Below, piece after piece: positions 1 through 46,528 of a DNA stretch of 46,528 bases; position 1 is the stretch's first letter, and each line of letters opens with the position of its first letter. The notes beneath the pieces were generated by a model. The model saw only the letters and a program-made list of their open reading frames with translations. It searched no databases and was not told the origin of the DNA. Location of the stretch: positions 1 to 46,528 of the forward strand of contig JALOLT010000005.1 in NCBI GenBank assembly GCA_025455775.1, read 5' to 3'. Source of the stretch: Fimbriimonadaceae bacterium. GTDB lineage: Bacteria; Armatimonadota; Fimbriimonadia; Fimbriimonadales; Fimbriimonadaceae. The position numbers and the translations under genes were made by a program.

Positions 1-259
1 CGGGAAAGTCGCGCTCAGACGGATCGACCACCGGGCTGCCCCGGTTGATCGCCAACTGTCCACGTCCCTCTTCAAAGATGTCTCGTCAGATATCTTGCCT
101 TCGAGGCGTCGGTAAGGATAAAGTCGCAGCCGAATGACGCAATGTGGTCGGCACTCCTCCAGTCAAGAGAGACCAGAGGAACTGACAAGCAGGACGCCGG
201 ATTCCTAAAAAGTCCAACAACCCTTGTAAGGTGGTCCCTGGCCTGTCGTTTCTGATGGC

Positions 260-589
260 ATGACCGTACCAAACAGAACCACCAGCACAGCCGCAGTCCT
301 CGCCCATGTTTTCGGGGTCATCAGTGTCTTCCTCGGAGTCATCTGCCTCTTCTCTCTCGGGTTCCTCTTCGCCATCGGAGGAGCTTTTGCCGTTCTTTTT
401 GTCCCGATTGCCTTTGTTGGCTTTTGGCCGATCCTCATCGCGACTGTCTGTGCAATCATCGCTCGCAAAGAAGGGGATCGCCAGGTTGCCTGGGTGATCC
501 CTGGTATCGCAGCCGTGTACGGCACGATCGTCCTCACTGTTGTCGGGAACATCCTCATGGTTTTCCTCACTGTGGGAGCCCATCTCTAA
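260..589 (+). CDS. small multi-pass membrane protein, function unknown
   Basis: A 109-residue, very hydrophobic protein with about three membrane segments: roughly residues 12-36, 38-66 (GGAFAVLFVPIAFVGFWP) and 78-105. Two charged stretches, one near the N-terminus and one reading ARKEGDRQ around residues 67-75, separate them. The ATG at 260 is the first start in the frame; no strong ribosome binding site is visible. The layout of alternating Gly/Val-rich helices with a short basic loop resembles DUF4190-type small membrane proteins, but this is an impression, not an identification. The overlapping reverse-strand frame (86-583) is charged low-complexity sequence and looks like a shadow. No function is proposed. 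Confidence 0.6.
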   Translation: MTVPNRTTSTAAVLAHVFGVISVFLGVICLFSLGFLFAIGGAFAVLFVPIAFVGFWPILIATVCAIIARKEGDRQVAWVIPGIAAVYGTIVLTVVGNILMVFLTVGAHL

Positions 590-650
590 ACTTCACGAGG
601 GCAGGATGGCACCCCCACCTCGCCAGCCAGAGGCGGTAGTCTAACCAGTG

Positions 651-1202
651 ATGCGAATCTCTCCCTCCGATAGTGTTCTCGTTCTGGTGGACATGCAGCC
701 GAGCTTTATGGCAAACATCTACGAGATCGAGCGAGTGACAGCCAGATGTAAATTCCTGCTGGAAATCGCTCAGCTTCTGGAGATCCCAGTCCTTGCGACG
801 GAGCAGTACCCGGAGAGGATGAAGGGGACATTGCCGGAACTCGCAGCCCTCCTCCCCAAACATCCCTTTGCTAAGATGGCCTTCTCTTGTTGCGGGAGCG
901 AAGAGTTTCAAAAAGCTTTGAGGGCTCTCGGACGGGAGCAAGTGATTCTGATCGGGATCGAGACCCACATCTGCGTCACTCAGACCACCCTGGACCTCAT
1001 CGAGGAAGATTTCTTACCCTATTTGGTCGCAGACGCCATCAGTGCCAGAACCAGAGAAATGCATAAGATCGGGCTCAAGAGGCTCCAGGATTCTGGAGCA
1101 CTTTTAGCACACAGTGAATCTGTCGCATACGAGTGGGCAGTGACAGCCGAGCATCCCAAATTTAAGGAGATGCTGGCGATCGTCAAGCGGTACGCAGGCT
1201 GA
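651..1202 (+). CDS. isochorismatase-family cysteine hydrolase
   Basis: A 183-residue single-domain cysteine hydrolase of the isochorismatase/YcaC group, acting on amides or enol ethers of small cytoplasmic metabolites; the substrate cannot be told. The triad is recognisable: Asp in LVLVDMQPSF near residue 14, Lys in FAKMAFS near residue 78, and the nucleophile Cys in GIETHICVTQT near residue 112, preceded by the usual EQYPERMKGTLPEL loop. The length matches stand-alone family members. The start may be the GTG at 648 or the ATG at 651 directly after it; the ATG is preferred. It is monocistronic, 59 nt after the small membrane protein and convergent with the ccm operon. Confidence 0.85.
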   Translation: MRISPSDSVLVLVDMQPSFMANIYEIERVTARCKFLLEIAQLLEIPVLATEQYPERMKGTLPELAALLPKHPFAKMAFSCCGSEEFQKALRALGREQVILIGIETHICVTQTTLDLIEEDFLPYLVADAISARTREMHKIGLKRLQDSGALLAHSESVAYEWAVTAEHPKFKEMLAIVKRYAG

Positions 1203-1216
1203 GGCCCAACAGATGT

Positions 1217-1345
1217 CTAGGGATCAAGTTGCTTGATCCGCTCTTGCAGCTTGGTCATCCGACGATCAATGGCCCTTAGGTAAAGAAACAGGCCGCACCA
1301 CACCAGGATCGGTGGGATCGCGGCGGCGATCAGTGTCCAATTCAT
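1217..1345 (-). CDS. ccmD: CcmD-like small membrane protein of cytochrome c maturation
   Basis: A 42-residue ORF reading MNWTLIAAAIPPILVWCGLF followed by a short basic, coiled tail (LYLRAIDRRMTKLQERIKQL). One N-terminal transmembrane helix plus a cytoplasmic basic tail is exactly the CcmD pattern; CcmD releases holo-CcmE from the CcmABC complex in system I haem delivery. It directly follows ccmC on the same strand and its start lies inside ccmC, with an 80-nt overlap in another frame. The family is tiny and poorly conserved, so the call rests on length, topology and position after ccmC. No CcmE, CcmF or CcmH is visible in the window. Confidence 0.75.
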   Translation of the reverse strand: MNWTLIAAAIPPILVWCGLFLYLRAIDRRMTKLQERIKQLDP

Positions 1346-2000
1346 TTAGATTCTCCAAGGTGAGCTCCATCTCCCCGACCTTCACTCTGCGGCGAAACAG
1401 AGCGACGAAACACAGGAAGAGGAGGAAGAAGGTCGCGTACAGAACAACTCGGTAGTTTGTGTCCAGTTGGCCCTGGGCGATAGTTTGTGATGGGTGCAGG
1501 GAATTCCCGGCAATCTGGGGCAGGCGTGGGAAAACGAAGGTGAAAAAGATCAGGGGAATGACGGAGGCGACGCAATAGACGGCAGTAGACGACGCCCGCT
1601 TGATTTCGTCACTCAGAGCCCCTCGTAGAGCCAAGCCTGCCAGCATTGTGAGCAATACAATCAGGAAAGAAGTCTGGCGAGGGTCATTGTGCCACCACGC
1701 TCCCCACTGCACACGGCTGAAGAGGATCCCAGTCGCCATCGCGAGCCCAGCGGAGAGGGCCCCCAGCTCAAGAGCTGCTCCCACCCTGATATCCCATTTC
1801 ATCTTTGGTGAATTTAGATAGCGAACCGCATAATAGGCTGCAACCAGCACGAAGAGAGAGCTGAGCAAGGCACAGGGGACATGCCAGAAGATCATACGGG
1901 CCAAGGCTGGCTCCTTGAAACCCCTGGCATCTGGCACAAGGAAAGTGGCTAGGGCCACAGGGATCGCAAGGAGGCCCAAGGCGAAGAGGCGGAAATTCAT
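1266..2000 (-). CDS. ccmC: CcmC-type haem exporter permease
   Basis: A 244-residue integral membrane protein with about six helices. It carries the tryptophan-rich haem-handling signature of the CcmC/CcmF/CcsA superfamily: VQWGAWWHNDPRQTS near residues 97-111. A conserved His lies in FWHVPCALLS near residue 40 and another in NSLHPSQT near residue 167. CcmC loads haem onto CcmE in the periplasm. It is third in ccmABCD and starts 18 nt after ccmB ends. The C-terminus runs about 25 residues past the last helix (MELTLENLNELDTDRRRDP and on), and this tail overlaps the whole N-terminal half of ccmD in a second frame. Confidence 0.9.
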   Translation of the reverse strand: MNFRLFALGLLAIPVALATFLVPDARGFKEPALARMIFWHVPCALLSSLFVLVAAYYAVRYLNSPKMKWDIRVGAALELGALSAGLAMATGILFSRVQWGAWWHNDPRQTSFLIVLLTMLAGLALRGALSDEIKRASSTAVYCVASVIPLIFFTFVFPRLPQIAGNSLHPSQTIAQGQLDTNYRVVLYATFFLLFLCFVALFRRRVKVGEMELTLENLNELDTDRRRDPTDPGVVRPVSLPKGH

Positions 2001-2017
2001 TCCTGACTGGCGTTATT

Positions 2018-2758
2018 TTACTTCTTTCGGGGGTGATTTGAGCCGGGACGCCAAACTGTTGGGACGAGTGCTGGCCCCAATGCCAGAAGGCAAACACCCA
2101 TTCCCAAGATCGCGAGACAATTGCGCCATCCGTCGCTTTCTCTTCCGTCCCCAAAAGCAGCCCCCAGGGCCCCGACCCCCATCGCCACCAAGGGGAAGAG
2201 GAAAGGCATCGCCACAGCAGCAGCTAAAACCCAGCGATTGGCTGCACCCAGGACAAGGGCCCCGGCAAAACTCACAGAGGCCCCCAGGGCAAGACTCAAG
2301 ACAAGAATCGATCCCCAGAAGAGAGGCCACGACTCGACCGGTATTCCAACCATCACCACATAGAGGAGAGACAGAAGAAATCCCGTGAGGGCAGTGGTCA
2401 CGATTGTGACAAGCGTCTTACCGAAGTAGGCAGGGCCAGGATCGACGAGAACCATGAGAAGGTCGAAAGTTCTCTGCTCTTCTTCGCTGATAAAGAGACG
2501 TGGCACCCCTAACAGACTGGAGAAAGTGAGAATCACCGACAAGATTCCTGCCGCCAGCAGAGGGGAAGGCTTAAAGGTGTAACTCGCGAAGACGAGGGCA
2601 ATGACAGCCGTGACACCAAAGAGACCGGAAACAAAAATGCCGTGGCGGGATCTCATTTCTGTGATCCACTCTTTAGCGAAAACGGCTCTGACCTGTGAGA
2701 GCCATGGGGCCGGAGAGGTTTCAGGAGAGATGGAGGCCAAGTGTGCCAAACCTCCCAT
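2018..2758 (-). CDS. ccmB: CcmB haem exporter ABC permease subunit
   Basis: A membrane subunit of the CcmABCD haem-handling complex. It has six predicted helices after a cytoplasmic N-terminal stretch with VFAKEWITEMRSRHGI, the usual CcmB beginning (a KE.....R motif before helix 1). It then has SLLGVPRLFISEEEQRTFDL, matching the family element around F..E...gtl..L. The ATG at 2758 is chosen because it overlaps the end of ccmA by only 38 nt; the frame also opens at an ATG at 2797. The product is about 246 residues against about 220 for E. coli CcmB. It lies between ccmA and ccmC and is clearly cotranscribed. Confidence 0.87.
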   Translation of the reverse strand: MGGLAHLASISPETSPAPWLSQVRAVFAKEWITEMRSRHGIFVSGLFGVTAVIALVFASYTFKPSPLLAAGILSVILTFSSLLGVPRLFISEEEQRTFDLLMVLVDPGPAYFGKTLVTIVTTALTGFLLSLLYVVMVGIPVESWPLFWGSILVLSLALGASVSFAGALVLGAANRWVLAAAVAMPFLFPLVAMGVGALGAAFGDGRESDGWRNCLAILGMGVCLLALGPALVPTVWRPGSNHPRKK

Positions 2759-3284
2759 CTTCTTTTTCGTTTGTTGCCAGGAGAACCGCTCCCTCAAATT
2801 CTTCTAAGAGGTTCGCCAAAGCCTCTTGCCCTGCTTCGTCCAGTGCAGCACTAGGTTCGTCCAGGAGCAGGACATCTGGTTTGTGCTGGATCGCCAGAGC
2901 TAGCTTGAGTCTGGCTCTCATGCCTGTGCTAAACTCGCCTGCCCTTTGGTCAATCGCCCTTTGGAGTCCCAGTTGGCGCAGAAGTTCATCGGCTCGGTCG
3001 GGACAGTTTCGAACTTTTGCAGAAAAGAGGAGGTGTTCGCGCGCCGTGAGGGCAGGATAAACCGCGAGATCAAGGGCAGAGTATCCAAATCTCTGGGCGA
3101 TCTGAAAAGATCCTTCTGAGGGACTCAGGAGCCCAGCCAGGATCTTCAAGACGGTGGATTTCCCGCTTCCATTGTTTCCTGTGAGGAGCAAGACGTCTCG
3201 CGGGCGAAGTTCGAACTCCAGGCGACGGATCACCCACCGATCACCGAATTTTCGGCCGAGATTCTGCGCCTGGGCTAACACCAT
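2721..3284 (-). CDS. ccmA: CcmA haem exporter ABC ATPase subunit
   Basis: A 187-residue ABC ATPase and the first gene of ccmABCD. Walker A is GNNGSGKST (near residue 38), the signature is FSTGMRARL (near 121), and Walker B is PDVLLLDEPSAALDEAG (near 137). The H-loop position, normally Thr-His, reads LLATNE, so the switch histidine is replaced by Asn. The ATG at 3284 is preferred over the upstream ATG at 3341, which would add a lysine/arginine-rich leader not seen in the family. CcmA hydrolyses ATP to release holo-CcmE. The protein is shorter than many ABC ATPases but normal for CcmA. Confidence 0.88.
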   Translation of the reverse strand: MVLAQAQNLGRKFGDRWVIRRLEFELRPRDVLLLTGNNGSGKSTVLKILAGLLSPSEGSFQIAQRFGYSALDLAVYPALTAREHLLFSAKVRNCPDRADELLRQLGLQRAIDQRAGEFSTGMRARLKLALAIQHKPDVLLLDEPSAALDEAGQEALANLLEEFEGAVLLATNEKEDGRFGTLGLHLS

Positions 3285-3340
3285 AAACTCTCTTTTACCC
3301 CTTGGCTTGCTTTTTCGCCGTTTCTGGCCTCCCTGGTTCA

Positions 3341-3376
3341 ATAAGACAAAAGGGCTGCCTCGTGTGAGACAGCCCT
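3341..3376 (-). terminator. rho-independent terminator after the lipoprotein/pseudopilin genes
   Basis: On the reverse strand AGGGCTG-TCTC-ACAC-GAGG-CAGCCCT forms an 11-bp stem (one G-U pair) with a 4-nt loop, followed directly by TTTGTCTTAT. It sits 27 nt past the stop of the small lipoprotein at 3403 and just before ccmA, so it separates the two reverse-strand units. Confidence 0.85.
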
Positions 3377-3402
3377 GAAGATGTGGATGGAGAGCTTACA
3401 CC

Positions 3403-3540
3403 TTACTTGGTGGGAGCAGAACCATCTTCGACCGGCATTGGCTTGCTATTGTCGAAGCCACTTGCTTCTTCTTGCTTGGCACAGCCACTCAAGACAGCAA
3501 ACGAAAGAGAGGCGAGAAGGATAAAGGCGATCCAGCGCAT
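3403..3540 (-). CDS. small lipoprotein, 45 residues
   Basis: A short ORF, MRWIAFILLASLSFAVLSGC then AKQEEASGFDNSKPMPVED and a few more residues. It has a type II signal peptide: one basic residue, a hydrophobic core and the lipobox LSGC with Cys at position 20. The mature part is only about 26 acidic, disordered residues, so this is a membrane-anchored peptide of unknown role. It lies 6 nt after the pseudopilin stop on the same strand and is followed by a strong terminator, so the two are probably cotranscribed. Very small lipoproteins of this kind are common and poorly conserved. Confidence 0.75.
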   Translation of the reverse strand: MRWIAFILLASLSFAVLSGCAKQEEASGFDNSKPMPVEDGSAPTK

Positions 3541-3546
3541 GGCTAA

Positions 3547-4473
3547 TTATAACCCTCGAGGCCAGAATCGTGGGAACACCCTTTGGCCTGATCCGTCTGT
3601 CTGAATCTCGTAAACGCGGCGGAGATTCATAGCTCTGGCTGATGAGTCGGTGGAAACGTACATCGACTGACCGTTTGGATAGAAGCATCCGCCGGCGGAG
3701 GGATAGCTTCCGGTTCCGTTCTGCACAGCTCGTCGAGCGTGGACACCAGTGATGTTGGCCGAACCAGGATTCAGAGATCGAGGGTCGGTTCCGTAACCAA
3801 AGTTGCACCAGGTGGCCAAGCCGCCGGAGATCTTTCCATTCATAAACCACATGTCAAAGTTTCCAGCCGGGGCAAGGGCAACTGTGTTGGAAACGTCTGC
3901 GATGGCAGTGTTGCTCAAGGACGAGATCGCCCGGCCAGCTGTGCCGCCGTACCGTGCCCAGACAACGAGGGGAGAACTCGATAGTCCTGGATCAAACCCA
4001 ACTCCATAGATGCCATCGAAGCGAACGGCTGTCGTGCCCACGATGGGAGCCCAGCCTGGACCTGTTTCAAAGAAGCTGTTGGTATTGTTGATGACGGCAA
4101 TCGCTTGAGTGGGGCCACCGTAATACTGGGTCAACTGCGGGTTGCGGTTGCCACCTGTCGCACGGGGGAATGGGGCAAGAGGATCTTCGTACATGTCCCG
4201 ATTGCGAACGTAGGGTTGGATCGAGTCATGGAGCGTGGTTGGCCAGGTCTGTCCGACGGACAGCTGAACCATCAGGGGGAAGACATCGTCATTGTCAGCA
4301 AGGTAGATCTGCGTTGCAGTTCCGAGTTGTTTGACGTTGGAGAGAGAGGCAGTGCCCTTCGCAGCCTCTTTGGCTTGCGAAAACACAGGGAATAGAATGG
4401 CAGCGAGAATGGCGATGATGGCGATTACCACCAAAAGCTCAATAAGCGTGAAGGCTTTTCTAGTAGATGACAT
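3547..4473 (-). CDS. type II/IV pseudopilin-like protein with prepilin N-terminal methylation motif
   Basis: A 308-residue protein starting [20 protein letters not shown], a class III prepilin signal: short basic leader, cleavage before Phe8 and Glu at +5. After the hydrophobic helix comes [13 protein letters not shown]...[22 protein letters not shown], the signature of the very large pseudopilin families of Armatimonadota and Planctomycetota (DUF1559-like H-X9-DG group). The Gly/Asn-rich C-terminal part is a secreted beta domain with no recognisable enzyme motif. The ATG at 4473 is chosen because the upstream ATG at 4512 would add 13 residues before the leader. The role, pilus-like fibre or secretion pseudopilus, is not determined. 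Confidence 0.85.
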
Positions 4474-4651
4474 TGGGTTTTTAACAACTCCGTCGGTGAA
4501 GAAACCTGGCACTGGGGTGCCGAGTCCTCCTATTATCTGAGAGAAGAATGGAGAAAAATGTTCCGAACCAGGAGAACTACTACTTTAGTCCCATAAAATC
4601 TGATCCTGTGGCTGAGTTGCTCACATAGGGGCCCAGACGCTAGAATGAGCA

Positions 4652-5698
4652 ATGGCTCGCTTGGATATCGACCTGGACTATTTGATTCGCGTTTTGGAGG
4701 ATCTCCTAAACACCCCCAGCCCGACGGGAGATACGGAGTGGGCAGTGAGCTTTGTCCAACAAGAGCTTGAGTCAATGGGGATCGCGAGCTATCGCACCCA
4801 GAAGGGATCCCTGGTTGCCTTTTTTGAGGGCCTCCAAGATGACAAGCCCCGCGTCGTGACAGCCCACGTTGATACTCTGGGAGCTATGGTCGCCCAGATC
4901 AAGCCCAATGGCCGATTGAGATTGACTGCCCTGAACGGCGTGATGTGGCCAGCGGTTGAGAGCGAGAGCGTGACAATACACACGAGGTCGGGAACCAATA
5001 TCCGAGGATCAATTGTTCTGACGAACGGTTCGGTGCACGTGAACAAAGAGGCTTCCACCTCGCCGCGAAACGCTGAAACCCTCGAAGTCAGGATCGACGA
5101 GCGGACCTCTTCGGCCGACGAGACTGCTGTTCTCGGGATCGAAGTGGGAGACTATGTGAGCTTTGACCCACGATTTGAAAAATCACCCTCCGGTTTCATC
5201 CGTTCCAGATTCCTTGACGATAAGGCCTGTGTCGCCTGTGCTCTTGCGGCGGTAAAGGCCCTGAGCGATATCGGGGTGAGCCCTGCTCAGCGCACCCACC
5301 TGCTGTTCAGTGTGTTCGAAGAGGTCGGACACGGGGGTATGGATGGTGTGCCAGAGGATGTCAAGGAAATGGTTGTTCTGGACATGGCCTGTGTTGGTTC
5401 TGGTCAGAACGGAGATGAGTACCACTGCTCGATCTGTCTGAAGGATTCTTCTGGCCCCTACAGTCGAGGCCTCAGCGATTCTCTCCGGGCCATTGCTCAC
5501 CAAGCTGGGATCATGGTCAAGCCAGACATCTATCCCTACTATGGTAGTGACGGGTCGGCTTACTGGCGAAGTGGGGGACAGGCACAGGTTGCCCTGATTG
5601 GCCCTGGGGTCGATACGAGCCACGGCTACGAACGCACCCACTCCGACGCCCTGAGGGATACGGCTCTTCTCTTGGCGGAATATCTGATCGAGGCGTGA
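4652..5698 (+). CDS. M42-family glutamyl aminopeptidase/endoglucanase-like metallopeptidase
   Basis: A 348-residue cytoplasmic dinuclear zinc aminopeptidase of family M42. Metal ligands and catalytic residues are visible in order: His/Asp in VTAHVDTLG (near residue 71), Asp in RSRFLDDKACVA (near 189), the Glu pair in FSVFEEVGHGG (near 222), Asp in VLDMACVG (near 244) and His in YERTHSDAL (near 328). Length and motif order match the family. These enzymes form tetrahedral dodecamers that trim peptides released by proteases. The gene is a single transcription unit on the forward strand facing jag; palindromes at 5745-5872 lie in between. Confidence 0.92.
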   Translation: MARLDIDLDYLIRVLEDLLNTPSPTGDTEWAVSFVQQELESMGIASYRTQKGSLVAFFEGLQDDKPRVVTAHVDTLGAMVAQIKPNGRLRLTALNGVMWPAVESESVTIHTRSGTNIRGSIVLTNGSVHVNKEASTSPRNAETLEVRIDERTSSADETAVLGIEVGDYVSFDPRFEKSPSGFIRSRFLDDKACVACALAAVKALSDIGVSPAQRTHLLFSVFEEVGHGGMDGVPEDVKEMVVLDMACVGSGQNGDEYHCSICLKDSSGPYSRGLSDSLRAIAHQAGIMVKPDIYPYYGSDGSAYWRSGGQAQVALIGPGVDTSHGYERTHSDALRDTALLLAEYLIEA

Positions 5699-5728
5699 TT
5701 TTCGCGCCCTTTCCTAGTTTCTTGAGGT

Positions 5729-5819
5729 GGGGCTTTCGGAGAAGTCCCTTCCCTCCGCCGGTGGGGAAGGGATTTAGGGAGGCCTGCCCCGATGTGGTTG
5801 GGAGGGGCTTTTGGAAAAG
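5729..5819. repeat. palindrome flanked by imperfect direct repeats in the M42/jag intergenic gap
   Basis: TCCCTTCCC (5745-5753) and GGGAAGGGA (5764-5772) form a perfect 9-bp inverted repeat. It is flanked by a 16-bp imperfect direct repeat, GGGGCTTTCGGAGAAG (5729) and GGGGCTTTTGGAAAAG (5804). The style resembles the dispersed CCCTCCCC/GGGGAGGG repeats of many bacterial genomes. The first hairpin is followed by TTT and could also end M42 transcription. Confidence 0.5.
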
Positions 5820-5833
5820 CTCCTTATATAAAG

Positions 5834-5872
5834 GCAACCCCTCCGTCTGCCCAAATGGGGTGGAGGGGTTGC
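5834..5872. terminator. hairpin between convergent M42 and jag genes, probable terminator
   Basis: GCAACCCCTCC and GGAGGGGTTGC form a perfect 11-bp stem with a 17-nt loop. On the reverse strand it is followed by CTTTATATAAGG, so it most likely ends the rpmH-rnpA-yidD-yidC-jag unit 20 nt after the jag stop. Confidence 0.6.
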
Positions 5873-5891
5873 TCCGAAACCGGGAGAAAAC

Positions 5892-6728
5892 CTACTCAGC
5901 GGGAGCGATGACCACGCGGCGGTGGGGCTCTTCGCCTTCGCTGTAAGTATTGACTCCCTCGAATTCAACCAAGGCTTGGTGAATGATCCTGCGCTCGAAG
6001 GCTGGGAGGGCATCAAGAACTGCCTCTTCGCCTCTGTTTCGAACTTCGGTTGCAATATTGATTGCCATCGTCGTGAGGGTCTGTTCGCGGCGCTCGCGGT
6101 AGTGGTCACCGTCAAGGCTGACCCTTACTCCGTTTCGCAGTTGACGAGAAGTGATGACGTTCAAAAGGTACTGGGTAGCGTTCAGGACCTCGCCTCTTTT
6201 GCCCACCAGGTATCCGACGTCCTTCCCGTCTACTTGGAGGTTGATGTATCTCCCATTGACCCCTGCAACCGTTGCGGTGGCGCGAAGATTGCCTTTCTCG
6301 AGGAGATCATTGAGGATCTCGACAACCTGGTTGGCTTCTTCCTCAGTGGCCATCGGAGCTTCGGTTGAGTCTGTAGACTCTTCCGGCTGGGTTGCTTGAC
6401 CTTCGGTTGGGGCAGCTTCTGCGGCTTTCCCTTTCTTCGCTGGCTTTCGCTTCTCAGGGGCAGGGACTTCTGATGCAGCAGCGACAGGCTCAGCCTCTAC
6501 GATCGTCAGAGTTGGAGCGGTGGTCTCAGTCGTCTCAGTCTTCTTGGCTTTGCTGAGCCTGGCCTTCGCCTTTTCAGCTTTGACCTTCAGCTTGCCAGGG
6601 CGTCCAAAGAGTCCCTTAGTCTCTTCCAACACAGTCACTTTGACTTCGTCAACCGAAACCCCCCATTGATCGGCGGCTTTGCTTTGGGCCTCGTCGAGCG
6701 AAGTCACTAACAGTTCAATTGTTTCCAT
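5892..6728 (-). CDS. jag: Jag/KhpB RNA-binding protein (Jag-N, KH, R3H)
   Basis: A 278-residue cytoplasmic RNA-binding protein. Jag-N domain at residues 1-50 (SLDEAQSKAADQWGVSVDEV, then ETKGLFGRPGK); a long Lys/Ala/Glu/Pro-rich linker at about 51-125; a KH domain at about 130-205 with DVGYLVGKRGEVLNATQYLL in place of the GxxG loop; and an R3H domain at about 210-278 with FERRIIHQALVEFEG and GEEPHRRVVI. KhpB works with KhpA on cell-size and division regulation in Gram-positives. It is the last gene of the rpmH-rnpA-yidD-yidC-jag cluster, the standard position. The Ala/Glu/Lys linker is longer than usual. Confidence 0.93.
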   Translation of the reverse strand: METIELLVTSLDEAQSKAADQWGVSVDEVKVTVLEETKGLFGRPGKLKVKAEKAKARLSKAKKTETTETTAPTLTIVEAEPVAAASEVPAPEKRKPAKKGKAAEAAPTEGQATQPEESTDSTEAPMATEEEANQVVEILNDLLEKGNLRATATVAGVNGRYINLQVDGKDVGYLVGKRGEVLNATQYLLNVITSRQLRNGVRVSLDGDHYRERREQTLTTMAINIATEVRNRGEEAVLDALPAFERRIIHQALVEFEGVNTYSEGEEPHRRVVIAPAE

Positions 6729-6762
6729 AAATCGTCCTTAGAGAAGGCTGTCGCTATTTTAG

Positions 6763-8259
6763 CTATTTCTTCTTTTTCTTGTTTCCCTTTTGGGTTCCTG
6801 ATTTACCAAAGAAAGAGGAATCTACGTTTCCGTTTCTCTTGGCTTTTCCATCTTTGTCCACGGCTTCGCCCTCGATCGTTTTATTGCTGTTCTTCAGGCT
6901 CTGCTTCTGGTTCTCTTGCTCTTGGGCCTGGCGTTGGGCTTGCTCCATGAGCTCCATGAACTTGCTTTTCTTTGCTACCTTACCCCCTACAGTTGTGCTG
7001 ACCTCAACCAATGGCGGGGCAGGCAGAAGGCGGTAAGCGATGAATGACTGAGCAGTCGAGAGAATGTTGGTGAAAGTCCAGTAGAGAACAAACGCCGAAG
7101 GGATCGAGATGAAGAACATCGAGATCGAAAAGATGACGGCAATCGAAAGGCCAAGGAGCCTTTGTTGCTTTGCCTGGGTGATATCAGAAACTGGCGTCGT
7201 GAAAGTCGCCAAAATCATCGTAACGCCGTAGATTGCAATGAGAATCATGTCCTTTTCGCCTAGGTTAGGGGCGATCGGGATTCCTAAGAATGTCGTGCTG
7301 CTCGGATTGATCCACGCAAAGACACCTTTGGTGAATTCGAACTTGTAGTGCAGCATGCACTGGTAAACGGTTAAGAAGAGGGGCAGCTGGATCAGGGCTG
7401 GCCAGCACCCGGCAAAGGGGTTGATACCGTATTTTCCGTAAAGTCCAAAGACCTCCTGGCTGTAGGCGTTTTGGTCTCGGACTTGTTTGGTTTTGGGATC
7501 CTTGTGCTTGGCTTCCAGCTCTTTGATCATTGGCTGAAGCTGTTGCATCTGGCGGCCCCACATGAGCTGCTTCTGGGCGAGGGGCCAGATGATAGCCCTG
7601 ACGATCAGGGCAAGGATAAAGCAAGCAAAGGCATAGCTGAAGCCAGGAGCAGATCCTGTGAGCTTCACCAAGGCGTCGATGAACTGGTAACCAGGGATGA
7701 ATCCGAAAACTGGTTCTGCCTTGTTGCGGGGGCTCAGGTCAGCAACGAGAGAGTTATAAAGGCTATCGGGGGTGATGGTGGTCGCTGTTAGAGGCCCAAA
7801 GGGGGTGACTTCGACTTCAACGTTTTTCCAGCGGGGAAGAGTGTAGTTGGTTTCGAACCTTGGCTTCAAGAAGTCGTAGGCTCTTGTAATCTTGGCAAAG
7901 GCGTAGTTTTGAGTCGCTTTGCCTTCTTTGAACAGCTGGTCGCGATAGAGTCCCGATTTGAACTTGGTATCAGCAACCAGCAAGGCACCGGCGAGAATCT
8001 TGTCCTGAATCTCTGATTCTGGCACCTTGTTGGCCTTGGCTGTGTCTGTGTACTTTCTCTCCCACTTCATGAACTCGCTTTGAATGGAAACATCCTTCAG
8101 ATCACGGTTCATTTGCTGCAGGGAAGTCCAGATCTGATCAGCCGAGCGGGGATCCGCAGTTCGTTGGGGACCCATAAAGAGCTGGATACCCATGAAAATC
8201 AGGGCAGTGATCAGCAAGATCTGGAGGAAGTTGCTACGGGGGGCAGGGCGGGAACTCAT
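6763..8259 (-). CDS. yidC: YidC/Oxa1 membrane protein insertase
   Basis: A roughly 498-residue insertase for inner membrane proteins, working alone or with SecYEG. An N-terminal anchor (FLQILLITALIFMGIQLFMG) is followed by a periplasmic segment of about 200 residues. The conserved core then has RAIIWPLAQKQLMWGRQMQQ with the hydrophilic-groove Arg, two cytoplasmic helices, PLFLTVYQCMLHY and helices to VLYWTFTNILSTAQS. The C-terminus is long and basic (ends KKKKK), as in YidC forms that bind ribosomes. The periplasmic part is smaller than in Proteobacteria. The ATG at 8259 is chosen; a TTG lies two codons upstream. It starts 20 nt after yidD. Confidence 0.95.
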   Translation of the reverse strand: MSSRPAPRSNFLQILLITALIFMGIQLFMGPQRTADPRSADQIWTSLQQMNRDLKDVSIQSEFMKWERKYTDTAKANKVPESEIQDKILAGALLVADTKFKSGLYRDQLFKEGKATQNYAFAKITRAYDFLKPRFETNYTLPRWKNVEVEVTPFGPLTATTITPDSLYNSLVADLSPRNKAEPVFGFIPGYQFIDALVKLTGSAPGFSYAFACFILALIVRAIIWPLAQKQLMWGRQMQQLQPMIKELEAKHKDPKTKQVRDQNAYSQEVFGLYGKYGINPFAGCWPALIQLPLFLTVYQCMLHYKFEFTKGVFAWINPSSTTFLGIPIAPNLGEKDMILIAIYGVTMILATFTTPVSDITQAKQQRLLGLSIAVIFSISMFFISIPSAFVLYWTFTNILSTAQSFIAYRLLPAPPLVEVSTTVGGKVAKKSKFMELMEQAQRQAQEQENQKQSLKNSNKTIEGEAVDKDGKAKRNGNVDSSFFGKSGTQKGNKKKKK

Positions 8260-8278
8260 GGCCAAACTGGGGAATCAA

Positions 8279-8488
8279 CTAGGGTACGGGATCGTCGCCG
8301 CCAGGGTTGTAAGGGTGGCACCGGGCAATCCTCTTTAGCCCCAACCAACTCCCTTTGATCAATCCATATTTTTCAATGGCTTCGAGCGTGTATTGGGAGC
8401 AACTGGGGCGAAATCGACAGGTAGGCGGCATCCACGTCGTCGACTTCTGATAAAGCCGAATCAGGAAGACGCCGAGTTTCCTGCCCAT
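8279..8488 (-). CDS. yidD: YidD membrane protein insertion efficiency factor
   Basis: A 69-residue protein with the full YidD signature: an amphipathic N-terminal helix ([15 protein letters not shown]), then [19 protein letters not shown] and [19 protein letters not shown], including the three conserved Cys. YidD assists membrane protein insertion. It sits between rnpA and yidC as in most bacteria; its ATG lies inside the end of rnpA (28-nt overlap). Confidence 0.95.
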
Positions 8489-8799
8489 CGCTCTCTAGTT
8501 TCCTCTAAGGCGGTTGCAAGGTCGCGCTTAAGGTCCTCAAAAGAAACGCTTTGAATCTGAGGGGACCCAGAGATCACGACATCGAGGCGAAGTTGGCCCT
8601 GATCAGCAATGACGGATCGGAAAGCCTCCCTGAGGCGACGTCGCTGGCGGTTGCGTCTTGCATGGCACCCGATCTTCTTGGCAGTGGCGAACCCTGCCTT
8701 GCCTTCCCCTGGCAGGGAGTAGACACGACAAAACCGGCCAGGAACTTTGGTTCCTGACCGGTAGATATCGTCAAAACGCTTTGGCGTCAGGCCGTTCAG
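8461..8799 (-). CDS. rnpA: RNase P protein component, apparently started at CTG
   Basis: A 112-residue basic protein that binds the RNase P RNA for tRNA 5' processing. Landmarks: [18 protein letters not shown] near the N-terminus and the RNR signature in [20 protein letters not shown] (residues about 49-68), then LDVVISG. The open frame begins after a TAA inside rpmH and contains no ATG, GTG or TTG before the conserved region. The only plausible initiators are CTG codons at 8799 and 8790. The first overlaps the rpmH TGA as CTGA, suggesting translational coupling, and gives the family-like beginning (M)[15 protein letters not shown]. The 3' end overlaps yidD by 28 nt. Identity is firm; the start is inference. 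Confidence 0.85.
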
Positions 8800-8930
8800 G
8801 CGGCGAGTCTGTGGCGGCCCCTCAGCCGTCGGCGCTTCAGAGTGTTGCGCCCGTCGTTATCTCGCATCCGAATGCGAAACCCGTGCGTCTTGCTCCGCTT
8901 GCGGTTGTTTGGTTGGAATGTTCGTTTCAT
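8796..8930 (-). CDS. rpmH: ribosomal protein bL34
   Basis: A 44-residue, extremely basic ribosomal protein: [20 protein letters not shown], then [20 protein letters not shown] and RLAA, matching bL34 end to end. The large-subunit protein is encoded first in the rpmH-rnpA-yidD-yidC-jag unit. Unlike in many genomes, dnaA is not adjacent: the next gene upstream on the same strand is an S9 peptidase. Its TGA stop overlaps the proposed CTG start of rnpA. Confidence 0.96.
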
Positions 8931-9012
8931 GTCCGTGGCCCAAAGAAGAATTTAGCTTCGAGAAGATACCAGAAGTCAGACCCTTCGAATCAAAAACAGT
9001 GGCGAAAGACCC

Positions 9013-11463
9013 TTACTCCCGCTTCGCAACCACTCCCACCAAGTGGAGAAGGAAGAAATCTTCCATCCTGCGACGGCCATAGGCAGTCCCCAAAACCCCA
9101 TGCCCGACATTAGGCGCTAAGATGAAGTCAAAGTCCTTATTGGCGGCGATGAGGGCATTCACAACCTGGGTTGTCGAAGCAGGATCTACGTTGGTATCGA
9201 CTTCTCCCACCATCAAAAGCAACTTGCCCTTGAGCCTTGGAGCGAGGGTGACATTCGATTGGTCCCCGTAGTGAGGCCCCACTGGGTAACCCATCCACTG
9301 CTCGTTCCACCAGACTTTGTCCATGCGGTTATCGTGGCAACCACAGTCACTTACAGCAACTCTATAAAAGTCGTTGTGGAGCAGCAGGGCTCCGAGCGCG
9401 GTCTGACCTCCCGCTGATGTGCCATAAATCCCGACTCTGGTCAAGTCCATTTCTGGATAGACCTTCGCCGCCGCTTTGATCCATGCAATGCGATCCGGGA
9501 AACCAGCGTCGGCGAGATTTTTCCAGGCAACATCATGGAAGGCCTTTCCACGGTGGTTTGTGCCCATGCCATCTGCTTGAACCACGATAAACCCGAGCTC
9601 GGCAAGGGACTGTTCTGACCGCCATGAGGCAAAGGTTCGCGGGACGTGAGCTCCATGCGGCCCGGCGTAGACATTCTCGATCACTGGCAGCTTGACTCCC
9701 TTTTTTAAGTTCGTTGGCAAGTAAATGACCCCATAGATGTCGGTTTTTCCATCGCGCCCTTTGGCTTTAAACCGGATTGGCTTCTTCCAGCCTTGTGCTT
9801 CGAGTCGCGACGTCGTAGCAGTCGACAAACTGACTCGAAGAGCCCCGGTCAAGCTGTCGCGAAGTTCCCAGCTTGGAGCCCTGTCCACCTGGGAAGACTC
9901 TGCCACGAAGGCAGTCCCTCCTGGGCTAAATCGCCATTGGGTGTCGCCCTCGTTGGGAGTCAGGAGGGAAGACCTTCCTGAATCGAGATTTGTCTTTGCG
10001 AGTTTCAGATCGACCGGATCTTGACTCGTAAGCCAGCCTCCCACCGAAAAGAGAACAGTGCGGGACTCCCAATCGACGCTGACGATTTCTCTGACGATCC
10101 AAGGGCCAGAAGTCACTTGCCGCGTGATTTCGCCAGACTCAAGATTGACGAGATAGAGGTGGTTGGTTCCAGATCTCTCGCTCATCCAGAGCCCTTCTTT
10201 CCCGTTGGGGCTTATCTCGAAGCTGGTTTTGTTAGTCCAGTCGATGAAGGTGGGGGACGTTTCTCGCACGAGGCTCCTCGCGCTTCCCGCAGAAGCATTG
10301 AGAGCGAAAATCTCGACCCTTTGGTGACCCCTCTCGTTCGCGAGGAATGCGTAGGTATCGTCGTTGAGCCAGCGGAGAGGTCTGGTTTCGAACAGGTTGC
10401 CAAAAAGGGACTCGGCTGGTTTGGTTACTACTCCTGTCTCGATGTTAATGATTCGAACCCGATCAATGGGAAGCTTGTCGCCTGGTTTATCGTAGGGTAT
10501 CCTCATTACCTCTGGCTGGAGGCCTGGGCCAGGAGAGCTTCTGACGATGGTGATGATACGGTTCTGGCCGGGGATTCTTTGGAAGACTGCGAGATGCTTT
10601 CCGTTCGGCGCCCACCCCAGGATTTGTGAATAGAAGTCCTGAGCCGTTCCATCGGTTGTGAGGGCTTTCTCTGTTCCTGCCGGTCGGCGAATCACCAGAT
10701 TGTTGTTTCGGATCATCACTTCCGATTCCCCGGTTGGCGAAGGGATCCAAGGGCTTGTGGGGGGCTTGGGCTGAACGGGGGCGACAGAGTTGATTCTGGC
10801 CAAAGATCTCTCCAACTCTGCCCGATAGGTACGCAGGGGGTTGCCCTTGTCATCTGTGATCAGCCAAACGTGCCCAACATAACTGTTTTGGGTTCGAGAT
10901 TGGCCTTGGGCGATTTTGCCGTAGCTCATTCTTCTCCCGTCTTCCGTCACCCAGAAAGTTTCTACCGGTTGCGAGAGTTCGTTGCTAAAGATGATGAGGG
11001 TTTGGCTGCCGCTCCCCTGGGTTGTTTGCCTGATGTCCAGGGGAGGAAGTTCATCAAACTCCGCGACGCTGGGTGAAAGGCGCTTTGCTGAGGCATCCCA
11101 AGCGTACATTCCAGCCGTTGTGAGCAAACTCAGTCCGGAGCGAGCGAGTTTGAGGCGAAGAATCTCTGGTCTTCCGAGGTTGAGACGGCGGAACTCTGAT
11201 CTTAAGGCATCTTTGTCAAAGGCAGGCGATTTTTGGCCTTGGGGACTGACGAGAAAGAAGTCTGTTTCTTGTTGGCGCGAGACCCCATACCAGAGAGACC
11301 CTTCTTCTTCGCCCCATCCCCAGGCTGTCACCTTGTTATCAACGAGGGATTCGGCTTTTGCCCGCCATTCTTGCGCTCGCTTGAAGTCGGCTGGTTGGCC
11401 TTGGGCCTGGAGGGTTGCTGTGAGTGTGAGCAACGCGAGGGACAGAAGAATCCATTTCTGCAC
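9013..11463 (-). CDS. secreted S9 family prolyl oligopeptidase/dipeptidyl peptidase IV-like peptidase
   Basis: An 816-residue exported serine peptidase. A signal peptide (MQKWILLSLALLTLTATLQA) starts at a GTG. Residues about 30-560 form the beta-propeller domain (for example FSPGGTAFVAE, SPNGKEGLWMSE), and about 570-816 the alpha/beta hydrolase domain. The triad: nucleophile Ser in RVGIYGTSAGGQTALG, Asp in VGEVDTNVDPAST and His in NVGHGVLG. DPP IV-type enzymes remove N-terminal dipeptides, often X-Pro, in the periplasm or at the surface; the exact specificity is unknown. The gene stands alone on the reverse strand, 83 nt upstream of rpmH. Confidence 0.9.
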   Translation of the reverse strand: MQKWILLSLALLTLTATLQAQGQPADFKRAQEWRAKAESLVDNKVTAWGWGEEEGSLWYGVSRQQETDFFLVSPQGQKSPAFDKDALRSEFRRLNLGRPEILRLKLARSGLSLLTTAGMYAWDASAKRLSPSVAEFDELPPLDIRQTTQGSGSQTLIIFSNELSQPVETFWVTEDGRRMSYGKIAQGQSRTQNSYVGHVWLITDDKGNPLRTYRAELERSLARINSVAPVQPKPPTSPWIPSPTGESEVMIRNNNLVIRRPAGTEKALTTDGTAQDFYSQILGWAPNGKHLAVFQRIPGQNRIITIVRSSPGPGLQPEVMRIPYDKPGDKLPIDRVRIINIETGVVTKPAESLFGNLFETRPLRWLNDDTYAFLANERGHQRVEIFALNASAGSARSLVRETSPTFIDWTNKTSFEISPNGKEGLWMSERSGTNHLYLVNLESGEITRQVTSGPWIVREIVSVDWESRTVLFSVGGWLTSQDPVDLKLAKTNLDSGRSSLLTPNEGDTQWRFSPGGTAFVAESSQVDRAPSWELRDSLTGALRVSLSTATTSRLEAQGWKKPIRFKAKGRDGKTDIYGVIYLPTNLKKGVKLPVIENVYAGPHGAHVPRTFASWRSEQSLAELGFIVVQADGMGTNHRGKAFHDVAWKNLADAGFPDRIAWIKAAAKVYPEMDLTRVGIYGTSAGGQTALGALLLHNDFYRVAVSDCGCHDNRMDKVWWNEQWMGYPVGPHYGDQSNVTLAPRLKGKLLLMVGEVDTNVDPASTTQVVNALIAANKDFDFILAPNVGHGVLGTAYGRRRMEDFFLLHLVGVVAKRE

Positions 11464-11580
11464 AAGGGTGAGTATGGATCAGGCTTGGAGTTTTGAGCAT
11501 GTTGTCGAGTGGGAGAAGGTGAGTTTTGTGTAATTTTTGGTGAGCGCCGTGGCGGTTGTCGTTTTTTGGAGTGTTTTCTA

Positions 11581-11650
11581 ATCTGCCAACCTCCCCGAGG
11601 CCACGCCCTCCCCTTCGCTTCGCTCCGGGGCTGCGCCTCGGTTGGCAGAT
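11581..11650. repeat. palindromic intergenic element, family II, copy 1
   Basis: A 70-bp element with perfect 11-bp terminal inverted repeats (ATCTGCCAACC / GGTTGGCAGAT) and an inner stem CCGAGGC/GCCTCGG. Its core blocks CCCCGAGGCCACGCCCTCCC and CGGGGCTGCGCCTCGG recur, inverted, at 35020-35090, but the terminal arms there differ. It lies in the 571-bp gap 11464-12034 between the S9 peptidase and hflX. Beside this and the element at 11671, that gap shows only AT-rich sequence before hflX (11875-12034). Confidence 0.85.
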
Positions 11651-11670
11651 TCCCGGCGACTTCCCAAGGA

Positions 11671-11767
11671 GTTTGCGCGGCGGAGGGCGGCCCGGACGAG
11701 TGGTCGGAGCGGAACCTCCCAAGCCCCAAGTCCGGGCGGGCGAGGCAGCGGGCGAAGCCGCGCAAAC
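11671..11767. repeat. palindromic intergenic element, family I, copy 1
   Basis: A 97-bp element with perfect 10-bp terminal inverted repeats (GTTTGCGCGG / CCGCGCAAAC). Its core GGCGGCCCGGACGAGTGG, one variable base apart from GGAGCGGAA, is shared with the 97-bp element at 38179, whose terminal arms are entirely different. It is 20 bp from the family II copy. Confidence 0.85.
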
Positions 11768-12034
11768 CCCCAAACCTCAACCTCACCAACCCATTCCCCA
11801 CTTCCGTACCCACTCTGGGTCCCGATTGAGCCAGTCCTGGTTTGCTACACTTCTCCTGCTCATGATCCTGATCACTCTCTAAAAAAGCGATCTTAGCGGG
11901 AAGATTTTTTAACCCAGCTGGATCCCTCGGCACATCTTCCTTCCTTCGTGCCCAGAGTGAAGTTTCTCCTAGAATTGAGTGATTTTTTCCTCTCGGGCCC
12001 CTGACCGTCGAATATCATCGAATAGGCAGGCAAA

Positions 12035-13300
12035 ATGCCAGAACATCAAAACGTTAGAGATACAAAAGAAAGAGCCTTCTTGGTTTATGTGAACAAAGAA
12101 GAAGTCGACGACACGATCTTTGAGCAAGAACTCGAAGGATTGGTCGATGCGGCCGGAGGAGAAATCGGTGGCATGGCCCGCCAACGGCTCGATCGACCCT
12201 TCAAAGGCACGTACCTCGGCACAGGCAAAGTCGAAGAGGTGAAGATGGCGGTCGCTGAAACCCTCTGCGAAACAGTCATTTTTGACTGCGAGCTGAGTGG
12301 GATGCAAATTCGCAACCTCGAAGAAAGACTCGAAAAAAGAGTCGTAGACCGCACTCAACTCATCCTCGACATCTTCGCCGGAAGGGCGAGAACCAGGGAG
12401 GGGCAGCTTCAAGTCGAACTCGCCCAGCTCAGCTACATGCTGCCCCGCCTCATGAGCGTTTATACGAAATTTGAGCGTCAGAGAGGGGGGATCGGCATGA
12501 GAGGCCCTGGCGAAACCAAGCTCGAAAGTGACCGACGCATGGTTCGGGATCGCATCTCTAAACTCAAGGACGAGATCGAGGGGGTGAAATCTCACCGGGA
12601 AGTCCAAAGGGAAAACCGCCGCGACCAACCCTACCCCTTCGTGGCGATTGTCGGCTACACCAGTGCAGGAAAGTCGACTCTGATGAACCATCTCGCGAAG
12701 ACTGACTTGTTGGCTGACGCCATGCCCTTCGCAACCCTCGATCCGACCGTCCGCAAGATTGAGTTACCAGACGGCTACTCTTTCTTTCTGAGTGATACGG
12801 TCGGGTTTATCCGAAACCTCCCTACCATGCTTGTGGCGGCTTTTCGGGCGACTCTCGAAGAGGTGGTCTTTGCTGATCTGCTTCTGCACGTCGTGGATGT
12901 CAGCCATCCTGCTTGGGAGATGCAATATGAGTCGGTTCTCGAGACCGTCTCTGCCCTTGAGGCCGATGGGGTGCCTTGTCTGACCGTGTTCAACAAGATC
13001 GACACCCTGGAGGATCGCAGTTTGGCGGCTCGTCTCGTCTCCGAGTGGCCTGATTCCGTGGCGATCAGTGCGAAAACAGGCGTCGGGATGGAGGATCTTC
13101 TGGCTGCGATCCGCAGGATGCTGTCCTCCCGCCTGGGACGCGTTCGCGCTCTTGTGCCCTACGACCAGGCAAAACTGGTGGAGACAGCTCATCGCTTCGG
13201 AGCGGTTTACAAAAAGGAGTACCGCGACGACGGAATCTTCCTGGAAGCAGACCTGGCACCAGAGATGCAAGCAAAGCTGAAGCCATATGCAGTGACTTAG
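12035..13300 (+). CDS. hflX: GTPase HflX
   Basis: A 421-residue ribosome-associated GTPase that splits stalled 70S/100S ribosomes. The N-terminal HflX domain (residues about 20-185) includes GTYLGTGKVEEVKM and ARTREGQLQVELAQLSYMLPR, then the linker RGGIGMRGPGETKLESDRR. The G domain follows: G1 GYTSAGKSTLM, G3 DTVGFIRNLP, G4 FNKID and G5 ISAKTG. The length and domain order are those of the family. It starts at the ATG at 12035 with a weak AGG before it and stands alone on the forward strand, facing gap across the terminator at 13348-13378. Confidence 0.95.
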   Translation: MPEHQNVRDTKERAFLVYVNKEEVDDTIFEQELEGLVDAAGGEIGGMARQRLDRPFKGTYLGTGKVEEVKMAVAETLCETVIFDCELSGMQIRNLEERLEKRVVDRTQLILDIFAGRARTREGQLQVELAQLSYMLPRLMSVYTKFERQRGGIGMRGPGETKLESDRRMVRDRISKLKDEIEGVKSHREVQRENRRDQPYPFVAIVGYTSAGKSTLMNHLAKTDLLADAMPFATLDPTVRKIELPDGYSFFLSDTVGFIRNLPTMLVAAFRATLEEVVFADLLLHVVDVSHPAWEMQYESVLETVSALEADGVPCLTVFNKIDTLEDRSLAARLVSEWPDSVAISAKTGVGMEDLLAAIRRMLSSRLGRVRALVPYDQAKLVETAHRFGAVYKKEYRDDGIFLEADLAPEMQAKLKPYAVT

Positions 13301-13347
13301 GCCTCGTTGGCCCCTGACGATCACAGAGGCACGGAACCCCCAACCAC

Positions 13348-13378
13348 AAAAAAACCCACCTGGCCAGGGCCAGGTGGG
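13348..13378 (-). terminator. rho-independent terminator of gap
   Basis: On the reverse strand CCCACCTGGC-CCTG-GCCAGGTGGG is a perfect 10-bp stem with a 4-nt loop, followed by seven T. It lies 26 nt past the gap stop and is a textbook intrinsic terminator. It may also block hflX transcription from the other side. Confidence 0.92.
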
Positions 13379-13403
13379 GGCGGAGAGTCTTAACTCAGAA
13401 AGA

Positions 13404-14411
13404 TCAAAGACCCTTTGCGACGAGGAAGTTCACAAGGTCGGCAATGCGGCAAGAGTAGCCCCACTCGTTGTCGTACCAGGCCACTGCCTTCACCATGTCT
13501 TCCAACACGACCGTATCGACCGCGCTGAAGATCGAAGAGTGAGGATTGCCCTTTAGGTCGCTAGAAACCAGCTCCTCTTCTGTGTAAAGCAAAACGCCCT
13601 TCATCGGCCCTTCAGCGTATTCCTTCATGGCAGCATTGACTTCTTCCACTGTTACGGATCTACTGAGCAGAGCCGTAAAGTCAACCACGCTCACGGTCGG
13701 AACTGGCACCCGGAAGGCCATCCCTGTGAACTTGCCCTTCAACTCAGGAATGACAAGGCCAACGGCTCGGGCAGCACCAGTCGAGCTCGGAACCACGTTT
13801 TCAGCAGCAGCGCGGCTGTCGCGCAGATCCTTCTTTGCTGTGTCCACCACTGCCTGGCTGTTGGTGTAAGCGTGAACGGTGGTGAGGAGGCCCTTCTCGA
13901 TGCCGAACTTCTCGTGGAGCACCTTGGCGACTGGCGCAAGACCATTTGTTGTGCAGCTTGCGTTGCTCAGAACGTGGTGCTTGCTGGGGTCATACATGTC
14001 ATCGTTGACTCCCAAGACGAGGGTCACGTCCTCATTCTTTGCCGGAGCCGAGATGATGACCTTCTTTACGCCTCTTTCGCGGTGGGCAGCAGCCTTAGTC
14101 GCGTCGGTGAAGAAGCCAGTGCTCTCAATCACGATGTCGCATCCCACTTCATCCCAAGGAATCTGGGCTGGATCTTTCTGACTGAAGACCTTGAATTGGT
14201 CACCATTCACAGTGATCGAAGTGTCGGTGTACTCGACCGTGCCCTGGAAGTTTCCGTACACTGTGTCGTGTTGGAGGAGGTAGGCGTTCGTTTTCGTGTC
14301 GGTCAGATCGTTGATCGCCACAACGTCGTGCTGACCACGATAGCGCTCGATAAGAGTGCGCAGAGAAAGACGGCCAATGCGGCCAAATCCATTGATCCCG
14401 ATCCGTGCCAT
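13404..14411 (-). CDS. gap: glyceraldehyde-3-phosphate dehydrogenase
   Basis: A 335-residue glycolytic enzyme oxidising glyceraldehyde 3-phosphate with phosphate and NAD(P)+ to 1,3-bisphosphoglycerate. Rossmann motif INGFGRIGRLSLR at the N-terminus; catalytic Cys in SNASCTTNGLAPVAK (near residue 153), with the partner His in TTVHAYTNSQ; a substrate/phosphate loop with SSTGAARAVG; and the C-terminal WYDNEWGYSCRIADL. The residue after the first strand is Asn-Asp-Leu (AINDLTDTKT), as in NAD-dependent enzymes. It is followed by a strong terminator and preceded 69 nt upstream by an unknown gene; no pgk is adjacent. Confidence 0.97.
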   Translation of the reverse strand: MARIGINGFGRIGRLSLRTLIERYRGQHDVVAINDLTDTKTNAYLLQHDTVYGNFQGTVEYTDTSITVNGDQFKVFSQKDPAQIPWDEVGCDIVIESTGFFTDATKAAAHRERGVKKVIISAPAKNEDVTLVLGVNDDMYDPSKHHVLSNASCTTNGLAPVAKVLHEKFGIEKGLLTTVHAYTNSQAVVDTAKKDLRDSRAAAENVVPSSTGAARAVGLVIPELKGKFTGMAFRVPVPTVSVVDFTALLSRSVTVEEVNAAMKEYAEGPMKGVLLYTEEELVSSDLKGNPHSSIFSAVDTVVLEDMVKAVAWYDNEWGYSCRIADLVNFLVAKGL

Positions 14412-14480
14412 AAGGTTTTAATTGTTCCTTGTCCGAATGAATTGGACTTGATGGAGTCTACCTTTGGACGGAAGGCTGGC

Positions 14481-14825
14481 TTACTCGTCCCAGGGGCCTT
14501 GGACTTCGACAGTTCTTGCGGGATTGTTGGAAAGGAGTCCTCGGATCAGAGCTTGGGTTTCTTCTGAGACCTGTTCTTGCGTCTTTCCCTGGCTGGCTTC
14601 TGCTTCGAAAAAGGCGGAGCAGTTGACGATGTGAGAGACCTGGTTTCCGCTCGGCCCAGCGACTTCGCCATAGGGAACATCTACGCTAATCGCGACCTCG
14701 CCTTCGTGCCGGTCAAGAAGAGCATCGATTAAAAGCTGCAAATCATGGGCAAGGCCGTCAGGGGTTGTGGCCTCGCTTGTTGCAACCATGAGGTTGCCAA
14801 AATTGTCGGTGGATTCCCACTGCAT
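14481..14825 (-). CDS. hypothetical protein, about 114 residues
   Basis: An unrecognised soluble protein. The start is taken at the ATG at 14825 (MQWESTDNFGNLMVATSEAT), because the upstream part of the open frame to 14927 is basic and coding-unlike. It has mixed alpha/beta composition (LQLLIDALLDRHEGEVAISV, then VSHIVNCSAFFEAEASQ) and an acidic C-terminus ending GPWDE; there is no signal peptide or membrane segment. It lies 69 nt upstream of gap on the same strand and may be cotranscribed. Alternating hydrophobic strands fit a small sensor-like or secreted-system fold, but nothing supports a function. Confidence 0.55.
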   Translation of the reverse strand: MQWESTDNFGNLMVATSEATTPDGLAHDLQLLIDALLDRHEGEVAISVDVPYGEVAGPSGNQVSHIVNCSAFFEAEASQGKTQEQVSEETQALIRGLLSNNPARTVEVQGPWDE

Positions 14826-14985
14826 CGTGGGGTCAAGGATAGCACGTCGAGATCGGAAGATTACGTTTGGCTGCAGACCCTGGCGCTTGTTGGTTGCCAG
14901 CGAGGCAAAACGGCGTGGTGCCTTCAAGACCCTATGCGTAACACTCTAAACTACCAAAGTGCCATCTGGAACGCTATGAATAAAT

Positions 14986-15014
14986 AGTTTATTGATCAGT
15001 TGTTGTACTATAAT
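14986..15014 (+). promoter_or_regulatory. possible sigma70-type promoter for the mirrored-cysteine gene
   Basis: A perfect TATAAT lies at 15009-15014 in an AT-rich pocket. A weak -35 candidate (TAGTTT at 14986-14991, 17-bp spacer) is upstream. A Shine-Dalgarno-like AGAGGAG at 15022-15028 follows, 11 nt before the TTG at 15040. Confidence 0.35.
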
Positions 15015-15039
15015 CTCCATAAGAGGAGTAAATGCACCC

Positions 15040-16043
15040 TTGATCCTTGTCAGCCTTGGACTTCTGTCTGCCTTCTTCGGGCTGGTCGCCATAACACCTC
15101 AGGAAGAAAAGCGGTCGAATTCTCATAATGCGGTGTCATGCCTGACCTGCACGGATTCCAGGGTTGCAGACGTGAGTCCACCTCTTGGCAAGACGCAAGT
15201 CTCTTTGACTCCTTTCCAAAGGCAAGTGAATGAAGGGAGAGCAGCCCTTATTGAATTGGGTAGAAAGCCAAACGAACTAGTCGTCGTCCCGAACCAGGAG
15301 GTTCGGTGGACTCACCCTGATGGAACTCTCCTTTCCTGGGTTTTTGATGAATTTGAGAACATTAAAGAATTTCATGTTGGCGATACAACTTTTTTTACAA
15401 CTGGATTGACGGTGGGCTAGACAAGATCTCTGTTCGCCATCCAGCCTCTGGTAATTCAGCGATTGTTCCGGTTCTCGGAACCATTCGCGATGGCGAAGGT
15501 AATGTCGTAGGTGGAAGTCACTATCCTAGCGTGACGCTGTCAAACATTTTCGCATCAGCTGGAATGCCGACAAACGATCCTAGACCAGTCCTCATCCTTG
15601 CTGGGAGGCCCCCTATCGTGGCGGAACAGTGCCTTATCGAATGCAATGACCGCAAGGCACTCTGCCTTGCTGATGTTAAGGCTCGATACAAGGACTGCGA
15701 AGAATCTGCGGGGTTTATTTACCAACTCACATTTGGTGGTTCCTTGTTGATTGTGCTCCTTGTCGGATTGACAATTGGGGCGGTCAAAAGCTCCTGGATC
15801 ACATCAAGTATCTCGCGAAATGGTTCCCCCGCCCCTCTCCTCGCGACGAGTTTCCTCGGATTTTTAGCGACGCTGGCAATCTGCGGGGTGGTGGCGCGGG
15901 ATCAGTACCGATTGGCTCTTTCCGAGTGCAGACAGGCGAAAACGAAGGATCTGCTCCACTGTGCCGATCGCTACGATGCTTGCATAAAGAGATGCGAGAG
16001 AAGATACAGCATAAAGGCTGCATCGTCAACGAATCCTAGTTGA
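15040..16043 (+). CDS. unknown exported membrane protein with mirrored Cys helices; needs a -1 frameshift
   Basis: I do not recognise this family. The open frame from a TTG at 15040 (AGAGGAG upstream) runs as a signal peptide (LILVSLGLLSAFFGLVAI) to a run of seven T at 15390-15396 and would stop at 15418. A -1 shift at the T-TTT-TTT heptamer continues without a stop to 16043, giving 334 residues. Then come a CLTC motif (34-37), a beta-rich region to about 190, helix A with Cys 198, 202, 209, 220 (spacing 3-6-10), two membrane helices (about 227-249 and 266-286), and helix B with Cys 297, 308, 315, 319 (spacing 10-6-3). The second frame lacks its own good start. Programmed shift, sequencing error and recent mutation remain possible. 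Confidence 0.6.
15390..15444 (+). promoter_or_regulatory. candidate -1 frameshift site: slippery heptamer plus downstream hairpin
   Basis: T-TTT-TTT at 15390-15396 is in the correct phase (zero-frame codons TTT TTT at 15391-15396) for -1 slippage. Four nt further, CTGGAT (15401-15406) can pair with ATCCAG (15439-15444), extended by GGTG/CGCC across a bulge, with the zero-frame TAG inside the loop. Confidence 0.4.
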
Positions 16044-16055
16044 ACTCTGGTCAAG

Positions 16056-16070
16056 GACTCTATCAGAGTC
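16056..16070. terminator. small hairpin between convergent genes
   Basis: GACTCT-ATC-AGAGTC is a perfect 6-bp stem with a 3-nt loop, 13 nt after the stop at 16043. There is no T tract on either strand, so terminator function is only a guess from position. Confidence 0.25.
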
Positions 16071-16099
16071 GCCGCCAGTGGTTATTGAACACGAATAGC

Positions 16100-16741
16100 T
16101 CACTCCAGTTCGCCATCGCTGATCCTCACGATACGGTCCGCTTGTTCTAGCATCGAGGGGTCGTGAGTCACGATGACAAGCGACCCTCCCCTCCGCCGTG
16201 AGTTCAAGGTCTCCATCACCTTGAGGCCAGTCTTGTGATCGAGGGCAGCAGTTGGCTCGTCGCCAAAGATCACCCTCTTCTCCCCCAAAAGGGCCCGGGC
16301 GACACAGACTCTCTGGCGCTCACCTCCGCTCAACTCGTGGGGCAGGCGGTGGAGCTTTTCTTCCAGTCCTAGCTGCACCAAGAGTTCGAGGGCTTCCTCT
16401 CTTCGATCCACCACTGGCGATGCAACCACCACATTCTCCAAAGCCGAAAGATAACCCACCAAAAAGGGGTGCTGGAAGACGAAGCCAAAGGTGTTCAGAC
16501 GCAAGGCAGCTCTCTCTGAGTCAGAGAGGCGTGGCACCTCTTGGCCCTCGTACCAAACGCTCCCGGAGGTTGGCAGCTTTAGCCCACACATGAGGTAGAG
16601 CAAAGAGGACTTTCCAGACCCGCTCGGGCCAAGGATCCCGAGAAACTCACCGCTCCCCACCTGGAGATCAATCTCGCGACAGGCGAAGACGTCCTTGCCG
16701 TGGTCGTGGTAGACCAGCGAAGCCTCCTTCAAAGCGATCAA
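16100..16741 (-). CDS. LolD/MacB-type ABC transporter ATPase
   Basis: A 213-residue ABC ATPase. Walker A GILGPSGSGKSSLL (near residue 34), Q-loop FVFQHPFLVGYLSALENV, signature HELSGGERQRVCVARALLG, Walker B VIFGDEPTAALD and H-loop VIVTHDPS are all intact. These motifs belong to the LolD/MacB/FtsE class, which powers MacB-type periplasmic mechanotransmission rather than ordinary transport. The start is the TTG at 16741, overlapping the permease TGA as TTGA; the frame is open further upstream but that part is the permease read in another frame. It is cotranscribed with the FtsX-like permease just upstream. Confidence 0.88.
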   Translation of the reverse strand: MIALKEASLVYHDHGKDVFACREIDLQVGSGEFLGILGPSGSGKSSLLYLMCGLKLPTSGSVWYEGQEVPRLSDSERAALRLNTFGFVFQHPFLVGYLSALENVVVASPVVDRREEALELLVQLGLEEKLHRLPHELSGGERQRVCVARALLGEKRVIFGDEPTAALDHKTGLKVMETLNSRRRGGSLVIVTHDPSMLEQADRIVRISDGELE

Positions 16742-17934
16742 ACGAGCCTCCTTTCGACAACACCAACTGGATCGAACTTTTTGAACTTCACACCGATTGT
16801 GACGAGGATCACGATAAAGATCGTGATGGGGACTGGCAAAGTGTAAACCATGGCGAGACGGTCGGTTGTATCGAGGGCGAAGGCGCGGGGATCCATGAGG
16901 ACCTTCTTGACCCCCTCCAGCAAGCCCCATGAGACGAAAATTCCGATGACCCAACCCCCGATCACAACGACGCTTGTCTCGGCTAAAACCCGAGTGAGCA
17001 AGGCCTTTTTTGTGTAACCTAGTGCCTGCAAGAGGCCAAACTCTTGCACGCGTTGGCTGAGATGGATGTTAATAAGCATCCCCATCATGATGGTAATGAC
17101 AATCACCAAGAGACCGATCACAACGTTCAAGATCTGATATAGGATATTGAACATCGTATCTGCTTGTTCTTCCAGCTTAGCGTAAGTAAAGACTCTTGCA
17201 TTCTGACCCTTAAGATGTTCTTCGACCCATAGATCAAATTGTCTTTGATCCCTCGGATCCTGGGTAAAAAAGAGGAGGCTGTCGATGGGAGGAAAGTGGT
17301 AGTTTTGGTGATATTCGAGGGGGATCACTGCTTTCCACTCGCTCGTGTGGATGACTCCCACGATCTTAACCGGCAAGGGTGAAAAAGCCTCTGGGATATC
17401 TGGTTCCAAGAGGTTGTCTCCTAGCCTTTTGCCGAGATTTCTGGCCAGGGGTTCGCTCACCAGTGCCTCCGGTTCGCCGGGGGTTGGCATCCGCCCTTCA
17501 ATTCGTCCTCCTCCCGATCGCTGGATGAAGAACTCGATGTCCTCCTTCCCCAGGGCTGCGATCGCAAAAGGCCAGGGGCCGACAATGGACTTCACCTCAA
17601 TATCGGTCGACCGAAATGTCATTACCCGAGCGAGAGGAACCGGTGATTTCGACTGAATGTCCTCGCGCAAGACGGGGGTGAGCTCCGCATTCCCCCTGGG
17701 GGTCACTGCGGCAAAGTGGCGAGAATTGCTATAGATCGTGCGAATCGAAAGGGTGATCGAATTGATCAAACTCACGATTCCACAAATGAGCAAGACGGCT
17801 AAGATGATAACGGAAGCCAATGGCAAAGACTTGCCAAGATTCCGGACGAGATAGGTGGTAGCATTCAGAGGATTCTTCTGAACATTCACCTTTCTCTGTC
17901 TCGTAGCCCTCGCAACCTCTTCGTCCCTTACCAT
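16738..17934 (-). CDS. FtsX/MacB-like ABC transporter permease
   Basis: A 398-residue permease with the MacB-type layout. It has an N-terminal helix (LASVIILAVLLICGIVSLIN, near residues 38-58) and a periplasmic MacB_PCD-like domain of about 210 residues (with GRMPTPGEPEALVSE and VKIVGVIHTSEW). Three C-terminal helices form the FtsX domain, with the characteristic HLSQRVQEFGLLQALGYTKK coupling segment. With the downstream ATPase it forms a type VII ABC pair. No lipoprotein LolA-like or MacA-like partner is adjacent, so lipoprotein sorting, peptide or antibiotic export cannot be told apart. It starts 7 nt after the RibD-C reductase gene ends. Confidence 0.88.
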   Translation of the reverse strand: MVRDEEVARATRQRKVNVQKNPLNATTYLVRNLGKSLPLASVIILAVLLICGIVSLINSITLSIRTIYSNSRHFAAVTPRGNAELTPVLREDIQSKSPVPLARVMTFRSTDIEVKSIVGPWPFAIAALGKEDIEFFIQRSGGGRIEGRMPTPGEPEALVSEPLARNLGKRLGDNLLEPDIPEAFSPLPVKIVGVIHTSEWKAVIPLEYHQNYHFPPIDSLLFFTQDPRDQRQFDLWVEEHLKGQNARVFTYAKLEEQADTMFNILYQILNVVIGLLVIVITIMMGMLINIHLSQRVQEFGLLQALGYTKKALLTRVLAETSVVVIGGWVIGIFVSWGLLEGVKKVLMDPRAFALDTTDRLAMVYTLPVPITIFIVILVTIGVKFKKFDPVGVVERRLV

Positions 17935-17940
17935 CTTTCT

Positions 17941-18630
17941 CTAACCTACTGAGCGACCCTCTCGCCGATACCGCAAAAAGATCTCGCTCTCGACCGGGAT
18001 ACAGGAGATGAGGTCGTACCTCTGGACGGAACCTCTGGGCAAGGGTAAACCCTCGCCGAGAGTTGGCACATCGCGCCCCAGCTTGATCTTCGGGGCGAAA
18101 GTGAGAAAGATCTCATCGATCAGGTCCAATGAAAACAAGGCTGCATTGAGTTCCCCGCCCCCCTCGACCAGGAGGAAGTCGATTCCACAGTCGCGCTTCA
18201 TCCACTCCAGGGTCTTGTCCCAGTCGATTTCACCCTCGCCGAACGAAATCGACTGGAGATCTTCCGGCAAGCGCTGGCAGGTTTCAATCGGACAAACCAC
18301 AAAAGTCTGATCGGGAAACTGGGTGAAGAAGGAGTGAGTGCCATCCACTGCCCCAGATTTGCTCACAACAAACCTCATCAGGCGAGGGCTGTAGTTGAGC
18401 GCAGGAGTGGCCCTGAGAGTGCCAGCCCCAATGATCACAGCCTGGGCTTGGCCCTGAACCTGTTTCATGGTGGCGTGGTCAACCGCGCTTCCCAGGTCGT
18501 GCACCGATTGGTCGCGATCCCCTGTGATGATCTTCCCGTCGATGGTGCTGACCATATTCAAAAAGATCGTGGGGCGGTTGGGGTTTTGAGTCCCAGGGAT
18601 TGTGAGTTCGGGATAGACGCCGTGAGCCAC
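17941..18630 (-). CDS. RibD C-terminal/dihydrofolate reductase-like NADPH reductase
   Basis: A 229-residue reductase of the RibD_C fold. Motifs: TIFLNMVSTIDGKIITGD at the N-terminus (equivalent of the SLDGK motif), AVIIGAGTLRATPALNYSPR (NADPH/substrate strand), FLLVEGGGELNAALFSLDLI (the conserved VEGG glycine-rich turn) and DEIFLTFAPKI. The deaminase half of bifunctional RibD is absent, so it is either a stand-alone riboflavin-pathway pyrimidine reductase or a relative acting on other substrates. It starts at a GTG at 18630, 10 nt after the DsbA-like gene. Riboflavin kinase is 13 kb away, so the context does not decide. Confidence 0.85.
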   Translation of the reverse strand: MAHGVYPELTIPGTQNPNRPTIFLNMVSTIDGKIITGDRDQSVHDLGSAVDHATMKQVQGQAQAVIIGAGTLRATPALNYSPRLMRFVVSKSGAVDGTHSFFTQFPDQTFVVCPIETCQRLPEDLQSISFGEGEIDWDKTLEWMKRDCGIDFLLVEGGGELNAALFSLDLIDEIFLTFAPKIKLGRDVPTLGEGLPLPRGSVQRYDLISCIPVESEIFLRYRREGRSVG

Positions 18631-18639
18631 TCTCTCTCT

Positions 18640-19251
18640 CTACTCCTTACACGCGGCAAGCTCAGCCACGACTGCCTTTCGAAGCACGGAAAGAGGCTGT
18701 TCTGCGTACCGATAGTCCCCGATAAAGAAGGTCGGCACGTTATAGACTCCGGCCCCATAGGAGTCGTCATCGAACTTGATGATTTCTGCCTCGTAGCTTC
18801 GACCACAGATCGCGCCGCGCAGACCCTCCTCGTCGAGGCCAACTTTGGTGCCGAGGGCGATCAGAACCTCTGGATCATTGCCGTCTAACGATTCTTCCCA
18901 GATCGCGCGATAGACCAACTCGATGAAGGAATCGCCCTTGCCTTGGGTCTGGGCAAAGGCGGCAGCTTCGAGGGCGTTGTGGATGCGGGGGCCAGTAACT
19001 TTTTCGGCGGTCGGGGGCTCCATGCCCTGGGCAGCATAGGCAAGTTCCAACCTTGTTGGGGTCGCGGGACGGTTGGTTGCGACAACTGGCGAAGGACTCC
19101 GTTCAGGGATTTCCAGTTCGTCCGGCCAAAGTTCGTGGCCAACCCAGTGAAGCTCTGCCCCGAATTCGTCGCGCAGGGCGAGAGCTTGAAAGACTCCGAT
19201 GTAACACCAAGGGCAAGTGAAGTCGTGGGCAATCGTGATCGTGATTGGCAT
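18640..19251 (-). CDS. DsbA-like/FrnE-family oxidoreductase
   Basis: A 203-residue thioredoxin-fold protein with an inserted helical domain. The active site is FTCPWCYIGVFQAL near residue 13. The cis-Pro loop is seen in GVYNVPTFFIGDYR near residue 175, followed by AEQPLSVLRKAV. CPWC with the insertion and no signal peptide matches the cytoplasmic FrnE/2-hydroxychromene-2-carboxylate isomerase-like group, often dithiol oxidoreductases or glutathione-linked isomerases. It is first in a reverse-strand unit with the RibD-C reductase and ABC genes. It diverges from the redoxin gene at 19318, so the two redox genes share an intergenic region of 66 bp. Confidence 0.85.
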   Translation of the reverse strand: MPITITIAHDFTCPWCYIGVFQALALRDEFGAELHWVGHELWPDELEIPERSPSPVVATNRPATPTRLELAYAAQGMEPPTAEKVTGPRIHNALEAAAFAQTQGKGDSFIELVYRAIWEESLDGNDPEVLIALGTKVGLDEEGLRGAICGRSYEAEIIKFDDDSYGAGVYNVPTFFIGDYRYAEQPLSVLRKAVVAELAACKE

Positions 19252-19317
19252 CGCTAGATTCTGACTGGGACTGGACTTTTGGCTCTGGGAAGGGGTTCTC
19301 GCTTGGGTGGAACTCGT

Positions 19318-20046
19318 ATGATAGGGCAGGTGAATAACAAGCTCTTCGGTCTGATCATCGCCTTTGTGGCGGTGGCTTCAGGGACTGGTCTTCTCTTTTT
19401 GCTCCCTCGAGAGGCTCAAGTGGCTCGTCAGCCTCAGGCAGCAACCGCAACCGAAGTGCGAGCAAGTGACGAAAAGGATCTTGGCGAAGACCTCTTGCTC
19501 AAGACGCGAAATTGGAAGAACCAGCAAGCCCTCGACTTCCGGTTACCTGGGACAGACGGCAAAACTCACACCTTGGCGAGCCTCACAGATGGCAAGCCTT
19601 TGATGCTGTTTTTCATCGAAAAGGACTGTCCTTGCTGCATCACGGCCCAACCTTTTTTCAATGCCCTCGGTAGTGCCTACAAGGGCCAGGCTAACGTCTA
19701 TGGCGTGATCAATAGTGACCTTGCCTTCGCAGAGAGATGGAAGAAGGCGACAGACACGACCTTTCCTCTCTTGATCGACCCCAAGCGAGACCTGATCGAT
19801 GGGATGAACGCAGAGCAAGCCCTTTACACTGCCATCATCTCGCCAAATCGGATCGTCACCCTCTACTTGCCAGGCTATTCAAAGGCATTGCTTGGTGAGT
19901 TGGATCGGGAATTGGCGCGACTGACAGGGATTCCACCGAAGTCACTGGATGTGAGCGAAGCTCCAGACGAGATCACCACTGGCTGCTCGTTTATCACCCC
20001 CAAAAAGAGCCCCCCAGAACAAGAGAATCCTGCCGCCAGTAGCTAG
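19318..20046 (+). CDS. membrane-anchored or secreted AhpC/TSA-type redoxin
   Basis: A 242-residue protein with an N-terminal hydrophobic signal/anchor (LFGLIIAFVAVASGTGLLFL). A thioredoxin-like domain starts near residue 60 (ALDFRLPGTDGKTHTLASL). The usual CxxC position reads FIEKDCPCCITAQPFF, so three Cys are present as C-x-C-C. The C-terminus carries another Cys in EITTGCSF and a Pro/Glu/Lys tail. It fits periplasmic ResA/TlpA or AhpC-like redoxins, but the C-P-C-C arrangement is unusual and the partner is unknown. The ATG at 19318 is preferred over the upstream frame opening at 19279. Confidence 0.8.
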   Translation: MIGQVNNKLFGLIIAFVAVASGTGLLFLLPREAQVARQPQAATATEVRASDEKDLGEDLLLKTRNWKNQQALDFRLPGTDGKTHTLASLTDGKPLMLFFIEKDCPCCITAQPFFNALGSAYKGQANVYGVINSDLAFAERWKKATDTTFPLLIDPKRDLIDGMNAEQALYTAIISPNRIVTLYLPGYSKALLGELDRELARLTGIPPKSLDVSEAPDEITTGCSFITPKKSPPEQENPAASS

Positions 20047-20058
20047 CGGCAGGATTCT
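20024..20058. terminator. hairpin between convergent redoxin and rplA genes
   Basis: AGAATCCTGCCGC and GCGGCAGGATTCT form a perfect 13-bp stem with a 9-nt loop containing the redoxin TAG stop. It has no T tract but a strong stem exactly between convergent genes, so bidirectional termination is likely. Confidence 0.6.
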
Positions 20059-20077
20059 GTGAACTGGCGAAGGGCGA

Positions 20078-20806
20078 CTAGTGGCCGCTTGCCTTGCTGG
20101 CGAGGGTAGGCTCAAGCTTGATCCCAGGCCCCATTGTGCTGCTGATCGTGATGCTCTGGAGATAACGACCCTTGGAACTCGACGGCTTCGCCTTGATGAC
20201 AGCGTCGAGGGCAGCGATCAGGTTTTCCTTGAGCTGCTCGTCGCTAAAGGAGACCTTTCCGATGGAAAGGTGAACGATTCCCGCCTTTTCCGCCCGGTAT
20301 TCCACACGAGTCGCACCCTTGATTTCCTTCACTGCTTGGCCGATGGCGTCGGTAACAGTGTTGTTTCGTTTGTTGGGAGTCTTGGGGCCAAGGAACTTAC
20401 CAACCTTTCCGATTTGGGGGGCCATGTCGCTGGTGGCGAGCATGATGTCGAATCCCTTCCAGCCTTCTTGAATCCTCTTGATCAGGTCTTCGTCACCCAC
20501 AAAGTCGGCTCCAGCTGCTTCGGCTTCCTTTGCCAGGTCTCCCTTGGCCAGAACCGCGACCTTCTTGATCTTGCCGGTACCGTGGGGAAGATTCGTGATT
20601 CCTCTTACATTCTGGTCGCTCTTGCGGGGATCAATGCCGAGTCGGATCGCCAGATCAACGGTTTCCTTCAGCTTCTTGGTGGTTGCTGTCTGGCGGACGA
20701 GGGCAAGGGCTTCATCAATCTCGTAGAGCTTGTTTTTGTCAACGAGGGAAGAGATGGCGGCATAGCGCTTAGAAACTTTGGTTTTAGATCGGATATTTTG
20801 TCTCAA
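20078..20806 (-). CDS. rplA: ribosomal protein uL1
   Basis: A 242-residue large-subunit stalk protein. Landmarks: KVSKRYAAISSLVDKNKLYE, TVDLAIRLGIDPRKSDQNVR, GADFVGDEDLIKRIQEGW, FDIMLATSDMAPQIGKVGKF, LGPKTPNKRNNTVT, VEYRAEKAGIVHLSIGKVSF and the C-terminal SITISSTMGPGIKLE. The start is taken as the TTG at 20806, because a strong GGAGGTG lies 5 nt before it; the frame stays open upstream but the extra residues do not look like L1. Normally rplA follows rplK and precedes rplJ/rplL; here it stands alone, with a peptidase gene divergent upstream. Confidence 0.93.
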   Translation of the reverse strand: MRQNIRSKTKVSKRYAAISSLVDKNKLYEIDEALALVRQTATTKKLKETVDLAIRLGIDPRKSDQNVRGITNLPHGTGKIKKVAVLAKGDLAKEAEAAGADFVGDEDLIKRIQEGWKGFDIMLATSDMAPQIGKVGKFLGPKTPNKRNNTVTDAIGQAVKEIKGATRVEYRAEKAGIVHLSIGKVSFSDEQLKENLIAALDAVIKAKPSSSKGRYLQSITISSTMGPGIKLEPTLASKASGH

Positions 20807-20908
20807 GGAAACACCTCCGTGGTGAGTGCGAACCTCGATAGGCATGCTTTCGCGCCCCGAAGTCTCCCACAGGAACTGCAAGTATGGCAGACGCAGTATG
20901 CTAGACCT

Positions 20909-22111
20909 ATGACATCGAGTCTTGTCGCCCTGGCGATGGCACTGCCCCTGGCCCAAGCAAATGTGAGCCAAGCCCCCCAGACAAAAGACGACTTTCCTGC
21001 GACATGGCGCAAAGTTGAGTCGGCGATCCGTGGGCGCTACTATGGCCGCGTGGCTCAAAAGGACAAGATGGATCGCCTTCTGGCAGCAACGGCACCAAAG
21101 GCGACGAGCGCCACATCACGGCAGAAGTTCAGCCAAATCGTGAACCAAATGATCCGCGAGTTTGGTGACAGCCACTTCGCTTTCTACACAAACGAGGATC
21201 AAGGGTTTTATCTTTTTGACGGGCTCATGCGGAGAGATCGCTCGGCGGAAATGCCCCATATCGGTGCCTGGTTTACGCCATCAGCAACTGGGGGCTACAC
21301 AGTTCGCATGGTTTTAGATGGTCAAGAAGCTGCCAAGGTCGGGTTGCGCAAAGGAGATGTGGTTCTCACGATCAATGGCGAGCCCTTCTCTCCGATCTCC
21401 TCACTAGCTGCGAATCTGGACCGAAAGAATGACCTCAGGGTGAGGCGGGGGAACGAGATCCTAACCTTTCAAGTCTCTGTGACAACCGACCGCTCCCTCT
21501 CTCTTTTTATGGCTGCAACTCGGAGTAGCGCGAAGGTCTACGAGCTAAACGGCAAAAAGATCGGCTATGTCAAGGTCTGGACAATGGGAGACCGCACCTT
21601 CCATGAATTTCTCAGAATCTGGACTCTCAACGGGGCTGGCACATCGACCGATGCAATGATCCTGGATTTGCGAGATGGTTTTGGCGGACGCCCCGAAGGA
21701 TTCTTCGAGCCTTTCTTTGCTCCCCAAATGGTGATGGAATGGAAGATGGGTTCGGGATCCACCACCCAACTCACTGGCTATGCGAGGCCCCTCGCGGTTC
21801 TGACGAACGGGGGAACCAGGAGTGCCAAGGAGGTCGTGGCGGCGATCTTCAAAAATTCCAAACGAGCGACCCTGATCGGTTCTCCAACAGCTGGAGATGT
21901 CTTGGGCACCACTCCCTTTCAGATCGAACCCTGGGCCTTTTTGGAGATTCCGATGGTACAGCTAACCGTAGATGGCAAAAACTTAGAAAAGAATCCTGTC
22001 GTGCCGGATATCGGAGTCCAGCCGGAAATTGGCGGAGATGGGTCTGATTTGGTGATTGCAGAAGCTCTTCGCCACCTTGTTTCTCAGGTCACTCAGACTC
22101 CCAGAGAGTGA
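20909..22111 (+). CDS. secreted S41-family (C-terminal processing-like) peptidase with PDZ domain
   Basis: A roughly 400-residue exported serine peptidase. Signal peptide MTSSLVALAMALPLAQA; helical region; PDZ domain at about residues 130-185 (AAKVGLRKGDVVLTINGEPF); catalytic S41 domain at about 215-390 (KIGYVKVWTM, MILDLRDGFGGRPEGF). The nucleophile Ser is in TNGGTRSAKEVVAAIF. The Lys of the bacterial CtpA dyad is not in the usual place (the loop reads GSPTAGDVLG), resembling the S41 branch with a Ser-His type site. The ATG at 20909 is followed by a signal peptide; the open frame extends back to 20081, but there it is only the shadow of rplA. Confidence 0.85.
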   Translation: MTSSLVALAMALPLAQANVSQAPQTKDDFPATWRKVESAIRGRYYGRVAQKDKMDRLLAATAPKATSATSRQKFSQIVNQMIREFGDSHFAFYTNEDQGFYLFDGLMRRDRSAEMPHIGAWFTPSATGGYTVRMVLDGQEAAKVGLRKGDVVLTINGEPFSPISSLAANLDRKNDLRVRRGNEILTFQVSVTTDRSLSLFMAATRSSAKVYELNGKKIGYVKVWTMGDRTFHEFLRIWTLNGAGTSTDAMILDLRDGFGGRPEGFFEPFFAPQMVMEWKMGSGSTTQLTGYARPLAVLTNGGTRSAKEVVAAIFKNSKRATLIGSPTAGDVLGTTPFQIEPWAFLEIPMVQLTVDGKNLEKNPVVPDIGVQPEIGGDGSDLVIAEALRHLVSQVTQTPRE

Positions 22112-22189
22112 TCTGTAGCGAAAACCTCAAGTTGATTGCGAAGTTCGCACCCTAACTGACCCCCGTATATTTGCCGATGACAAAGGCGG

Positions 22190-22921
22190 ATGGAAAGAGG
22201 TCTTTATATGGCAGGAACTGCGATGAGTACTTCCACCAAGTGGATGGAAGTCATTGCGAACAATCTTGCCAATACGAGCACCACTGGCTTTAAGCGCGAC
22301 GTCATGGTCTTCAACGATGGTCTGATGCGCGAGATGGCCAGAGATTCAGGTCGTGGCGAAACGATTGGTCAGCTCGGCGCTGGTGCGATCCCTATGCGCA
22401 TGATGACCATCTTTGAGGCTGGCGTTCATAACCCAACCGGAAATCCTCTTGACCTAGCGATTGCAAACGACCATGCCATGTTCTCTGTCCAGACTCCTCA
22501 GGGAGTGAGATACAGCCGAGATGGCGCTTTTGCCCTGAACACTGAGCGTCAGCTTGTAACCAAGAACGGTTCTCTTGTTTTGGACGGAAATGGTCAGCCC
22601 ATCGTCATCCCTCCTGGCAAGATGGAGATCGCTCAAGACGGAGCGATCACGGTCAATGAGCAGCAAGTCGCCCAAATTGCTCTCTTTGAGGGCCAATTCA
22701 GCAAGATGGGTGACAGCCTCTTTGCTGGCCAGTCCACTCAACGTCTTCCTGCCGAAAGAGCTCAAATGCTCCAAGGCTTTATCGAATCATCGAATGTCAA
22801 CGCGGTCACAGAAATGATCGCGATGATCCGACTGCATCGGGCCTTCGACATGGCACAAAAAAGTGCAATGAGCCAAGACGAAGCCACCCAACGACTTCTC
22901 CAGACTATCCAAGGCCAATAA
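22190..22921 (+). CDS. flgF: flagellar proximal rod protein FlgF
   Basis: A 243-residue flagellar rod protein, exported by the flagellar type III system. It begins MERGLYMAGTAMSTSTKWME, matching the FlgF start, then VIANNLANTSTTGFKRD, the rod/hook N-terminal helix motif. The central D1 domain has NDHAMFSVQTPQGVRYSRDG. The C-terminal motif is GFIESSNVNAVTEMIAMIRL, then HRAFDMAQK. The ATG at 22190 fits the family start better than the internal ATG at 22208, although the latter has an AAAGAGG before it. It opens the flg operon and is followed 129 nt later by flgG. Confidence 0.9.
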   Translation: MERGLYMAGTAMSTSTKWMEVIANNLANTSTTGFKRDVMVFNDGLMREMARDSGRGETIGQLGAGAIPMRMMTIFEAGVHNPTGNPLDLAIANDHAMFSVQTPQGVRYSRDGAFALNTERQLVTKNGSLVLDGNGQPIVIPPGKMEIAQDGAITVNEQQVAQIALFEGQFSKMGDSLFAGQSTQRLPAERAQMLQGFIESSNVNAVTEMIAMIRLHRAFDMAQKSAMSQDEATQRLLQTIQGQ

Positions 22922-23050
22922 GGACACGCTCCCGGACTGCTCTGATGGATCGGGGCAGAGGGATGAGATTCTCCCGCAGCGGGATTCTCACCAAATGGTC
23001 AAGGATGGCGCGGAACGACAAAAAACTAACGAAAGAAAGAGTCCGCCCCC

Positions 23051-23839
23051 ATGATGCGAGCATTGAACACAGCCGGCACCGGAATGGTTGCCCAACAAAT
23101 GAACCTAGACGTGATTGCCAACAACTTGGCAAACGTCAACACGACGGCATTCAAATCGCAACGTGCCGAATTCCAAGACCTCATGTACAACACCTTTCGG
23201 GCGTCTGGCGCTGCTTCTGGCGGAGAGGCCAGACTGCCTCAATCGGCTCAGATCGGACTGGGTGCACGATTCTCTGCCTCTTCCTCTTCCTTTGCTCCTG
23301 GATCACTGACTGCAACCGGCAGCCCCACAGATATTGCCATCAACGGTGACGGGTTCCTTCAGATTCAATTGCCGAGTGGCGAGACTGCCTATACGCGAGA
23401 CGGAGCCTTGAAGGTCGATGCGAATGGCCAGGTGGTCACGAGTGACGGTTATCACCTGATTCCCCAGATTACAGTCCCGGTTGGGGCGAGAGCCCTGACG
23501 ATCGCCTCGGGCGGCGAAGTGACAGCAGTTTTGCCGGGAAACAATGACCCGACGGAGCTCGGCCAGATCACTCTGGTGATGTTCACAAACCCAGCTGGCT
23601 TAACCAGGATGGGTCAGAACCTCTTTTCTGCTGGTGGTGCTTCTGGTCAGCCATCCACCGTCACACCGGGAACCAGTGGCGCAGGAATTCTCCAACAAAG
23701 CTTTATCGAAGGATCGAACGTTCAGGTCGTCGAGGAAATGGTGCGAATGATCACTGCCCAGCGCGCTTACGAGATTAACTCGAAGGCGATTCAAACCTCC
23801 GATGACATGCTCAGCATTCTCAACAGCCTAAAGAGGTAA
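23051..23839 (+). CDS. flgG: flagellar distal rod protein FlgG
   Basis: A 262-residue distal-rod protein. N-terminus MMRALNTAGTGMVAQQMNLD with VIANNLANVNTTAFKSQRAE and the FlgG-typical EFQDLMYNTFR. The central domain has INGDGFLQIQLPSGETAYTR and DGYHLIPQITVPVGA. The C-terminus reads LQQSFIEGSNVQVVEEMVRM, then ITAQRAYEINSKAI, diagnostic of FlgG. It forms the distal rod passing through the P and L rings encoded downstream. Two ATG codons are adjacent; no strong Shine-Dalgarno is visible, only GAAAGAAAGAG. flgA starts 4 nt after it. Confidence 0.96.
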   Translation: MMRALNTAGTGMVAQQMNLDVIANNLANVNTTAFKSQRAEFQDLMYNTFRASGAASGGEARLPQSAQIGLGARFSASSSSFAPGSLTATGSPTDIAINGDGFLQIQLPSGETAYTRDGALKVDANGQVVTSDGYHLIPQITVPVGARALTIASGGEVTAVLPGNNDPTELGQITLVMFTNPAGLTRMGQNLFSAGGASGQPSTVTPGTSGAGILQQSFIEGSNVQVVEEMVRMITAQRAYEINSKAIQTSDDMLSILNSLKR

Positions 23840-23843
23840 TCGT

Positions 23844-25133
23844 ATGATCTCCACACTCTTAACCCTTTGCCTCGCCTCGGCCCCTGCGATTTCTCCTGTC
23901 TCGATCAGGGTGGAGGGCGAAGGATATTTGCGCTTTGTCCGCGAAGGCTCCTTGGTTTATGCCAAGGAAGCCATCCTCACGGTGAAAGGGGGCAAGCTTG
24001 CATCGGTCGAGGGGCCAGTCCTGGCTCCCAGCGTGACGATTCCCGATGGCACGACTGGATTCTCAGTATCAATGGATGGATCGATTTCGATCACAGGGGG
24101 CGGCCAGTCGCGAGAGATAGCGAGGCTCGTTCTTGCCGTTGTTGATGAAAGCGTTCGACCAGTCGAGAGTCGTGGCTTTTTCCTGCTCGAAGGCAAGGTG
24201 ACTCTCTCGGAGCCAGGCGAGGGGCTCGTTGGGATCATTCGCCCTGCCAAGAAAAGTGACCGAGATGTTTCTGTCAGTCGGGAGCCAGAAGAGCAGTCGG
24301 TGGTTCGGATCTATCCCCCTGAGTCACTCGAAAAGCCAAAGACCAGTCCCGAAAACTCTCAGGGGAAACCAAATGATCAGGTTAACCAGATTGTTGAGAA
24401 AACCCAGAATTCATTGTCCCTCACAGATGTCCGGCCTGACCTTGCTCTCTTGCAAAAGGGTGGTGTGCAAATCCACCTTCCCTCTACGATCGACATCGAG
24501 GGTGACACGATTTTGATGGGTCAGATCAGTCAGGTTTTTGTTCAGGCTGAAAAAGCTCCCGCAACTGCAGCTCTTGACCTTGGAACGACTCCTCCCTTCG
24601 GAGTAGATCGTCTCATCGACCGAGCACTCATCACTGCCCGACTCAGAAGAGCTGGCTTTCCGCCAGACCAGATTGTGATCACTGGGGCAGCTTCAGTGAG
24701 GGTGAGACGAGCGGGACAATTGATCACCCACGATCAATTCGCCCAAGCAGCCCTTGCCAAGGTCGGGGGAACTCACCAATTGGTGGAACAAGTTTCTCAG
24801 CCGCCCCTGAATGCCCCCAAGGGTCAAGTCGAATTCTTGGTGGAAAGGACTGCGCCGAACGGAGCCTTGCTCCACGTGACAGTCTCCGCCCATGTCGACG
24901 GCAGACGGATCAATAGTCGCACGATTATCCTCAAGGATAGTCAGCCGACTCTTCAGGTGAAAGTAGGAGATACGGTCGATCTGAGGGTGAAGTCAGGATC
25001 CGTGACGGTTATGACCAAGGGCCGAGTGACGAAAGTTGACCCTCAGGCGAGAACTGTCACTGTCCGTACCTCTTTCGGCACGGAGCTCACTGGAAAACCA
25101 ACTACCGACGGAACGATTGAGGTGCAAGCATGA
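23844..25133 (+). CDS. flgA: P-ring assembly chaperone FlgA with an extra FlgG-like N-terminal domain
   Basis: A 429-residue periplasmic protein, about twice the usual FlgA length. A short signal peptide (MISTLLTLCLASAPA) is followed by residues about 21-130 that follow the FlgG D1 pattern step by step (GEGYLRFVREGSLVYAKEA; VLAPSVTIPDGTTGFSVSMD; SRGFFLLEG). A charged linker (about 131-205) follows. The FlgA part is about 205-429: LPSTIDIEGDTILMGQISQV, LITARLRRAGFPPDQIVITG with ASVRVRR, and the SAF-type end VKVGDTVDLRVKSGSVTVMT with KGRVTKVD. FlgA chaperones FlgI polymerisation. It sits between flgG and flgH with a 4-nt ATGA overlap to flgH. The FlgA call is firm; the FlgG-like domain is by eye. 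Confidence 0.85.
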   Translation: MISTLLTLCLASAPAISPVSIRVEGEGYLRFVREGSLVYAKEAILTVKGGKLASVEGPVLAPSVTIPDGTTGFSVSMDGSISITGGGQSREIARLVLAVVDESVRPVESRGFFLLEGKVTLSEPGEGLVGIIRPAKKSDRDVSVSREPEEQSVVRIYPPESLEKPKTSPENSQGKPNDQVNQIVEKTQNSLSLTDVRPDLALLQKGGVQIHLPSTIDIEGDTILMGQISQVFVQAEKAPATAALDLGTTPPFGVDRLIDRALITARLRRAGFPPDQIVITGAASVRVRRAGQLITHDQFAQAALAKVGGTHQLVEQVSQPPLNAPKGQVEFLVERTAPNGALLHVTVSAHVDGRRINSRTIILKDSQPTLQVKVGDTVDLRVKSGSVTVMTKGRVTKVDPQARTVTVRTSFGTELTGKPTTDGTIEVQA

Positions 25134-25729
25134 TCCAGGTAATCCTTCCCGCTCTTTGCTCCCTCGTGATCGGGACATCCTCCGACACGACTCCGCCAAA
25201 GGAGAACCCAGGTTCTCTCTACGGGACGCAAACTGTCAACCCCCTCCATGACCGAGTGGCGCGCCAAGTCGGCGACATCGTGAGTGTTTTGATTCAGGAG
25301 CAATCTCTTTCAACCTTTGCCGCTGCGACAAAGACTCAGAAGTCTGATAACAACTCTATCACCCTGGACAGCCCCTTGAGCCTCCTGAACGGTCTCTTCA
25401 GACCTTTCACTACTGGCTCGAACGGATCCAGTCAGGGAAGTGGCGACACATCTCAGAAGTCGAGCATGACAGCCAGGATGAGCGTGATTGTAAAGCAGAT
25501 TTTGCCCAACGGCAATATGGCGATCGAGGGCAAACGTTCTCTCGTGACCAACAAGCAAACTCAGACATTTGTGCTCTCCGGCACCATCCGTCCTTTCGAC
25601 ATTAAGCCAGACAACACCATTGACTCAAGCAAGATTGCTGATGCGCAAATCCGGATGGAAGGGCAAGGTGCCATCGCCGACCGCCAACGCAAAGGAGTGA
25701 TCACTCAGATCATCGATTGGTTGTTCTAA
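25130..25729 (+). CDS. flgH: flagellar L-ring protein FlgH
   Basis: A 199-residue outer-membrane ring protein. Family features: GSLYGTQTVNPLHDRVARQV with GDIVSVLIQEQS near the N-terminus, then MSVIVKQILPNGNMAIEGKR, VLSGTIRPFDIKPDNTIDSS and the end GVITQIIDWLF. FlgH is normally a lipoprotein; here the leader (MIQVILPALCSLVIGTSSD) has a Cys but not a normal lipobox, since the residue before Cys is Leu. It may therefore be anchored differently. FlgH with FlgI indicates an outer membrane. Its ATG overlaps the flgA stop. Confidence 0.93.
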   Translation: MIQVILPALCSLVIGTSSDTTPPKENPGSLYGTQTVNPLHDRVARQVGDIVSVLIQEQSLSTFAAATKTQKSDNNSITLDSPLSLLNGLFRPFTTGSNGSSQGSGDTSQKSSMTARMSVIVKQILPNGNMAIEGKRSLVTNKQTQTFVLSGTIRPFDIKPDNTIDSSKIADAQIRMEGQGAIADRQRKGVITQIIDWLF

Positions 25730-25752
25730 CTACAGATCCCAAAGGTAACCCT

Positions 25753-26979
25753 ATGAATTCTTCTATCAACCGCAGCGAAAGACTCTCCACTGGCCTTATC
25801 GCAGCAGGGGTCGGTCTCTTGCTCCTGGCACTTTCACCCTTTGCTCTTGCCCAAGCGGATCAGACGAAGAAGCAGAGTGATCCCGCTCGCCAAAAGCAGT
25901 GGGAAGAGCGAGACGAAAAAATCCGCCAAGCGGAAACGGAGGGAATTGCCGTCAAAATTGAGCAGATTGGGGGTTTCCGCGGGGCCAGAAGCAACACGAT
26001 CGTTGGTTACGGCCTTGTGGTCGGGTTGAACGGGACAGGTGACAGCAGCGTTCCCGTGAGCAACACAGTTCTGGCAAACGCATTGACTCGCTGGGGAACA
26101 ACGGTCGATGAGAAGGCATTTAAGGCCAAGAACATCGCACTGGTAAGCGTTACTGCTGAGCTTCCTCCTTTTGCCGCTCCTGGTCGCAAGATTGACGTGA
26201 CCGTTCAGAGTATCGGAGACGCTAAGAACCTGGAAGGGGGAGTTCTTCTCCCGACTCCTTTGGGGCCGATGGGAACAAATACGACCTACGTCATCGCAAG
26301 CGGTTCCCTCAACACTGGCGGATTCAGTGCAAGTGCGGGAGGGAGCTCCAGCCGTAAGAATCACCCGACGGTCGGCCGAATTTCTGGCGGGGGAGATATC
26401 CAGCAATCGGTGCAAACCCAGTTCGTCTTTTCCGACAACACCTTCTACTTAGACTTAGATCAACCTGATTTCACGACATCCCGGCGAACGGCAGAGGTCA
26501 TTCGCCAGACCTTCCCCGAATACACAGTGACGGCTCTGGATGGCGTGACTGTCTCGATCAAGGTTCCCCTTGGAACCCAGCCTGTTCAGGCAATGAGCCA
26601 GATTTTGAACCTGACTGTGATGGCGAATACTCCTGCGACTGTGGTGATTAACTCTCGCACTGGCACCATCGTAATGGGGGGAAATGTGAAGTTGGCGCCC
26701 GTGGTCATAACCTATGGCGCCTTGCGCATCAGTGTGGAAAGTGAGATCGGAGTGAGTCAGCCTGGGGCTTTGAGTGGCGGAACAACCGTCGCAGTGCAAA
26801 ACGACAAGGTGAGCGCAAATGAAGATCGAACCGAGTTTGCCGTTATTCCTCCCAACGCCACCCTTAACGATCTTGCCAGGATTTTGCAGGCTCTCAACCT
26901 GAGCGCAAGGGACATTATCAACATCTTCGAGACCCTCTCGCAGCAGGGTGCGCTGAAGGCGCGGGTGATCAGCCAGTGA
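25753..26979 (+). CDS. flgI: flagellar P-ring protein FlgI
   Basis: A 408-residue periplasmic ring protein. A signal peptide (GLIAAGVGLLLLALSPFALA) is followed by a charged extension of about 35 residues (KKQSDPARQKQWEERDEKIR) not usual in FlgI. Then come the conserved start RSNTIVGYGLVVGLNGTGDS, VTAELPPFAAPGRKIDVTV with SIGDAKNLEGGVLL, TPATVVINSRTGTIVMGGNV and the end LNLSARDIINIFETLSQQGA with LKARVISQ. The ATG at 25753 is preferred because AAAGG lies 8 nt before it. It polymerises around the rod in peptidoglycan with help from FlgA. It overlaps flgJ by 4 nt. Confidence 0.96.
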   Translation: MNSSINRSERLSTGLIAAGVGLLLLALSPFALAQADQTKKQSDPARQKQWEERDEKIRQAETEGIAVKIEQIGGFRGARSNTIVGYGLVVGLNGTGDSSVPVSNTVLANALTRWGTTVDEKAFKAKNIALVSVTAELPPFAAPGRKIDVTVQSIGDAKNLEGGVLLPTPLGPMGTNTTYVIASGSLNTGGFSASAGGSSSRKNHPTVGRISGGGDIQQSVQTQFVFSDNTFYLDLDQPDFTTSRRTAEVIRQTFPEYTVTALDGVTVSIKVPLGTQPVQAMSQILNLTVMANTPATVVINSRTGTIVMGGNVKLAPVVITYGALRISVESEIGVSQPGALSGGTTVAVQNDKVSANEDRTEFAVIPPNATLNDLARILQALNLSARDIINIFETLSQQGALKARVISQ

Positions 26980-27443
26980 GAATTTCCGCCACTCCCAGTC
27001 ACGTGAACGTTCTCCGCCCTGACTTTAAGGCAGCCCTTGAAGGAAAGGTCGACGGTTTCTTGGGGCCAAAAGGAACCGACCGACGGGCCACTCTTGAGAA
27101 GGCCTTCAGCGAAATCCTTGACGACTCAACGGGGAAGGTTGATCTAGCCAGGCTGCCTGAAAAATCTCAGCGAGAGCTACGCCGACTGCAAACCGCCAGC
27201 GAGGGCTTTGAATCTCATTTTGTAAAAGACCTCCTGGGCAAGATGAGAGCCACGACTTTTAGTGAAGAAAAATCACCGATGGGCGATTTTGCCAAAGACA
27301 TGATGGATCAGGCATTTGCCGATGGTGCCGCCAAAAGTGGGAGAGGACTTGGCATTGCCAAAACGGTTTTCCTCTCAATGGGAGAGCAAGTGGTGAAGCA
27401 GGGTCTTAGTAACGCCGGGAGCAAAACAGGGCAAAACCCTTGA
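26976..27443 (+). CDS. flgJ: FlgJ-type rod-binding protein (no muramidase domain)
   Basis: A 155-residue protein corresponding to the N-terminal rod-cap domain of FlgJ. It contains LQTASEGFESHFVKDLLGKM, then RATTFSEEKSPMGDFAKDMM and ADGAAKSGRGLGIAKTVFLS, the family core. The C-terminal glucosaminidase domain of gammaproteobacterial FlgJ is absent, as in many phyla, so another enzyme must open the peptidoglycan. It starts at a GTG overlapping the flgI TGA (GTGA). Confidence 0.88.
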   Translation: MRISATPSHVNVLRPDFKAALEGKVDGFLGPKGTDRRATLEKAFSEILDDSTGKVDLARLPEKSQRELRRLQTASEGFESHFVKDLLGKMRATTFSEEKSPMGDFAKDMMDQAFADGAAKSGRGLGIAKTVFLSMGEQVVKQGLSNAGSKTGQNP

Positions 27444-27491
27444 TGACAATTTCTGGCTCGAAGTGAGTCAGCTGACCAAAAGACAAACAAC

Positions 27492-27971
27492 ATGGCACGA
27501 ATAACAAAAGAACTTGAGACGATGTGGTGGGATTGGCTCGCTACAAGTGAACGGCTGGTTTCGGTTCTGCACGAGCAGACTGCTGCCCTCACCTTGCGAC
27601 AAGTTGAGCGAATCGAGAGGCTCCAGCCAGACCTGGATCACTTGATGGATCGTTTGACAGAGATTGATGAACTCGCAGTGGCGCTTGCGAAAGAGCTGGC
27701 CGAAGAGATGGGCTGCGAAGCCAACCTTCGAAGTTTAGTGAGCGTCCTGGAAAAGGCCGATGCACAGCGAGTCCAGGCTTTAGCGAATCGCGTGATTGTG
27801 GCAGGGCGAAATATCCAGACGATCATTGCTAAGAATAAAGCCCTCATCGAGAACGAACTCGACTATGTAAACGGCACTGTCGCTCTCGTCGCCCGGGAAT
27901 CGAATGAGCAAAACAAAGAGTACGTGGGCCAGCAAAAGCAGGCAAATGTACTGATGAATCACGTGGCGTGA
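27492..27971 (+). CDS. flgN: FlgN-like export chaperone for FlgK/FlgL
   Basis: A 159-residue, all-helical acidic protein: LETMWWDWLATSERLVSVLH, the LRQVERIERLQPDLDHLMDR heptads, the helix MGCEANLRSLVSVLEKADAQ and the C-terminal IIAKNKALIENELDYVN. Length, helicity and position directly before flgK and flgL match the FlgN family, which keeps the hook-filament junction proteins export-competent in the cytoplasm. The sequence family is weakly conserved, so the name leans on context. Confidence 0.82.
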   Translation: MARITKELETMWWDWLATSERLVSVLHEQTAALTLRQVERIERLQPDLDHLMDRLTEIDELAVALAKELAEEMGCEANLRSLVSVLEKADAQRVQALANRVIVAGRNIQTIIAKNKALIENELDYVNGTVALVARESNEQNKEYVGQQKQANVLMNHVA

Positions 27972-27990
27972 GGAGCCGAGGAGAAACAGA

Positions 27991-29376
27991 GTGGCCGGAT
28001 CATTCTTTGGGCTGAACATGACTTCCCAGGCTCTGCGCGCTTTTCAGCGTGGCCTGGAAGTTACTGGTCATAACATCAGCAATGTCAATACCCCTGGCTA
28101 CACCAGGCAGAGGGTGGACTTTGCTGCGCTTCCCCCCCTGAATTACTACCAACTGGGTTGGCAAAATCTGGGTCAGGGAGTTGGAATCACAGGGATCTCC
28201 CGCATTCGAGACCAATGGTTGGACTCAAGCAGCTTTGCCAACCAAGGGAACAGTGGCAAGTTCAATGCCCTGTCAACTGGTCTGAAACGCATTGACGGCA
28301 TCTTGGCTGAGCCGAGCGATCGAGGCCTCCTCAATTCTTTAGATCAGTTCTTTAACTCCTGGTCAGGTCTTGCCGCGAATCCCGGAGATGCAGGAGCCAG
28401 AACAGCGGTTCGGAACAGTGGCCAAGCCCTGGCGGATCGGATCCGCGGGATGGACAGTGCCTTGCGCAGCGAGGTCGGACGCACGGAAACAGAATTGCAA
28501 ACGACGGTCGGCCGCATCAATGAGATCGCAGAATCGATTGCCCACTTGAACCAAGAGATTCGGCGATCCGTGACCAGTGGCGGTTCTCCCAACGACCTGC
28601 TTGACCAAAGGGACGGTCTCGTAAACGAACTGTCTCAATTCGTGAATGTCGAAAAGAGGGTTTTCCCGGATGGTGCCTACGCGGTTTACGCGGCAAACTT
28701 TACTCTCGTCGATTCGGTGGGGGCGCGGCAGTTCCCGTCAAACTTCGATGCTGCCACTGGCACTGTTTCCGATGGAACGATCACCTACCATGTTCGCGGC
28801 GGCAGCCTTGCCGGGCTCTTGGCAAGGTCGAACGTTCTCGGTGAACAGCAAGCCCAGCTCGACACTCTCGCCAACAATCTCCGGAGCGAGATCAATACCT
28901 TGCACCGCAGCGGTTTCAACAAACTCGGAGCGACGGGGGTTGATTTTTTCAATGGAGGAATCACGCCACCCTTCGGTGGAGCCATTGATTTCGACCTGAG
29001 TGCAGCTGTCAAGGCGAACCCCGATGCGATCTCGGCAGGAACTTCCAACCGACCAGGTGACGGGGGCCTGGCTCAAACACTCAGCGACTTTCGCAACTCG
29101 AACCTTGCCGGTCTCGGGGGCAAATCGTTTGGGGCCTACTGGCGTGACAATGTGAATCGAGTCGCGACCGAAGCAAGTCAGGCGGCAAACTCCCTTTCGA
29201 CCGAGGAAGCGATCTCGGCTCAGATTTCCGAGCAACGCCAGGCAGTGAGTGGAGTAAGCCTTGACGACGAAATGGCAAACATGATGAGGTTCCAACGCTC
29301 TTATCAAGCGGCGGCCAAGGCACTCTCAATTTTCGACCAAACGACCGAAGATTTACTTGGAATGCTGAGACGATAG
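27991..29376 (+). CDS. flgK: flagellar hook-associated protein 1, FlgK
   Basis: A 461-residue first junction protein between hook and filament. N-terminus FFGLNMTSQALRAFQRGLEV with TGHNISNVNTPGYTRQRV; the helical segment LNQEIRRSVTSGGSPNDLLD and QRDGLVNELSQFVNV is FlgK-specific. The C-terminus is VSGVSLDDEMANMMRFQRSY then QAAAKALSIFDQTTEDLLGM. The length is on the short side, the variable central domain being small. It starts at a GTG at 27991 with GAGGAG 8 nt upstream, 19 nt after flgN. Confidence 0.96.
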   Translation: MAGSFFGLNMTSQALRAFQRGLEVTGHNISNVNTPGYTRQRVDFAALPPLNYYQLGWQNLGQGVGITGISRIRDQWLDSSSFANQGNSGKFNALSTGLKRIDGILAEPSDRGLLNSLDQFFNSWSGLAANPGDAGARTAVRNSGQALADRIRGMDSALRSEVGRTETELQTTVGRINEIAESIAHLNQEIRRSVTSGGSPNDLLDQRDGLVNELSQFVNVEKRVFPDGAYAVYAANFTLVDSVGARQFPSNFDAATGTVSDGTITYHVRGGSLAGLLARSNVLGEQQAQLDTLANNLRSEINTLHRSGFNKLGATGVDFFNGGITPPFGGAIDFDLSAAVKANPDAISAGTSNRPGDGGLAQTLSDFRNSNLAGLGGKSFGAYWRDNVNRVATEASQAANSLSTEEAISAQISEQRQAVSGVSLDDEMANMMRFQRSYQAAAKALSIFDQTTEDLLGMLRR

Positions 29377-29401
29377 TTTTTTTGAGGAAGACCACGAGCG
29401 G

Positions 29402-30283
29402 ATGAGAGTCACCAATCTTCACCAATATGACCAGTACGTGAACCACATGAGGAAGGCCAATGCCGACTTCTTCAAGGCTCAACGTCAGGTGATGTCGGGT
29501 CAGCGTTTTGAGCTTGCCTCCGAAGATCCTCTTGGCACAAGCCTCATCGTCAATGCCAGGAGCCTGAGGAGTAGACTTTCCCAGCTCGACGCAAATCTGA
29601 GAGTGGCAAAGGAGTACACAGGCCTGACGGAGAATGCCCTGGCAGAAAGCACCGATCTCATGAGGAGCGCCTACACGCTAGCCCTGACAGCGGCGAACTC
29701 CACGATGGGTGGGAACGAGCGACAGGCTCTGGCAACCCAGGTCAAAGAGCTGCAAACGCGTTTGGTGAGTCTTGCCAACACCCAAGGCAGCAGTGGTCAA
29801 TACATTTTTGCTGGGCAGGCAGCTGGGAAGCCCTTTGCTGCGACGCCTCCCAGTTTGACTTTTTCTGGCGACTCCAACCCCATTCGCGTTGAGATTCGGC
29901 CAGGCGAAACGATGCAGGTGGATCTTGCTGGAGCGGGATCCCTTTTCCAATCAGCCTTTGCTGAGCTGGAATCACTCAAAGACAACATCCTCACTGGTAA
30001 TCCCAGCCAGCTGAGCGGTACGAACGTCCCCAACCTTCAAAAGGTTCTGAATCAGATTATTGGGGCCAGAGGTGACTCTGGCGCGAAGATGCAGACCATC
30101 CAGAGTTTGGAAGACGAAAATGCGAGAAGGATCGACGATCTGACCAAGGATATAAGCGACGTACAGGAGGTCGATATGACCGAAGCTGTTACCCGCATGA
30201 AGCAAGCGGAGACTGCTTTCCAGGCCGCTTTGCAGGTCACGAGCATGGGAAATAAACTCAGCCTGATGGACTTCATGAGATGA
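29402..30283 (+). CDS. flgL: flagellar hook-associated protein 3, FlgL
   Basis: A 293-residue second junction protein, flagellin-like at both ends. It has MRVTNLHQYDQYVNHMRKAN at the start, MSGQRFELASEDPLGTSLIV (the SGxR...SDDP motif, here ASEDP), then LVSLANTQGSSGQYIFAGQA, diagnostic of FlgL (YIFAG). The C-terminus VDMTEAVTRMKQAETAFQAA packs as the D0 helix. It follows flgK by 25 nt and overlaps fliW by 4 nt. No flagellin or fliD is present in the window. Confidence 0.94.
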   Translation: MRVTNLHQYDQYVNHMRKANADFFKAQRQVMSGQRFELASEDPLGTSLIVNARSLRSRLSQLDANLRVAKEYTGLTENALAESTDLMRSAYTLALTAANSTMGGNERQALATQVKELQTRLVSLANTQGSSGQYIFAGQAAGKPFAATPPSLTFSGDSNPIRVEIRPGETMQVDLAGAGSLFQSAFAELESLKDNILTGNPSQLSGTNVPNLQKVLNQIIGARGDSGAKMQTIQSLEDENARRIDDLTKDISDVQEVDMTEAVTRMKQAETAFQAALQVTSMGNKLSLMDFMR

Positions 30284-30738
30284 CGATGACCGCCTTTTCG
30301 ACCACCCGCTTTGGCACTATTGAGTGCACCGACGAAGATATTGTGACCTTCAAAGACGGTCTCTTGGGTTTCCCTCAGCTGAGGCAATACGTCTTGATTC
30401 AACATAAAGAAGGCAGTCCGTTTCGCTGGATGCAATCTTTAGAAGAAGGGGGCGTGGCCTTTCTCGTCATCGATCCCACCCACTATGTGAGCGACTACGC
30501 TCCTGAAATTCCGGATCGGACAGCAGAAAAGGTGAATCTCACCACTGAAACGCCATGTCTCGTCTATACTATCGTAACGATTCCAAAGGGACGTCCCGAG
30601 GACATGACCTTAAACCTTGCTGGTCCGCTTGTGATCAATGGTCTGAGCGGTGAGGCAGTGCAGGTAGTCTTAGAAGACGACTCTTACCCAATCCGCCACA
30701 AGGTCTTCTCCGAAACGAGAAGCGAAGCAGTGGCGTAG
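30280..30738 (+). CDS. fliW: flagellar assembly factor FliW
   Basis: A 152-residue beta-barrel protein. Landmarks: FGTIECTDEDIVTFKDGLLG with FPQLRQYVLI, FRWMQSLEEGGVAFLVIDP, YTIVTIPKGRPEDMTLNLAG and VINGLSGEAVQVVLEDDSYP. FliW binds CsrA (and, in several bacteria, flagellin), coupling CsrA activity to flagellin pools. Its start overlaps the flgL stop and csrA follows 44 nt later, the standard fliW-csrA pair. Confidence 0.95.
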   Translation: MTMTAFSTTRFGTIECTDEDIVTFKDGLLGFPQLRQYVLIQHKEGSPFRWMQSLEEGGVAFLVIDPTHYVSDYAPEIPDRTAEKVNLTTETPCLVYTIVTIPKGRPEDMTLNLAGPLVINGLSGEAVQVVLEDDSYPIRHKVFSETRSEAVA

Positions 30739-30782
30739 TCTGGGATAGAGACTCCAAGGAACGGCCACGGAGGGCTTTGAAT

Positions 30783-30989
30783 ATGCTGGTTCTGACAAGA
30801 AAAGTCAACCAGAGCATCATCATCGGAGACGAAGTCGAGGTGATTGTTCTGGAAGTACGGGGCGAACAAGTTCGTCTGGGAATCAAGGCACCTCGGAACG
30901 TCACAGTTCACCGCCAAGAGATTTACGATCAAATTCAGGATGAGAACAAAACCGCGAGCGACACGGACGTCAGTGACGTCCCTGATTGA
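30783..30989 (+). CDS. csrA: carbon storage regulator CsrA
   Basis: A 68-residue translational regulator binding GGA motifs in mRNA leaders as a dimer. MLVLTRKVNQSIIIGDEVEV, then LEVRGEQVRLGIKAPRNVTV and HRQEIYDQI match CsrA throughout. The ATG at 30783 has GGAGGG 8 nt before it; an in-frame TTG lies six bases upstream. The C-terminal tail is acidic (ASDTDVSDVPD), as in CsrA forms regulated by FliW. It closes the flagellar operon. Confidence 0.97.
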   Translation: MLVLTRKVNQSIIIGDEVEVIVLEVRGEQVRLGIKAPRNVTVHRQEIYDQIQDENKTASDTDVSDVPD

Positions 30990-31004
30990 TGGTTTTCTAG
31001 TTCT

Positions 31005-31496
31005 GTGGTGAAGGATCCTCCTGTCCAACCTCGTAAGTCCTTTCTTGAGCGCATTTTCTACAGCGCAAAGGTTTCTTTGCTGGCCTATGGCCTCGCCTCC
31101 GTGCCGATGATCTTTCTGGGTTCGTGGCCTCCCTTCGTGGCTCTTTCGATGCCCCGCCAGCCCTTTCTGGCCCTCGAAGTGATTCTTGGGCTCCTTCCCT
31201 TGAGTATCGCGTGGGTCGTTCTTTTCTTTCTCCTCGTTTCGGTTCCCGATCTGTCTGTCGGGGATGATTCGCCTGGTATCTCTTCCCCTCATCAATTCAC
31301 CATTCCGATCTTGCTGATCTTGCTTACCCACGCTACTTCGCTCTTTATGTTCGCTCCAATCACTGGCCTCCAAGCAGCGGTTCGGCTCGACCAGATCTGG
31401 CGGATGCCTTTCTTCTTCCTGAGTGTTTTGATTTGGGTCTGTTTTGGGTTCCTGACGATCCAGGCAGTCGCGCGTCGCAGAAGCCAGTCAGAATAG
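31005..31496 (+). CDS. four-helix membrane protein, function unknown
   Basis: A 163-residue membrane protein starting at GTG. A basic cytoplasmic N-terminus (VQPRKSFLERIFYSAK) is followed by about four helices: LLAYGLASVPMIFLGS, LALEVILGLLPLSIAWVVLF with FLLVSV, IPILLILLTHATSLFMFAPI, and FFFLSVLIWVCFGFLTIQAV, then a basic tail. I do not recognise the family. It lies 15 nt after csrA and 10 nt before ribF, so it is probably cotranscribed with one of them. Confidence 0.65.
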   Translation: MVKDPPVQPRKSFLERIFYSAKVSLLAYGLASVPMIFLGSWPPFVALSMPRQPFLALEVILGLLPLSIAWVVLFFLLVSVPDLSVGDDSPGISSPHQFTIPILLILLTHATSLFMFAPITGLQAAVRLDQIWRMPFFFLSVLIWVCFGFLTIQAVARRRSQSE

Positions 31497-31506
31497 AGCC
31501 AAGAAA

Positions 31507-32436
31507 ATGTTGGTGCATTTTGGGACGGATTTACTCCAGGCCGAGTGGAGCGGGGCGGTGGTCTGCATGGGAACCTTCGATGGGGTTCATCTGGGTCACC
31601 AAGCCCTCATCCATCAAGCTATTGCTTTGGCAAAAACTGCGAACCAACCCAGTATCGTTCTTACCTTTGATCGGCACCCAGCCTTTGTCCTCGCGCCAGA
31701 TCGGGTTCCTGCTTCGATCAGCACTCTGGAGCAAAACGTAAGGCTTTTTCGAGCCCATGGTGCCGCGGTTACCATCATTTTGCCCTTTGACCTTGGCTTG
31801 AGCCAGATGTCGGCCGATGAATTTTTTGAACAGATCCTGATCCAGAAGATAAAGGCTACCCAGATGGTGGTGGGCCACGACTTTGCCTTTGGCCACAATC
31901 GTCTTGGCACCTCTGGCTGGCTGAGCGAGCGAATCCCCACCACCGTCCTCGATCCTGTCATGGACTGTGGACACCGCGTGAGTTCAAGCGATGTGAGGGC
32001 CGCGATTTTGGAAGGAAGAATGGCCGAGGCTACGAAGCTCCTGACTCGCCCCTTTGCCCTGAAGGGCGTCGTGATTGGCGGGAAGAGGCTAGGAAGAGAG
32101 CTTGGCTACCCAACCGTAAACCTCGCCCGATCTGGCAACCAAATTTTGCCGATCAATGGAGTCTATGCAGGGCTCTGCGACACGAGATTCGGACGCTTTA
32201 AGGCAGCAATCAATGTCGGGGTGCGCCCTGCGGTTGAATCTGGCGGACACCGCCTGGTAGAAGCCTTCTTGCTCGATTACCCAGGGGATAGCCTCTACGG
32301 AGAGTGGGTCGAACTCTTTTTCCACGAACGCTTGCGGCCAGAAGAGAAGTTCGATACGCTCGATGCCCTCAAGGATCAGATGAAGATTGACATCGATTCA
32401 GTTGCGCACGCAACTTTAGTTGCGCCATACTTGTAG
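31507..32436 (+). CDS. ribF: bifunctional riboflavin kinase/FAD synthetase RibF
   Basis: A 309-residue enzyme making FMN and FAD from riboflavin and ATP. The N-terminal FAD synthetase (nucleotidyltransferase) domain carries VVCMGTFDGVHLGHQALI and VVGHDFAFGHNRLGTSGWLS. The C-terminal kinase domain has KGVVIGGKRLGRELGYPTVN and the INGVYAGLCDTRFGRFKAAI with NVGVRP motif. The length matches. It is on the forward strand after the unknown membrane protein, and a likely terminator follows. Confidence 0.95.
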   Translation: MLVHFGTDLLQAEWSGAVVCMGTFDGVHLGHQALIHQAIALAKTANQPSIVLTFDRHPAFVLAPDRVPASISTLEQNVRLFRAHGAAVTIILPFDLGLSQMSADEFFEQILIQKIKATQMVVGHDFAFGHNRLGTSGWLSERIPTTVLDPVMDCGHRVSSSDVRAAILEGRMAEATKLLTRPFALKGVVIGGKRLGRELGYPTVNLARSGNQILPINGVYAGLCDTRFGRFKAAINVGVRPAVESGGHRLVEAFLLDYPGDSLYGEWVELFFHERLRPEEKFDTLDALKDQMKIDIDSVAHATLVAPYL

Positions 32437-32438
32437 CG

Positions 32439-32476
32439 TTATGGCAGGGCTATATCGCCATAAGGCAGTATTTTTT
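32439..32476 (+). terminator. probable terminator after ribF
   Basis: TTATGGC (32439-32445) and GCCATAA (32457-32463) pair with an 11-nt loop; GGCAGTA and then six T (32471-32476) follow. The stem is short and offset from the T tract, so this is a moderate call. Confidence 0.5.
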
Positions 32477-32492
32477 GGGCAACAGGATTACA

Positions 32493-34334
32493 ATGGACTC
32501 GATGCTCTGTGACTCAGGAGCCTCGGGGTTATTCGCCGAGCAGTTGGGCTGGGAAAGGCTTCCTGGTGGTGATTTTTTGGCCGGCGAGTGGATCGCCTCT
32601 GCCGATAGGTTGCCAGGCGAAAAAGTCATCCGAATCTGTGAATCGGATGACGAAATTACTCTGACTTGGAGCCCAAGGTCGGGGGATCGAATTCTGACCT
32701 GTTCCTTGCGTGATCCCCATCCCTACCTTCTCGCTCGCCTCGGGAATCTTTCTGCCAAATCGGGAAAGGATCCTCAGCCAGAAACAGCCTTCGGGATCGA
32801 GTCTCTCTACCGGCGGTTTGGGATGGAGGCAGCTGCTTTTCTTGAATCCCATCTTGATTGTGTGGTGCCCCTTGTCGGCAAATCCTTTCACAGCCGTACT
32901 TCGACCGAGGACGTTCGCGATTTTCTTCAGCGTTGCCTCAATCGCCTGATCCTTCTCAAGCTCCTGAGCTCGGTTGGCTTTATCCGCCTCGAAGGGACCG
33001 GTGATTATCTGACCGATTTGTATTCGAAGTGGCAGTCCGATGGCAAGACCCAACTTTTTCACCAGAGACTTTCGCAGCTTTTTTACAATGCTCTCGGAGA
33101 AGGAGACGCCAAGGCCCGCGCCTACCTGGAGCCAGTGATCGGCGAGGTTCCGTTTTTGGGAACCTCGGGCTTTGGGGAGAGAATTCTCAAATCCGACGCG
33201 GCTCTTTTGCACCAAGCCTGTGTTGTGCAAGACACTTTTTACGAAAAGCTCCTGGCTAAGAACGGCTTGCTTAACCGCTATCCCTTCAAGCTGGTGCCGC
33301 CCTCGCTCTCCCAGTTCGTCGGCCTGACTCCTCAAGTGCTGGCGTCTGCTTTTGATGTGATGGTCGACTTCCACGAAGGGGCAGAAGCTGCCGCCCATCC
33401 AGTGCAGCTCTTTGCAACAGCCCAAAGATCTGTGTGGGAACACCTGGGCCACAACCCCCAAGAGTCGCTCGGGATTCGCCAGGCGCGGGCCCTCCTACTC
33501 AAGCTAGAAAACTTGCAATTCGTCGATCAAAACAGTCGTGGGGGTGGGAGTCTCGTCGCCCTTCTGGGCGCCTTGATCGAAGCTCACCAGGTGATTTCGC
33601 GCTTTGCCAAGGTGCCTCACCACTCAGGGCAAGTCGCCCGCAGGCTCCTCAAATCGTCCTTGCAGGCATGGACCAGAAATCTCTACGCAGGTCAGCTCTC
33701 GACTCACGCCCTCGTCCAAACTCTGCTTTCGTTTGACCAGGGGCAACCGGATCCGATCCCTGATGTTGGCGGGATGGTTCGGCTGGGCCTGGCCCTGAAC
33801 CTCCAAGCGGAAGCGACGACGATTCCAATCCCTGCTCTCGAAAATGAAACAACGGAGTTCAAGTCCACCTTCGATTGGGATGCCAGACAAGGGAAGCGTC
33901 AGCCTGAAAGAGCTTTGGCCTGTCTGAAAACCATCGCTGGGTTCCTCAATAGCCAGGGCGGAACCCTCTACATTGGGATCGATGACAAAGGGCAAGTGGT
34001 CGGTATTTCCGAGGAGCTGAACCAGATTCGAGACCCAGGGCCAGAAGACATCTTCGAAGGGCGCCTGCGGGAGGCTATGAAGAACACCCTCGACCCTATT
34101 CCCCTGAGCTTGGTGACGATATCCTTTCCCCAGCTCTTTGGAAATCCTGTGTGCCGTGTCGATGTCAAGCCGCGTCCCACTGTCACCTACCTGATGCGCA
34201 AGGATGAACGGACTGGGCAGCATTTGGAGGAGGTTTATGTCCGCGACGGACACAGAACCTTGAACCTGAAAGGGCGACAACGGGATCACTTCGTTTTGAG
34301 CCGCCTCTCGACGCCTGATTCTCAGCCAGAATGA
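32493..34334 (+). CDS. AlbA_2 (Schlafen-type) protein fused to a decayed type IIG/PglX-like methyltransferase region
   Basis: A 613-residue protein. Residues about 140-290 follow the helical N-terminal region of Eco57I/PglX-type enzymes: DFLQRCLNRLILLKLLSSVG, LFYNALGEG, PFLGTSGF, NGLLNRYPFKLVP, VGLTPQVLASAFDVM. At 340-360, LENLQFVDQNSRGGGSLVAL stands where methylase motif I (D-P-A-C-G-S-G) should be; at 395-436, NLYAGQLSTHALVQTLLSF and PIPDVGGMVRLGLAL mirror the next methylase strands. No NPPY motif exists. Residues 450-600 form an AlbA_2 domain: ENETTEFKSTF (ExxxxExK), AGFLNSQGGTLYIGIDDKG and the end VYVRDGHRTLNLKG. The ATG at 32493 has AGGA before it. An HD hydrolase follows 4 nt later. The AlbA_2 part is firm; the rest is by eye. 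Confidence 0.75.
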   Translation: MDSMLCDSGASGLFAEQLGWERLPGGDFLAGEWIASADRLPGEKVIRICESDDEITLTWSPRSGDRILTCSLRDPHPYLLARLGNLSAKSGKDPQPETAFGIESLYRRFGMEAAAFLESHLDCVVPLVGKSFHSRTSTEDVRDFLQRCLNRLILLKLLSSVGFIRLEGTGDYLTDLYSKWQSDGKTQLFHQRLSQLFYNALGEGDAKARAYLEPVIGEVPFLGTSGFGERILKSDAALLHQACVVQDTFYEKLLAKNGLLNRYPFKLVPPSLSQFVGLTPQVLASAFDVMVDFHEGAEAAAHPVQLFATAQRSVWEHLGHNPQESLGIRQARALLLKLENLQFVDQNSRGGGSLVALLGALIEAHQVISRFAKVPHHSGQVARRLLKSSLQAWTRNLYAGQLSTHALVQTLLSFDQGQPDPIPDVGGMVRLGLALNLQAEATTIPIPALENETTEFKSTFDWDARQGKRQPERALACLKTIAGFLNSQGGTLYIGIDDKGQVVGISEELNQIRDPGPEDIFEGRLREAMKNTLDPIPLSLVTISFPQLFGNPVCRVDVKPRPTVTYLMRKDERTGQHLEEVYVRDGHRTLNLKGRQRDHFVLSRLSTPDSQPE

Positions 34335-34338
34335 GGTC

Positions 34339-34899
34339 ATGATTCTCGCCGAAGCCATCGAGCTGATGGAGTTTCACACGCCAAGCGAATCCCTTCGCCG
34401 CCATATGAGGGGAGTGGCAGCATGCCTCGCTTCCTATGCCGAGAAATTCGGTGAGGATAAGGAGCTGTGGCAAGTTGTCGGTGTGCTCCACGATTTTGAC
34501 TATGAACTCCACCCAGACGAACATCCTTTGTGGGGCATGGCTCACTTGGAGAGTCTCGGAGTTGACCCAGTGGTGATTCGCGCAGTTGCAAGCCACTATC
34601 CCGAAAAGACTGGGGTGATTCCAACCTCTCTCCTAGAGAGATGTCTCTTCGCCTGCGATGAGCTCAGCGGTTTCGTCACGGCTGTCACCTATGTGCGGCC
34701 AAGCCGGAGCATCCACGAGGTGGAAGTCAAAAGCGTGCTTAAGAAGCTCAAGACCCCTGCTTTTGCTGCAGGGGTCAACCGCGATGATGTCACGCGAGGG
34801 TCTGAGCTTCTGGGTGAACCCCTTGAGAACCATATCGAATTTGTGATTCAGGCCTTGAGAGGGCGAGCCGAAGAGCTGGGGCTCGCGGGAAACCAGTAG
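34339..34899 (+). CDS. HD-domain (HDIG-type) hydrolase
   Basis: A 186-residue metal-dependent phosphohydrolase. The first His is in SLRRHMRGVAACLASYAEKF, the HD pair in VVGVLHDFDYELHPDEHP, and another His in VIRAVASHYPEKTG; the downstream Asp is in LFACDELSGFVTAV. This is the HDIG/YedJ-like arrangement, whose members act on nucleotides or phosphoesters. The C-terminal half, with LKKLKTPAFAAGVNRDDVTR, is characteristic of the group found in many phyla. It starts 4 nt after the AlbA_2 gene and is almost certainly cotranscribed; whether it is functionally tied to it is inference. Confidence 0.88.
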   Translation: MILAEAIELMEFHTPSESLRRHMRGVAACLASYAEKFGEDKELWQVVGVLHDFDYELHPDEHPLWGMAHLESLGVDPVVIRAVASHYPEKTGVIPTSLLERCLFACDELSGFVTAVTYVRPSRSIHEVEVKSVLKKLKTPAFAAGVNRDDVTRGSELLGEPLENHIEFVIQALRGRAEELGLAGNQ

Positions 34900-34941
34900 C
34901 TGCTTGGCGTTCGGGATCTTGGACTGTGGGATTAGTTTCCG

Positions 34942-35135
34942 AATGGGGCTGTCTCAAGAGTGTTAGGTTTCCGAGGAGGCAGACCGATCGCGTATTGGTG
35001 ACCTCACTCCACAACGTCACCTGCCCTGCCGAGGCGCAGCCCCGAAGCGCAAGCGGAGGGGAGGGCGTGGCCTCGGGGAGGCGGGGCAGGCATCTTTCAA
35101 AAGAAGAGAGCTGCCTCTTTTGAGATAGCCCCATT
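34942..35135. repeat. long-range inverted repeat with an inner hairpin, surrounding a family II palindrome
   Basis: AATGGGGCTGTCTCAAGAG (34942-34960) and the reverse complement of CTTTTGAGATAGCCCCATT (35117-35135) match at 17 of 19 positions. The right arm can instead form a local hairpin, TCAAAAGA (35097-35104) with TCTTTTGA (35116-35123). The element at 35020-35090 lies between. This gap (34900-35228) holds nothing else that looks coding. Confidence 0.6.
35020..35090. repeat. palindromic intergenic element, family II, copy 2 (inverted)
   Basis: A 71-bp element. Read on the reverse strand it has the same core blocks as 11581-11650 (CCCCGAGGCCACGCCCTCCC and CGGGGCTGCGCCTCGG), but its terminal inverted repeat is CCTGCCC/GGGCAGG instead of ATCTGCCAACC/GGTTGGCAGAT. 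Both ends still pair. Confidence 0.85.
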
Positions 35136-35228
35136 GGGGGAAAAATGACCTGAGCCGAAAAGTCCATCTTGCCTGGGTGAGCTCGGAGCGTCAGCCACGA
35201 TTTCCGAGAAGCGGTACGATTCAAGAAA

Positions 35229-36413
35229 GTGGCACAAGTCATCGTGATCGGTGGTGGAATCGTCGGCCTCGCAGTAGCGACCGAGTGGGCGAACCAGAAG
35301 CCAAAAGACAAGATTCTTCTGCTGGAAAAGGAACAAACCCTCGCTTTCCACCAGACAGGCCGCAATTCTGGGGTCATCCACAGTGGGATCTACTATAAAC
35401 CGGGATCGCTCAAGGCCTCCACATGTCGGCGCGGCAAGAAACTTCTCGAATCCTATTGCGACGTAAACAAAATCGCCTGGGAACAATGTGGAAAGGTCAT
35501 CGTGGCTCTCGATGAGGCAGAAGAAGGCCGTCTCGAAGGTCTCGTCGAACGGGGTAAGGCAAATGGCGTCGCCTGCGAAAGAATCAGCGGTTCCCGGCTC
35601 CGCTCCCTTGAGCCCCATGTTAAGGGTCAGGCTGCTCTCCATGTGAGCGAAACAGGAATCTGCGATTACTTGGGTGTTTGTCAGGCGATGGCCAAAAACC
35701 TCCGATCAGGAGGCCACCAAGTTCAGACTGGTGCCAGAGTCACAGACCTCTATGATCGTTCGGATTGCATTGTCGTGACCACCACCGTGGGACACTTTGG
35801 GGCAGATTGGGTCATCAATTGCGCCGGTCTCCACAGCGACAAAGTCGTTGAGATGGCAGACCTACGCCCGGAGGCTAAGATCGTTCCCTTCCGCGGCGAA
35901 TACTTTGAGCTAACCCCCGAAAGCCACTCCCTTTGTCAAAACCTGATCTACCCGACTCCGGATCCCTCCTTTCCTTTTCTGGGGGTTCACCTCACCCGCA
36001 TGATCCGAGGGGGGGTTGAGTGTGGCCCGAATGCAGTTCTCGCTTTTGCCCGAGAGGGCTACACAAACCTCACGGTGGATCTGGGTGACCTTGTCGAGAC
36101 TCTCACCTATCCTGGCTTTTTGCGTCTGGCTGCCAAGCACTGGCGACCAGGCTGGGAAGAGATGGTGCGATCCTTTAGCAAGAAGGCCTTTGTTCAAGCC
36201 CTCCAGAGGCTCGTCCCAGATCTCCGCGAGGAGCATTTGGTTTCCGCCGAGGCGGGGGTCCGCGCCCAGGCCCTGCGCCGAGACGGGAGCCTCGTGGATG
36301 ACTTCGTGATTCAGAGGTCTGGGAGGATGATTCATGTGGTGAATGCCCCCTCCCCCGCCGCGACTGCCTCTTTGGCGATCGCCGAGATCGTCGTCGCCTC
36401 GGCTCTCAGTTGA
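35229..36413 (+). CDS. lhgO: L-2-hydroxyglutarate oxidase LhgO
   Basis: A 394-residue FAD-dependent oxidase of the DAO superfamily, converting L-2-hydroxyglutarate to 2-oxoglutarate (metabolite repair or glutarate breakdown), peripheral to the inner membrane. FAD motif VIVIGGGIVGLAVATEW at the N-terminus; the LhgO signature FHQTGRNSGVIHSGIYYKPG with SLKASTCRRGK; VINCAGLHSDKVVEMA; FPFLGVHLTRMIRGGVECGP; and a C-terminal GRMIHVVNAPSPAATASLAI. The length is right. It starts at a GTG at 35229. The flanking gaps carry repeats and a Fic remnant, so it stands alone. Confidence 0.94.
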   Translation: MAQVIVIGGGIVGLAVATEWANQKPKDKILLLEKEQTLAFHQTGRNSGVIHSGIYYKPGSLKASTCRRGKKLLESYCDVNKIAWEQCGKVIVALDEAEEGRLEGLVERGKANGVACERISGSRLRSLEPHVKGQAALHVSETGICDYLGVCQAMAKNLRSGGHQVQTGARVTDLYDRSDCIVVTTTVGHFGADWVINCAGLHSDKVVEMADLRPEAKIVPFRGEYFELTPESHSLCQNLIYPTPDPSFPFLGVHLTRMIRGGVECGPNAVLAFAREGYTNLTVDLGDLVETLTYPGFLRLAAKHWRPGWEEMVRSFSKKAFVQALQRLVPDLREEHLVSAEAGVRAQALRRDGSLVDDFVIQRSGRMIHVVNAPSPAATASLAIAEIVVASALS

Positions 36414-36599
36414 GGAGTTTTCCCAATGGCTTAAAGTTAAGAAGGTACTGAAGCTCTACCACAAGAAGCCCGTAGGCCTCATGATCGCCGGTAGGAAGAG
36501 AAGGGGACAGATTCGACTGGATGAAGCCATCCGAAAGAGCCTCGAGTTTTTTTGGGTGGAAACCATGACCCGCTTGGAGCAACTTTCCTAGGCCAAAGT

Positions 36600-36983
36600 A
36601 TGACTAGATGCCTGCCGCCCCCTCCATCGGCGCCGGAGGTGACGCGCTCCGAGGGTCGCATGGCCCATCACACCACGGCAATTGAGGGAAAGACGCTCAG
36701 CCAAAGAGAAACCCAGATTGTGCTGGGAAAAGGCATCACTATCGGAGGCAAACCGCAGGTCGGACAGTTGGAGCTAATCGGGCGCTCTCTTTTATACCTC
36801 GCCCTGCTTCGATCTGGCTACCCCATCCCAGTCATCCTAGTTGAGTGTCGTTCTGTCCGCGGAAGCACTCTTTTGGGTTCAAGAAGAATGAGGACGTTGA
36901 CTTGCCTGTTTGTGGAAACACGTGAGAGTCTTGGAACAGGCGGAGCTGCCTGTTACGGGATGCAACGAAGGGATTCCCAGTAG
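36600..36983 (+). pseudogene. internally deleted Fic (AMPylation domain) gene remnant
   Basis: The frame from an ATG at 36600 reads HHTTAIEGKTLSQRETQIVL then GKGITIGGKPQVGQLEL, the N-terminal helix of Fic proteins (S/T-x-x-I-E-G-N-T-L ... ITIGGKPL..HLE). About 36770 it jumps straight to IGRSLLYLALLRSGYPIPVI, resembling the segment just after the HPFxxGNGR catalytic motif (NGRTxRLLxxLLLLRAGYPxxVI). The intervening 90 or so residues, with the catalytic His loop, are missing; the rest to 36983 looks like unrelated read-through. I infer a dead Fic toxin/AMPylase with an internal deletion. The gap 36414-36599 before it has only weak ORFs. Confidence 0.6.
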
Positions 36984-36988
36984 TTTTC

Positions 36989-38095
36989 TCAGTCCTGGTA
37001 GTGGGTCAGCCAGGCCTCTGTGTGGGAGTGTCTGTAGCGGCTGAGGCCTGGGGCCAGTGAGGAGCCTTGCCCGAGCAAATGGTGACCAAGGGCCTGGGAG
37101 AACAGAACCGGAACCGCGTTCCCGACCAATCTGTATTGAGTTGCGAGGGAGCCTGAGACCCACCAATCGTCCGGCAAGGTTTGCAGTCGCTTGTATTCGC
37201 CGATCGAGAGGGGACGGAGCTCTTCTGGGTGGGCCAGGAGAGTCGCTGGCATCGTGGGGCTCGTCACCAGAGTTGGGCTTGGGTCATCCCAGGCGAGCCT
37301 TCGATAGAATCCCACCCTTCCTCCTGAGGCCTGAAAAGCTCCTCCCAGGGCTTCCCTTTGCCGTTCGCCTGGCAGTGAGCGCCAGTTCTGACCAGGGCCG
37401 AGGAGGGGAAGAAATTGGGCTTGCTTGGGTCTGAGTGGCAGAGAGTCTGACTCGGCGAGACCCTCGACTGCTTGCCGGAAGGTCCTTTTCGATTCAGTCG
37501 TGCGCCCGATCAATTCGACCGGTTGGCCTTGGTTCGCGATGAGGATGAAGCGCTCTCTGTGTTGCGGAACCCCATACCAGGCTGTGTCATAGAGGCCAAA
37601 CGAGGTCTTATATCCTTCTTGGTCAAGTCGGCTCAGGATCAGTTTGAGTGCTCCTCCTGGTTGTTCCTCTTGGGTTTGGGGGCGATCTTTTCTTTCCTTG
37701 TGGGGTCGGTGGGAGAGGGGAGATGAGAGGAGGCCGCGTACGTTTTCGATGACGATGAGGCGGGGTTTGAGGTTGAAGGCAAGGTCTAAGAAATGGAGAA
37801 AGACGTTGCCGCGCTCGTCGTTTAGGCCTTGCCGGTTGCCAGCGGTTGAGAATGCCTGGCAGGGGGGACCCCCTACGACGAGATCCACCTGACTGAACTG
37901 GAAGTGTTGTCGGAGGTCAGAGGCCTGAAAGCACCGGATATCTCCTGCGAGCAGGGAAACGTGAGGACAGTTGTGGGAGAGGGTGGCGAGACAGTGGGGG
38001 TCTCGCTCTATGGCCCCTAGGCAAGTCCACCCTGCTCTTTCAAGTCCGTGATCGAGTCCGGCGATCCCGGAGAAGAAGCTGAGGAAGGTAGGCAT
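36989..38095 (-). CDS. DNA (cytosine-5) methyltransferase, apparently solitary
   Basis: A 368-residue C5 methylase. Motif I FFSGIAGLDHGLERAGW (SAM binding), the acidic residue in AIERDPHCLATL (II), VDLVVGGPPCQAFSTAG with catalytic Cys (IV), LIVIENVRGLLSSP (VI), YGVPQHRERFILIA (VIII), a target-recognition region at about 230-290 with RRLAWDDPSPTLVTSP at its end (IX), and QYRLVGNAVPVLFSQALG (X). All catalytic motifs are intact. Specificity cannot be read from the sequence. No restriction endonuclease is adjacent: it is flanked by a Fic remnant and a palindromic repeat, and ftsY is divergent. Either an orphan methylase or the survivor of an R-M system. Confidence 0.93.
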   Translation of the reverse strand: MPTFLSFFSGIAGLDHGLERAGWTCLGAIERDPHCLATLSHNCPHVSLLAGDIRCFQASDLRQHFQFSQVDLVVGGPPCQAFSTAGNRQGLNDERGNVFLHFLDLAFNLKPRLIVIENVRGLLSSPLSHRPHKERKDRPQTQEEQPGGALKLILSRLDQEGYKTSFGLYDTAWYGVPQHRERFILIANQGQPVELIGRTTESKRTFRQAVEGLAESDSLPLRPKQAQFLPLLGPGQNWRSLPGERQREALGGAFQASGGRVGFYRRLAWDDPSPTLVTSPTMPATLLAHPEELRPLSIGEYKRLQTLPDDWWVSGSLATQYRLVGNAVPVLFSQALGHHLLGQGSSLAPGLSRYRHSHTEAWLTHYQD

Positions 38096-38178
38096 GGGGT
38101 TCTGGGTTGGGGGGGGTCTGTCTCACTTTCCAGACGTTTGGTGCAGGGTGGCTGATTCTGGTGGGGACTGGGTTTTCG

Positions 38179-38275
38179 GGGATCGCGTGACCGGGGCGGC
38201 CCGGACGAGTGGTTGGAGCGGAATATCCCAAGTGAGGAGCCGGGCGGGTTTGGCCGCGGGCCGGCGCGCGATCCC
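38179..38275. repeat. palindromic intergenic element, family I, copy 2
   Basis: A 97-bp element with perfect 9-bp terminal inverted repeats (GGGATCGCG / CGCGATCCC). It shares the core GGCGGCCCGGACGAGTGG plus GGAGCGGAA with 11671-11767 (also 97 bp), and the block CGGGCGGGT..TGGC..GCGGGCCG with the reverse strand of 39201-39303. It lies in the divergent gap between the methylase and ftsY, 40 bp before the ftsY start. Confidence 0.85.
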
Positions 38276-38315
38276 GACTCCCTGTTTTTGCCTGCCATAC
38301 TATCCCAGGCAAGCA

Positions 38316-39188
38316 ATGTTCAAAAGGCTGATGGAAAGGGTTGACCGAATGCTCGGTCGGGGTGTGATCGACGAAGAGATGTATGAAGATCTCGAAGAAG
38401 CCCTTTTGCAGGCGGATACGAATATTCAGAACGTCACCTTGATCCTTGAAGATCTGAGAAAAGCTGTTCGAACCGAGAAGATCACATCGCCTGAAGGCAT
38501 TCGTGACCGCCTGAAGGATGCAATCAAGGCAAGGTTTAGCCAGCCAGGCGAGACAATTCTTTTCCGCAACTTTCCGCCTTGCGTCTACCTCTTCGTGGGA
38601 GTTAACGGAGTTGGGAAAACCACTTCAATCGGCAAGCTCGCCACCAGGCTTTCCGGCGAGGGACGCAAGGTGATGCTGGCTGCTGGTGATACATTCCGCG
38701 CTGCCGCCACCGAACAACTCCAGATTTGGGCCGAGAGAAGCGGAAGCGACATCGTGAAAGGCAAGAGTGGGTCCGACTCGGCGAGTGTGATCTTCGATGC
38801 CATCACAGCAGCAAAGGCGCGAGGCATGGACTATGTCTTAGCAGATACTGCCGGTCGGCAACATACGAAAAGTGCTTTGATGGCAGAACTTTCGAAGGTG
38901 GCGCGGTCGGTTGAGAAAGCCCTCGGGCGTCCCGCCGACGAGACCCTTTTGGTGCTCGACGCAAATACGGGGCAGAATGCGATCCGCCAAGCAGAGGAGT
39001 TCACCGCTGCGGCGGGGGTCACTGGCCTCGTTCTAACCAAGCTCGATGGCACTGCTCGAGGTGGAGCCTTGATCGGCATCTACGACCGGTTTAAGATCCC
39101 AATCAAGCTTATTGGAGTGGGAGAAAAGCCTGGTGACTTGAAGGACTTTGACGCAGACGACTTCGCAGACAAACTCTTCGAGGACTGA
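38316..39188 (+). CDS. ftsY: signal recognition particle receptor FtsY
   Basis: A 290-residue SRP GTPase docking ribosome-nascent chains to SecYEG. N domain at about 1-85 (GVIDEEMYEDLEEALLQADT); G domain with G1 LFVGVNGVGKTTSIGKLATR, DTFRAAATEQLQIW, DTAGRQHTKSALMAEL (G3), VLTKLDGTARGGALIGIYD (G4) and GVGEKPGDLKDFDADDF (G5). The acidic A domain of E. coli is missing, as in minimal FtsY proteins. The start is the ATG at 38316 (FKRLMERVDRML), because the open frame upstream to 38094 is only the repeat-bearing gap. Forward strand, followed by a family I repeat and then the DapA-like gene. Confidence 0.96.
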   Translation: MFKRLMERVDRMLGRGVIDEEMYEDLEEALLQADTNIQNVTLILEDLRKAVRTEKITSPEGIRDRLKDAIKARFSQPGETILFRNFPPCVYLFVGVNGVGKTTSIGKLATRLSGEGRKVMLAAGDTFRAAATEQLQIWAERSGSDIVKGKSGSDSASVIFDAITAAKARGMDYVLADTAGRQHTKSALMAELSKVARSVEKALGRPADETLLVLDANTGQNAIRQAEEFTAAAGVTGLVLTKLDGTARGGALIGIYDRFKIPIKLIGVGEKPGDLKDFDADDFADKLFED

Positions 39189-39200
39189 TGGTTTTGGCTC

Positions 39201-39303
39201 CTTTGCGCCCCAGGGCGGCCCGCAGCCAGACCCGCCCGAGTCAAAACGAAGCGAGCGAATTCAAGGCCAAGAGTCGGGCTCGCCCCCGCCCAGGGGCGCA
39301 AAG
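39201..39303. repeat. palindromic intergenic element, family I, copy 3 (inverted)
   Basis: A 103-bp element with perfect 11-bp terminal inverted repeats (CTTTGCGCCCC / GGGGCGCAAAG). Its reverse strand shares CGGGCGGGT.TGGC.GCGGGCCG with the element at 38179. It fills most of the 158-bp gap between ftsY and the DapA-like gene. Confidence 0.75.
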
Positions 39304-39346
39304 ACAAGATCCTGCCAGGAACCCATAGGGTACTTTCGAAACCAAG

Positions 39347-46528: not shown

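Follow-up and report, generated by a model that had tools for sequence, protein, structure and literature searches.

The locus

The window, by which we mean the whole stretch of 46,528 nucleotides analyzed here, is chromosomal and carries flagellar genes, csrA, ribF, the gene under study, a gene for an HD-domain hydrolase, lhgO (L-2-hydroxyglutarate oxidase), dcm (a cytosine methylase) and ftsY. Read as an open reading frame, the gene under study starts at an ATG that is preceded by AGGA at a distance of 5 nt and that gives the 613-aa product; an alternative start, TTG 32475, would give a product of 619 aa. Both halves of the frame have a codon usage like that of the neighboring genes. Because the HD gene starts 4 nt after the stop codon and a GAGG sequence overlaps that stop codon, the two genes are probably co-translated. 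The dcm-type gene, a cytosine-5 DNA methylase, lies between lhgO and ftsY at window positions 36989-38095, and no restriction enzyme was recognized beside it.

Table 1. Features of the gene under study and of its neighbor, and related loci elsewhere
Feature	Position	Strand	Basis or remark
Whole protein gene	32493..34334	+	613 aa; dead, truncated type IIG-like methylase body followed by an AlbA_2 domain
N-terminal part, residues 1-90	32493..32762	+	loosely aligned with the N-terminal region of type IIG relatives; pLDDT mostly 41-75
Helical spacer as in MmeI/PglX, residues ~95-300	32775..33392	+	hhalign E 1e-38; structure match to MmeI and PglX
SAM-binding half of Rossmann methylase fold, residues ~340-435	33510..33797	+	secondary structure of both models; VIA matches to MmeI, CamA and PglX
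Degenerate motif I (VDQNSRGGGSL), D345 kept	33522..33554	+	DPACGSGAYL in type IIG relatives
AlbA_2 (Schlafen) domain, residues 450-606	33840..34310	+	Pfam PF04326; model matches SAMD9 tRNase domain and SLFN14
E450 and E455 of the acidic triad (ENETTEFK)	33840..33857	+	aligned with TESTHVEFK of SLFN14
D498, third acidic residue (IGIDDKG)	33984..33986	+	aligned with IGVDDK of SLFN14
HD-domain hydrolase	34339..34899	+	Pfam HD 3.5e-9; starts 4 nt past the stop of the AlbA_2 gene
Vsr-like genes (named by eye from sequence)	L033:8544-8972, L034:10620-11069, L037:8732-9163, L053:6378-6824, L174:2109-2534		
PLD-SNF2 and full-length type IIG-AlbA_2 loci	L041:7302-15076, L040:7674-14758, L043:8577-15710, L064:459-7444, L076:213-7441, L063:501-7954		

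Methylase-like body and AlbA_2 domain

The 613-aa frame combines one half of an N6-adenine methylase of the MmeI/Eco57I/PglX type with an AlbA_2 domain. Pfam recognizes only the latter (SLFN_AlbA_2, residues 450-590, E 1.6e-16, and 1.3e-17 in a second scan), and the remainder was identified through relatives. No NCBIfam or PADLOC model matches the protein, and Pfam, NCBIfam and PADLOC hold no named family for a methylase body combined with AlbA_2. A single-sequence query of genome contigs gave no match, and an alignment query did. In searches of related genomes the homologues fall into two classes, short forms of ~420-650 aa and long forms of ~1000-1300 aa. The long homologues bear Eco57I/MmeI methylase domains, most of them with a recognized TaqI-type specificity domain, and some end in AlbA_2. 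In a profile-profile comparison (hhalign), the short forms (n=14) matched the long forms (n=8) with an E-value of 1e-38 over residues 95-435 of the window protein, and as a match between profiles this is far beyond chance. When the protein is aligned with intact type IIG enzymes (MAFFT), the segments RLILLKLL, VPFLGTSGFG, GLLNRYPF, LTPQVLASAF, VDQNSRGGGSL, LQAW and PIPDVGGMVRLG take up, in this order, the places of RLLFLAFL, GPYLNGGLFH, GLFRQYNF, VDPEMLGKIF, VDPACGSGAYL, IYGV and PLPNLDFKIETG.

Structure models lead to the same family. A first AlphaFold model, built from 18 sequences, had a mean pLDDT of 81.7; since three of its rows were type IIG enzymes, a second model of residues 90-445 was built from short forms only as a test of circularity, and reached a pLDDT of 84.1 and a pTM of 0.84. 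MmeI is the best match of both in VIA-align (Z 16.4 over 287 residues for the first, Z 17.3 over 289 for the second), followed by other N6-adenine methylases, namely CamA, PglX/BrxX, PacII and BsaXI. Foldseek gave only weak E-values for the second model, the best being 3.1e-3 (PglX), in contrast to the VIA-align Z of 17.3 to MmeI. What both models keep is exactly beta1-alphaA-beta2-alphaB-beta3. The Rossmann part ends after beta3, and everything from beta4, the carrier of NPPY, onwards is absent together with the target-recognition domain (TRD). AlbA_2 comes next, beginning at residue 450, some 14 residues past the last aligned methylase residue, with no TRD of the type IIG kind. At the other end, where an N-terminal PD-(D/E)xK nuclease of a type IIG/IIL enzyme would be sought, residues 1-90 are modeled with low confidence.

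The body therefore resembles MmeI (type IIL/IIG, PDB 5hr4) in its helical spacer and in the first half of its Rossmann fold, but differs from it in lacking the NPPY of motif IV and the TRD, in its broken motif I and in ending with AlbA_2; identity in the structural alignment is 13-14%. Its fold is also like that of PglX/BrxX of BREX (8q56, 9ewz; Z 10-12), although the catalytic and specificity parts are missing, no BREX genes lie nearby and the genome has no PglZ. Membership in a BREX system was accordingly rejected, given the neighbors ribF, HD, lhgO, dcm and ftsY and the absence of pglZ from the genome.

Erosion of the catalytic motifs is common to the short forms, in differing degrees. In the window protein DQNSRGG at residues 345-351 stands in place of the DPACGSG of type IIG enzymes, and motif X (YTP) is gone. 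No NPPY occurs in the window protein or in its 16 short relatives, and none of the 17 short forms compared has motif X, NPPY or a TRD. Motif I ranges across the 17 from intact (of the CGTG type) to absent, and [DE]xxCGxG is kept in G030, G090, G003, G006, G015 and G088. The window protein can neither methylate nor recognize a DNA site in the way its likely parent did.

The AlbA_2 domain is apparently intact in sequence, with its E/E/D triad. A HMMER alignment sets E450, E455 and D498 against the corresponding segments of SLFN14, whose catalytic residues we take to be E206, E211 and D249 (E211 also appears in PDB titles). This part of the model matches the SAMD9 tRNase domain and the Schlafens with Z of about 9-13. 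The likeness to SLFN14, SLFN13 and SAMD9 thus lies in the fold and in the aligned triad; the window protein differs from these RNases in that one bacterial AlbA_2 lobe is attached to a methylase body, and its own RNase activity is putative. E450, E455 and K457 are nearly invariant among 14 short forms, and the third acidic residue is present in 14 of 17, one of the three others lacking the glutamates as well. Identity of the window protein to its short relatives is 35-57% in AlbA_2 as against 15-28% in the body for 15 of the 16, and 26% as against 14% for the remaining one, G002a.

These results bear out the observation made in the first-pass annotation as a whole, and its interpretation in part. 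It had described a type IIG/PglX-like body with the segment order of Eco57I/PglX-type methylases, and the MAFFT alignment, the profile match and the structure matches to MmeI and PglX agree. A Rossmann methylase fold, of which the SAM-binding half is left, does lie within residues 320-440, and residues 140-440 match no unrelated family, the two points on which that reading could have failed. The broken motif I and the missing NPPY were rightly noted, although the position needed mending, as motif I begins at D345. So was the replacement of the catalytic end by an AlbA_2 domain that is intact, supported by Pfam and structure, with the triad now specified as E450, E455 and D498. The term “dead methylase” holds for catalysis; it does not hold for a whole dead domain, as both models retain no more of the Rossmann fold than its SAM-binding half.

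The short-form family, its setting and its full-length relatives

The short forms make up a monophyletic family with at least 17 members, all of those seen here being from the Fimbriimonadaceae (Armatimonadota). In a phylogeny of the methylase part, a branch with support of 100/99 separates the 17 from the other sequences; several branches are long, which leaves the order within the group uncertain. The design was confined to Fimbriimonadaceae in searches of 291 Armatimonadota genomes and of genome contigs, plasmids, phages and viral contigs; other members of the phylum have frames of comparable length, some of which may be cut short by a contig end. Among relatives with named records, the closest belong to Fimbriimonadia or Armatimonadota, and the same loci derive from genomes assigned to the family of the window's genome. 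The plasmid and phage records searched held no near relatives, and viral contigs gave three matches, to the AlbA_2 part only. The genome of the window (98.45% complete) contains neither a second relative of the 613-aa protein nor any other AlbA_2 protein. One genus has still shorter relatives of ~360 aa, in which the body is barely recognizable.

In paralogue pairs from two close genomes, dN/dS was 0.04-0.16 in the three pairs with finite dS, the body being included where computable; these values are rough because dS is large and near saturation. As far as such comparisons reach, the short family is under purifying selection and has been eroded to different degrees. At L036:1633-7263 (G002) and L039:7812-13435 (G032), a tandem array of three divergent short paralogues separates the IMP dehydrogenase gene from dnaE. 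Paralogue G002a has an intact frame but has lost the AlbA_2 glutamates that the neighboring paralogues retain, a difference that might point to a hetero-oligomer. In G032 the corresponding paralogue is apparently split across two frames.

The short form is a conserved chromosomal gene. Among 22 genomes compared that have the AlbA_2 gene, 12 have it directly upstream of an HD gene on the same strand, at 5-72 nt by match coordinates; these 12 are not independent, because they represent only four genera and one genus accounts for seven. The HD gene is found in 55 of 85 genomes of the family, and hence it also exists without the AlbA_2 gene. Since it does so in many genomes, and since the two genes are not adjacent in 10 of the 22, their pairing may be inherited synteny. 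The gene order S9 peptidase-(vsr)-short form-HD-lptC-like is common to several genera, and one genome has S9-vsr-HD without the short gene. In the interval from the S9 peptidase to HD, a Vsr-like gene often adjoins the short gene or occupies the site that the short gene has left vacant. Armatimonadetes bacterium Uphvl-Ar1 carries, at L077:6437-8019, an AlbA_2 protein of 343 aa whose N-terminal part is shorter, and HD follows directly.

The recurrence next to HD hydrolases that the first-pass annotation had proposed to check is thus real, but the link to defense that it had drawn is not supported, given the housekeeping neighbors, the synteny across genera and the lack of near relatives on plasmids and phages. 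Nor does the genome itself support this link. No Eco57I methylase was found in it; a search for PglZ gave no match while its controls were positive; and one PLD-SNF2 helicase query, run without a positive control, found no match there, nor was such a helicase present among the neighbors. A role in defense is possible for the short form; its genomic context gives no support for one.

The first-pass annotation had also thought the fusion a new architecture. The fusion does recur, but joining AlbA_2 to such a methylase is more widespread than the dead form, with full-length versions in several phyla. Long type IIG proteins with a C-terminal AlbA_2 (~1250 aa) occur in Fimbriimonadales, Desulfobacteraceae, Blastocatellia and Solibacteraceae. 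Both the catalytic half and the TRD are retained in these proteins, with a literal NPPY or NPPF in all but the Solibacteraceae protein, and a PLD-SNF2 helicase gene, for which the best PADLOC name is HKD+Snf2, adjoins the methylase at 13 of 13 long-form loci, with or without AlbA_2. At one of these loci the gene for a second, separate AlbA_2 protein of 294 aa (L041:7302-8186) has a one-base overlap with the end of the type IIG-AlbA_2 gene. The long-form loci look like ATP-dependent restriction systems, and the two-gene loci of PLD-SNF2 and type IIG-AlbA_2 may represent a restriction system not yet described that has incorporated a Schlafen-type domain, which might act there as a backup RNase. 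They share with BREX-related (BR) type 2 systems (PMC12839542) an HKD(PLD)-SNF2 helicase combined with an N6-methylase; that assignment was not adopted, as no DUF499 or DUF3780 gene was recognized in ORF lists and partial Pfam scans. No paper joining “Eco57I” and “Schlafen” was found in the literature searched, a body that excludes preprints and most subscription journals.

Full-length type IIG-AlbA_2 proteins (those in Table 1) are likely the parents of the short forms. The window protein has their domain order and is homologous to them over residues 95-435 and in AlbA_2, but has neither the catalytic half, the TRD nor the helicase partner. Short forms are not nested among long ones in the AlbA_2 tree, so that what favors a route by internal deletion is the domain order, and no intermediates with NPPY kept and the TRD lost were found. 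Alternatively, a C-terminally truncated methylase may have been joined to a stand-alone AlbA_2 gene. We consider this quite conceivable, although we would bet against it: the AlbA_2 tree separates short from long forms, and stand-alone AlbA_2 genes of the short type exist (e.g., L057, 171 aa), but the order and C-terminal place of AlbA_2 are identical in long forms of several phyla, and truncation plus fusion takes two steps.

Function and significance

We propose, with a probability of about 0.55, that the window protein is a domesticated remnant of a restriction enzyme, in which an AlbA_2 nuclease or RNA-binding protein sits on a dead methylase scaffold. The ancestor would most likely have been a type IIG-like methylase of full length that ended in AlbA_2 and was partnered by a PLD-SNF2 helicase. 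In the Fimbriimonadaceae the stretch from motif IV through the TRD would then have been deleted, leaving the SAM-binding half against AlbA_2, and motif I would have eroded afterwards. AlbA_2 would be the conserved working part, which probably binds nucleic acid and probably cleaves RNA such as tRNA, although many AlbA_2 proteins have the acidic triad and some of them are perhaps only nucleic-acid binders. In SAMD9L, the triad is needed for both the antiviral and the translation-blocking effects (PMC11221667). The methylase body would serve as a scaffold, that is, a regulatory, dimerizing or nucleic-acid-binding platform, and the HD hydrolase probably acts in the same pathway. The fold, the loss of the motifs, the family, the selection and the linkage to HD are results of the analysis, and from these the route by deletion, the RNase activity and the parts played by the body and by HD are inferred.

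The protein might instead be a housekeeping regulator whose AlbA_2 is a non-cutting DNA- or RNA-binding domain that controls the operon or the HD protein, the body providing dimerization or a response to a ligand. This is possible, if on the unlikely side. It would suit the housekeeping site, the synteny across genera and the absence of adjoining defense genes; a survey of prokaryotic Argonautes (pAgo; PMC6299218) treats AlbA_2 as a DNA-binding domain, and paralogue G002a has an intact frame without the triad. A non-cutting domain is harder to reconcile with a third acidic residue kept in 14 of the 17 short forms, and with closest solved folds that include the SAMD9 tRNase domain. A further reading, that half of a Rossmann fold still binds SAM and reports to AlbA_2, draws on the six members that retain [DE]xxCGxG, but in the window protein this motif has become DQNSRGG and motif X is gone, and other members have lost the region entirely; we hold it to be very improbable. 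Least credible of all is a decaying restriction-enzyme pseudogene, to which the eroded motifs and the stepwise shortening to ~360 aa in one genus could point. At least 17 open frames of like design with a conserved AlbA_2 argue against decay, and the idea was rejected on the purifying selection seen in both halves where measurable and on the ordinary codon usage.

There remain the readings that involve immunity. An anti-phage effector, in which an AlbA_2 RNase is released once the dead methylase has sensed foreign DNA or an anti-restriction protein of a phage, would fit descent from restriction-type enzymes and a body that changes fast relative to the AlbA_2 domain, and Schlafen RNases are listed as backup effectors in a BREX survey (PMC12839542). 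We nevertheless think such a role unlikely, since there are no defense neighbors, no near relatives on plasmids or phages and no PADLOC match for the window protein, and the chromosomal position is common to several genera. Only a little less doubtful is a broader version, an immune or stress switch of one protein (or of two genes, with HD) that arose from a gutted restriction enzyme and was kept chromosomally in much of the family, its dead body sensing DNA, an anti-restriction protein or SAM and so gating a Schlafen-type RNase.

If the domesticated-remnant reading is right, the Fimbriimonadaceae have turned a restriction enzyme stepwise into something else: site reading and methylation would have been lost, half of the cofactor fold would have been kept as a frame, and the attached Schlafen-type domain would be the part best preserved by selection. 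The full-length relatives suggest, in addition, that some restriction systems carry an AlbA_2 domain of the RNase type on their own methylase, which, if true, would couple DNA recognition to RNA damage within one chain.
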